Of a stretch of DNA of 64,000 bases, positions 1-64,000 are shown in pieces. Position numbers and translations under genes: made by a program. Location of the stretch: assembly GCA_020081605.1 (NCBI GenBank), contig JAHREC010000045.1, positions 62,001 through 126,000 of the forward strand, written 5' to 3'. Source of the DNA: Albifimbria verrucaria (Eukaryota > Ascomycota > Sordariomycetes > Hypocreales > Stachybotryaceae). Position 1 is the first letter of the stretch; every line of letters begins with the position of its first letter. The notes under the pieces are model-generated. The model was not told the DNA's origin and did no database searches. It was given only the letters and a program-made list of their open reading frames with translations.

Positions 1-1850
1 CGCAGGCCGGAACAAAAGTTACTGTGGGATAGAATTACTCCTTTCGGGGTGCCTGTGGTACCGGATGTGAAGACAGCAAACATTGGTGCAGATGGAGAAA
101 GAGAATTTGGAAGATCTACACCAGCCTGCCAGTCGTCGATTGTCTTGTGACTGACCTCGACCACCTTATCTGAAAGTCTCGAACTCAGTTCGAGGTTGCT
201 GGAAGAAGAAATAAGGAAGGGTGCATTAACCTGCGCCACAATAGTTTGAAGACGTGATTCAGGCAGCGAGGGATCGAGCAAAACAAAGGCTCCATGTGCC
301 CTGAGCACGGCAAGCATAGCAACAGAGGTCCACATTGACTTATCGAAGCACAGGGGTACCAGAGAACTTGGACGAATCCCCATATCCAAGAGCCGAGTTC
401 CTAATCGCTGAGAAAGTTGCTCGAGTTCTAGATATGACAGCTCGCCGTCCCAGGCGCATATAGCGGGTGCGCTGGGTTGTAACTCGACTCTTTTTGTTAC
501 TACTTCATGCACGCACACATCCACTGGTTCAGGAGGGGTTCCATTCCACTGCCAGATTTGTTGAATGTCTTGTGGTGTCAAAGCGCCAATCTCGGACAAG
601 ACAACATCTCCTTGAGGTTTATTCAGCTGCTTCATCACGAACTCGAGCCTGTTCAAGAGATTGGTAACCTCCCATGACTGAATGGCCCTGGAATCGAAAC
701 TGGCCTTGACATCTAGGTGGCTTGTCGCGAGTTGTATTTCCAACATGAGCGCATACGTGTTGAACCATCGTTGATCGGTCGCCGTGGACTCGTCCCTCGT
801 CTGCTGTGAGCTTCTGCCCCAACATCTCTCTGAGGTTGAATGACTAGGAGTGTCTGGAAGTCACATGCCTCTTTGCAGGCAGGAGAGATCTGAGCAATGA
901 AATGTAAACCGGCTTGCTCAAATGGCATCATATTAGTAGCTTGTTGCTGAATTGCTTCAAGGTATTCTGTCACAGGTAGGTCACCAGCCAGTCTTACCCG
1001 GATAGGGACGGTGGCGAATGTTGGAGCAATCATTTCATCGATACCAGCCACAGGCGCATTTCGTCCAGATACTGTGGCCCCGAAAACAACGTCTGTGGAA
1101 TTGGTCATATGTCCCATCAATAGTGCCCACGCGGCACGAATGACAGCTGGTACTGTGATGCCAAGTTCCTGATTCTGCACAAAAGAGACGCGATGATGTA
1201 TGACTCCATCAGTTAAAGGTTGATCAACCAGAGGTGGTAGCCTTGGGAACACGGTGAATGTGTCGTCAGCTAGAGCATCAGACCAATAACCGACTAAGCG
1301 TTTCTCATCTTGTTCCTTGATATGTTTGATGAATGATTGAAACTGAGGCCCAGGTGTAATCTCCTCGCCCAAAGACAACTTGCGCAGTGCCTCTGTTATG
1401 AGACCCATTGACCAACCATCGTAAAGTGCATGGTGAATGGTCCATATGAGCCATCTAGTCTTGCCTGTGCCATCTTTTATTAGCGCGTAGCGTGTGAGAG
1501 GCTGGCCCAAATCCATTGATTGCTCCTGATCAAAGTTGATATACTGATCTAGATTGTCTCCACTGAGCCAAGAAACTTGCTCATCAAGGACTATTTGCAA
1601 GAGGCCAAAAGTATCATGTAGGGCGAACCTGGTGCGTAGAATCGGCAAGGCACGCGAAAGGCGCTCCCATACGCTGCGAATTTCCTCAACGCTGGAACTA
1701 GGCTCGAGCTCAATGACACTCTGCGCAATATAGTTGCCAGTGTTTCTCGAAGTCAGTGCTATGAGGCCCTCTTGGAGGGGCGTACATGGGTAGGCATCTT
1801 GGATGCTTTCCTGTCTTATGTTGTAAGTGCTGGAAAGGCTAGATATGATC
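1..1850 (-). other. NRPS module 7: C and start of A (partial at window edge)
   Basis: The condensation domain begins with [11 protein letters not shown] near 1790 and has HHALYDGW near 1430. It belongs to a different C subtype from those of modules 2-6, and it matches the N-terminal C remnant of module 1 (both have [12 protein letters not shown] followed by a VPIR block). The adenylation domain starts near 580 and reaches its A3 core ([10 protein letters not shown]) near position 60 before the window ends. Its opening blocks resemble A1 closely (VPLCF-KSMWT, FVLLD-SLPE). Whether it carries a methyltransferase cannot be seen. A break at 794-796 lies in a run of three C on the plus strand. Confidence 0.85.
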
Positions 1851-4800
1851 GAAGAAGAGTCAACGCCGCCACCTAGAAGAGAAAATGGAGCGATGTGGGC
1901 CTTGGTATGGTTGATGATCTGATAGCTATGTTTGGCAAGATCACACAGGGTTGGGTACCGGAATATATCTGTGACTGCCAGTTGGATCCCAATCCTGCGC
2001 GCTTCAGCGACGAGACTCATAGCAGTGATGGAATTGCCTCCCAGCTTGAAAAAGTTCTCGTTGACTCCTACTTGCAAAGGTTCAAGTCGTAGCGCATGAG
2101 CCCATAAGCCTTGTAGTTGCCGTTCCATTTCTGAGCTTGGCTGCTGCTTGGGTTCCATTTTCACATCCCATACATCCAAACTTCGCAAAAGGGCATGGCG
2201 ATCGATCTTTCCATTTGCATTTACGGGCAAACTATCCATAATCATGATTTTCTGGGGCACCATATATGATGGGAGATTCGACTGGAGAGAATTGAAGATA
2301 TCTTTCCTAGTCATCTGTCTCATTTGTCGACGTAGGGGATGATTGCTGAAAGAGTCATGTGGTCGGTCTGACGCATCGTCGGGGAATCGATACATAATTC
2401 TTGTTCCTGGCTTTTCAAGTTGTAGATGGTGGAAGACAACATTTAACCCCCGCGCTGAGAATGCTGTTGAGCCCAGCTAATTTCTGCACGGCGGCTAACC
2501 TGTTTACCCAGCTCGATCAAATCGACCCCGGAGAATGAGCAGGTTTGTTCAGCACGTCGTCTAGCGTGCGTAAGCCAAGTCTTGTCCAATGATGATTCGG
2601 TACTTGATTCGTTCAGTAATTCAAGGGCGAATCGCTCTACGATAGTTTTAGCATGAGGAATATTGCATATCGCAATAGGCTCTGTAGATGAATGCTGCCG
2701 CAGGAGCTCCAATAGTGATTGTTTATCGAGCCCAGCCTCCATAAAGTCTAACCAGACCCCGGGTCTAATTTCCTCCACTTGCAGCCGACACTCTCGAGTC
2801 TGCGATTTGACATGGATAATGACAGTATATCGGAATGAACTCAGTTCATTTGTAGCGTGCATCATCTTTGGCTTAACTTCCACGTGTTGAATGTGTTCCG
2901 GGAAACGCTTGACCAAGCTGGTGAAAAATGCAGGATCTACCAATAACTCGGATTCGGCGTTTTCCATATCTCTCGTCACTCGACGCACCTCATTGCGGCT
3001 CGCATTTCCGCCAAGTATGTATAATGCTCGCTTTAGCAGAAAGTCGTGGTATAGAGCATAAGATCTAATATCGCCCAGGAAGATTGTTTCGACATTATCC
3101 AGGTGAAGAAGGCTATTGATAACACTGAGTAGGTACTCCTGGCTTGGGAAGTACTGAACAACAGAATTGAAAACTACAAGGTCAGGGGCGCTTTGCAGAG
3201 AAAGACAGGGCACGTCTAGAGCTGAGCCCTTGAACATTGTGATTTTACCGGTCAGCTCCGGGATTGTCTTAACAGCATCGCAGACATGTTTGATAGCTCG
3301 GGCAGACGGGTCAAGACCAGTGTAGCTTGCTAATCCTTTGAGGTTGAACAGAATCATGCCGGATCCTGTTCCAATTTCCAGAACGTGACCAGGTGTGCGG
3401 CCATCTAAGAGACTGTTGACTGTGTCCTTCAACCACTCGATCATTTCCAGCTCGTCGATCTGACTTCCATCATACATCGAGGTCCATCCAAGAAAATCCT
3501 GGCCGATGTTATCCACTTGTATTTCATTTATTGAGCGGTAAGTTTCTGAGTCGAAACGATCCTCCCACGCCTCGACAAGCTGTGACTCTTTCGTTTCCTT
3601 GTCTTTCAACTGACACTCCACTCCCTCGTCAACTGTAACGAAGGCTATGATCTGAGCCTCCTGGCCGTCTCCAAGGATAGCAACGGCGTCACGTACTTCA
3701 TTGTGGTTTCGGAGCATGGATTCAACCTCTCCAAGTTCGACGCGCTGTCCCCGAATCTTAATTTGTCCATCTATTCGACCAAGAAATTGAAGTTGATTAT
3801 CTTTTGGACAATAGCGCCCATAATCGCCTGTCCGATAGGCTCTTATTCGTTCGCCGCCGATCATTATCGTAATAAAACGATTAGCATTCAGTTCTGGGTT
3901 GATATAGCCCACACTTAGGTGATCGCCTGTTACCACCAACTCGCCCACTACACCAATTGGAACAAGGCACTGCTTTGTGTCCATGATGAAAGCGCTTGAA
4001 TTACTGAGGGCACGCCCGATCGGTACCACGTCGAGCGAGGTACCGCACTCGGGGATTTCATATGCAGTGCTATAGCATGTATTCTCTGTAGGCCCGTAAA
4101 CGTTTAAGACATGCTTTACTAACTTCTTCACGTGCTCGATACTCTCTGGAATAGCCCGGTCTCCTCCAGAACAGAGTACGGAAATGGTCTCAAATATTTG
4201 AGGACAATGAGAAAGATATTGGTTTAACAAAGCTGGTGTGACGAACATTGCTTGTAAGAGTCGTTGAGAAAACACGTCGACCAGGGCTGAGGTATCAAGT
4301 AACGTGGTAGAATCAATACAAACTAGTGTGCCGCCATTCAAGATAGTGGCAAATATCTCCCAAGTAGACGCGTCAAATGCGAGACTTGTCATGTGAGCCA
4401 TGGTAACGCCAATTGGAAGTTTATCGACTATGCTGTTTTCCGTTGCCAGGCTTAGAATATTCCGATGGTTAATCATAACGCCTTTTGGCTGACCCGTAGA
4501 GCCCGAAGTGAACATCACATATGCAAGGCTCATAGCAGAAGGCCCAACGCTAAGATCTTGGTCAACGAGATCCGCTGAAAGCATATCTTCAAAGACATCA
4601 GTTAGGCAAACAAATTCTACCCCTTCTGAGACAACAGTAGGGGTTCGATATCACCAGAAACCAGCACGAGCTTCTGGCCCTCTATTGAGGATAGAAGGAT
4701 ATCTATGCGCCCTCTGGGTGTTTTAACATCTATTGGTACATACGCCAAGTTTGCCTTGAGAATGCCGAGGAATGCGACGATTGTGTTGCATGACCTTGTC

Positions 4801-7800
4801 GCGAATACGGCGATTAACTTTCCCGCAGGATAAGACCTTTTCGTTAGCCAACTGGCAACCATATCCGATTTGCGATCCAGATCAGAGTAGGTCAACTGAG
4901 AGGATGAATCGATGATGGCTGTCCTCTCTGAGTGCACTGCAGCTTGCTGGTTGAAAATGTCGACGACGCTAGAGTCGCGAGCGTAATCTCTGATCTGAGG
5001 TTGGGTAAGACCGAGTCGATCCAAGGCGGAGTACCCATCACTTGTCATTAATGACAATGTGGCAATGGATGATTTCGGCTCAGCCAAGCCTTGATTGAGA
5101 ATCTGGTAGAAGACAGACATAATGCTACTGACAGTCTCTGAATCAAAAAGGCTTGTGGAAAGATCATCCGACCTTGTATAGCCGTTGCCTCCTCGTAAAG
5201 GTGGAACTCAAGGTCAAAGCGGGTAGAAATTGGAGTGGCTATTGGTTCTGCATCAAGGCCTTCCAGATTAAAACTTCCGAGTTCCAGTTGGGAATGAAGG
5301 GCAAAGACAATCTGAAAAAGTGGGTGCCGTGAAGCATCTCTCTCTTTTGCAGGCTAGATACGATCTTCTCGAATGGTATATCTTGGTTCGTTATTGAAGA
5401 AACCATTTCTTGATGAACTTGTCGGACAAGCTGCTCAAATGTCTCGTCTTCCACGCGAGTACGAATACATTGCATGTTAACAAAGAAGCCAACTAAATTC
5501 TTCAGCTCCCACCAATCCCGATTAGCATTAGGTATTCCAATCGTTGCGTCGGTAACTCCTGTAAGCCGATAGTGGGTGGATCTGAAGACGGCAAGCAGCA
5601 CGACGAATGGTGTCACTGATAAGTCGTTGCAGAAACCTTGAGACGTTGGTATAGGTCTCCCTCGATTCTCAATTCCTGGACATCTGCTGCGCCGGAGGAG
5701 ACTGAGGGCCGAGGTTTATCAGGAAAAACTCTGCCGGTTGACTATCTTGCAGTTGATCAACCCAGTACTGAAGTTGTCGTTCATATTCATCAGCATTACT
5801 CCGCTGCTGTTGCCAAGTAGAATAGTCACGATAGCGAATGGGTAGAGGATTTACTTGTGAGATAGGATCTTCCCCATGAAGAGCAGCGGAATAGAAGATG
5901 GATAGCTCCCTGCTAATCACATCTATAGACCAACCATCAGATATGATGTGATGCATAACGATAGATAGGATATGTTCCTCTTCTTTACGGCGAAAAAGGG
6001 TAACTCGCCAACCGGGCTCTGTTCTCAGGTCGAATGGCTTCATCTGAACCTCCCGTACTGCTTGGACCAACGCGGCAGACCCGTTAGGAATTTCAACCAC
6101 ATTCAACTCCCTCGCCTGAAATGGGTGTACTTGTTGCAGATTGAGGCCGTCCATAGATCGGAAAGTTGTTCTCAACACTTCATGTCTGCTTTCCAGTCCA
6201 GCTACGGCAGCACTAAGTGCATGAAGGCTCAGTGGTCCTTGTAGCCTTATTGTCCAAGGCATCAAGTACCATGTCGAACCGGGATACAGTTGGTCCAAAA
6301 ACCACAAACGTTCCTGAGCAAAAGATTGCTGGACCGACTCATCCAGACTCATGCGTGGTATACTGGCAACATTTCCATGGCCCTGCTTATCGGCACTATC
6401 GCACAAATCTTTGAGGCAAGGATGTCGGAAAATGTCAGCCACAGACATCTTCGCACCAGCTTTGCGAGCTTCACCCACAACCTTCATGGCTGCTATTGAA
6501 TTGCCGCCCAGTTGGAAGAAACTATCATCAATTCCAATAGTTGTTGCCTCAAGGTTCAATGTTTGGGCCCATATCTTTTGCATTTGCGCCTCAAACTCCG
6601 TAGTAGGCGGTCGTGCGGGCTTGCGTTCTAGAGTACGCCTTCGACCGATGGATGCTAAGGCTTGACGATCAACCTTGCCGTTCTGATTAAGAGGGATACG
6701 ATCCAAAATCGTGATAGTATCAGGAACCATGTAGGAAGGCAGTTTGCTATGCAACAGCTTATATGCTTCGTCATGAACGTCATGTTTGAACTGTGTCCTC
6801 AGTGGCTGGCTAGAAAGCAAATGGTACGGGCGGTAATTGTATTCAGTGGAAACCTGAACAAGGCTCTAGAGTGGCCATTCTGCGATTGGGACCTGTGGAA
6901 TACAGCATCGAAGCCTCCTCTTTGTGAGTGCTGTCGCGCCCAGCTAAGCTCCACTCGAAAGCCAGCTTGCCGTGCCAAAATGACCAAATCAATGGCCGAC
7001 ATTGAGGCACATTGTCTAGCCTTTTGTCGAGCAGCCGAAGCCCAGTTGATATCGTGAGTCATGTCACTGTTATTGATCGAGTCAATTATCTGTCTATCCA
7101 CGATAGTTTTGCTATTGGTAATGTTACTGATGGCAAGCGATGCATCTGGATCATGCTGGTCACAAAGAAGGCGAAGAAGAGATTGAGAATCTAGACTTTG
7201 GGAAGTGAAGTCTATCCACTCATCCTGTCCAATATCGTGCACAAGGGGTGCGGCCTGTTGGTGAGTAGACTTAACGTGAATGATAGCAGCATATCGGTAA
7301 CAGCTTAGCTCGTTAGTGGCTTCCATTATCTTGGGTAGTATCTCGATATGATGGATTCGATCGGGTACACGACTCTGAAGTGAGGTGAAGAAGCTCGGAT
7401 CGAGAAGCAGTTCTGATTCAGCCTGCTTCATGTCATTTATTATTCGACGCATCTCCTCTTTGCTCGTATTTTCGACGGCAATATGTGATGCTCTCCGAGC
7501 CAGAAAGTCGTCATAGAGAGCAAAGGATCTGATGTCGCCACAGAAAATTCTCTCAATATTTGGGAGCTTTAAGAGGTCTTGAATAACCATGAATAGGTAA
7601 TCCTGGCTTGGGAAATATTGAATAACAGAGTTGATAATAACGAGTTTCGATGACAACGGCCCTTTAAGGCGTCCAACGTCAGCGGCAGTGCCTTTGAAAA
7701 TTTGAACTTTGTCCTTCAAGCATGCAATTGGCTTGACTGCCTGTGAAATGAAGTCCACCGCTCGTTCAGAGGGTTCAAGGCCAATGTAGCTCTGAATGTT

Positions 7801-10800
7801 ATCAGGGAGGTTGAATAGAATCATTCCTGAACCAGTACCTATCTCGAGGATATCACCGGGTGATCTTCCATCAAGTAATGTCTTGATCGTATCATCAAGC
7901 CACTCATTCATCTCGACTTTAGGGATTTCTTGACCATCATACATCGAAACCCAGCCGACAAAGTCTCTTCCAATCATCTCACGATTTAGATTGCCTAGAG
8001 CATCGTACGTTTCCTGATCGAATCGGCCTTCCCATTGTTGAACGAGGCTTGCCTCTTGACTTCCATCCTTGGCTTGACTGGCTCCGGTGGTATTATCTCC
8101 TACTACAAGGAATGCAGCAATGCCAGGCTCCTGACCTGATGACTGCTGTAGGACAACAGCAGCGTCCTGGACGTTATTGTGCGTTCGAAGGAGATGCTCA
8201 ATCTCACCCATCTCGACGCGATGGCCTCGGACTTTGACTTGGCCATCGATTCGTCCGAAGAACTCAATCTGACCATCGATCGGGCGACGTCGAACGAAGT
8301 CACCTGTTCTATAGGCGGCTACTTGTTCTGTGCCCACCTGGATGTTGACGAAGCGGCCTTCGTTTTGTAGAGGGTCCATGTACCCTCTTGCGAGCCCATC
8401 TCCTGTTACGACAAGTTCGCCAAAAATACCAATAGGAACGAGACGCTGTTGTGAATCCATGACATATGCGCCAGAGTTGCTGATAGCTTGCCCGATTGGC
8501 ACCCCGTTGGTACAGCTCTCCTCTTCCGGAAGATTGAATATCGTGCTTATAACCGAGTTTTCTGTTGGACCGTAGGCGTTAATAACAGTGCCTCTTGTGA
8601 TCTTTCGGACTGTCTGTAAGTCCTCTACACTAGCCCTATCTCCTGCCACATAGACTGTTTTCAGTGGACTCACAGTGCCGGGACTGCTGATAAGATGCTG
8701 CTTGAGAAGTGACGGTGTAAAAATCGCAGATTGCACTTTATGCTGATGAAAAGTCTCTCTCAGAGCATCGTGGTCCAAAATGGTCTCAGCGTCTATACAG
8801 ACAACTGTACCACCACTTAGTAGAGGAGCATAAATCTCCCATATAGATACATCAAAGGATATGCTTGTTATATGGGCCATGATGACACCTTCCGGCAAAT
8901 ACGCGGCCATGTTGCTTTGCTTCACCAGTCGCACTACTCCTCGGTGCTCCACCATTACACCTTTTGGGTGACCCGTTGAGCCGGATGTGAATATCACATA
9001 TGCGAGGCTTACTGGTGAAGGCCCAGGTAATGCTCCAACGCGGTGGTGATGACCCTGCGCAACTCTGCACTGTATTTCATCAATGGTGACGAAGTTCAGA
9101 TCCTTCACCTGAATCTTTGGTTGTTGAACATTAGGACCTAGTATCACGAGCTTTGGGCCTTTGAGAGAGGAGAGAACCGCCTCTATTCGACCGGATGATG
9201 TTTGCACATCGAGCGGTAGATATGGTAGGTCGGCTTTGAGGATACCCAGGAACACTGCCACGGTATAGCATGATCTTTTGCAAGAACTGAAACCAAACTC
9301 TGGGCAGGCAGTTCCTCCTGCAACAACCACCGGGCTATATCATCAGAAAGACCATCTAATTGGGCATACGTAAATTGAGTAAGCGTGTCCGAGACTGCCG
9401 TACGCTTAGGACATAAAGCAACTTGTTGGCGGAAGAGATCAACAATGGTAGAATCCCGTGGATAATTAGTTCTTTGAATCTCAATGAGCCCCATTTCGTC
9501 TAGTGTTGAGTAATCTTTCTCGCTCAGAAGGGGCAGGGCAGAAATTGGCAGTTTTGGGTCCGTAAGCACTTCATTCAAAACCTTCTGGAATACGTGAACC
9601 AAGTTGCTGATTGTCTGTGGAAGATAAAGATCTCTCGAGTAGATTACCTGACCATGGAAGGAATCTTCCTGCTTATAGAAATGGAATTCAAGGTCGAACC
9701 TTGTTGTCGGCGGAGTTTCCATCAGTTCCATATCGACACCCTCTAGTGTGAACTTGCCAAGATTCGATTGCGAGTGCAAAGCAAATACCAGTTGAACAAG
9801 CGGATGCCGAGAGATATCTCTATTACGGTCTTTGTGTATTTCGGAGACAATCTTCTCGAAGGGAACGTCCTGATTTGCAAAAGATTCGATGGTGGTATGT
9901 TGAATCTGGTGGACTAAGTCTTCAAATGATTCATTCTCCACCACTATCCGGATACATTGCATATTAACAAAGAATCCAATCATATCCCTGAGCTCCCAGT
10001 AGTCACGGTTTGCATTCAGCGACCCAATAACTGCATCAGTGGAGCCCGTAAGGCGATAATGACTTGCCCGGAACACTGCCAGCAGCATTATAAAAGGTGT
10101 GATGGACCTATCCTGGCAAAACGCTTGAAGCTTTGTATAGACAGAACCTTCAATAGAAAACGTGTCCATATCAGCGGCCCCGGAAAGTGTGGTGGGTCGA
10201 GGCTTATCGCAGAATAACTCCGCCGGACGGCTAGTCTCAAGCTGCTTAATCCAATACTGCAGTTGCTCCTGGTGCTTTGCAGCCTGTGATTCCTGTCTTT
10301 GCCAAGTTGAGTAATCACGATAATGGATGGGCAAAGGGTCAATCTCAGATAACGGGTCTTGACCACGAAGAGCAGCCGAGTAAAATGCATTAAGCTCTCT
10401 TTGGATAATATCGACAGACCAACCATCGGATATGATGTGGTGCATGACGAGAGATAAAACATGATCTGTCTTGCTTAGAGCAAAGATTTTTACTCTCCAG
10501 CCAGGCTCTTCTAACAGATCAAACGGTGTAGCATGGTCCTGGGATATGGCGCACATCAGGCCATCGATGTCATCTTGAGCCCATTGCTCAATGATAATTT
10601 CCTTAGCCACCTCAGGATTAACAATTTGCATATTGACTTTGTCAACAGATTTGAACGTTGTACGAAGCGTCTCGTGTCGCAAGGCCAAAGAGTGCAAAGC
10701 AGTTTGAAGGGCATCGACATGAAGAGGGCCCTTGATCCGAAATGCATATGGCATAAGATACCAAGATGAACCGCTATATAGCTGATCTAGAAACCATAGG

Positions 10801-13800
10801 CGTTCTTGTGCAAACGACTGCTGCACCGGCCCATTCAACTTACTGCATGGTATGACACTAGTCGTGTTATAAGTTGATGTCAGTGCCTGCTTGGCTAAAC
10901 TCTTGAGATGAGGATAGCGAAAAACATCTGCTACAGAGAGCTGCAGGCCAATCTTACGGGCCTCGCCTATCACCTTCATAGCAGCGATTGAGTTACCTCC
11001 AAGGTTGAAGAAAGTCTCATCCACGCCGATTGTGGTAGGCTGCATGCCAAGGACTCGTCCCCATATCTGCTGAAGCTGAGTTTCAGCCTCAGATGTTGGC
11101 TGTTGTGCCAGCCTGGACTCGAGTCTCCGCGTTGGGAGAAATTTCGAAAGTTCTTGCCTATTGACTTTGCCATTGTTATTGACTGGAATCTTCTCAAGGA
11201 TCACAATCTCATCGGGGACCATATACGAAGGAAGTTTGCTCCTCAAACCCTCGTGGACCTGAGATTGGATGGCACGTCTCCGCTGATACTTTAGCGGCTG
11301 GTTTGAGAGGCTATGCCTTGATCGCTGTTGATTCTCAGTTGGGAAGCAGAATAAAACACGCTTCTGATTCCTGAGGGGCTCGTAGCGGTGGAAAATAACA
11401 TCCAGTCCGCCACGTTGAGAGAATTGCCGGGCGCAGCTGATTTCTGCTCGATAATTCATTTCTTCAGCCAATTCCACCAGCTCAACGGCAGATAGAGCAG
11501 GACAGTCTTGAGCTGCCTGACGCGCCGATGAAAGCCAGTTCCTTTCGTTATCAGTTCTATCAAGAGAATCACTAACGAATCTCTCAAGAATAATTTTGCT
11601 GTTGGGAATGTTGCAAATGGCAATAACGTCCACAGCCGATTTGCGCTGCATAAGCTGTGCGAGTGTGTTGCGATCTAAACCCTCTCGTTTGAAGTCGATC
11701 CATTCATCGTAACGAACCTGATGAATTGTTTGCGGATGAAGTATCTGGTCTTTGCCTTGAAGCTTGGCATGAATGACCACAGCATACCGGTAACAGCTAA
11801 GCTCGTTGGTAGCATGCATTTTCTTTGGAAGGATTTCAACATGCTCGATTTTGTCGGGCATCATAGTGAGAAGCTGCGTGAAAAAGGCTGGGTCGATAAG
11901 CAACTCTGATTCTGCCTGTTCCATTGATAACACTATCCGCCGGATATCCTCCTTCTGCGCATTCTCACCAGCGATGTTGAGTGCTCGAACACTCAGAAAC
12001 TCCTTGTAGAGGGCATATGAACGTATGTCTCCAAGAAAAATTGTCTTGCTGCCAAGTCGGATGAGACCTTGAATGACATCCAGAAGATACTCCTGGCCGG
12101 GAAGTATTGAACAACGGAGTTCAAAACTGCATTGGTAGGAGACACCTTTATATCTATGCGGGAAAGGTCTGCCGCGGTACCCTTGAACATTCTGACTTTG
12201 GCAGGCAAATGAGAAATGTTGTTGGCCGTCTTTGTGACAAAATCAACAGCCCGAACAGATGGCTCGATACCCGTATAGCTCTCAAGTCCATCAATGATAT
12301 TGAAAAGAATCATTCCTGAGCCTGTACCTATCTCCAAAACATGACTGAGAGAATTTCCATTACTTAGATCCTTCAGTGTATCGTCCAGCCACTCTGCCAT
12401 CTCTGTCTTGTCAATGTCACGCCCATCAATCATCGAGGTCCAACCGATGAAATCTCGACCAATTTTCTCTGGCTGCACTGCGTCTATTGGGTCGTAAGTG
12501 TCCAAATCAAAGCGTCCTTGCCACTCTTTGACAAGCTCATTTTCCTGTGATTCAGAGACACCAGCCTTTGAAGCATCACTATCCTTGATTGTGATGAAAC
12601 TGATGATTTGTGGCTCTTTACCATCTTCATGATGTATGATTGCAACAGCGTCTTCCACACTGACATAGCTACGAAGGGAATGCTCAATCTCTCCTAGCTC
12701 TACACGATTTCCTCGGATTTTAATCTGCCCGTCTATTCGCCCAATAAACTCAAGTTGAGCATCTACTGGGCGGTAGCGTACATAGTCGCCTGTTCGATAG
12801 GCTCGGAGTTGGTTCTGGCCTATAGTGATCTCGATAAAACAATCGGCAGTCTTTTCAGGGTCTGTGTACCCTCTGGCCAGACCATCACCTGTGACCACTA
12901 GCTCGCCCGCAACACCTAGAGGAACCAGACGTTGTTCGAGATTCACAACAAAGGCTCCTGAGTTGGCAAGCGATCTACCGATTGGGATGTTTTCTGTGAG
13001 AGAGTCCTCTGCCTTGACAATGTAGGCTGTACTCGAAACTGTGTTCTCCGTTGGCCCGTAAACATGGAGCACATTTCCTTTTACAATGTCTCGAGCAGCA
13101 ATGAGATCACTTGGGTCTCCACTCACCACCCACATACAATGCCATCAGTCGGGCAATGACGCTTGGGCATTGTGTAAGGTATTGTTTTAGAAGGGCTGGG
13201 GTGACCAGCAGGCTTTGCACATGTTCTTGGGTGAAAACTTTGGACAGAGCTGCGCTGTCCAAGGCTACCATGGAGTCAATACAGATCAAAGTGCCACCAT
13301 TCAATAAAGTTGAATAAATCTCCCACGTGGATGCATCAAAGGCAATATTTGAGATATGAGCCGTAGTGACTGCTGCGGGAAGATGTTCAACCATTTGATT
13401 GCTCTTGGCTAGTCTTAATATACCGCGATGTTCAATCATCACACCCTTTGGCTGCCCTGTGGAACCTGATGTAAACATAACATAGGCGAGGCTGTTAGGG
13501 AGCGGTGCAGTGAGTCGTATCGAGTTGTGCAGCAAATGCAAATCTTGTGTACTCATATGGAGTAAATCCGTAAGGTAAATAAATTCCACATTCTTGAATG
13601 AGCTAGATGGAACCTCCGTTTCAGGCCCCAGAAGGACGAGCTTATGACCTTGCACGGCAGATAGGATTGTCTGAATCCTTATTGCAGGCGATTTGGCATC
13701 CATGGGTAGGTATGCTTGGTTGGCCTTAAGTATCCCTAGGAAAGCACTGATGACATAGCAGGATCGAGTTGCGAGCACTCCAACCAGAGCCTCGGCGGGC

Positions 13801-16800
13801 AGCTTTCTCTTGGCTAGCAATCTGGCAATTGTGTCTGACTCCTGGTTCAGCTGATGATATGATAGTTGTCTCGTGGTGTCCTTCACAGCTAATCTGTGCG
13901 GGTTAGCCGTTACCTGCCGTTGAAACTCGTCCACAATTGTTGAATCTCTAGAATATGCTCTAACTTCAGGTTGAATGAGGCCAAGTGTATTCAATTCTTC
14001 GTAACCCACTTCATTTATCATGGGCAGTAATGAAATACCAGTTTCGGGCTCGGCTAATGCTCGCCGTAAGATATTAATAAAAACTCGGAGCATATTCTTA
14101 ATCGTCTTGGGATGATAGAGCTCCGTGGAAAACATGACGTTACCCTGCAGAGCGTGCTGTTCCTGGTAAAAGTGAAACTCCATATCATACCGCGAGGTTT
14201 CTGCCAATGCCATTGGGCTTGCTTCAATCCCTTCAAACTGCAATGTACCCAAATCTAGCTGTGAGTGAAGCGCAAATACAATTTGAATGAGTGGATGCCG
14301 CGAAAGGTCCCTCTCCACCTTCAACTCAGACACGATTTGTTCAAAGGGAACGTCTTGGTTCGCAAAGGATGCAACCATGGCTCTCTGGACCTGGTTTACT
14401 AGATCGTCAAATGAGTTGTCGTCGATCGTAGTCCTGATACACTGCATATTGACAAAAACCCAATCAGATCTTTGAGTTCCCATCTGTCACGGTTTGCATT
14501 CGCAGTCCCTATTGTCGCATCTTGGCTTCCGGTGAGGCAATAATGAGTGGCCCGAAATGCGGCTAAGAGTGTTACAAATGGTGTAACTGCACGAGACTTG
14601 CAAAAGTTTTGTAAATTGTTGTATAGACTTCCCTCGATTCTAATCACTTCAATCTCTGCCTTCCCTGACAGGATGGAGGGACGTGAATAATCGCATGGAA
14701 TTTCCGCAGGGCGGCTGTTGTCGAGCTCCTTTACCCAATATTTGATCTGCGCGTTATGTGTCTCGGTTTGATTCTTTGACCTCTGCCAGACAGAGAAATC
14801 ACGATACTGTATAGGTAAAGGTGCCACCCATGACAGAGGATCCTGATTACGCAGTGACGCAGAATAAAATGCAGCCAATTCTCGGCCGACAATATCTGCA
14901 GACCAACCATCGGAAATAATGTGGTGCATGACAATAGATAAGACATGATTCTCGTCATCTATTCGATAAAGTGTTGCCCTCCATCCTGGTTGTTTCTGCA
15001 AGTCGAATGGTGTCGTTTGATCCCTGCCCAGCTCCTTGAGAAGGGCGTATTCATCCGTAACTTCAACCACGTTCAGTGGTCTTGGTTCAAAGGATCTGAT
15101 CTCCTGGACGTTGATGCCATTCTCCGACTTGAAAGTTGTTCTCAGCACATCTTGGCGTTGCTCTAATGCATTCAATGCTTTATTAAGCGCGGGCAGCCGT
15201 AGGGGTCCTTGAAGTCGTGTGGCAAAGGGCATCAGATACCAGGTCGAATTCGGATATAGCTGATCCATGAACCACAGTCTCTCCTGAGCGAAAGACTGTC
15301 GAGGTGCCACACCCATTTGGGTTGGTGATATGGAATCAGATGCTTCGTGTGTGGATGCGCACGCCTTCTTTGCCATGTCTTGCAAATTAGGATGACGGAA
15401 AATGTCGGCAACAGATAGTGTGAGTCCAATCTGCTGCATCTCGCCAACAACCTTCATAGCGCCAATAGAATTGCCACCGAGATGGAAAAAGTTATCTCCC
15501 AATCCAATCGTCGAGGGGTTAATATTGAGTACGTTGCTCCATATTTGTTGTATGTGTTTTTCTGCCACGGATACTGGCTGTTGAACCGACTTTTGTTTTC
15601 TCGTCTCACCTTCTAGATTCCTCAGCAGAGCTCGCCGATCCACTTTGCCATTATCGTTGATCGGCATGCTGTCGAGGACAATGACAGCTTGAGGAACCAT
15701 GTACGATGGGAGTTTCTCCTGCAAGAGCTTTTGAACCTCGGACTTGACTATCTGCCTAGCTTGCTGCCTCAGGGGCTGTGTAGCGAGAAGGTATAATGGT
15801 CGCTCCTCTTCTACAACAGGAAACTTGAACCAGACACGAGCACACTCATTTCTTGGCTCATAAGAATGGAAGATTGCATCCAAGCCGCCTCGCTGAGAGA
15901 ATTGTCGGGCGCAGCTTATCTCAACACGACAGCCTGCTACTGCCGCTTTCTCGACCAATTCAGCAGCTGATAGACACGGATAGTTTAGTGCTTTTTGACG
16001 GGCTATAGAGACCCAGTCACTACTTTTTGTAGTACCAACATCTCGTTGATGAAGTGAATCGACGATACATCGCTCAAAAATAACTTTGCGATTGGGAATA
16101 TTGCACACGGCAAGCATTCCATTTTCCTTCCTTGTTTTATCCACAAGCTGTTGAAGAGACTGTCGATCCAATCCTTCTTTCTCAAAGTCGATCCATTGGC
16201 TGTTGTCAATTGTATGAATCTGGCTTTTCGTTCCGTCCTGGTTCTTGGCCTTCAAGTGAACAACTGCCGCATAGCGGTAGCAACTGAGTTCGTTGGTGGC
16301 GTTCATTCGTTTTGGCAGAACCTCGACATGCTCGATGTGGTCGGGCATGGAGTAGACCAGACTGGTGAAGAAAGAAGGGTCCACAAGCAACTCAGATTCT
16401 GCTCTCTCCATGTCCCCCATAATCCGAAGAATTTCGTCTTTAGACGCCTTCTGTCCAGCCATATGAAGGGCTCTTGAGGCTAAAAATTCCCGATAGAGAG
16501 CATGAGATCGAATGTCGCCAAAAAGATTGTTCTCACTCCAGGAAACTGGATAATATTCTCCACTACCTTGAATAGATAATCTTGGCTAGGAAGTACTGCA
16601 CAATAGAGTTCATAACCACAAACTCAGGAAAACTAGCGATTGGGAGCCGATTGACATCTATAGCTGTACCCCTGTGCATTTGGACTTTGCCTAATAGCTC
16701 AGGAACTGCACTCGCTATCTCGGTAACGAACTCAACCGCTCGTGAAAACGGTACGACTCAACATAACTCTTAAGATGTGCAGCAAGGTTTAGAAGTATCA

Positions 16801-19800
16801 TACCAGAGCCTGGACCTATTTCAAGGATAGATTGTGGTGGTTGGCCATTGGCTATTGTGCGAATTGTATCGTCAAGCCACTCATTCATTTCATCTTTGTC
16901 AATGTCATTGCCATCAAGCATCGATGTCCACCCAATGAAGTTCTTGGCTGTTTCTTCGATAGTCATGTTTTTCATCGGCTTATAAGTTTCGGAATCAAGG
17001 TTGTTTATTAGTGTCGTTTCCTGCCCACCCTCCTGATGACCATCGATTTGTGTAATCTCTTCCTTGATGGTGATAAATCCATAGATTTTGACGCCACTCG
17101 CGTCACCAATATGTGATATAGCTATGGCATCATCTACATTCTTGGCGTTGCGGAGCAACGCCTCAATCTCGCCCAGCTCGACACGTTGTCCTCGTATCTT
17201 GACTTGGTTATCAATGCGGCCGAAAAATTCAAGTTGGCCGTCTAGAGGTCGATAGCGCCCATAGTCCCCAGTACGATAAGCTCTCATTGTCGTGTTCCCG
17301 ATAGTAATGGAGACAAAACGATTTATATCCTGCTTCGAGTCAAAGTAGCCCCTAGCAATACCATCACCTACAAGAACAAGCTCACCCAGGATACCCAAGG
17401 GAACAATATTCAGAGATGGATCCATCACGTATGCACCAGAGTTGTCAACAGCTCGACCTATAGGTACAATATTGGTGAGTAACTCAGTGTCGGACACGTG
17501 ATAGATAGTACTGAAGACTGTGTTTTCGGTGGGTCCGTAAGCGTGAATGATATCTCCCTTGACCCATTTTCTTGCTGATTCCAGGGTCCCTGGTTCAGAT
17601 CGCTCTCCTCCAAAAATAAGCATACGAATGGTCTGGAAAATTGATGGATATTGAGACAAATATTGGCTCAGGAGGGCTGAAGTTATGAACATAGCTTGAA
17701 CTGTCTCAGTGATAAAGAGATTCGCCAGCGCCGATGGGTCAAGTATCATCATTTGATCTACGCATATCAGTTGACCACCATTCAGTAAGGCAGCATAGAT
17801 CTCCCATGTGGAACCATCGAATGCAATATTTGATATGTGGCCCATCGTTAAGTTGCTGGGGAGGTGCCTAACCAACTCGTTATCCTTGACAAGCCTTATT
17901 ACATTGCGGTGTTCCACCATAACACCTTTCGGTTGGCCAGTTGAGCCCGATGTGAACATGACATACGCGAGGCTGCCAGCTGAAGGAGGATTTCGAACTC
18001 GCTGACTTGGTGATCGGTCACTTTTCGCATGCTGTTCTTTGAGTATTTCGCTAATAGAGGCAAACTTGATGTTTTGTAGTGAGACCTTGGGAGGGCTCAA
18101 ACCGGGTCCAAGTAAGACAATTCTTCGGTCTGGTACAGACGACAAGATGGTTTCAATTCTGCTCGGCGGGGTTTTTGAGTCCAGGGGAGGTAAGCTAGAT
18201 GAGCTTTGAGAATGGCCAAGATGGCCACCACAGTTTCACAGGATCGCGTCGCAAGAACACCAACCAGCGCTTCCTGGGGCATTGAAAGCTCTTCTAGCCA
18301 CAATGATAAGACATCAGACCTTTGTTCTAATTGAGCATAGGTTAACGCCGTCACAGAGTCTTTAACGGCGATCTTATTCGGGTTGTTAACTGCTTGCTGT
18401 CGGAAGATGTCGACTATGCTTGAGTCCCGGGGTAATCTGTTTCATGGACTTGCATTATTCCCATATTTTCTAGTACGGAGTAACCCTCGTCCGTTAAGAG
18501 ATTCAATGTTTCGATTGAAGCCTTTGGTTTAACAAGACATGTACGAAGGATCTGAACGAAGGTTGCCATCATGTTCTTGATCGTTTCAGGCATGTATAGA
18601 TCTGTTGAATAGATGATCTCGCCGCGAAGAGCATTTTCCATCTGATATAAATGGAATTCAATATCAAGTCTAGACGACTCTTCTGACACCATAATTTCTG
18701 TTTCGCAACCCTCGAATTGGAACTGCCCCAAGTCCATATAAGAATGAACTGCAAAGATAATTTGGACTATGGGGTGTCGCGATAGATCCCTATCCTTTTG
18801 TAGCTTCGACACTATTTGTTCGAATGGAACGTCCTGGTTGGAGAATGACGAAATCGTCGTAGTCTTAACCTGCTGGACCAAGTCCTCGAAGCAGCAGTCA
18901 TCCTCTATCTTTATGCGGATGCACTGCATATTGACAAAGAATCCAATGATATCCTCAATCTCCCACCTATCGCGATTGGCGTTTGGAATGCCGATTGTTG
19001 CATCACTTGTGCCTGTGAGACGAAAATGAGTCGCTCTAAATGCACCTAGGAGCGCAATAAACGGCGTGACGCTATGCCTATCGCAAAACAGTTGTAGGTC
19101 TTTGTATAGGTCTTTTTCAATCCACACGCTCTCGATTCCGGCTTGGCCAGATAGTGTAGGCGGCCGGACATGATCGGGGAACAGTTCTGCCGGCCGACTT
19201 GTTTCTAGCTGCGTAGTCCAATATTCCAGTTGGCGTTCATATTTTTCTACTCTGTTTTCTTGCCTTTGCCACATTGAATAGTCAAGATATTGTATTGGCA
19301 AGGGAGCGACCTGTGACAGTGGATTTTGGTTATTGACGGCGGTAGAGTAAAAAGCTGCCAGGTCTCTTCGAAGAATATCAACTGACCACCCATCAGATAT
19401 AATATGGTGCATAACAAGTGACAGAATATGTTCTTCGTCCTGGAGCCGAAAAACTGATATCCTCCAGCCAGGCTCAGTCTCTAATTTAAAAGGAGTGGTT
19501 TGTTCTATTTGTAGCAAACGTGCCACGTCATCTGCGTCGGAGGTCAGATCCACTATATTCAACTTACGAGGCTCAAACGGCCGGACTTCCTGCAAATTGA
19601 CACCGTTTAATGATCGAAATACTGTTCGGAGTGTTTCATGGTGATGTTCCAATGCATTCATCGCCATGTCGAGTGCATCCAGGCGGAGCTCTCCTTGATA
19701 CGCATAGTGAATGGCATCAGATACAATGTCATACCTGGATAAAATTGTTCTAAAAACCACAACTGTTCTTGAGCAAAGGACTGTTCTGTGATTCTGGCAT

Positions 19801-22800
19801 TCTCAGCCTGCAATATCTTGTCTGTAGCGGTGGATTTGGCGTCGCCCATCTGCCGAGCCAGAGCCTCCAAATCTGGGTGACGAAAGATGTCCGGCACGGA
19901 CAAGACGAAACCAGCCTTTCGGGCCTCCCTACAACTTTCATAGCTGCAATCGAGTTGCCCCCAGCCGGAAGAAGTTATCGTCCAAGCCTATTTCAGAGGG
20001 CTTGACGCTGAGAACATCTCCCCATATCTTTTGCATCCTCCGCTCTGTTTCTGATTGAGGTTGTCGAATACTCCCTTCCCTGAACCTCGAGGCGCGGAAG
20101 CTGTTCTTCAAAAACTGACGATCAATCTTTCCATTCGCATTGACCGGCATCGTGTCTAGTATCGTCAGATGCTGTGGAACCATGTGATTTGGCAATGTAT
20201 TTTGAAGTATTTCTCGGAGCTGCTTTTCGACCTTTTGCTTCATTTGATGCAACAGGGGTTGACTGCTAAGTGACAAGCTTTGCTGGCTTTCATTCTCAGT
20301 AGGGAATCTGAACAGCACCCTACTAGCAGCATTCGGTGGCGCATGGCGATGAAAGACAACATCCATAGCGCCATGAAGGGTATGTTGGCGAGCCCAACTG
20401 ATTTCGACCTTGTATCCTAATTGTGATCCTATTTCTTCAAGATCGATCGAGAGAGAGAAGGCATGCTTTGGGCCTTTTCACGAGCGCGGCGAAGCCAATG
20501 GTTGACGCCGGGCACATCACTGCCCGGCTTGCTAAGTGATTCGATAATCTGTCTCTCCAGCGAGATTTTCCTATAGGGTATGCCAGCTACAGCAAGAATA
20601 GATGAAGTTGGATTTCGTCGCAGAGTCTCAAAGAGAGACTGATGATCCAGACCTTGTGCGACGAAATTGATCCATCTCTCCTGCTCCACCTCATAAATTT
20701 GCTTTGGTCTTCCATTTGGATTTTTGGCGTGAATCACTGCCGCATATCTGTATGCGCTAAGCTCGTTGGTAGCATGCATGCGCTTTGGCAAGATTTCGAT
20801 GTGCTCAATTAGGTCGGGTAGGCGAGTGGGGAGAGCTGTGAAAAAGGCCGGGTCAATCAGGAATTCTGACTCGGCTCGGGTCATATCATCGATGATCCTG
20901 CCTATTTCCTTCCGGCTAGCGTTCCCTCCGGCAATATGCAATGCCCTCATTGCTAAAAACTCTCGGTGTAAAGCGTAAGATCGGACATCACCCAGGAAGA
21001 TAGTCTCTACGGCTCCTAAATTCAGTATATCCCTGATGACGTTGAAAAGATAGTCTTGGCTAGGAAAATATTGCACCACAGAGTTCAAGATAACAAGGTT
21101 TGGTGAGGAGGAGGAACTGAGTTGGTCAAGATCCGCAGCTGTGGCCTTGTACATTTTGACCTTTTTTGTAACGCTGGAACCGTCTTTGCCACTTTGTTGA
21201 TGAATTCCACCGCTCTTTCTGAAGGGTCGAGGCCGATGTAGCTTTGCAGTCCATCTCCAAGGTTGAAAACGATCATTCCCGAGCCACTCCCAATCTCAAG
21301 CACATGTTCGGGAGGCGCACCGTTCAACAGCGTCTTCATTGTGTCGTCCAGCCACTCATTCATCTCTCCTTTGTCAATATCTTTTCCGTTATACATTGAG
21401 ACCCATCCCATGAAGTCTCTTCCAATGGCTGCCGGTCTTATGTTTTCAAGCGCGTCGTATGTTTCGGCGTCAAAACGCACTTCCCACTCGCCCACAATTT
21501 GTGACTCTTCTGTTTCATCTGGCTGTTTCTCGGGTCGTATCAAATCGCCCTGAATTGTGGTAAAGCCCATGATGCAGGATAAGCCATTATCTTGCTTCAA
21601 AACGGCCACGGCATCGTGGACAACGTCGAGAGATCGCATCACGTATTCAATTTCTCCCAGTTCAACACGCTGTCCTCTGACTTTAACTTGTCCGTCGATA
21701 CGTCCAAGAAACTCAAGCTGACCATCCGAGCGGTACCGCACATAGTCTCCTGTCCGGTATGCTCGAATATCCTTTCCTTCCAGAACCACTGTAATGAAAC
21801 GGTTAATATCTTGTTTTGGGTCCGCGTACCCTCGGGCAAGACCGTCACCAGTTATCACAAGTTCTCCAACGACACCCAATGGGACAATACGTTGATTCTT
21901 ATCCATCACATAAGCGCCGGAGTTGCTAATGGCTCTTCCAATTGGAACACCATTTGCAAAGGACTCATTATATGGGATGTAGTACTGCGTACTAAAAGTC
22001 GTGTTCTCGGTAGGTCCATACCCATTCACGATTACCGCCTTTATATGCTTCCGCGCCGTTGAAACGTCCTTAGGATCAAATCTGTCGCCGCCGACATATA
22101 GAACCTCCAAATCTTTAATAGCATTTGGGCACTGGAGAAGATATTGCTTAATGAGAGCTGGAGTGATCATAGCCACGTTCACCTTCTCAGCAATGAATTC
22201 TATAGGCAACCTTGTGTAGTCTAGCACCATCATGGCATCAATGCACACAAGCGTGCCACCATTCAACAAAGCCACATATACCTCCCATGTTGCCGCATCG
22301 AAAGCAATATTGGAAATGTGAGCCATGATTGCATGAGAGGGAGATTCTCAAGCAGCCTGGCTTCTTTGGCCAGTCTCACAATGCCTCGATGTTCTATCAT
22401 GACGCCCTTTGGTTGTCCCGTAGAGCCAGATGTAAACATGATGTAAGCCAGGCTATTCGGCGACGGCCCGGCCGCTTCTCTTTCTCTTCCGGGTTCCTCA
22501 AGTAACTGGGTATGTTCTTGGAGGACATCTTTGATGCGAACATACTCAACTTCTTGCTGCAGAGAGGAGTCTGTACACTGGACCCAACGAAAATGAGTTT
22601 TCGACCTGTTATGGATGACAGTATGACATCTAGTCTAGCAACCGGAGTCTTGGTATCTAGGGAAGATACGCCAAATTGGCCTTTAGAATGCCTAGGAATG
22701 TGATGATTGCCTCGCAAGATCGGTTGGAAAAAACGCCAATAAGTGTTTCTGGAGCGAATGATTGATTTTGAAGCCATCTAGCCAGCGCATCTGATTTTTG

Positions 22801-25800
22801 GTCCAGCTCCCCGTACGTGAGTACATTGGAAGAATCTTTTGAAGCTATTCTATCGGGATATGCAAGCACTTGTTGATGAAAAACTTCAATAATGCTCTGT
22901 TCTCGAGGATATTCGATCATATGTGGCTTCAATAAGCCCATCCCATCAAGAATATCATGGTCGATTTGACTGAAGATGGGCAGTGCCGTAATGGGGATTT
23001 CGGGCTCAGCAAGTCCTCTTTCTAGCATTTTTTCAAAGACTGAAGCCACAATCCGAATTGTCCCATGGTCAAAAAGATCACTCGAAAAGATAATTTCCCT
23101 CTATAAGCGTTTTCCTCCTGGTAAAAATGCACTTCAAGGTCGAACCTTGTAGTGATAGTGAGAGGCATCCGCTCCGATTTTGTTCCCTCAAAGGTGAACT
23201 TTCCCAGGTCCTGCTGAGGATGCAGGGTGAAGACCATCTGCACAAGTGGGTGCCGAGATAAATCTCTTTCAACTTCCAGCCCCGAAACTATGCGCTCAAA
23301 GGGGACGTCCTGATTTGCAAATGCAGCAATGGTGTTTCCATTAACCTGATCAAGCAGCTGCTCGAAGGATTCTTCTTCAATCTTAGTTCGGATACATTGC
23401 ATATTGACGAAGAAACCAATGACATCCTTGACCTCCCATTGAGTACGGTTGGCATTCGGTATACCCACGGTGGCATCATCGGCGTTAGTAAGCCGATAAT
23501 GGGCCGCTCGGAAGGCAGTGAATAGGGCAACGAAAGGCGTGACCTGTTTAGCCCTGCAATAGTCTTGAAGGCGGCCATATAGTGTCCCTTGGATACGTAG
23601 CTCTTCTATGCCTGCTCGTCCAGATAAAGCCTTAGGCCTTAGCCTGTCGGAGAGGAACTCAGCAGGTCGACTGTTCTCCAGCTCGGCGATCCAATACTCC
23701 ATTTGACGCTGATGCTCATCAAGTTGACACTTCTGTTTCTGCCAGACTGAATAGTCACTATATTGAACAGGCAATGGATCCGTATCTCCCAGGTCATGGC
23801 TGTGAAGTGCAGAAGAGTAGAACCTAGCCAGATCTTTGCGAAGTACATCAGCCGACCACCCGTCAGAGACGATATGATGTAGAACTACGGACAAGACATG
23901 ATGATCTGGCCTCAGGCGATAAACACAAACTCTCCATCCTGCCTGAGTCCGTAGGTCAAAGGGGTACTCTGTTCTTTCTGCAACTCGGACAGGAGGCGCT
24001 CCTCATCTCCAGGGGCATCTCGATGACTCTCAGCTGTTTCGCTTGGAAAGGGTGGATGTGTTGAACATTGACGTCATTGAGCGATGAAAAGGTCGTGCGA
24101 AGCGAAGCATGACGACTCTCTACCGCAGCGAGAGCCTTTTCAAGTGCTTCCAGACAAAGAGGCCCATGGAGTCTTACGGCATACGGTATTAGATACCAGG
24201 TCAATCCGGGATACAGCTGATCAAGAAACCACAGCCGCCCTTGAGCGAAAGATTGTTCCACGACTCCGGAATGCTCAGCCACAACAATATCGGTTGTTTG
24301 TTCAGCCAGAGTAATTACCTCGCTAGCGACACGTTGCATAGTGCGATGGCGAAAGATTTCAGCAGCGGCGAGGACCAAACCTGTCTTCCGAAGATCGCCA
24401 ATAACCTGCATGGCAGCAATAGAATCTCCACCTAATTGAACAAAGCTATCGTCTAATCCTATGTCCTGTGGTTCGAGGCCGAGGACCTGGGCCCAGACCT
24501 TCTGCATGCTCTTTTCAGCAGCGGTGACTGGCTTTCGCTTGGGACCTGACTGGGCTGTGCACTCCGTAGCAAGGCCCTTGACGGACAGTGTCGCCCCCAT
24601 CTGCTTCAATCTTCTTCGATCCGTCTTACCTGTCGCTGTCATGGGTACCGCTTCAACAGCAAGAAACAATGTCGGCACCATGTAGCGTGGCATATGTTGC
24701 TCCAGCTTGTCCCGTACATCAGCTGGTACAGGTGATACCCTGATATCATCCACATCGCGTACGCCCTTAACGGGTTCCTGAATGAACGCTACTAATATCG
24801 GGCTCGAATTGTCGCCTTGCGGTAGAATCACTTCAGCTGCAATCTTTGTCTTCGGCACAAATGCCCTGAGCCAGTGCTCTACTTCTCCCAACTCAACTCG
24901 TTGGCCTCTGATCTTGACCTGCTCGTCTTTGCGACCCATGAAGGTAAGACTCCCGTCTTCATTATACCGGACTAAATCGCCAGTCTTATAAAGACGGCCA
25001 TGCCGTCCAGGATTGTTTGGCGAACCTTCAACCAACCATCGCGGATCCTTGATAAATGTGGCAAGGGTGTTCTTTGTGTTGCTCAGGTAACCACGACCGA
25101 CTAGCGGTCCCTCAAGAAGAAGCTCTCCAACGCAGCCGAGCGAGACCAGATTGTTTTCATTCTCGGGATCCACGACCCAGGTAACGTGTCCTGCACCTTT
25201 TCCTATACGGCTGGCCTCCTCCGCGGTTCTTGGGTTGTAGTTGATTGTGCTGATAGGTGTGCACTCACTGGGTCCGTAAATATTTGTAGTGCGAACTCTT
25301 CCCCACCAAGGCTCAACATCCTTTGAATGCACCGCCTCGCCCGCAAGAATTATCATTTGGAGACTCGGACACACTGCTGGAGTCAGGAGTCTGGCAACAG
25401 AAGGGGTTAATATGACGGTGTTTGCCTTAAGATGTGTGATTGCAGCTGCCAGATTGTTCTGTCGACTCTTCTCGTCCGGAACGCACAAGCATCCGCCGGT
25501 GGATAACGTTGCGAAAATGCTACAGATGGACATATCGAAACTGTAGGAAGTAAAGTCAAACATTCTTGTCTTTGATGAGAGATTGAGTAGCTTTCTCTGA
25601 TGGTATAGAGCTGACACAAGGTTACTGTGCGTAATGACTGTCCCTTTTGGTGTTCCAGTGCTTCCAGACGTAAATACAGCGTACGCAGCAGACTTTCGGC
25701 TTAGTGCAGGTACTTTGACGCAAGACGCATTGTCTGAAGTGCTCATAGAGTCCTCGTCAATCTTGATGACACTTGAGCATAGCTTCAATCCAAGCTCATG

Positions 25801-27005
25801 ATTGGAAACCGAAGAGATGAGGACCCGTGCTTCAGTTTCCTCGACCATCACCCGAAGTCGTTGCTCCGGCAAAGAAGTGTCAAGTAAGACAAAAGCTGCT
25901 CCTGCCTTCAACAGTGCGATTATAGCCACAGTTGTCCACATGGACTTTTCGAAACACAGGGGCACAAAAGTATCGGGCTCCACGCCAGCCGAGATGAGTC
26001 GTCCGGTCAACTTCTCCGCAAGGCGGTCGAGTTCGGCATAAGTCGTTTCACCATCCCACGCACTCACTGCTAGAGCGTTTGGTGTTGATTCGCTTTGTTT
26101 CGAGATCAATTCATGGACAAAGCCATCATTACTTTTGGTACCTTTGCATTCCACCTCCATACCGCCTCGAGGTCATGTTGAGTAAAGCTCGTTATGCATG
26201 ATATCTTTTCATCGACAGAGACCATATGAAATGCTCGCACGACACAATCTGTCTGACGCAGTAGGTTTTGCATCATCCAAGGACTTACTACTCCCGAGTC
26301 GAAATGGGCAGTAATAAAGGTTTGATCGGTATGGATGGATATTTTCAACACCAAAGCATATACCTGGAGGACTTCCTTGGGTAACTCATGCTTTTGATCA
26401 GCTTCTTCACCCTCGTAGTTTGATATATCAAGCAAAGTCTGGAACATGCAAGCCCGCTGCGTGTCCGCGTTCATTCTGGCAATTTGTTCAAGTCCGACTC
26501 CCTCAAATGGCTTCATTTTCACCCGTTGCTGTCGAATGTTTCCAAGATATTCGGATACTTTATCATCTTCGGCGACCTTAATTCGAATTGGGACTACTCC
26601 CATTGCCCGGTTTGCCTGCTTTTCTCGCGATACAGGTTCTTGGTTCCTGTTAACAGTGGCTCCAAAGACCACATCTGTTGAATTGGTGGTTCTTGCAATT
26701 ACGAGAGCCCAGGCGGCTTGGATAATTTCGGGCATTGGGACTGCCGGATGTTTATTTTCATGACAATTAATAGCCTGGCTTAGGCTTTTGTCAATAAATG
26801 GCAATTTTCCAACTTGGAGACTTGGAAATGTAACGGATTCAAAGTCACGTAGAGTCGTTTGCCATTTCTCCATAGCCTTTTGAACAGATTGAACAGTTGG
26901 GAATACATTGTTAGCCAACATCCCTAGGCCGTTATTGGCATAGGAAATGTTTTCGTCCTGTTCGTTGTTCGGTTCGGGGACAGAAGAACTAGTTCCGTCA
27001 ACCAT
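1..27005 (-). CDS. Multimodular N-methylating non-ribosomal peptide synthetase (partial, C-terminus beyond left edge)
   Basis: This is one giant assembly-line enzyme of roughly 9,000 residues within the window, read right to left. Its order is partial C-A-T, then five C-A-M-T modules, then C and the first part of an A domain. It activates amino acids as adenylates, loads them on phosphopantetheine carriers, N-methylates five of them with S-adenosylmethionine and joins them. Repeated A3 motifs (TSGSTGxPKG), LEIGxGSG methyltransferase motifs, LGGNSI carrier motifs and HHxxxDGW condensation motifs are all legible. About 28 frame breaks split it into many open frames, but almost all sit on short homopolymer runs and protein homology continues across each, so it is annotated as one gene. 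The start is uncertain: an ATG at 27005 is in frame with the partial C domain, while an upstream ATG at 27100 is in another frame. The overall architecture resembles cyclosporin synthetase, but the methylation pattern differs. Confidence 0.93.
1850..6345 (-). other. NRPS module 6: C-A-M-T (last methylating module in view)
   Basis: The condensation domain runs about 6330-5110 with [14 protein letters not shown] and HHIISDGW near 5945. The adenylation domain spans about 5080-3700 with [10 protein letters not shown] near 4490. Its pocket reads D-A-W-V-C-G-V-C-Y-K by eye, with two cysteines, unlike the preceding modules. The N-methyltransferase (about 3590-2470) has LEIGTGSGM near 3375, and NANGKIDR is near 2215. 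The carrier LGGNSITAM serine is near 2030. Frame breaks near 5724, 5633, 5345, 5159, 4640 and 2447 all lie on runs of three to five identical bases. It is the fifth N-methylating module in a row. Confidence 0.88.
6345..10880 (-). other. NRPS module 5: C-A-M-T
   Basis: The condensation domain (about 10860-9600) has [14 protein letters not shown] and HHIISDGW near 10440. The adenylation domain (about 9480-8170) has [10 protein letters not shown] near 8985. Its pocket reads D-V-W-F-Y-A-A-V-I-K by eye, distinct from the other methylating modules by Val at the second position and two alanines in the pocket. The N-methyltransferase (about 8050-6930) has LEIGTGSGM near 7845, and NQNGKVDR follows near 6690. 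The carrier LGGNSIAAM serine is near 6500. Frame breaks at 9276-9279 (four T on the plus strand) and near 6837 (two T) each resolve with one added base. The substrate is not assigned; a smaller side chain than in modules 2-4 is an inference from the pocket. Confidence 0.88.
10880..15345 (-). other. NRPS module 4: C-A-M-T
   Basis: The condensation domain runs about 15320-14090 with [10 protein letters not shown] and HHIISDGW. The adenylation domain runs about 14000-12640, with [10 protein letters not shown] near 13460. Its pocket reads D-A-W-V-Y-G-V-V-S-K by eye, suggesting a small or branched aliphatic residue. The N-methyltransferase lies about 12530-11420 with LEIGTGSGM near 12330, and the carrier LGGNSIAAM serine is near 10990. 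The break near 14454-14458 is a five-A run and that near 12099 is a short G run. The break near 13115-13125 does not resolve with one base; it needs two more bases or one fewer, and it sits just after the YVGGE motif. That site is the one to re-examine if this module is suspected to be damaged. Confidence 0.86.
15345..19840 (-). other. NRPS module 3: C-A-M-T, with atypical methyltransferase motif I
   Basis: The condensation domain spans about 19800-18500, with HHIISDGW near 19409. The adenylation domain spans about 18430-17150, with [10 protein letters not shown] near 17945. Its pocket reads D-G-W-I-I-G-A-V-F-K by eye, consistent with valine- or isoleucine-type residues. The inserted N-methyltransferase has LEIGPGSGM near 16820, where the other four modules have Thr or Ser in place of Pro. 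The YRYAAVVH block near 16270 marks its C-terminal end. The A10 motif (NDNGKVDR) is near 15645 and the carrier LGGNSIGAM serine near 15469. Frame breaks occur near 19693, 18429, 18184, 16759, 16589 and 16520. Most are homopolymers, which favours an intact module. Confidence 0.88.
19840..24290 (-). other. NRPS module 2: C-A-M-T
   Basis: The condensation domain starts with [14 protein letters not shown] near 24260 and has HHIVSDGW near 23880. The adenylation domain begins near 23000. Its pocket reads D-A-W-I-Y-G-G-T-F-K by eye, which suggests a branched aliphatic residue. After the A8 motif ([11 protein letters not shown], near 21680) an N-methyltransferase is inserted, with LEIGSGSGM near 21300, and it ends near 20400. 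The A10 part (NANGKIDR) is near 20155. The carrier serine is near 19955, just beyond a five-C run at 19958-19962, where the frame shifts in the middle of the LGGNSI motif. Further breaks lie near 24012, 23958, 23097, 22659, 22572, 22341, 21172 and 20445. Confidence 0.88.
24290..27005 (-). other. NRPS module 1: truncated C, A, T (no methyltransferase)
   Basis: The protein opens with only the C-terminal half of a condensation domain (about 27000-26180). The HHxxxDG catalytic motif is absent, as in N-terminal remnants of several fungal synthetases that start a chain. The adenylation domain runs about 26120-24640, with [10 protein letters not shown] near 25690 and the A10 motif TGKTDRRRL near 24660. 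The carrier has LGGDSIAAM with its serine near 24450. The binding-pocket residues read by eye are D-M-C-L-I-A-I-P-I-K. The Asp is retained, so an amino acid, not a hydroxy acid, is expected; I cannot assign which. No epimerase follows. This module should supply the first residue. A likely A-run deletion near 26133 separates the C remnant from the A domain. Confidence 0.88.
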
Positions 27006-30000
27006 CTTACCTGGGCCCAAGATCGTACTGTCAGGGCAACATAAATGACCACCTCGATCCAGGTTCTTTTTTCAATTTGGTCAGTATTTTCAGCGGCCAT
27101 GTTTGGTTACCTCTCTGGTTTTGTTCTGCTTGCTTATAGCTTTCACTATATGCTGTCAAATCATAATGGTCGCCCAGGGAACGCTTGATGATTCACTGAC
27201 GTACCGTAGTATACCCACAATTTATTGGGTGGGAAACTTCGACCTATAGAACGTCCTGTATTTTTGAGGGAGGATTTCTATAATTCCTCGTTACTACATA
27301 TATACATCCCGATATGCTTACTCCAAAAAGAATCCGTCTGTTTCCGTGGTGCTTAGCCCTGCCGATCCGATGCGTTTTCTGCAGGTGACAGGAATGTGAC
27401 ATTGAGAAACTAGGAGCTGAGTCACCTGAGCCAATTGAAAGACTGTTGCGAGAACACGGAATAGAGAAATTACTTTGCCAGCCGCTCAAAAGCCACTAGT
27501 TTCTAGCTTTACGAACACGGAATGACTATTTTTCTACGTCATGGGCTTATGAACCCCGGAAAACTTGTCAAATTTAACACAGTCGGTGAGGACATAGTAG
27601 CTAGGCACGGCAGAGGTGTCTTACGTACCTCACCGCTTAGCCATGTCTTGCGGTACACGTGAAACTTTTATAATGTATTCACCGAGCGAACTTCGAGAGG
27701 TGACAAGCACTGCCCGTACCTTCAAGTTGTTGACGTTATCTGAAAGAAACATCTCGCTAGTAAACGCATCTATACAGACTCCGGGCTGGCTTGAATGGGT
27801 GGTAAAACAATTTTCTCGTTGTTTTTCTGTTTGATTATATGTTCCTATAGGAAGAGATGGCAAGAGTATACCATAGTTAAGAAGGTTCATGCTATATCAG
27901 GACCCATCCTCGCGGAGCCTGCCACAAGCAATGTTTCGTCTTCGTTCAAGTATGTTGACAGCGTGCTAGCAATTTCTGCCATTAGTCACGCTGAACTGAT
28001 ATTACTGGTAAAAACAGATATCTATCGTAAGTGCGGCGTTCGAACATAAGCGAGGTAATGTCCCCACGATTGCTCGTCATACAGCTATATGGTATTGGGC
28101 TCACCTGAGAGTACCCGATACGCAAGTCAATTCAAAAGAACTCGATACTAATATCAAAAATTTCAGCTACAACGTTGGCCAATGAAGGCAAGTTTCGGGT
28201 TTCATCACCCGTAACTCATTGCCTCAAATGGAAGTCATCCGTTGGCATGAGTCAAATACGGCGTCGGGCCTACTAAGTAACTTTTTGCGCGTCTATTAGA
28301 ATATTTGGTTTGCAAAGAGGCTTTTATCTTCAATCTACCCCTTATACTGAAGCGGGGTCATCTTGCAACAAAGGCAAACTCTTTGCGTAATCAAGAGGGC
28401 AAGCGAGCTGGTGTCGTTCTGCTACCATGGGTGGATATGCTCGCCTATTCTATCTGTCAGAGACAAAATTATTCATAATTCAAACATGTTTTATACGTTT
28501 TCCGGTTTCTTATGTGTGCTATCTTATCATGAACTCGCTTTAAACTAAGAGTAGACTCTATTTGAGTATCGGCAAACACGTGCTTCGATGTAAGCACTCG
28601 CATAATACGCACTAGTTGTTTTCTCAAGAATCTGTCACCAGTTTCGATAATTTGAACGCAATTGTAACGTTAATATTGTGCTCTCTTACGAAGGAGTGCC
28701 TCTTGGGCCCCAGTCAGACGCGACAAGTCGCTCGCCCGCATCTGTCCTCAGATTGACGGCTACCTTCAAACATGAACAAAAGTGAAACTAAAACCATCTT
28801 AGCTACAGGATTGGGCATTTGCAGGCCGACCGAATACATGATGCGACGTGGGGAGGGGGCGTAGACAAGCGTAATATCGATAGAGAAATAACTACAAGGT
28901 TCAACTCCGGACATACCGCCATATTCAGGACCTTTTGTGCAAGCCCAATGGCTCGGCTTCTCCTTGCTTCACCCTACAGGTCTGTTTCGGTGTTCATTTC
29001 GCCCGGCGACAGTGAGTGCATAAGAGCGAGGTCCATTTTGAGATGTCTTGTGTAACATTCTATACTTCCCAAAGCTGTAACCCAACCTCTTCCTAACTTC
29101 CAGTACCCGGGTCTGAAGCGGAAGGGCTTGGAAAACCAACAATACTCAGAGGAATGAGGAGATCCACAGGGCTCTATGCTGTAATAACGTGGAATATCAT
29201 GGTGGGTGATCTGCTACGGATGTTGATTGGCAGTTCTCATTTTGACTATTTATATGGGACATTTATAGGTACGCCTGCACTGCAACGTTACGCAAATAGA
29301 CCATGGAAGCCTGCTGAGCGCACCGTTGGGAACCCGATAATAACACGGACAGCGCACTGCGTCATCGTGTCGTATGCTGATCCATTTGAATGCCTGCCGG
29401 GTTAGGCTGTACTAGTTTCAATAATTGAACTGAAACCCGGTTTTATGTTCCCGTACTTAGCGGTATCGTAGGTAAACACTGACCGATCTTATGACTTAGC
29501 CAGTCGTGCAATGATTGTGAGGCATGTTACACCCAGCTTACAAGCCATTATCTCTCTGCTCGAACGGCATATCGGTCAGTCTATTGGCTTGGCCACTTGA
29601 GTCAAATGCCCGTCACAATAATATAAGATGTGGGTTGGGCAGCGGCATCATTATATGGCCTCTGGGTCGTTGGAGCTGATGCATATGAAAACTTACGCGC
29701 CCTGCAGTTCCGATACAACGGTTTCACTGACATGCACTTCATTCGGACCGAGGCTGGACTTGATTCCTCAGTCAGTGGCTTTGATCATAAGAATCTGCCT
29801 GGTGTAATATGCGTGCACTCATTTGCTTACTCAGAGTCGGTTATAGCTTTAGCACGGTTTTTAGAGCCAAATACCCTGAAGTTATATTGATTGCCACAAG
29901 TGGAGAGTCAGGTATAGGTAGCACGATGCAATATTGAATTAGACATCAATTGACTTATTTTCAATCTCTCATTAACTCGATGTGTTGGGAGGGGAGAGTT

Positions 30001-30787
30001 GCATTGAATTCTACTTTTTAATCCCCACCTGCTCTGTAGATGACCTTTCGATAGGTTAGCCGTAAGAAAACCTGTAGTTTCTGACATCTTTAAAAGCAAG
30101 TTATTACTTTCTTGGTTTTGTCTTGATTCTAAAATGAATCAGATCGAAGCTGCCTTTTCCACCATCTCATGAATTGATTGAGTAATATCGCAGCTCAAAT
30201 CTGGTGTCGTCGCTCCTCAGCTTCTCGAAATTCACCATGCAACCTGTGATGCTTTAAGCAAGCAAACATGCAATAGGCTGCTCCAACATAAAACAAGTAA
30301 GAATCAGTTTTCTTCGTAGGCGTCGTATAAATGAGTAACCGTGGGAAAGTCTGAGTTGGGATATTTCATAACGTAAAAGCGTGTGTAACTGTCTGCGGTG
30401 ATGCTTTGATAAAGAAAAAGGTAGTATTAGTAACTCTTTGTTACGATCCCAGCGAAACGCCACAACTAAGCGGGAGAGGATACAAACACAGATCCCGTGT
30501 TTTTAACCAAAACAGGGCCCCACCCGTGAAAATTACGTAAGCTCAGGGTGTCTCTGGGGTAGTTGTTAACGACATCTACAGCTATAAATCTCCCCATAAA
30601 CTTGAAAACAATTAATATTAATAAGAAATTATTTAAATTCAGGGTGGGTATAAATGAATTAAATAACACTGAGTCTAAAATCCCTATAAAGAAATAATTA
30701 TTAATAGCCTGCCGATATTTCTATTACGATTAGGTTATTATTCCTAGCATATTCAAGAATAGATCTTATAGTCTTCTCATCCTTTAA
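27006..30787 (+). other. Gene-poor interval upstream of the NRPS
   Basis: About 3.8 kb with only short, unconvincing open frames on both strands. The right end (about 30480-30780) becomes AT-rich. The part just above 27005 must contain the NRPS promoter, but I see no recognisable operator. I found no terminal inverted repeats or transposase fragments by eye, though decayed repeats would be hard to see. Confidence 0.5.
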
Positions 30788-32491
30788 CTACATATCTTGG
30801 CCCAAATTTACATGAATAGAGTGGATATTGGTGTATGCCTCTAACCCTGCCTCGCCTAATTCTCGGCCGATACCACTTTGCTTCACTCCACCAAATGGAA
30901 TTCGGACGTCTGAGTCTTGACTGCTGTTTATCCATACCATACCGGCTTCGATAGCTGGCCCCACCCTTTACGCGCGTTGAATATCCTTTGTGAATATTGA
31001 CGCCCCAAGGCCGTATGTTGTATCATTAGCCCGTCGAATCGCCTCTTCCTCGTCAATGAAGCTGGATATCACAACAACTGGGCCGAAGATCTCTTCGCGA
31101 TATATTCTCATATTGTCTTGCACATTGGTGAACACAGTCGGCTGAATAAAGAAGCCCTTACCGCTCTTACTCACATGTGGAGAGCCACCCAGAGTCAAAG
31201 TTGCGCCTTCCGACTTGCCGCTCTTGATCAAAGACAAGACCTGTTCATACTGTGCTTTGGAAACCTGCGGTCCCTGGTACGTGGTTTTCTGCCACTGATC
31301 TCCGACAATGGAAACAGACTTAACATGGTTGACGAACATAGGAACAAACCTATCGTACACCTCTTTCTGAACTAGAATGCGCGATGTAGCGGTACATATT
31401 TGTCCTTGATTACTCATTACACCGTAGTGCGCCCACTGGAATAGAAAATACTGTTAGATAGTCGAAGGCGGAATTGTTCATGTAAAGGAGATCAATGAGT
31501 TTACGAACCTTGACAGCCTGCTCCACGTCTGCATCGTCGAACACAATTAAAGGTGACTTCCCCGTCTCCAGGGTGATGTTTTTCAAAGTCTCGGCTGCTA
31601 GTTTCATGATGACTCTCGCTGTGACAGTTGAGCCAGTAAAGGCAATCTTGTCGACATCTGGATGGCGAACCAGGGCGGAGCCAGCAACCGCCCCATAACC
31701 ACTGATTATATTGACGACTCCTGCGGGAAACCCGGTATCCTTTATCAGCTGGGCCAACAACAACACACTCAGGGGTGTTTGCTCCGCAGATTTAAGGACA
31801 ACCGTATTTCCGCAAGCAAGAGCTGGGCCTAGTTTCCAGCCCGCCATTCCTGAGTTGGAAGGAAAGTCAGTTGTTCATGGTGCCATAAACAATATTTGAG
31901 AAGGGTAGTACTCACCCAGAGGGTAATTCCATGGGATGATCTGGCCAACTACCCCTACTGGCTGGCGGATAGTGAAGCCAAACTTGGTCTTTGTGGCATG
32001 TATGGTTTGACCAAACTTCTTATCCGCCCACCCACCGTAGTAGCGTAGCGTGCTGACGATGTCTTCAACATCGTCACTCATAGCTGACACATAAGTCTTC
32101 CCATTATTCCAGGCATCGATAGTGGCAAAGACTTCTTTACGCTCCTCGATCAAATCTGCAAGGCGCGATAGTAACCACCCTCTTTCCTGTGCAGAGACAG
32201 AATTCCACGTGGTCTTGAGCGCACTTTTAGCAGCCCTCACAGCAGAGTCGACGTCATCAACGGACGCTGCATGTACCGTAGCAATTTCCTTCTCAGTCCT
32301 ATTGAGCGATTAACACACAATGGTTAGCTCCGATCCCAACGGATTACAAAGTAAAGACACTTACGCTGGGTCGACGGTTGTAATTGTCGACCCCCACTTG
32401 CAGCTACAAACTCATTGTTGATGAACAAACCCAGAGGCTGATTCCACTTGATGCCGTTTGGGGCTATTAATTCCGTATATAGATCACTCAT
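30788..32491 (-). CDS. Aldehyde dehydrogenase (NAD(P)-dependent), with in-frame stop
   Basis: An aldehyde dehydrogenase superfamily enzyme that oxidises an aldehyde to a carboxylate with NAD(P)+, probably cytosolic. Readable family features in order are IPWNYPLG (coenzyme-binding loop), [12 protein letters not shown], the general-base Glu in ITLETGKSP, the catalytic Cys in NQGQIC (near 31400) and EEIFGPVV near 31090. Three short introns fit: 32299-32364, 31850-31915 and about 31441-31509. A five-C run (plus strand) at 32391-32395 breaks the frame in exon 1. Separately, a TAA at 30968-30970 lies in frame. The family's conserved C-terminus ([16 protein letters not shown]) continues in the same frame after it to a stop at 30788-30790. 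The stop would remove about 60 residues including part of the oligomerisation tail. It lies between the NRPS and the regulator, so a cluster role in precursor oxidation is plausible but inferred. Confidence 0.85.
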
Positions 32492-33105
32492 CTTGTCTCA
32501 GAAGCAGGCCGTACGACAACTACAACCAGAAAATCCTATTGACAATGCTATCAAGATCAACAAGAAACGAGACAGAGTAGGAAGTTCCAGGCAACGAGCG
32601 TGATAAGTAGTCTTTTCTGAAAGGGTAGACCATAATCCCACCCAGAGGGCCCCGACCTGCTGATACGCTTCATGCACAGTATGAGTTAATGCCATAACTA
32701 GGATGACAGGTCATTCGCGAAAAACTCCCATTAACAGAGACTCGCCATAATGTTCACACACAACACACAAGATTTCGCCGTCGGAGATATTCTCCCCTCG
32801 CTTGCAGGGTTCCACTCACATCTCCACTCAAGAACGTCACCAATCACCCTTTCCAACCAGAGCACGAACCACGATGCCCCAAGCTAATGTCCATCCGTGT
32901 GGTGATGGTGGATGCCGACGTTGCGCGCTAATTTCTTAGATTCACCTTTCTCTGTCTGGTGTGGGGCGTGAAGACAATTTCTTCACTTGGGAAACACCTG
33001 CAGCCTCGACCAAGAGCTCAGGTTGGGGACCTCAGCCAATGGCTGCAACATAGTAAACATTCCTCATGTCCTGTCCACCAGTGAATGTTAGTCCTCGTCT
33101 TGGCC
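32492..33105. promoter_or_regulatory. Divergent intergenic region between aldehyde dehydrogenase and Zn2Cys6 gene
   Basis: About 610 bases separate the start of the minus-strand aldehyde dehydrogenase from the plus-strand Zn2Cys6 exon, so promoters of both must lie here. No defined operator is recognised. No convincing gene is seen on either strand. Confidence 0.4.
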
Positions 33106-33431
33106 ATGGAATCATCAACCGTACCTTCTAAACGACCAGCCACGACAAATCGTGCATGCGATCAATGCTTTCGCATGGTACGTCCCTAGTAGCCCTGACT
33201 ACTCCCAACTTTCACAATTGATGGCACCTCTCTCTGTTCTTACGTATGCAAGAATCGCCTGACCATTTTGCTGGTATCTTTCTGCAGAAGACGCAGTGTG
33301 ACCTCGATGTTATATGCGGGAGATGTAAACGACTTGGGTTGCCCTGCACAGTCGAGAGGCCCATCCGCATCCGTGGTCGGCCTAGAAAGGTTTCCGTAAG
33401 TCATTCTACTGGGAAACGAGCTGGAGGCTAG
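33106..33431 (+). CDS. Zn(II)2Cys6 DNA-binding domain (exons 1-2); short protein or N-terminus of a fusion
   Basis: Exon 1 (33106-33177) and exon 2 (from 33288) join across a GT-AG intron to give a perfect fungal binuclear zinc cluster. The six cysteines are spaced C-x2-C-x6-C-x5-C-x2-C-x6-C, followed by a basic RIRGRPRK tail like that of AflR-type regulators. Such domains bind DNA in the nucleus and regulate secondary-metabolite clusters. Read without further splicing, the protein ends at 33431 after about 70 residues, with no middle homology region. If the GTAAGT at 33396 is used with the AG at 33486-33487, the frame continues directly into the FAD oxidoreductase downstream. Either a truncated regulator or an unusual fusion is possible; the sequence alone does not decide. 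Confidence 0.75.
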
Positions 33432-33439
33432 TATTTTCT

Positions 33440-35001
33440 GTGTTATCTGGGCAATGCTTATCTAATGACATGACTATGCATGTACAGGAACAGTCGTCCA
33501 GACCTGGCACAACCTCTGGCCCGATATTGCCCGCCACTGCCACCGATGTAGCTATCATTGGGTCTGGCATTACCGGCACAAGTGTATCATACAATCTATT
33601 GAAGAACCTCGGGTCGGGTCTCGCTGTCACCGTTTTAGAGGCCCGAACACTATGCTCCGGTGCAACAGGACGGAATGGTGGGAATCTACTCAGCTATGGC
33701 CCTGTATTGTACTCTTCCTTCAAGGAGGCAGTAGGGGAAGAAATGGCCTTGAAGATATTGGACTACCTAGACCAAACCGTTGCAGCAACTAAGGAAGTCG
33801 TAGAGAAACATGCGCGAGATGAGTCACAAGTTCGAGAAGTCACCCGAATCCACGCCTGGACAGATGCAGACGAATTTAAAAAGGTCAAAGAAGGCTTGCT
33901 AGAGTTCCACAAGCTAAGACCCGAGTCGAAGAAAACACACATCATCGTGGATGGCGAGCAGGAAATGAAGGTTAGTCATACAATGGTTGCCTCAAGCCCG
34001 GTTTTTTCTCTCTTTCTTTTTTCTCTTTTTTTTTTTTTGGCTGCACCCACGGCAATTTGATGATAAAGCTGGTCAACCCACACAAGCTGCTGATACCTTA
34101 TAATAAAGGAACATGGCCTACACGGAGTCATTGGTGCCATCAAGTACCCGGCAAACGCTTTGTGGCCGTACAGATTTATTACTAAAATCTGGGAGATCCT
34201 TCTTGACGAATTTCCTTCTCAGATTTCGTTGGAGACTAATACTCCAGCTACTCAAGTATTGTACGAGCCCGAAAGCTCTACTAGCCATCCTTACCTTTTA
34301 GAAACTCCCCGAGGCATCATTCGCGCCCGTCACGTTGTGTAATGCACCAATGGATATTCCGGTCATATCCTTCCAAAGCTGCGTGGCATTATCTGGCCAT
34401 GTCGCGAAACCGTGACAGTGAGGGACCTTGGGAAGTACTCGGCTCATATACGTGGAGATAAAGAGTCGTGGTCTATAGTCCAAAAGGGCACTGTGGATGA
34501 CGATTCTAAGACCATGGAATCAACCCTTTTATACATCCAACAGAATGCGCAATCGGGATATTGGTTTATCGGCGGTGGACTGAACAATCTAGAAGAAACC
34601 CTGAGCGCTGATGACCGTGATGTTGATTTGAAATCCGCGGACTATCTCGACCGTCGACTTCGTGAATTTCTGGGCGCGAATGACACCGAGGACAAAATGA
34701 TCAGCTCCTGGACTGGTGTACAAGGGATGACGAGTGACCATACACCGCTTGTTGGACGGCTGCCGGAAGCCCTTACTGGTCGCAAAGGAGAGAATGAATG
34801 GATAGCAGCGGGATATAATGGGGCGGCATGTGCATATGCTGGTTGGCCGGCCTGTCAGTGGCAAAGATGATGACGGAGGATGGAGCAGTACCCAACTGGT
34901 TTCCGGAAACAATGCTTCTCACGAAAGAACGATTAGCACTCACCCTGAGCGTCGAAGTTGCTCTGACACAAGCGGATTCCTATCCACCTGGGCGATATTA
35001 A
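33440..35001 (+). CDS. FAD-dependent oxidoreductase (DAO family), with in-frame stop
   Basis: A glycine/D-amino-acid oxidase-type flavoprotein. The N-terminus has the dinucleotide-binding motif VAIIGSGITGTS (about 33545-33580), followed by SGATGRNGG. The C-terminal part has the second FAD-contact block with GVQGMTSDHTPLVG and GYNGGGM. Such enzymes oxidise C-N bonds of amines or amino acids. An intron spans 33971-34108. A T-rich tract (34010-34040) lies inside it. A TAA at 34340-34342 interrupts the frame between HVV and CTNGYSGH, where relatives usually have His or Tyr. A four-G run at 34820-34823 shifts the frame near the C-terminus; with it bridged the protein ends at 35001. A start at 33440 is possible for a stand-alone gene; alternatively it is exon 3 of a Zn2Cys6 fusion beginning at 33488. 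Confidence 0.8.
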
Positions 35002-35917
35002 GTGGTTGCCAGAGGGTAAATCATAATGTGGAAGTTACGTGACATGTTGCCTTTCGGTGGAAGTGGTCATATTTGTATTCCTGACTATCATTTGATGATG
35101 AGTCTAGTGTTGGAATTTTTACGCTGAGCATAAATGCATTACATGGCATCTCTCCCTCGTAACGTTGCCACAAGGGGGAAAAGCTTGATGATGAACAGGC
35201 ACATACTAAAACAATGCAACTCAAAGTAAGTACTGCTACAACGATCCGAGGGCGCGTTGAGGTACTGTGTTCTTTGTATTTGTAATAGCTGGTTGGTGAG
35301 TCGACTTATCAAAGTCTACCGCCTACCGTTACATTTGCACGATGCAGGCGATAGGGGAGGGAGGGCCAGGGTTCCGTGGGCATCACAGAAGCATCACCCA
35401 GCACCTTAATGTTCTCAATGTGTTGGTGAAAGGTTTTGATGGTCCATAAAAGGGAGGTAGAAACATACACGCGAAGCGTTTGTAGTACATGTGTCCAGTT
35501 GTTGCATGCATGAGGGGCATTTAGGAAATCAGGGGTTGGGGTCTAATGCGGTTGGGAGGTCCTTGGGAAGACTGCGCCCGTACTTTTAATCAACCGGCAT
35601 ATTCCCCTGTCCGCAACTCAGATGTTGGTCGTAATGTGCAACATGTATAAGCATAATGGTTTGATCTCATGTGTTCGGACAGCTGTGCGAGTTACTTCCC
35701 GAGCAAGCACCTTTTATGGAGAACATTATTGTTTATGCATATTCGTATCTTACAAATATGCATGGCAAACTCCACCAACATCTTGAGAGTCTCCCCAGTA
35801 CTAGTCCGAGGACACCAAGGTCACGAAGCTCTTCGTCGTCTTCACTTAGCTTCTTCCTTTCCTCCTATCACGAGTATACCTGGCCTAAGTCAGACTCTTT
35901 GTATTCCAGTACTCATC
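35002..35917. other. Intergenic region before the A-T-R gene
   Basis: About 900 bases without a recognisable gene. Overlapping open frames around 35670-35930 lack homology and codon-like conservation; they look like upstream or untranslated sequence of the following gene. The promoter of the reductase should be here. Confidence 0.45.
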
Positions 35918-38900
35918 ATGACGCATGAAAATCGCTCGAATTTTCGGTCATTTGAAAGGCTACTTCCGCAGAAAATAGATCTAATAGCTTCGGAGACACC
36001 CCAAAAATACACACGTTGTGGCCAGTCAATCCCTTCTCGTATGAAGCGGGTTTCCGAACTATTACTTATGCAGATTTGGCCAACGCCGTAAACGGTCTGT
36101 CGTGGTGGATCGATAAGCAGCTTGGGCCATCCACGGTGGGTGAGGTCCTGGCTTACATGGGGCCTACCGACGTTCGCTATATTGCTCTACTGTTAGCTGC
36201 TACGAAGACAGGCTATGTGGTATGTCAACTTTGTACAATCAATCACAGCAACTAACTTTGCTTCCATAGCTCTTTGTGACTTCCCCAAGGAATAGTGCGG
36301 CGGCACATCGTTCTCTTTTGAGAGTTTGCAATGCCAGACTCTGCTAACCACGGAACCGAAACCGCCGCCAGTAGAACTCATTCTCAAGGCTGTCGGCCCA
36401 AGGTCACTTGCCATTCCGAACCTTGCCGAACTGCTTGACCGGGTCCATCCGATCTACTCTTACAATAAAACCTTTGAAGAAGGACGTGACGATGGGCTAT
36501 TGGTGGTGTAAGTCCTCAACTCTCAATAACCAAGGAATGGTCTAATGTTGAGTCAGCCATACATCTGGGTCAACAGGCATGCCCAAGCCCTTGATGTGGA
36601 CCCTGGAGGCCGCCGCACGGCACCAAGATCTCACGGACCAGAACGCTCCCGTTGGATTCCAATCCGTCGAAGCACTTTGCCGAGGCAAGCAAGTGATGGT
36701 CACGCTGCCCCTTTTCATGTAAGCCATCTCCATAGGTTCTCATTAAGAAATATACTGAAAAGGCTATAGGGTGGCGGGATTATACAGTACCTTATGACCG
36801 CGTTGGCTCTGGATACAATTGTCGTCTCACCTGCAGCCAGAGGCATAGCTACCGGCCAAGGCGTCGTAGAAGCTCTGAAACAAACACCAGCCGAGATTGC
36901 TCTCCTCGTACCTTCGATAGTGGCGGAGTTAGCACAGGATCCTGAGCTTCTCAGAACTTGTGCGCAACATCTCAAACTTATCCTTTATATGGGAGGCGAT
37001 CTCCCCAGGCCATCGGTGATAAAGTTGCATCCGTAATACCTCTACGGTGCGTATGGGGTGCTTCCGAGGTGGGCGTTCCACAGCAACTCATAAATCCCGA
37101 GCTAGGGCCAATGGATTGGAAGTATATCCAATTTCATCCCTCTCTGGGAGCTGAATTCCAAGACGTGGGAGACGGTCTCCACGAGCTGGTCATCCCGCGG
37201 CGAGATGAGCTATCTAAATTCCAGACCACCTTCAGCATCCGCAACTTAGCCGACCTGAAGGAATATCGTTCCCGTGACTACTTTTGGAAACATCCAACCG
37301 TCTTTGATGCGTGGAGTTGGGTTGCTCGAGCTGATGATATCATCGTACTACTTAATGGAGAGAAGATCAATCCTATTTCCATGGAGGGCCAGATCCTGGC
37401 TAAGAACCATGAACTGTCTGGCGCCATTGTCTTCGGCTCTCAGAGACTGCAGGCAGGTTTGCTCATAGAGCCCAATGATGCAGCAAATATAAGCTCTACT
37501 GCTGAGAAGGCCGCTCTGATAGAGCGCATCTGGCCTAGCGTTGAGGAGGCCAACCGTCTCAACCCTGCGCATGGCCGCATAGAAAAGGCTTTCATTATTG
37601 TAACAACGCCGGGTCGTCCAATGATACGTGCTGGAAAGGGAACTGTACAGAAACAAGCCACTTTTGCCGCATACGCCGCCGAGATCGATCACGCGTATGC
37701 AGATGCGGAGATTGCTAGCAGCAATGACGGCGGGGGCGGCGGAGGCGAAACAGCTGAGAATCTTAGTGTTGATGCGACTGTCACTTTAGTCCGCAACACT
37801 GTTCAATCGGTGATGGAATGGCCTGCACTAGTCAATTCTGACAATTTCTTTGATCTCGGTCTTGATTCCCTGCAGGCATTACGGATTATACGAGCCTTGC
37901 GCCGTGGTTTACGTCGGCCAACTTTGGCTATCTCTTTGATATATAAGAACCCGACGATATCTCTACTGGCTGCTGCAATTCTTGGCCAGAATGACCTTCC
38001 CGGTGACGACATAGACATGATGAGCTCACTATTATCTACATACACTGCCTTGGTTCAACAAATCCCTAAACCATCATCTTTTATAGCACGCCCGGATGGT
38101 CCATTCGACGTGCTCTTAACCGGGTCTACAGGATATATAGGAACCTATCTACTTCATTCCCTCCTAACTCGCCTGGATATTCGTCATGTTTTCTGCCTTA
38201 ATCGACGGGATGCAGACAGCGCTCGCGCGGTACAACTTGAACGCTTTGCGTCTGCTGGTCTTTTGGGAAGTGAGCTTGAAGACCGTGTAACGTTTATTAA
38301 GGCCGAATTATCGCATCCGCGCTTTGGCCTATCAGACGATACTTACAAGATACTACAGAGCCGCGCTGAGCTCGTCGTTCATAATGCGTGGCCAGTGAAT
38401 TTCAGTCTGGAGCTTACTAGCTTCCGGCCTCACTTGGCTGGGGTTGTAAGTCTCTGCGCACTTTCGGCTACCTCGGGGCGGACTATCCCAATTATTTTCA
38501 TGTCATCAGTTACTGCAATGGGCTGTCAACCAGCTCCCGAGGTTATCCTCAAGCCGCTTTCTACGCCACATCCAAACGGATACGCACGAAGTAAGTTCCT
38601 TGCGGAGTTGCTCCTCAATGACGCCTCAAGGTACTTGGGAATCCCTACTACCATAGCTCGTGTTGGACAGGTAGCGGGTCCCATTCAGCAAAAGGCTTAT
38701 GGAACCCTAGAGAATGGCTTCCAAGTCTCATACGTAGCTCGATGTTCTTGGGGTGCTTACCGGATAGCCTTGGGGCCCAGTTTAGCGAAGTTGACTGGAT
38801 TCCGTCAGATGTGCTGGCTGAAGTCATTATGGATATTGCAGTCAACAGCCAAGCCAACTCTCATAGTAGTTCCGCAGCCCAGGTTTATAACCTACGAAAT

Positions 38901-39247
38901 CCTAACACTATCAGTTGGAAGGAGCTGTTGCCTACAGTCCAAGCTGCTACTCAAGAGAGGTGCGGTCGGGCGGTTGAGATTGTTATACCCTCCGCTTGGA
39001 TTGAGAGATTGCGGCGAAGCATGACAACTATCCCAATGAACGGTGATATCTACGGATTGGCGAAGGCTGCTGAAGACAACCCTGGCATTAAACTTTTGAA
39101 TTTTATCAGGATAACTTGTGGGCTGCAGCAACATATCCTTCTCCCATGGACATAGATCGTGCGCTGAAGGTAAGTCCTACTCTACAGGCTCTACCCGCTG
39201 TGAGCACCGCGTGGATGCGCAAATGGATGGATGAATGGAATGCATAG
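35918..39247 (+). CDS. NRPS-like carboxylate reductase (A-T-R)
   Basis: A stand-alone adenylation-carrier-reductase enzyme that activates a carboxylic acid with ATP, tethers it as a thioester and releases it by NAD(P)H reduction, usually as an aldehyde. The A domain has HTSGSTGMPKP (about 36560) and GEKINP near 37360. The carrier motif LGLDSLQALR has its serine at 37867-37869. The reductase has TGSTGYIGTYLL (about 38120) and the YARSK catalytic Tyr-Lys pair at 38581-38595. Introns fit at 36220-36269, about 36510-36556 and about 36719-36769. The start at 35918 gives ERLLPQKIDL, a plausible N-terminus. Frame breaks at 36003, 36316, 37003, 38690 and 39101 are all four- or five-base runs. It may provide an aldehyde or amino-aldehyde precursor, or act on a shunt acid; the substrate cannot be read. 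Confidence 0.87.
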
Positions 39248-40463
39248 GATTGTCAGATATCGGTTAAAAAAGCGAAACGTGCGTAAGTCTTCTACTATAA
39301 CTTACAAGGGAAAGCAAGTAAAGGTTATGTAGTAAAATCTTAGTCTTTGGTACACTTTTAATTTTCTTCTATAATAAATCTAAGCAGTATTTCATAAAGA
39401 ATGTTATTGTCCAGCACATTTTACATCATATAACCTCGCCGGTCTCCTTGCCATCCAGGTTCTCCCTCACAAATCAATAGTGCTGCATTCCCTTTTCATC
39501 TTACGACTACGTGAGCTTGTTCAAAGCTCTCTTACCCTCCACGTCGATTTCAAGGTTCATGATGACGGGATAAGATACCCCATGTTTTCGCCATCACAAG
39601 TTCCGTTGGTAATACGAGAAAGGAATCACATTGCTCTTAGATCGAATGCAGAAATTGAAGGAATGACGGAGACATCTGGTAAGTTTCGGTAAACTCCAGG
39701 GGCGAACCTGAATGAGTAGCCACGTCAATTCTCCTCCGTATGACACCTTGTGAATTTTACAATAATGCGTTACAACCAACACATTGGCAGACACCCTGGC
39801 CCTTTTGCAGTGCTCAGTCGATGCTATCAAGCGTAAGCACAAAAGTGGAGCTGATAAAGTGGCCAGAGATTAGCTCCATCAAGTAGGGTTTCGCTAGAGA
39901 CTAACATTTGAAGCAGTACTGTTATATGCACGTGTTTCCGTTATTGGGAAGAATGAAACAACGGCTCAGTTTACATGCTTTGAATGGCTGCCTGGGAGTC
40001 AGAAGCGGGAAGTGGTATCATTCTCGCTCTCGAATCATGTAGGTAGAGCGATGTGTTAACCAACATATGACCCACGCCACGTTTCCTTCGCCAAATACCC
40101 TGCTCATGGATGCACTGCAACCTCATGGTTCGACCGGAATCCAGCCAGGTTGTGGCAGCCGGTGAAAGAGCATTTCCGACATGTCCGGAGCATCAGCCAA
40201 CACACCGCTATGATAGTAGGTATGTGCGTTGATTCTCGGAGGCAGGTGTTTGATGTTGTTGGTCCTGAATGCGACGTTTCATGCATCAATTATTGCATAA
40301 TGAATCTAGTCTGGAATTCAGAGTCTTCGATTATGCCGCAATTCTCAGGGCAGCAGAGTTCGTCTGGACAGAAATTCGGTGCACGAAGCTATCTAAGATC
40401 CTTATCATAATTCATTAGCGTATAAATCCTCCGAGACGGTTGTTGATATAACGGCAAGTCAAT
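39248..40463. other. Intergenic region between A-T-R and GMC genes
   Basis: About 1.2 kb without a convincing gene on either strand. Short open frames here show no family motif. The first 200 bases are AT-rich and likely hold the 3-prime end of the preceding transcript. The promoter of the GMC gene is expected near the right end. Confidence 0.45.
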
Positions 40464-42340
40464 ATGTCCACAGACCTGCAGTGCTACGACTTCTTGATCG
40501 TTGGGGTGGGACAGCAGGGCTCGTAGTTGCATCGCGGTTATCAGAGAATCCCAAGCACTCAGTCCTCGTTCTCGAAGCTGGACTGGATCTTAGCAACGAC
40601 CCACGTGTCACAACGCCGGCCTTTACACGCAGCTTCTGAGCTCCGAGGCGGACTGGGCGTTCCAAACTGTGCCCCAGGTAGGTGCGGCGCACCAAGCCTC
40701 AACCTCAGTCTGACTAACCTCATCATAGGAGAACCTCAACAACAGAGTCGTAGCCATCAACCAAGGCAAAGCCTTAGGTGGCTCCAGCTCTATTAATGCC
40801 CAAGTTGTCGTGCCCCATCTAAGAGTCTGATTGATACGTGGGAGTCTTTGGGTAATCCCAGTTGGAATTGGGAAACCCTGAAGAATTATTTTGATAAGGC
40901 GTTTAGCCCAGCCGTTGTTGATGAGGTTCTCAAGGAACAGCTTGGTATCGAGGGTGGCCACCCAACCCAGAGCACACTGGTGGTCCAATAAGGACATCCT
41001 TTCAGGGTGACCTGACGCATCCCATTCGTCAAGCCTGGGCAGAAACTTTCAGAGCGAGGCAGCAGTACATGTTTGATAACCCATACTTTAATGCGACCCT
41101 TGGCTCCTTCAGCTGCCTGGTATCAGTCGACTCTACCAAGGGTGAGAGGAGCTATGCGACCTCTGCTTATTACAACCCTATCAAATCAAGGCAAAATCTC
41201 CATATTCTTACTGGTGCTACAGTTAAGAGGATCCTTTTTACAGAAAGCAATGGTAAACATAGGGCTATCGGCGTCGAATATTTATTGGACGGAAAAGATG
41301 TCGTTGCTACTGTTAGGCTAGAGGTTATTCTAGCCGCGGGTGCAATACAGTCGCCAAAGGTTCTTGAGCTATCTGGCATTGGTGATGCCCATCTTCTAAA
41401 GAAGCATGGCATCACTGTGCTCAAGGACCTATCTGCAGTTGGTGAGAACCTACAAGATCATTTAGTAGGTGGGATCTCATATGAGGTGCAGGATCATGTG
41501 AGCTCCCTAGATGCGCTTATGCGAGGAGAGCCTGCGGCACTTCAAGAAGCGATGCAGTTGTATCAGACTAACCGAACTGGTCCACTTACTTCTATTGGAC
41601 TTGGAACTTACGCCTACCTGCCTGTTATCAAACATCTGAGCCCAGAAGGGCGCGAGACTCTGAAGCAGATGCTCAAGAAGAACCGACCTGCAGTCACATC
41701 AGATGTTGCAAATGCACGCGACCGTGCCTTCTATAAGGTGACCGAGGACTCCTTCTTGATTCTACGAAGCCTTCTGCAGCTTTTTTAGCGTCACTGCCCA
41801 AATAGTCGTCCCGGTGGAAAAAGGTTCAGGATCACCTGAAGGTCCTGTAGCGGGAAAATGGTTGACGATCGCGGCAATGCTAGCAGCACCTCAATCCCGC
41901 GGTAGCGTTCACATCTCGTCAAGTGATATCAATCAGCCTCCCACTATCAATCCGAAGTACTTCTCAAATGAAGTCGATCAAGAGGTATTCGGGCAACACT
42001 TACTATATATCGAAGATATTGCAGCTGCACCAGAGCTTAAGGGCCTTCTCAAGCAACCCTTAGTCCGCAGGGACCCCAACTCACACCTAACGGATCTAAA
42101 TACAGCAAAAGAATTTGCACGGAGGAGCTCTGTTTCCAACTGGCATCTTGCAGGCACGTGTGCAATGCTACCAGAGGACAAGGGCGGTGTTGTGGGGTGG
42201 ATCTGAAAGTTCATGGAACCACGAATCTCCGGATTGTAGACTCAAGCGCAATCCCCATCATCAGCACGGCTAATTTGCAGGCCACAGTCTATGCCTTTGC
42301 AGAGCGAGCAGCTAATTTGATTAAGATTTCGCACCAGTAG
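40464..42340 (+). CDS. GMC-family FAD oxidoreductase
   Basis: A glucose-methanol-choline type flavoprotein that oxidises alcohols to aldehydes, with transfer of electrons to oxygen or another acceptor. The N-terminus carries the ADP-binding fold (YDFLIVG followed by a glycine-rich stretch, 40485-40520) and VLVLEAG. Next is QGKALGGSSSIN (the GMC signature near 40765), then LAAGAIQSPKVLELSGIG (second signature, 41335-41390) and DLSAVGENLQDH. The C-terminal domain has the catalytic His in SNWHLAGTCAM (about 42140) and NLQATVYAFAERAA. One intron is at 40678-40728. Frame breaks at 40503, about 40636, 40813, about 40980, about 41765 and 42194 fall mainly on G or C runs; the one near 41765 is less clear. 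Length bridged is about 600 residues, normal for the family. It is probably a tailoring enzyme of the cluster. Confidence 0.85.
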
Positions 42341-43429
42341 TTAGTTCTGGGAAGAATAACCCTCAATGGTTTATTGATCACTGTAGTGGATGGTACAATA
42401 TTATTATCTTCTTTCTCGTGCTTCTCATATTGTTATTAAAAAGGCATTCCAGAGCTGAACTGTATCAATCATCTGGTGAGTCACGCAGTTTTCGCTTATT
42501 AGAATGGAATAAAACCGTGCCAAACTTCATATATAGCAGGCGGAGCGTGAGAGTAGTTTAGAGATGATCCTCCGAGTCTGAGTATGTCAGTTATTGAGTG
42601 TCAATGGAGGCAAGAATTTCTTGCAAAACGCTAGCCTATCATGCACATACAACTGACACTTCGTCAAGGACACTTATTCAAGGAATGTATCCAACTAGGA
42701 AAATACGGTAGCCGCTAACTTCTTCATTGTAAAAAGATCCAGCGACGGGCAGTAAAAACATTCTATAATGAGTAATTCACCACCCTCCCGGTATGTAACC
42801 GACCTCGAAAGGACTTCGTTACGCTTGGTTGATGGCTCTAGGAGGATGCTAACAGTAGTCTAGAGCAAAAATCACGCATACTGAATGGTCTGCTCTGACG
42901 CCGTCTTTTGTACAACACGTCACTGCCGGCCCAGGGGTTAGCATCCGCTAAACATATGACCGAATCCCCTTTGCCACAACTTGAGAATGAGTAGTGGCCC
43001 AGATCATCCTTCAATGAGGATACTGAACAAGTATGAACCTCTTGTTGGTTATTTACTATGGATAGTAGGACGCCGAGGTTACATCCGTCTGACATATTAT
43101 GACATTGCCAGCCAACAGCATACCGCACTTGGCGAAGCTCTGACAATGGGCAAAGGGGCTCCGCTTCCAACTTTCCCCGTACAGAACCAACTCGCCCTGC
43201 ATCTCTCGCTGGTATCGATGGTTAGCTGTGAATCCATTATAACTTTATTAGAACTGTTGGCAAGCCCTGGGTTTGTGACTGTCAAACGAAGATATATCGT
43301 TTTCTGCATCGCACTTCCTCCTGCGTACCTTAGTACCCCGGAATTTGTTCTAAAAAGAATAATATTAAGCTGCTACTTCACCCTTCTTGTCCGTGAGATC
43401 TCCACTATTCACAGTGAATTTCTTTCGAG
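42341..43429. other. Intergenic region between GMC and P450 genes
   Basis: About 1.1 kb with no supported gene. A 183-codon open frame at 42981-43532 overlaps the P450 N-terminus in another frame, has no recognised domain and is taken as chance. The promoter of the P450 is expected here. Confidence 0.45.
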
Positions 43430-45199
43430 ATGGCCCTCTTCAGTAATCTTCTTGTCATTGCACGATATATCGGCTATGCTGTCCTTCCTTACGTACGTTA
43501 CCTCCTCCGGCAGCTTTTACATTGTCATCTAACGTCACCAGTGCTTCTATGTCATAATCTACAATCTCTCATTCCATCCCCTCAAAAACTATCCCGGGCC
43601 GCTTCTTGCGAGGATATCCGACTGCTATCCTGGATTTTTCGCTCTGAATCGTACTCTCCCTCAGCGACTCACCGGAACCACCAGAAATATGGTCAGTGTC
43701 ACGCAATATTGCTTTTTGAAAGACCACGATCTAATCTTGTGTAGGAAATGTCATGCGATTTGGACCTAATCGGCTTATTTTCAACACCGCTACAGCTCTT
43801 CATGGTCGGTTTGAGTCCATACGCATCCAAGCCGAATTACTTGCTAACAGGACAAAGACATCTATCGACACCCTAATGTTACGAAATCTGACGTTTATCT
43901 GTTCTCCGTTGCTGGAACGTTACCATTCATCTTCAATACTCTCGACAGGGATGATCATCTCCGCAAGCGCAAGATAATCAGCCCAGCCCTCTCCGAGCGG
44001 TCGATGCGTGCTTTTCAGCCCATCATGATCCAACAGATCAATGTTTTCCTGGACCTGATTTCAACAAAATCAGTGTCCAGCCCTATTGATATATCCCTCT
44101 CTGTCGAAGACTTGCCATGGATATCGCTGTCCACCTCGGTTTTGGAGCCACCTTGAATCTCCAAACTACGACAGACCACGATTTTATCTTTACCGGCACA
44201 TCCATCGCAAATTTTCGTATAAATTCCTACATGAACTTTCCCTCCCTATCCAAACTTCAGCTTGACCTTATCCTCAAGAACACCCCAATGAGGCGCAGGT
44301 GGCGGGGCATCGTGGCAGACATGATCCAGGAGCGACTCAAATACGAGCCGGACGCGAAGCATGACTTCTACTCCTTTGTCAACAGCGGCTTGAATGACGG
44401 CAAGGACATACAGAGCTCGGAGTTGTTTGCAGAGTCGTTATTCATCCTATCAGCAGGTTAGTACTAGCCATAACAGACTAGTTGATATCGCGACATACTT
44501 ACGGATGGAAGCTGGCGACACAATATCTGCGACACTGGCAGGTGTTTTCTTTTACCTGTCGAGAAACACCGAATGCTATGAGAAAGTTGTCAAGGAGGTT
44601 CGCAGGAACTTTAACAGTGACGCCGACATCAGCAGCGGAATAGCCCTGAAAAATTGCCGATACCTCCATGCGTGTATTAACGAGACACTCCGGATGTCTC
44701 CTCCAATTGGAGGGACTTTGTGGCGTGAAGTCGTTCCCGAGAAGGGCAAGCAACTATTGATTGTCGACGGCCACGTTATTCCGCCAGACACTCTAGTAGG
44801 AGTTAACATCTACTCTCTCCACCATAATGAGAAATACTTTCCTGATCCCTTTAGATTTAATCCTGATCGCTGGTTAGCATCCCCGTTGACTGGCGATGAG
44901 CAGGATGATGAGGCTATTACGTCAGAAATGCACCAGGCTTTCACTCCCTTTTCCGTGGGCATTCGTTCATGCGCAGGAAAGCAATGGCTTACCTGGAGGC
45001 GAGTTTGGTCATCGCCAAAGTTTTGTGGCATTTTGACTTTGAACAGGCACCCGGAGCACAAGGAGAAATCGGCGCTATTTACAGGAACACGGCATTTGGC
45101 ACGAGGGTCGAGTTCAAAACATTGGATGCAATCACGTCACGCCATGATGGGCCGTATCTCAAGTTCGTGCCCAGAATTGAAAATAACAAGGAGCAGTAG
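43430..45199 (+). CDS. Cytochrome P450 monooxygenase
   Basis: A microsomal P450 that hydroxylates or otherwise oxidises a substrate using a haem-bound oxygen. It opens with a hydrophobic anchor (MALFSNLLVIARYIGYAVLP) and, after an intron at 43493-43541, a proline-rich hinge FHPLKNYPGPLLA. The I-helix AAGDTISA is formed across the intron 44457-44511. ETLRMSP supplies the ExxR motif near 44690, RFNPDRWL follows near 44860, and the haem ligand Cys lies in FSVGIRSCAG near 44960-44975. Further introns fit at 43692-43744 and about 43805-43850. Frame breaks occur near 43691, about 44110 and about 44980; the 43805-43850 splice is one base out of phase. It sits beside the GMC oxidoreductase and is likely a tailoring or precursor-modifying enzyme. 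Confidence 0.85.
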
Positions 45200-46229
45200 C
45201 TGAAAAATAGGTAGTTCGCTCGATTAATCCTATTCCGCTGATTGACCAGCCGCACAGCATAGCATGTGGAAATTTTCTCCAGTCAATTTGTAGCACGTCT
45301 CACATCTGCTTTAACTGTAGTACGCACGCTCTCTTTGTTGTGATATGTATGTAATCACTGCTTCTAGACCTGAGCCATCCAATAAGTCTTGTCTTCAATC
45401 CATCAGCATATGACACGGATGACTCATTGGGAGAACTCCCTACATATGGATCCTCTCGTATACCACTTGCTGGTTATGGAGAAATCGTGGGCAAACTGGT
45501 ACGACTGGCGGAGCGGGCCACCTTGTAGATTAGGCGGCTGGCGACAGCAACTTGAATACCATCCATAGCACAGATTGGACGCACCAGCTGCAGAAGAGCA
45601 ATAAAGAGTCCATGGATTAACCCCATACTGATTGGTCGTTTGGCTGGCTATCAACCCATCCTTGTTCCGCGACGCAATACAACCGGGCTAAGGGTCGAAC
45701 GGTAGTTGTCGACATCATATCGTAGTAGTTGTTAGCGATTTCTGCATGTATGATGTTGTCGAGAACTTAAGTAGCTTCGGGTCCTTGGAAATTGTTTGGG
45801 TCATGTCTGAACAAGTTAGTTTTGGGGTTGTCCACAAACCTGGAGTCAAAATGGCATACATATCTTCCAATTTAAACTGGCGTATCAACAAAATTCTATG
45901 AGAAGCAGGGGACCACCCTGGAGGCTGATGGAGATCCATCACCGAAAGTGATGGTTGCACTTATCGTGACTATTCCAAAGCTGGGCCTTTTACAAAACCA
46001 CATATCATTTTACAGAGATTAACACCAACTTATCTGACCCGACATCTCTACAAGAGAAGGTCTTATCTTTCAATGTGACAATCAAATTTTCCAGTTTTGT
46101 ACCGAGGGCTTGATCGAACGGATCAACCACCCCAAATTCAGCCTTCCTCGTCCAATTTTCCATTGCTTCAAATACATGCTCCCTACGCTGTACCACTCAA
46201 ACAAGCACAAAATATAGCATTCAGTACCA
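45200..46229. other. Intergenic region with unassigned minus-strand open frames
   Basis: About 1 kb. Minus-strand open frames at 45715-45960 and 46005-46196 encode 81 and 63 residues with no domain that I recognise. They could be pieces of a broken gene given the frameshift rate of this assembly. I do not assign a product. Confidence 0.35.
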
Positions 46230-46399
46230 TGGATACATTAGCTGTGATTGGAGTCTCTTTCACACTACCGCAAGGCATAACCGATGATGATGGATTCTTG
46301 GAGGTTTTGGAATCTGGAGTAAATCTTTCGACGAAATGGCCTGCTAACCGCGCTGTCGTGGACTCGTTTCAAGAAAGTGCAGAGGGATCCATAAACAAG
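46230..46399 (+). pseudogene. Polyketide synthase ketosynthase N-terminal fragment
   Basis: From the ATG at 46230 about 56 residues read as the very start of a fungal ketosynthase domain: a LAVIGVSF strand, LPQG, then GFLEVLESG and KWPANR. These correspond to the conserved opening of highly reducing polyketide synthases, where the last motif precedes the NVDAFY-like segment (here VVDSF). The frame then meets a possible donor (AAGGTAATAG) at 46399. No further ketosynthase blocks (active-site DxACSS, the later HGTGT) could be found in the following 700 bases. It therefore looks like a truncated remnant of a PKS gene, or the first exon of a gene broken by the assembly. Small size leaves some chance of coincidence. 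Confidence 0.55.
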
Positions 46400-47075
46400 G
46401 TAATAGAGCCCCTAATTCTCTATTGTAAAGATAATAACCACCTATAGTTCACTAGCATAACAAAGGCAAAGCAGCCTCGTCTAACCAGCAGGCAAATAGT
46501 AACCCTGATTTCGTTATACATTTCCCAGATATACCTCTTAGCCTTATTAGGCCGGGCCGCGATACCCTGCTTGGAACCGCCACACCTAGAGTGAAGAGCC
46601 ACACTACAGGAAGAACATGACTGCAGCTCCTACGACCCCAAGAAGAAGCATTCGGCTGGGGTTCACCTGCAATCCAAAGCCCGGCTTGTCCCCGTTACCG
46701 CCGTTATCAACGTCGGCGGTGTTTTCGTTGTTAGGATGCTGCGTTTTGAGACACGTAAGTTGGCTGGAAACCTCTGTGATAGCACTAGAGTTTCTGGGGA
46801 AAAAGACTGTAAGAATAGGGTTGAGTGCATGGTTGCTCTTGGTAATAGATGTGTCGATATGTTCACCCTGTGATCTGTTAGCCTCACATCATTTCGATGG
46901 GAAACTTCCAAACAAACCTCAGGCTTGAAAGTCTCGACCAGAGCGAGATTTTGGGACGCGGGCCTAACTGGCCAGCAGTTTGAGGTCGAATTGGCCTTGC
47001 CCCTGATGGGTGTTGGAGCTTCCGGACCACTGAGAGCTGCCAGATATTTAGCAAAAGGACTTAAGAATCACCAGA
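46400..47075. other. Region downstream of the ketosynthase fragment
   Basis: About 680 bases with no supported gene. An open frame at 46617-46928 and a minus-strand one at 46663-46911 overlap each other and carry no recognised motif. A degraded continuation of the PKS could lie here but I cannot align any conserved block with confidence. Confidence 0.35.
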
Positions 47076-47702
47076 TCATTCCTCCTCTCGATTGAACCTA
47101 CCTCTGGCGGTGACATGCGTCCATTTATCATCAACTCCAAACTCACGGCAAGCTGGTCCTATTGTAGTACGAAAGTTCTCCTCCAACTTAGCACAGGCAT
47201 CTTCGATGGAGAGACCTCTGAAATTAAAATCTTTTGCACGCTGCTCCATCGAGATGACGCATTCCTGCGACATTGCATCCGTACATGTGCCCGTTGCGAT
47301 CTCCGGTGGAGCCTCAAATCTGAGTTTGGGACTGACGTTTGTGAAAAATAATGCACACGCGCCTACGCCCTCGAGGCTGAAGTTGGGAGGAGTGCCTAGG
47401 TAGAAGTGTGTAGCAAAGTGACCATTACCTTCCTTGTCGACGTAATTCTCAGTACCTTCGGTCCAAGTTAGACCCGACAAGCTATTTTCGGCTGATATCT
47501 TTGCGGCTCCCACAAATTGTAGTGTATTGTCTGCAACTCGACATTCAGCTAGCTTTGTGTCCTCCTTCATAGGGCAGTTGAGCGCTTTGCAATCCAGGAT
47601 TTCACCACTCTGGATCTCTTGAGCCAAAGACCTAGTTCCAAGAACCAAAATCCCATATAAAAGGGAGGCCGTTTGATCTGCGCGTGAAGGAAGGAAAAGC
47701 AT
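47076..47702 (-). CDS. Small secreted protein of unknown function
   Basis: An uninterrupted 208-residue open frame. The N-terminus (through about residue 28) has a hydrophobic core, LLYGILVLG, followed by a small-residue cleavage region near LAQ, consistent with a signal peptide. The mature part is acidic and contains several cysteines (for example LDCKALNCP near residues 37-43, C54, GVGACALFF, TGTCTDAMSQEC and IGPACREF), which could form disulphides in the apoplast. I recognise no enzyme motif. Cysteine content and size fit a secreted fungal effector-like or cell-surface protein; this is inference. It is one of the few genes in the window without a frame break. Confidence 0.65.
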   Translation of the reverse strand: MLFLPSRADQTASLLYGILVLGTRSLAQEIQSGEILDCKALNCPMKEDTKLAECRVADNTLQFVGAAKISAENSLSGLTWTEGTENYVDKEGNGHFATHFYLGTPPNFSLEGVGACALFFTNVSPKLRFEAPPEIATGTCTDAMSQECVISMEQRAKDFNFRGLSIEDACAKLEENFRTTIGPACREFGVDDKWTHVTARGRFNREEE

Positions 47703-47785
47703 CGCGTTATGAAAGTTGCTAGAGCTAAGGAAAAGAAAGGGTTCGATGAGGAGGTTGATTAAACAAAGGATTTTAAAGAAGTGAA

Positions 47786-48013
47786 TTAAAGCTTGTAGTA
47801 GGAAATTTGATTGCGCTTTTGATTGCGCCTTTCGAGAGGCAGGCTGAGGTAGTTATGAGCAAAGACATTATGTGCTACGAGGTCTAGATTAGGTCTGTCC
47901 AAGTCCCTCCTTGCCAATCTCCTTGGATGTATGGAGCCAGCAGGGATGTCAAGAGCAAGCATGAAAACCAATAGAGTAGATAAAAGACGAAGTACACCCT
48001 GCTGCCTCCACAC
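47786..48013 (-). CDS. Possible small secreted peptide precursor
   Basis: A 75-residue open frame with a strong-looking signal peptide (LLSTLLVFMLALDIPAG), immediately followed by dibasic sites (ARR, then ERR and QKR near the C-terminus) that could be cleaved by a Kex2-type protease. No homology is recognised. It lies 83 bases upstream of the small secreted protein on the same strand. It may be a real peptide precursor, or the first exon of a gene fragmented by frame errors. Confidence is low because short hydrophobic open frames arise by chance. Confidence 0.3.
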   Translation of the reverse strand: MWRQQGVLRLLSTLLVFMLALDIPAGSIHPRRLARRDLDRPNLDLVAHNVFAHNYLSLPLERRNQKRNQISYYKL

Positions 48014-48998
48014 ATCTTGGAGGGGGCAAGAAAAGGGACAAAATTACAGCTTCCATACTCGGTCTGTATGTCCAGTCACTATTCTTGGCACCAGCCTAGG
48101 AGTCGAGCCGGTTGGTAAGCCTTACCTAGCACGATCGTGTTGGCTTGACCCAAGCTCAACATTAAGTCGTTGCAACCTTACGAAACGTTTAAGCATAACA
48201 AGGCTGTAGCTGCGCACGGGACACAGTGGGTAGCTTACAGGAGATAGGTGGGTTCCACGAAATGAGCTAGGCGTTGAAGTAGTATCAGGCGGGTGCAGTA
48301 AGTCCTGATGTGGAAGAATATCGCACATCTTGGTTCAGACTTGGGTGACCGAACGGGCTCACTTACTGTGGAGACATGTAGCGACCACCGAGACCAGAAA
48401 GCTTTTTAACCCCTAGAACAAAACATGTTGGCTTGGCTGTATGCACAAATCTATTGAAAGAAACTCATGGACGGGTTTCTTACCAACGCGACGGATTATT
48501 CCGTGGGACTTTGGAATGTTCTTACGCCCGAACGGCCCCTGGTCCTTGTTGCAGAGAGCAAGTGGTTTGAGAATCCGGAATCTTGCAATTGCCTCGACTA
48601 GACAGGTCGGTCGCATAGGTCTTGGAGAATTGCAAGAATAAGCTGACGAAATTACTACGGGGCAGCAAAGCGTACATGCACTGCATGTTTCCCGGTGATG
48701 GTGGCGTTGATGCAGTTTTGGGGATACGTGCAATAGTTTGTAGTGTGCCGTGATACCTAAGTCCAACATGCTTGACTTCTTATATAAAGCCATTGAATCT
48801 CATGGTTTTCTCCTCCAGTGCAGGTCAGCAACACAAGTTTTTTCCTTTCGTTCTTTTCTTTCATTTCTTTCTATTTTCTTCATACACTCATTTATCTGTC
48901 ATTGTTTTAACAGCTTCTGGTCAGCTTTCTCAGACTTTGTCTCATTTACAGCCTATCTCATTCTTTTTTCGTTCTTATCAAGTAAACAAAAGACAATC
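48014..48998. other. Intergenic region upstream of the unknown 340-residue protein
   Basis: About 1 kb without a supported gene. A pyrimidine-rich stretch (about 48835-48975, rich in TTTC and TTCT) precedes the ATG at 48999. Such CT-rich tracts are common just upstream of well-expressed fungal genes, so this is probably the promoter and leader of the next gene. Confidence 0.45.
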
Positions 48999-50020
48999 AT
49001 GCCGATTCTTCCCGTTATTTCTGCCATTTTCGGCATTGCTAGTGGAGGACTACAAATCTTCAAATTCGGCATGGAGCAGCTTGAGCCAAGCCCCAAAACC
49101 GACGTTCTCATCAAGCTCGCCATTGGGGTGAACGCAAAGGAAGGAACTGACGGCCTGACCAATGCTGGAGGCGATTTACCTGATGTTCGCCTCTGGGATC
49201 CTGTTGGTTCCTTCATTGGCATGGATGCCGACCCAGGCTTTGTCGGCCAAGGCACAGTTGGCGAGATTTGGATTGATACTGAGGGCCGCCAGGCACCGTA
49301 CGCTCTTTTCTCGGCTAACGACGATGCAATCTGCATTGCTTACGCTCAAATTGTTTTCCCTGGTACCGGAAACAACTACATTTGGACTGGAGACTGGGCA
49401 GAGATGTGCGATGATGGCACGCCATGGTACTACTCCAATGTCAATCTCCGTGAGAGCGACCATCTGTTGAAATGCATGTGGATTGATGCAAACGGAGATC
49501 AGCCAACCACTGGATTTCAAGTCTACTTCCCGAGTTCGCTCCTCAAAGTTCAGACATAAGCGAGGACGAGCGGGAAGCCATTCGAGAGAGACTTTGCACA
49601 GACGGTGTCGCCTTCAAGAAGCACCAGCACGAGGACCCCAACAGGATCACATACTGGGTTAGAAACAACAAGCGAGATCTCATCGCGGAGGCCGAGGGTC
49701 CAGTCAAAAACAGGACAGAAACAGCAACCGTTGGCGCACGACAGGCCTCTCTGCAGACTAAGCACATCAACCGTCTAATCATTGACAACAAAGAGCAGCA
49801 TTCGGCCAAGGAACTTTGCAGCAGCGCTTCCGCATCTGGACCCGACTTTATCAACACTGCCGAGGGTTCGTTCTGCCGCATGTCTGACAAGACGCTCTGG
49901 CCTCTCTGCTCCAAGACCACTGTGGACAACTGCTTCAACCTGGATCTGCAGCAGCTTGTTGTTGCTGGTAAAGCTACCCGGGACGAGCCGTACAAGAGGG
50001 TTGAGCACTGGGACAACTAA
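48999..50020 (+). CDS. Unknown fungal protein, about 340 residues
   Basis: The start at 48999 sits in a good context (ACAATCATG) and is preferred over an upstream in-frame ATG within the CT-rich leader. The first 25 residues (ILPVISAIFGIASGGLQIF) form one hydrophobic segment that could be a signal or membrane anchor. The body is rich in Asp, Gly and Trp (WDPVGSFIG, GEIWIDTEG, IWTGDWAEMCDDG, KCMWIDANGDQ), suggesting a secreted beta-sheet domain. Near 49555 the frame shifts by one base. The continuation, from SEDEREAIRERL to a stop at 50018-50020, is in good coding frame and includes several Cys residues. I do not recognise the family and give no function. Confidence 0.65.
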
Positions 50021-50533
50021 TGTGCCTGGAGCACTTGGACGTTATTTCTAGTGGAAAAATCACTGGGTTGATCTTTGGCAGGGAAGGGCACGAGATAAGG
50101 TAATGGGTTATTGTTGAAATGAGACATTTGTATGGGTTTGCTGCTCTGGATTTTATTGTTTTGATTTTTATTGTCTACATGTATAGTATCACTTCAATTC
50201 TGATCTTCACTTTGACTTGCAATAACTGCTTGACGCATTATGTGTAACATCTGTGACTCATTGCTCTCTCAAACAGACTAAAACATCAGGAGGTATCCTT
50301 TGGATTTCACGGCGCGTAAGGAGGCTTCCCAGTTTGACGCCTCAAACCTGAAGTAGCAATCGCTTTTCGGGGATGATCCTTAGTCTGAGAGTTTTTCTGG
50401 GGTGGGTGGGTAGGAAGAGAATGTGAGCATGAGAAATCTGGAGTTTATGTACATACTAATCTGTTAAATCCACAATGACGCTATCACGATCGCCTCTCAA
50501 AGTTACAGTAATAGTGGAATAGAGTCTCCAGTG
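50021..50533. other. Convergent 3-prime intergenic region
   Basis: About 510 bases between two converging genes. No open frame of note. It probably holds both 3-prime untranslated regions and polyadenylation signals. Confidence 0.5.
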
Positions 50534-51405
50534 TTATTCCTCATTGTACGAGCGAATGATAGTACGTGGTAGCGTCTCCTCATGGGTTGACGGAGCCGCA
50601 GGGAAAGGAAGAATAAGCTCAAAGTGTGAGGGATGTTTCACCTTCTTAACTCGCTCCAATAAAGTCCATTCGATCTCTGTCCACTCAGATGCTAAATGTG
50701 GTCGGGAGAGTGTCATCTCAACTCTCAGCCATTCAAGACCTTTCATGATCGCTAGATTCTCCCAAAGATCCACCCATAGAGTCTCATATTTTCCTAGCTT
50801 TTTTCCTTCAGATATAACGGGTATCGAAACTCGTACGTTAGGCTCACTCGGGATATAAGGGCAACATGGGTTGCTAGGAGACGTTTGGGTATATGCCGAA
50901 TGGATCCAAGACCTTGAGATAGATCAAAACACGTTTCGCGATAGAGAATTTGGATGCATTCAAAGTAGCTAAGCGAAAGTAAGGATTTTGATACAGTGCA
51001 GGAAATAGAGGTATGGTGGACATACACCTTCTTGCATACTAAGAGAAGCGATACGTGATTGCATAGAATGTCTGGCACAACACACGCCTTGTGATGGGCG
51101 CTTTGTCCAAAGAGATCAGGTTCGTCTTGTTTCATGCATTCCCTCGAGTAGAGCCTTTTGAATCTTACGTAGAGGTGCACTTTGTGCCTATGGAAGTACA
51201 TCTCCCAGATTTTCTGACGTAGTTCGGAGGGAAGTTGACACAGAAATGATACATCCTGGTTTTTAATCTTGCGGGGCGAGATAGGCTTTGGCGGAAGAAA
51301 AGGCACCAGCTTACGAGAGTTGCTGAGGAGCTTCGGAAAGCCGACGGAGGGCGACATGATTATCCTGGTGGAAGGTGAGTGAGGGCGACCGCACCGTCTA
51401 GACAC
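50534..51405 (-). CDS. DUF7730 / F-box-like fungal protein
   Basis: The protein contains FLCQLPSELRQKIWEMYF followed by a predicted strand, LLVCKKVYFECIQILY, and ETCFDL. This order is typical of the large fungal family with an F-box-like N-terminal helix and a DUF7730 body, whose members have no established activity. An intron of about 60 bases (donor GTATGT near 51027, acceptor near 50970) joins CKKV to YFECIQ. A six-T run (plus strand) at 50799-50804 breaks the frame; bridged, the protein continues through WVDLWENLAIMKGLEWLRVEM to the stop at 50534. The start could be 51405 or the internal Met at 51357, which is closer to the conserved part. It is a common accessory gene in fungal genomes with no obvious link to the cluster. 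Confidence 0.7.
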
Positions 51406-53090
51406 TATCTAGACAGCACTTTTAGGCTCATCTTCTTAATGCTCAGCCTTTTAATAGCCTTGTAATCCGTACTTGGCGATGAGACGAGAAGCTACCCTAT
51501 ACTGGATTTCGTCGGGGTCTGGAAAAGCCCGGCACGTGACCTGAAGCAGCATAGCAATCTCAGAGATGAAACACAGTGAGACCGTTTCTTCTTCTTTTTC
51601 TGTTTGTTCTCTCCTATCAATGTGGGCATGCCTTTAACCCTGAAAATTGCTGGAACCTGTATGCGCACAACCAACAGCTCGTCCCCAAGGACCGTAGCGG
51701 GCTGGCAACCCGGAAGTGTATTTTGCCGAGTGGCCCGCATGCTTCAATGATTTGATTTGATTCGATTTTGAATGCAACCCACACGTTCAGGATTATATGT
51801 ATTATGCAAGAGCGGCACAACCTTGCATACTACCTTGACTACATACAGTACATAAAGGACCGGGGAGCAAGCTGTACGAATAACGGTACTGCCGTGTGTG
51901 GGTCGATATCCCTGTCTACCTACTTACTGGATGCGCACACATCCTTGTTCTCATCAATCCTTGGCGCTACCCTTGTCACGCTAATTGTGACTCTAAACCA
52001 ACCGCATTAAAAGATGCCGTCGTGACCATTTATCACCTGTTATGGACTCATCTTGCAGTGATTTGCTTACATGCCCTTTTTGGCGGCGAGGCTTTCTTTG
52101 CTCATCAGGACACGATAATTCACCGGTGTCATTGCCCTCACTTGTAGATGATTGGTGGAGACTGGGCACAGCGAGTGGGATGCGTTGTTATATGAAACTT
52201 CCCAGATGCAGCAATGGGTGGTCGCTTTCCGGTGGGCAACTCTGCAGGGGGAACCAACTGACTGGATCGCCTGCCATACACGGATATAGCCGCGAGCGCG
52301 AGGGGACTTTTTCAGCCGTGTCTGGTTGGTGGCCTCAGGCTGATCGTAGCAGAGCAGATACAGCAGAGTTCTGGAGGATACATCACACACGTCTCAGACC
52401 GAAGAATGAGACCATGGCGGCAATTTTGTATGGTTAGACTCACCGACCGTTTGAATTCGGCCTCCTTCTGGCACAACACAGCACCAAGATACCCCAAGTC
52501 CCATGGGGTCCCTACATGACGCTTCAGCCACTTTCGAGCGTTGAGCAGGTTGTGGGGTTCGTTCTTGAATAATGGCACGAGCCTCGGATCTGTTCAACTA
52601 TCTCGTCTCTTTTGGAACCAGGGTGGCGGTAAATGACCAACGAAGAAGAAGCACAAGACAAGAATTCGAGAAAAGATCAGTCAGTTGCATTTTCGGCATT
52701 TTTCGCCCTAACCGAAACAAAGGTGGGTCCGCAAGATCTGGATATGCCACCATGAGAGGATCACAGCGATGACTTTCCCTAACACGGAAGACGTAGCATG
52801 TATCCTGGCTGTCTTGTTCCCTAGGAACACATCCAAGGGCACCCAATAACAAGGTGATAGTAAATTTGACAAATGCCCTGCTCCTTTTTGCTTCCAGTTG
52901 AATCAACAGACCAAAACAGCAAGGCATCCTCCGTCCTCTTCTGTCTTCCCGCACTCCTGGACACCCTCTACCAGCATGCCTTGTATTCGCGATTAACTGA
53001 TGGCGTTGGCGCAGAAATACCTGACCGCCTTTAATACTAATACACCTGAAGGTGTTATTGCCTACCGAAGTGCCGGCTGCAAGCACTATA
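51406..53090. other. Gene-poor interval
   Basis: About 1.7 kb. The longest open frame (52598-53086, minus, 162 residues) and another at 52312-52578 (minus) show no recognised domain and have uneven composition, so they are not annotated. No repeats with clear borders were seen. Confidence 0.45.
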
Positions 53091-53690
53091 GTAAATAAAA
53101 TAAAATATATATAATAATTGATAATACTTTATATTAAAATATAAAATCAATAGATTAATAAACTTATTAGAACTAATTTAATAAATATATACTATTTATA
53201 ATTAATAATCTTTTAGTTAATTATTTAATTAGTTTATTATAATATAAGATTATTTAAAAATAATAATAAGATTATATATTTATATATTTAAATATATAAA
53301 TATTTAATTATATAATAATATATTTTTAACTTAATTTAATTTATATTAATCTTATATACTCTTAGTATATTTTATTATATTTCTTTAATAATTATATAAT
53401 ATTATTTATATAATAATAAATATTATTATAATAATCATTAAATTATATAATTATAGATTTATATTAATTATTATTTATAATTCTACTATTATATATATAT
53501 TTACTTATAATCTATAATTATATAAGTTATTAATTAATTAAAATATAATATTATCTTTTCTTTTATTTAAATAAATATAAATATAATATATAATTATAAT
53601 ATTATTATACTTTATTAAATATAGAAAATAATATATATTACTACAATTATAATATACATTTGAACTTTCTATTAATAGCACGCATTAACC
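53091..53690. repeat. Extreme AT-rich island
   Basis: A block of about 600 bases composed almost entirely of A and T. Counting by eye, bases 53101-53640 contain roughly 30 G or C (near 6 percent). The sequence is an irregular mix of TAA, ATA and TTA steps without a fixed repeat unit. It starts abruptly after 53090 and ends shortly before the stop codon of the gasdermin-like gene at 53712. Such islands in ascomycetes are often mutated repeats (RIP), centromere-like or boundary DNA; a mitochondrial insertion is another option. No coding content. Confidence 0.8.
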
Positions 53691-53711
53691 CTATCGATTA
53701 ACTAATAAAGT

Positions 53712-54577
53712 TCAGTTATCTTTTAGCAAATCCTTATAAATAATAAATGTACTTTCAGATCCGCAAATCTTCGCAGTGACCTCCGCTTGCTCCGGGACGT
53801 CGTCGAGGCCTTTCACGAATGCCTCAACCTCAATGCCGCTGCCCTTAGGGCCCTTGGAACAATCAAATGACGTCCATGTCACTTTCTTCGCTAACTCTGG
53901 TGACTCCCTATTCTTCTTCTGAAGAATAATCTCAAAATACCCAACAGCGAAAATACGCTCTCCCGGAGCAATGAAAGCTGTGCGTTGCTGTTGGCTCTGC
54001 TCTTGTTTTAATTCGATCTTTGAATCAATTGCACTAGCCAATGCTTTGCCTCCGGGGTTCAGGGTTGTCGAACTAGGAGCAATGGCCTCGACAGCGAATG
54101 ATACTGGCAAATTGGCCAGGGCTTTGACTTCGGCCGTTTTGCCCTGGCCCAATGCAAGTGAAGCATCTTGAATAGTGTGGATCTCAGTAACCAAATAGAT
54201 TCTTGATCGATGCTTGTTATCTTCGACCCACTTTTTCGCCTTTTCACCACGCAAAATCTCCTCAAGCCTGTCTTCGGGATTGAGAAGCTGGTATCTCACG
54301 GCTTTTTAGATTTCACGCTGTCGTCAGCAGCACCGGATCTCTTGATGAGGAGGTTGAGTAGCTTTGTCAGAGCATGCCCGAATGTGAAAGACGAATCCGA
54401 CTCCGTCAAACTATAAATACTTTCGAACTCATTTCGAGAAAATTTGGCTAAATCGAGTTCGAAAGTCTCGGAGTCGTGAAATTTACGGGTAGGGTTATTG
54501 GTATCAGCAACGAGGCGGCCAAGTGTAACCTCATTAAAATTGAGGAAACCGGACATGAACTTCGAGATAGCTCTCAT
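53712..54577 (-). CDS. Gasdermin-like protein (candidate pore-forming cell-death executor)
   Basis: Two open frames join at a five-T run (plus strand) at 54303-54307 into one protein of about 288 residues starting at 54577. The pattern fits gasdermin N-domain proteins: an early GRLVAD segment, a central IYLVTEI strand (about 54200-54180) that parallels the YVVTEV strand of animal gasdermins, and a late PGERIFAVGYFEI strand (about 53945-53905) in the place of the animal SGSTLAFRVAQLVI strand. Fungal gasdermins (for example HET-Q1 of Podospora and RCD-1 of Neurospora) insert in the plasma membrane and kill the cell, HET-Q1 after proteolytic trimming of its C-terminus. The divergent neighbour is a CHAT protease, the partner type expected for such proteins. 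Assignment rests on motif pattern and context, not on a search; another beta-rich fungal family is possible. Confidence 0.5.
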
Positions 54578-55242
54578 TGTGTAATTGATGTAATTTTGTT
54601 TCTTGGATACGGGATGTGGTTTCAAAAATAACAGAGATAATACCGAGGGTAGCAGAATTGTTACCATATGAGAATGGCGATCAAGAGGGGCGCGGGCAAA
54701 CAGACGAGGCAAAGGCTCGTACAAGACCTATATTCCGAATTTCCATTCTTGTGAGCCAGGGAACATAGTAATTATATCGTAATTTATCGGAAAATTTTCA
54801 CTTTTCCCTCAATATCGCGGGTCATATTTTTTTTTTAAACTTTGGTGACATTACCCTTCATCAGCCTCAGCCTCAGCCTCTCAGTTCATTCCTATGAAGC
54901 CGGGATATGATTTAACTAAATCATTAGCCATTAAAGCTTTTATCTTTCCCCCTTAGTATCGAGGATTATGTTGCATTTATTATGCTTCGGTGGCACTACG
55001 ATTTATCAGCCTCAACCACCAACTCCAGCCTCACCACCTGACCACATTTCTTGGCTACCGTGAATGCCCGAGATCAAGTTTACATTCAAACCACCCCTGT
55101 TTATTTTCTGTATTCTGTGAATCCTGTTCCAATCGAATAAATTTATCGTTGTTGTGGTGGCATCTGGTCGTAGTATTCATAGGCACTCACCCTCAGAACC
55201 AAAGCCTGCCCCTATTCTGTTGTTGAGCCCCATAAATGAACG
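54578..55242. promoter_or_regulatory. Shared divergent promoter of gasdermin-like and CHAT genes
   Basis: The two genes diverge from a 665-base region, so their expression is probably coordinated. It contains T-rich tracts (for example about 54829-54838) and a short repeated CAGCCTCAG-type motif near 54862-54880, but no known operator. Confidence 0.45.
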
Positions 55243-58200
55243 ATGGATATCAATACATACCACTTGGAGAATAATGTTGCTTTGAAAGAGATGGCAACGA
55301 ATAAATGGAGAACAGCTGTCCAAACCAGTAACAAACAGCTCTTGCAAGAAGCACTCCGCGACATCCGAAGAGCCGTCACACTGTCAGAGGGCGACCCAGA
55401 GAAGCTGGCCAGCTGCCTCAATAACGAAGCTGTTTTTTTGCTTGATCTTGGGTCCATGGAAAGTAAAGTGGGGGTGCATTCGGTATCTTGGAACAATCTG
55501 TTTGTGCTATTGAAAAAGGTATTCCAAATGCTTCGGTTAATCAGAAGAGCACACTGCTACTTACCCTTGGCAATACTCTGCGCACAATGAATAGTTTCGA
55601 CTACGACAGGGATAGACTTAGTCGAGCGATCGCTACATTTGAAGAGGGCCTAAATAATGTCACAACTCCATCTAATAAGCCGAAGCTATTAAATGGCTTG
55701 AGCGCTTCCTTGATGGACAGCTATCTACACAAGGAGGATTCAGAGCTGGAGGATTTGCGCCGGGCTTGCTTTGCTGCAATGAAAGCTGTTAATGAATCAG
55801 ACGATACACATCCTTATCGAGCGGAATTTCTGGACACTTACGCTCTTACTTTCTATTATCTCTTCAATTACCAAGAACCTCGGATGAGTTTTCTAAACCT
55901 TTCCATCGAGATCAGCGAGGAGGCTGTTAGGCTGGCCGAGGCTCAATCGAGCGTCAATGCTTCTTTATGTATATCAAATCTTGCTGGGTCGATCTTGACA
56001 CGTTATCAAATTCAGGGGTCTGTGGTTGACCTTGATCGTGCCCTCGCTGATCTCAGTTTGGCGCTTGGGCATATCAACTCTTCACACCAAGCGTGGAATC
56101 TCTGCTCCTATACGTTTGCGCGGGCGTTGCTGTGCAAATATGAACGAGATGGGGACCTTACAAGTCTGGATTGTTGCATTTCCAAGCTATCAGATTTAAA
56201 TGGATGGATGCCACAGGAGAGTCAATCTGCTCTTGGATATGCCCTTGTCCGGCGTTTCGATGTTTATTCGAAGATCGATGACATAGACAACGCTGTAAGA
56301 ATTCTCAAAACCACGGCACAAGATCTCAAAGAAGATATGTCTTCTTCTTATATATACAGGAACCTGGCCACTGCTCTTCTTGCCCGGTTTGAGCTACGCG
56401 GATCCACGGATGACTTACAGCTGGCCCGAAGTAGAGCGAAAAGAGCTCTTGACCTCCTACCCGAGACATCAAGGGACTACAGTATTGCTCTTACACAATA
56501 TGCCGACGTACTGCTAAGGTCATTCGAGCTGAAACTTGAAAATGGAGAAGATGATGAGGAACTATTGAAAGAAATCATTTCGTATTATGAAAAGGCGGCT
56601 ACGGATCGATCTTTGTGGCGAATCACTGGTTCTGGGCGACTTACTACACTTGGTTACGCTCTCCAACTTCATTGCAGTCATTTCCAGCAACAAGCGGATT
56701 GGTCGAAATGTTTGAATATCTGCGAAGAGGCTACAAAAGCCTCCGAAAACGATCCGAACCGCCATATCGCTCTAGGTCAGGCCGGAGGCGCCTTTTTGGC
56801 GAGAGCTCGCTCCAAGTCAGGCGAGATGCCACAGGAAGAACGCGACGCGTATCTGCAAAAGGCTATTAAATACCTGCACCAAGCACTTGATAAGACTCCT
56901 TCAAGTCACAATTGCCGTGGAATGTGGCTGAATAATCTTGGTCTGGCATATGAAACGCAGTTCAAGGACTCAAGAGAACTATATTCCAGCTCGTATGAGA
57001 AGGGCTTGGCTTTTTATATTAAAGCTGCCAATTTGAGGTCCGCGTCACCAATCCAAAGGGTTACGGCTGTCTATCGTGCATTGAATTTCTCCAATCGTCT
57101 TGATTTGAAGCAGTTATCCTCACTGGCATTGCTTGCCGTGAACCTGATACCGGCCTTGAGTCCACGGATGCTACAACGACGGGACCAGCAGCGCATGATA
57201 TCTATGTTCAGTAATCTCGGCAGCTACAGTGCCGCTATACTCTTGGAAGCCAAGCACGATGTTGTCGATGCGATCAACGCTCTCGAGGCAAGCCGCGGCA
57301 TCATAAGCAACCTCCTACTTGACACACGCAATGATCTCACTATCGTTAAAGAGCATGACGAGTCACTGGCTGCAGAGTTCACAGATATATGTAGCAAACT
57401 AGAGTCGAACTCTGTTCAACTTTCACGATTAAACCAGCCGCTTGATTCAACTTGGGATATGAGTTCCGAGACTCGGATCAAAGCAGCCAAGGCATTTGAC
57501 AATATCATAGATAAGATCCGGAAGATAGAAGAATGCACAAACTTCCTTCGGCAGCCTGATACTGAGACGCTACAAGCATTGACAGGGTCTTCATACATTG
57601 TTGTTGTGAACGTTACCTCCTTCCGATGCGATGCACTGTTCTTTAATTCCGATCGAATTGGGCAAATACATTTGACTGAGCTCAACCTTCAAGACGCTGT
57701 GGATCGAGCGAACGCGCTTACACAAGCCATCCAAAATGACAATACCATTACAAGAAACGCAACCAATGCTCATTTCAGGGAGCTGTTGAGTTGGCTCTGG
57801 AAGGCTCTTGTCAAACCCATACAGGCCGAGCTTCAACAAGGGGTGAAAGGAAAGATTCGAATTTGCTGGGTCGCAACCGGAGTCATGACTAACTTCCCCA
57901 TCCATGCCGCAGCGGATGATACCAGCAACCAAAACGCCTTGGACATGATCATTTCGTCCTACAGCACCACTATTAGCGCAATAAGATTCCATAAACAGAG
58001 AATCAGCCAAATGGCTGACTGCAGTGGACAGGCTCTGTTGGTTTCCATGAATAAGACACCGGATGAACAAGATCTTTCTTTTGCAGACGAAGAGACCACC
58101 TTGCTTCATAACTTGCTCCAACCAGCTATGCCACGAACATGGTTACGTAGCCTTTGCACAGCACCAGTAACATCAGCTCCTACAAAGATAGGGTCCTAGC

Positions 58201-58693
58201 AGAGCTCCGGACAGCAGCTATCGCACATCTCAGTTGTCACGGCATAGCAGACTACAGCGAACCATCCTCGAGCCGGTTACTTCTTTCGGACTGGCAGAGT
58301 GACCCTCTCACAGTCGCGGATATCACCATGGAGCGCCTCCCTTACGCCCGCGTAGCCTACCTGTCTGCCTGCCATGCCGCCGTGAACCGCAATGCCTCTC
58401 TACTAGATGAAGGTATTCATCTTGCTGGGGCCTTCCAGCTCGCCGGCTTCCGGCAGGTAGTCGGATCTCTTTGGCAAGTGAACGATAGGAGAGCCATGCA
58501 GGTCTCCGGGCGAGTGTGGGAAATTTTAGTAATGGAAAGCGGGACAATTGAATACGAGAGATTGGGAGATGCATTAAATTTAGCAATGGTCGAACTGAGA
58601 CAGCGCACGACACGGTTTGACGACGAGGATTCTGATGATGAATATGATGATGAGCCATTTACTTGGGCACCTTTTGTTTACTTCGGCTTATGA
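55243..58693 (+). CDS. TPR-CHAT caspase-like protease
   Basis: About 1,150 residues when two breaks are bridged (a five-G run at 55470-55474 and a position near 58151). The N-terminal two thirds (about 55250-57400) are helical repeats of the TPR type, with recurring units such as ILTRYQIQGSVVDLDRAL, LLCKYERDGDLTSL and LLARFELRGSTDDL. The C-terminal third (about 57570-58690) is a CHAT domain, a caspase-fold cysteine protease: the catalytic His is in AHLSCHG (near 58238) and the catalytic Cys in YLSACHA (near 58370). The typical GSLW segment follows the Cys, and the protein ends with an acidic linker and WAPFVYFG. The repeats likely act as sensor or scaffold. Its divergent partner is a gasdermin-like gene, so cleavage of that protein is the proposed role. 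The CHAT assignment is firm; the substrate is inference. Confidence 0.9.
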
Positions 58694-59544
58694 TGCGGTT
58701 CATAAAATACCGATGCATTGAGTATATGATGCATTAACTACCATCAGAGACCCCAACAGCTCAGCCAACTCAATGGAGGACCTATAATGTGCGAATTGGC
58801 TTAGCAGTCGCCGACCTCGCGGAGAGTTAACCAACTGAACGCTTTCGTCGCATGGATTGACTTTGAGTTGTGAGGGAACGATCATGTTAACCCTGACCCT
58901 TTTCATTTTATAGTTATAAGAAATATTAATTATTTACGTAGTATATAATATTTGATGTTATGGATTATTGCCCATGATATTATTAATCTAACTTTCTAAA
59001 TAATTAACGTATAATTTAAAATATAGGATTGTGTCTATTTTAATAAGGTACAAGGCTATGAAGAGAATATTAATTATAAGGCTAACATGTGATATATAAT
59101 AGCCTCAGAAATTCCCAATTAAATCCCGAACTAGCATTGTCTATTTGAGATATAATTATTATTTAAAAGAAGAACTTTAGTATATAAGTATTAATATATA
59201 TTTCCAGGAATTAAGAAATACCCAATTGGTTGTGTTGCAAGCGCCCGCTTCTGGTCCAAAATGTGAACATTGATGGACCTTGATCCGCAAGGCTCACTGT
59301 ATGCTTTTCCAAATGGAAGCAGTAAGTGGTGAATACTCTCAGACAAATCGCACGCTCTTCCGGCCCCTCAACATCATTGTGGTGGTGGTATCGTGTGGGT
59401 CTTAGCACTGCGCTGGAGAAGAGGAACAAACTGGTGACAAGCATCAGAGACAGTGTTATCTTATATTTTAGTGATTCTTCATTTATAAAATAATATTTCT
59501 CTTTCTTAAATATCTATTCTTATTATCTGAATATGTTATTTACT
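58694..59544. other. AT-rich intergenic region after the CHAT gene
   Basis: About 850 bases. Stretches at about 58906-59215 and 59455-59545 are clearly AT-rich, with a less biased 240-base part between them. No gene is supported. With the island at 53091-53690 this places AT-rich DNA on both sides of the gasdermin-CHAT pair. Confidence 0.6.
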
Positions 59545-62500
59545 TTAAGTCTTAGTGAACGTAAAATGCTGCGCAACCACCTCCGTAACGACACCCTTGT
59601 TATCAATCCACGTTTCCTCTATAGAGAATGGGAACACATTGTTCGGATCATCCGTCTCTCCTTTCTTCCCCAGCACGCCTCTCAGCTGTAGTGTTAGAGT
59701 CGCACCTTTGGGCACGGTCAGGGCGAGGGTTGTCGAGCTGTTCCGTACCAACACCTGAAAGTTCCTGCTAAAGTCTTTCTCCGTGGCGCCAATCTGGACT
59801 GGGTCGTTGCTGAATGTAGAAGATTTGATGGACCCGCCACTTGAGAGTGACACGGCGACCTGGTTATTCTTCAGTTTGGATGTGTCGGAACCAGCGTCGG
59901 AATCACTCCAATCCTCCGTTTGCTGTGTAGAAAACCACGTGTTTGCAGATGAGCCAGTGGTGAGGCGTGTGGCAATATGATCGAACACAGCATCCCCAGC
60001 AGAATTGTTTGTACCAACAATCGTCACCAGTGCCTCGGATCCGGCAGCTCCTGAATCAGGCGACATGGTCCACGTCAGCTTTGGGCTGGGCGGATCATCA
60101 CACCCGTTGGTGAACGTGTTACCTTTGCCGTCAATCCAGTCCTCTGCCTTGGTTGTCTTTGTCCGTTTCCTCGTGCTGAGAAAAATCGACAAGATGATGA
60201 AGACGATTCCCACAAGGGCAAGGGCCGGTCCTAAGAAGGCACAAACCGTGCTCGTAGCTGATGAGGAAGCGCTGAAGAAGGCTACGATTTCTACTACGGC
60301 CTGCAATACCTGGACACTCACTTGCAGACAGAACAACCAATACCCCGACGAAAACCCGTCCTTATCTTGGAAGAGCTCCCAGACAGAGAGGATGGCAAGA
60401 CCAACTGAAAGAAAAGTCATGACGCCTTCGAAGAAGCGACGGCCACCCTTGGACCAGCCGGACTTTGCCTTGGGGTGGGTCGGTTCGAGGTCGCTTGCGC
60501 TGGATGAGTTTGACACGGCCGAAAGCGATCGCGGCCTGGCCTCACCGGGGCCAAAAGCTTGAAGCTCGATGGACATTGCACTCGGCGATGCTCTCCGTGC
60601 TGCTGCCCGGAGATCGTGCCACTGCTGTTTTCCCTTGACGATGGCAATCATGCCAGGGATGTGGCCTATCGTAATCATAACACTCTTGATGCAAGCGACG
60701 ATACTCTTGGCTTTCCCGGCCGGGGTCAAGTCGTTGAAGCGCGTCACGGCCATGTAGATGTCGGAGGCGGCTATGAGCACCGACACCACGCCAGCGAAGA
60801 GAGGAGCCCAGTATTTCCAGGACTTATCCATAAGCTCGTCCACCTTGACCGAGCCGTCTGCACACATCTGAGCCCTCTGCCATAGGGTCATGGGAACGCG
60901 TTCGTTTATCTCTGCTACCGCTTTCCAGCTCTGGTACAGGTTGCCTAACCCGCCGACGGCCTGGGTCACTGGGAAGAGCATCATTTGGCGTATCTTTTCT
61001 CTGTTTGAAAGACCAAATGCATTAGCTTTACAAGTTCATGTGAACTGGGATAGCAGGGGAACAGTAATAAACAGGATTCTCCATACTTACCCCTTTGTTG
61101 CTGCATCCATCTTTTCAAATTCAACGACACTATCCCGCACGTGGGCCACAGCATCGTCAAAGGGCTTTTGCAGCTTTGCAAACTCAGGAGCTTTAGCTAG
61201 CAGCTTCTGAATCATGGGACCCATGGCGTCTAGAACCCACGCCTGCTTTTCCTTCCAAAAGTCGTCTGTATTCAGAGTGGAGTAGTTGCTATTGGCAACA
61301 TCGTGAAACATCTTATTCTGCACCAACTCCGCCAGTTTGACGCATGGGGCGGGCTCTGGCTTACCATCAGGAAGCTTGAACTTTGTATCCAGCCCAATGG
61401 GGTGCAGTGCCTGGATCACTAGAGACGGTGTCAATCGCAACTGATGGACCGACTATGAGAACGAGGTGAAATGCAACTTACAATTGAGAACTTTCAGATA
61501 CTTCTCCTTGTTCCTACCCAGCTGAGCAAGCGCCTTTTCCGCCCGTGGAGTTCCGTTGAACACGTGTAGATATGCGGCCGCCCATTTCGGACCGCCAATG
61601 CGGCCCTTTTCATCCGCAATATCATCATTGAGATAGGAATCTAGCGGAGCACATATGCGGCGTGCTGCGTATGCCGTCGAAATTTCATTGAGGCGACGGT
61701 AGTGTTCATCGTTGGCCAAGCAGTTGGGGCCCTTGCCCGTCCACCAGTATCTGATTCTCTTAACCTGGCGGTCGTCAAACTTGCGGATCCAATCCTTCAG
61801 CTGCGGCCCGCTCAGGTTCGCAAAAGACATTGCCATGACAGCCGGGGCATACTTGTCTCGTAGCCAGTCTCTCATGGAAGTCTCGAGACCAGCTGCCAAT
61901 TCTTGGGGAAGGTTGCCTGGGTTCTTACCGACCTGTGGCGGATCTGCACTCATGATATCGACCCGATCAGTCGAATCCATATGATAAAGCATGGCCTTGT
62001 AGATAAAATCTTGGGCCGTGTCTATCAGCAACTTGTTATCCAACGGTAAATCGTCGATAGCTCTCACACTCAGTGTCTGAGGCTCGCGCCTTATCTCCTT
62101 GGACAGCAGAGCGGGTGCCGGGGCAAGATGTGAGATCGTGCGTGATTCTAGACGGACTTGGAGATCTGATAACGACGCTGGCATAGCAGCTTGGATGGCC
62201 AGGTTTTTCACAATCGGTGCGGAACTGTCGCGATACTCTCCCTTAACCACGTGCCTTGCTCCCGCACACTCGGCCTGGTTCGCGTCCAAGACCCGAATGG
62301 CGCCAAATGGATCCTCAAGGAGCGGCATTTTGATGGAGAGCGACGAGAAGAGAAATGGAAGTGAAATATCCAATCCCAGCTTCGAGTAAGTCAAATTGGT
62401 AGTCGGGCCTGTCTTTGACTCAACGTCGTATTGATCCGCGGAGGTCCATAGCACTGACGGTTCCTTCAACGTGATGATGATGGTCTCATCACCATTGATA

Positions 62501-64000
62501 TTCTCAATATGTGATTCGTAAATATCCAACTGGTTCTCCAAAGGCTGTTGAAGTTCTTGTTGGGTTTTGATTGTAAGAATGTTTTGCAGCTGGTCAAGCT
62601 CGACTATGCGGTACTCCAGCATAGGAATGCCAACCTCCTCCGTGAAGTCGACAAGTTTCAGCTGAAACAAGTCGGCTGGGCTTTTCAACGGCTGATCAGA
62701 GGCATCGCCATCCGAAGTCTGCCACTCCACTGTATCGTAACTGTCATATAGTCAATAATGTAGACCGTCGCACACCACGCCCAAGGAGCAACGTACCGGA
62801 GGAAAATGTGTTCAGTACCTTGGTACTCTTTAGGAACAATAGAACCTTCCGGAAGGGGTTTACTTTCCTGTATGGTACTCATGGTCACCGATTTGTCCAT
62901 CGGCATAATTCCATTCACACTTGCGTTGTTGATAGCTTCGCTCTGTAGTCCCTTGTCGGCCTCATCTCTAGCAACTGCCTCACTGTTTATCGCGGTTGCA
63001 GTCACCAAAGTAGGGGCTATAACTGCATTAAACTTGCGAAGGCCTATCTCAGGCACATCATGTGCATCCAATATGTCGGAATAAAAGAGACCGCCGGAGC
63101 CGTAATACAACGGACGAACAAACTTACAAAACCCGTGCTCATAGACATTTGCCGTTACCTCGCGGCTCCAGGCAACTAGACTGGGCTTGATAAGTGCTCT
63201 TTCACAATATTGTCCATTTACAAAGACGACGTTATCAATAACGGTCAGAGCTGGCAGGTCGTGTTCAAAGCCATCCCGAGGACCTGAGTCCTCCAGAGTC
63301 CATGAGCGATCGATATTAGCCAGGTTGACGCTGGCATATGCTTTCGACTTGACTACCTTGGCAGGATCAAGCCTTTCCGAATGAGATTCCATGTTCCGAA
63401 GCTGTTGCTGCAGTGCTTGTAGTACAGTGGTGCTGCCAAACCTCTCGAATGTGTCCTGAATTTCGGGAAGTTTACACAGCGCGGCGACCTGCTGGGCTGG
63501 TGTAAGATTCACTAGCAAGTCTGCAAGCTTCCGGCTTGTATTCTCGGGCATGTTTGCCTGAACCAGGTATCCGTTTGCAAAATATGACTGAGCTGTGTCT
63601 CCGTCAAAGTGGAGGTCGTAAACAGTCTCGATATGAGCTAACGATGAGGACAGGGACTCAATCTTAACAAAGGAAAGGGCCTGTCCGTCCGCACTATGAA
63701 TGAGGACATGACCAGCAGTCAATCGCCCAATATCTCCCCACGGATTCTGCCGTCTAGCTGCCACTGGATCAATTGCTCGAATTCCCGTCGTGGTATAGAA
63801 GCAGTGGCTGTCAGTGAAGAAAGGGTCTTCGCCGTTGAAACCGTATAATTTCCTGCCTCCGAGGGAATCTTGACGCAATCTCGGATTGAACCGACAGAAG
63901 TCTCCTCGCCTTTTCGCGGTAGCGATTTTACAGAAGTTCCGCCTATGATAGTCTCTATTGGCTTCTCCCCTCAGCAGTCTGGATTTTAGTTCCAGGGGCA
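59545..64000 (-). CDS. Large Hint-domain multi-pass membrane protein (partial, N-terminus beyond right edge)
   Basis: The window's right edge falls just inside a Hint (hedgehog/intein) domain: PGTKIQTAEG at the edge, LYGFNGEDPFFTDSH with the conserved T-x2-H (near 63815-63804), NPWGDIGRL, and SYFANGYLVQAN near 63575-63550. Hint domains cut or splice the protein at their borders. A long region (about 63500-61090) of unknown fold follows, with introns near 62740, 61440-61482 and 60995-61087. The C-terminal part (60984-59545) has about five hydrophobic segments (for example YWAPLFAGVVSVLIAAS, GVMTFLSVGLAILSV and LVGIVFIILSIFL) and a beta-rich tail. At least two frame breaks lie near the right edge (near 63870 and 63955). 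It could be a self-processing surface or polymorphic-toxin-like protein. The Hint assignment is good; the function is unknown. Confidence 0.7.
63530..64000 (-). other. Hint (intein-like) domain
   Basis: Blocks in order are GTKIQTAEG (block A region; the nucleophilic Cys would lie just beyond the window), TDSH (block B T-x2-H) and YFANGYLVQAN (the C-terminal blocks). The last motif lacks the usual His before Asn (Gln instead), which may slow or alter C-terminal cleavage. A run of three G (plus strand) near 63870 causes a frame break inside the domain. Confidence 0.65.

Follow-up and report, generated by a model that had tools for sequence, protein, structure and literature searches.

Does the divergent gene pair in the 64,000-nucleotide stretch of Albifimbria verrucaria DNA analysed here (the whole of which we call the window) encode a cell-death module in which a protease activates a gasdermin? 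The two genes lie head to head, with 665 bases separating the start codon of a gasdermin-like gene from that of a TPR-CHAT gene, and the ORF coordinates confirmed their position and orientation as stated in the preliminary description (Table 1). The IYLVTEI and PGERIFAVGYFEI motifs of the gasdermin-like protein are both encoded by its 195-aa ORF (53712-54299, minus strand). An Rfam scan of the window yielded nothing above the gathering score.

Table 1. Features of the divergent locus, in window coordinates
Feature	Position	Strand	Remarks
Gasdermin-like reading, whole	53712-54577	-	~287 residues, two overlapping ORFs
Gasdermin-like gene, N-terminal ORF	54296..54577	-	93 codons, ATG at 54577
Gasdermin-like gene, second ORF	53712..54299	-	195 aa; core, then tail
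Gasdermin frame change	54296..54311	-	adjoins short homopolymer; probable assembly indel
Divergent intergenic region	54578..55242	.	start codon to start codon
TPR-CHAT reading, whole	55243-58693	+	~1,150 residues, three open frames
TPR-CHAT first open frame	55243..55471	+	helical repeats begin; collinear with intact relatives
TPR-CHAT main open frame	55467..58199	+	TPR-like superhelix and first half of CHAT
TPR-CHAT third open frame	58151..58693	+	second half of CHAT, catalytic pair, stop codon
CHAT (caspase-like) protease domain	57780..58687	+	PF12770 match limits; crosses second frame change
Presumed catalytic His codon (SCHG)	58238..58240	+	alignment conservation
Presumed catalytic Cys codon (SACHA)	58370..58372	+	alignment conservation

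The plus-strand gene indeed carries the complete CHAT domain with an SCHG/SACHA dyad that had been proposed for it. PF12770 matched above its cut-off of 24 bits both in ORF 58154-58693 (plus strand; E 1.4e-21, 77.7 bits), which encodes SCHG as well as SACHA, and in ORF 55488-58199 (plus strand; E 1.8e-5, 24.7 bits). SCHG and the A-C-H of SACHA were each unchanged in 12 of 12 aligned proteins, and the same His and Cys were invariant across a 38-member alignment that excluded the window protein. The window TPR-CHAT protein was further collinear with intact fungal relatives (identity of up to 81% over the second half), and shared 77% overall identity with an intact ortholog. Pfam lends the TPR label little support, as all matches of TPR families in the TPR-CHAT ORFs stayed below cut-off, but the label was borne out by the AlphaFold model of the ortholog P0001 (38 sequences, pLDDT 89.3, pTM 0.86), which displayed helical repeats and in structure comparison resembled the Craspase TPR-CHAT protein, separase and the TPR domain of LGN. 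On the strength of this model, a TPR-type superhelix is predicted N-terminal to the CHAT domain. The TPR-CHAT ORFs had no Pfam match at E <= 1 to an NB-ARC, NACHT or other nucleotide-binding domain, so the earlier statement that no NLR is present holds for this gene. Viral contigs yielded no relative when searched with two patterns that were built on the alignment of TPR-CHAT proteins.

The minus-strand protein was compared with a five-member profile (two RCD-1 variants and three gasdermin-like proteins from the same genome) from which it had itself been left out. This profile matched ORF 54305-53715 with an E-value of 6e-7 among 2,910 ORFs, while hhalign of the window protein against it returned P 3.3e-7 (comparison value of P 0.68 for one neighbouring protein). 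In Smith-Waterman comparisons, the window protein reached z 7.0 against RCD-1-1 of Neurospora crassa (8jyz), differing from RCD-1-2 (weak, z only 2.0), and z 21.3 (score 133) against a paralog on contig C41, the latter value being favoured by the C41 reading having been joined by eye from three frames with the window protein as guide. The N-terminal half of the C41 paralog lies in one frame and needed no such aid; here the comparison gave z 14.4 (0 of 2,000 shuffles). The remaining values were lower: 3.6 (weak) against C22 and 0.9 (chance level) against C33b for the whole protein, and 4.7 (weak) against C10 for its N-terminal half, which was unmatched by C33b and C22 (z 0.9 each). The C41 paralog in turn scored near chance against RCD-1-1 (z 2.0). 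Both the window protein and the C41 paralog carry an N-terminal LGR-V-D--NP-R--HD motif, with VTE for VTG in the window copy, and the aligned gasdermin core ends at about residue 222, leaving a tail of ~65 residues.

Because the profile, hhalign and several pairwise statistics align the window protein with fungal gasdermins (fGSDMs) over one collinear domain, its sequence supports membership of this family, as an unusually divergent representative with homology to RCD-1. What had been a by-eye call in the preliminary description thus now has statistical support. An adjacent protease gene, which accompanies about 80% of fGSDMs, is likewise present in the form of the divergent TPR-CHAT gene.

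Direct searches with the protein were nevertheless empty. No relative of the 195-aa piece was found in a protein database at E <= 0.001, and no gasdermin was found with the read-through sequence in a database of 5.8 billion proteins at E <= 10. Phmmer searches of the PDB did not recover RCD-1, Pfam gave no gasdermin match for the window protein alone, none of the PADLOC models matched, the gasdermin pieces found no relative in GTDB contigs, and a single-sequence search of its own genome matched only the protein itself. We do not read these missing matches as absent relatives, since even the C41 paralog would obtain only a marginal E-value in a database as large as that of 5.8 billion proteins (as estimated from its Smith-Waterman score) and since the prefilter demands shared 5-residue words. 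The failure of single-sequence searches to detect the window gasdermin rather suggests that neighbours of TPR-CHAT genes deserve profile checks.

The lack of direct matches in Pfam, PADLOC and the PDB would also fit a reading in which the TPR-CHAT gene is the module and the 287-residue protein some other partner (a substrate, inhibitor or antidote) with a mere resemblance to gasdermins. In line with this, the AlphaFold single-sequence model of a 197-aa gasdermin piece (no alignment as input) reached a pLDDT of 39 and gives no structural confirmation, and an Aspergillus fumigatus het locus, as described in PMC11138114, offers a precedent in its alleles, which encode either a 1,327-residue CHAT protein or a 149-residue protein with no predicted domains. 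The collinear alignment with fGSDMs speaks against such a partner, however, and we regard this explanation as very improbable.

The pairing of gasdermin and CHAT genes recurs elsewhere in the genome. Contig C41 carries a second TPR-CHAT/gasdermin pair, also head to head and by sequence clearly related to the window pair, and a separate CHAT/P-loop gene lies head to head with a gasdermin-like ORF. Altogether, at least five genes of the genome are fGSDM-like, and three of these face a CHAT gene head to head, while at three of its six CHAT loci no gasdermin was detected by profiles. The C10 gasdermin-like gene, our first yardstick from this genome, was found with motif patterns (based on the motif of the window protein plus known fGSDM motifs, applied strictly and then loosened), a possible source of bias, and was afterwards confirmed as an RCD-1 relative; the comparison of RCD-1-1 with the window protein is independent of the C10 motif pattern. 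Pairwise z values were 9.7 for C10 and C33b, 9.7 for C41 and C22, and 15.4 for C33b and C22. Since C33b alone did not find RCD-1 in the PDB, C33b and C22 are tied to gasdermins through C10, C41 and their mutual similarity.

These comparisons also bear on whether the window gasdermin might act like RCD-1, triggered uncleaved by a different allele after cell fusion, with the TPR-CHAT protein having another role. RCD-1 is described in PMC12881547 as being activated on meeting its other variant and not by cleavage, and in sequence the window protein has more in common with RCD-1-1 and C10 than with C33b, which is linked to a CHAT gene. However, a gasdermin-like gene stands head to head at three CHAT loci of this one genome, C10 itself adjoins a subtilisin gene, and the related C41 pair retains the layout, so that we consider an RCD-1-like mode of action unlikely.

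Although both genes were present where the preliminary description had placed them, neither is a single open frame: the gasdermin-like gene changes frame once (near 54300) and the TPR-CHAT gene twice (near 55470 and 58150). We enumerated GT-AG intron models for these junctions (25 for the gasdermin-like gene; in the TPR-CHAT gene, 44 at the first junction and 22 at the second). Introns fit the frame changes poorly, as intact relatives carry residues through both TPR-CHAT junctions (at the first, residues were continuous in 10 of 11 relatives, the exception being P0002, which is without the N-terminus), while the gasdermin models require 32-nt introns or remove residues aligned with the C41 paralog; introns were therefore rejected in both genes.

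Three frame changes within about 4.3 kb of coding sequence might instead mean that the changes are real and that the pair is a decaying relic with both genes dead. An almost pure A/T, possibly RIP-mutated block at 53,090-53,690, which adjoins the stop codon of the gasdermin-like gene, would fit such decay. Yet similar changes occur in other genes of this genome: overlapping matches in different frames, without room for an intron, made up 5 pairs among 22 HSP70 matches and 5 among 24 chaperonin matches (counted from coordinates), and accounted for 12 of the 17 junctions in the window's NRPS. The sign of the change was mostly that of a missing base (9 of 10 changes in HSP70 and chaperonin genes, 9 of 12 in the NRPS, and 3 of 3 in the gasdermin-like and TPR-CHAT genes). 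Because the same type of change appears in these genes, assembly indels are likelier than decay, and the TPR-CHAT gene, which is open over ~1,150 residues bar two changes and close to its intact ortholog, also argues against a relic, which we consider unlikely. Broken frames, weak or chance-level pairwise z values, missing direct matches, the low pLDDT of the gasdermin model and CHAT loci at which the profiles see no gasdermin are the points that count against a gasdermin/CHAT module at this locus.

The novelty attributed to the pair was overstated, as the pairing of fungal gasdermins with CHAT proteases is already described in PMC10197012 and PMC12881547. According to the account in PMC12881547 of Clave et al. 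2022, the fGSDM/CHAT cluster of Podospora anserina likewise has a gasdermin gene adjoining the gene of a TPR-bearing CHAT protease; activation of the gasdermin by this protease was demonstrated there, whereas the window pair is compared by description and at the level of genes only. HET-Q1/HET-Q2 of P. anserina, as presented in PMC12881547, similarly combines a short-tailed gasdermin (with a C-terminal inhibitory tail) with a protease partner, although HET-Q2 is a subtilisin-like serine protease instead of a CHAT protease, and HET-Q1 and HET-Q2 are idiomorphs of one locus whereas the window genes co-occur. Bacterial operons described in PMC10197012 also place a protease next to a gasdermin. 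The PADLOC models, which may not include bacterial gasdermins or reach their fungal relatives, gave no match for the window protein. In the structure comparison, identity to the TPR-CHAT protein of bacterial Craspase (Csx29) and to separases was 10-17% over aligned parts. Craspase is RNA-guided and cleaves Csx30; no gRAMP/Cas7-11 partner was seen for the window TPR-CHAT protein.

Gene order, fGSDM membership by sequence, a CHAT domain with its His-Cys pair, the TPR-CHAT fold of the ortholog and the recurrence of the pairing together suggest, with a probability of roughly three in four, that the divergent pair is a two-component fungal cell-death module with a CHAT-activated gasdermin. Cleavage and its site, sensing, pores and death would most likely proceed as follows. 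The gasdermin pore-forming domain (about residues 1-222) would be held inactive by the C-terminal tail, and the plus-strand product would consist of a TPR superhelix followed C-terminally by a caspase/separase-like CHAT protease. Engagement of the superhelix by a non-self, pathogen or damage cue would free the CHAT active site, upon which the protease would cleave the gasdermin at the boundary between core and tail. The freed domain would then form oligomers in the plasma membrane and lyse the hyphal compartment.

The window pair adds a concrete case to the known fungal gasdermin/CHAT modules. Which cues are detected by multidomain protease sensors is named in PMC12881547 as an open question of the field, and a sensor described as TPR-only, with many conserved relatives and next to a divergent effector, provides a tractable place to ask it. 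More tentatively, the window protein might, together with the C41 paralog, represent a fast-evolving fGSDM branch dedicated to head-to-head TPR-CHAT sensors, a possibility that we find doubtful on present evidence. If it were true, this branch may have eluded sequence surveys because its effector has diverged past ordinary search sensitivity while its sensor retains about 60-80% conservation among fungi, and TPR-CHAT genes of Fusarium, Aspergillus, Stachybotrys and Hyaloscypha may in many cases adjoin an unrecognised gasdermin gene.

The preliminary description placed a gasdermin-like gene and a TPR-CHAT gene head to head, and this arrangement was recovered in the window (C33:62001-126000), the two genes diverging from start codons 665 bases apart. 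The small protein, described as a single product of about 288 residues, yielded a reading of about 287 residues that is split over two overlapping minus-strand frames rather than lying in one. The CHAT domain likewise held up, with Pfam PF12770 above the cut-off in both window ORFs concerned, and the best named relatives of the TPR-CHAT protein are from ascomycetes. The gene content points to a filamentous fungus as the source. Immediately 3′ of the gasdermin gene lies a nearly pure A/T block (window 53090-53690), possibly a RIP-mutated repeat remnant. Adjoining minus-strand ORFs of 479, 425 and 397 residues (window 59545-63878) had no Pfam match above the cut-off.

Coordinates of the genes and frames discussed (gasdermin-like proteins outside the window are named by contig)
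Feature	Position	Strand	Remarks
Window gasdermin, frame 1	from ATG 54577	minus	93 codons, overlaps frame 2
Window gasdermin, frame 2	open from 54305, stop ends at 53712	minus	
Window TPR-CHAT reading	55243-58693	plus	three frames, ~1,150 residues
C41 gasdermin-like gene	~C41:3260142-3260991	minus	broken into frames
C41 TPR-CHAT gene	start near C41:3261450		head to head with C41 gasdermin-like gene
C10 gasdermin	C10:6375374-6375946		ORF adjoining subtilisin gene; found by loosened motif scan
C33b gasdermin-like ORF	C33:1678543-1679418		292 residues; E 0.71, query C10
C22 gasdermin-like ORF	C22:490599-491228		E 8.5e-4, query C33b
AMP-binding/PP-binding/NAD-binding-4 reductase	window 36958-39024	plus	
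GMC oxidoreductase	window 41069-41788	plus	
P450	window 44394-45203	plus	

Direct searches with the pieces of the window gasdermin, or with the read-through joining its two frames, against a protein database, the PDB, Pfam, PADLOC and the source genome (48.4 Mb in 41 contigs) gave no gasdermin match, and the same genome was therefore scanned for gasdermins adjoining proteases. The C10 ORF matched the solved Neurospora crassa gasdermin variant RCD-1-1 (8jyz) at 1.2e-6, or 3.9e-8 once the upstream frame was added; at C10:6375000-6377000 this RCD-1-like gasdermin is convergent with a subtilisin (S8) gene. A leave-out profile of C10, C33b, C22 and two RCD-1 variants, excluding the window protein, gave the read-through an E-value of 2e-6, where the best among 5,000 shuffles reached 0.37. 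It scored the window ORF at E 6e-7 among 2,910 ORFs of at least 50 residues from the window and the loci sampled. With hhalign, P was 3.3e-7 for the window gasdermin; the sole control, the adjacent protein of 479 residues, gave P 0.68. Profile and hhalign results together support the gasdermin assignment at the sequence level.

Pairwise Smith-Waterman comparisons (z against shuffles) are mixed. The window gasdermin scored z 21.3 with C41, 10.0 with C10 and 7.0 with RCD-1-1 (each score attained in 0 of 2,000 shuffles), z 3.6 with C22 (13/2,000), 2.0 with RCD-1-2 (51/1,000) and 0.9 with C33b (364/2,000). Its N-terminal half gave z 14.4 with C41 (0/2,000), 4.7 with C10 (1/2,000), and 0.9 with both C33b (384/2,000) and C22 (363/2,000).

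The C41 ORF was detected by the same leave-out profile (E 2.3e-4), and a second head-to-head gasdermin/TPR-CHAT pair spans C41:3258500-3268400. The gasdermin N-termini mirror each other (LGRFVVDLKNPQRRYHD on C41, LGRLVADTNNPTRKFHD in the window), and the CHAT halves are ~26% identical; the genome thus holds two related versions of the pair, and each partner has diverged considerably between them. Since the C41 gasdermin matches RCD-1-1 at near-chance level (z 2.0) and C22 and C33b more closely (z 9.7 and 6.1), the window and C41 proteins jointly bridge the family.

All three frame changes in the window pair carry a missing-base sign, two of them at short homopolymers, and they look like assembly errors. 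Introns at the TPR-CHAT frame changes were ruled out, as residues run through both places in intact relatives (11 checked, of which P0002, without the N-terminus, informs the second junction only). Counted from listed coordinates as HMM matches that hit adjacent stretches of a single gene in different frames and, by overlapping, leave no space for an intron, such changes numbered 5 among 22 HSP70 matches and 5 among 24 chaperonin matches, nine of the ten with the missing-base sign. The assembly thus seems to carry many indel errors, essential chaperone genes included, which makes broken frames here weak evidence for pseudogenes; several of these chaperone genes also show long open stretches free of frame changes, which makes the errors common but not universal. 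In the multi-module NRPS at window 27071-715 (minus strand; condensation, adenylation and N-methyltransferase-like domains in the three ORFs scanned), there are 18 open stretches of 150 codons or more; of the 17 junctions joining them, 12 overlap, nine with the missing-base sign and three with the opposite. The reductase, GMC oxidoreductase and P450 genes (window 36958-45203, plus strand) may belong with this NRPS.

Six distinct CHAT loci were counted, a lower bound, and a gasdermin-like gene adjoins three of them (window, C41 and C33b), each time head to head; the search took in the whole window and, at the other five, ~7.5-10 kb to either side. At the C13, C22:629k and C12 loci the profiles found no gasdermin, which in a broken assembly is weak evidence of absence. 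The C13 locus (C13:745500-749500) holds a further TPR-CHAT gene ~28-32% identical to the window's, with no gasdermin seen within ~9 kb. One CHAT fragment recurs with identical score at C12:292477 and C17/C18/C19:40684, the last three with identical coordinates; these contigs are probable duplicates, and the six loci include the C12 copy alone. In the third divergent pair (C33:1673000-1679418), the CHAT gene adjoining C33b runs on into a P-loop/NLR-like protein (P-loop by eye), and 6-8 kb downstream of the C22 ORF (C22:497900-499460) lies an apparent alpha/beta-hydrolase and nucleotide-binding NLR-like gene (domains by eye). Among subtilisin genes, one of 30 loci scanned with ~1.5 kb flank, out of 81 matches, had a gasdermin-like ORF (C10).

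We consider it about three-quarters probable that the window pair is a two-component cell-death module whose gasdermin is switched on by TPR-CHAT, the near-chance C41/RCD-1-1 and RCD-1-2 comparisons having slightly lowered our confidence. Most likely, the TPR part would sense a cue, CHAT would then cut the gasdermin, its ~65-residue tail would be lost and the freed core would form pores; beyond a gene pair with named domains, we infer every step from the known system. According to passages of PMC10197012 and PMC12881547, ~80% of the gasdermin genes in fungi are clustered with a protease gene (CHAT or cysteine types, 17-19%), and a large fraction of these proteases bear TPR, ANK or WD40 repeats. 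The same passages describe a Podospora anserina two-gene cluster (primary source, Clave et al. 2022) in which a gasdermin is activated by a TPR-bearing CHAT protease, a gene combination like that of the window pair; a passage of PMC11138114 reports an Aspergillus fumigatus het allele encoding CHAT. Given these published gasdermin/CHAT clusters, the window pair belongs to an already described kind of system, within which the strong drift of its gasdermin and the presence of a second, related pair elsewhere in this genome are mildly unusual.
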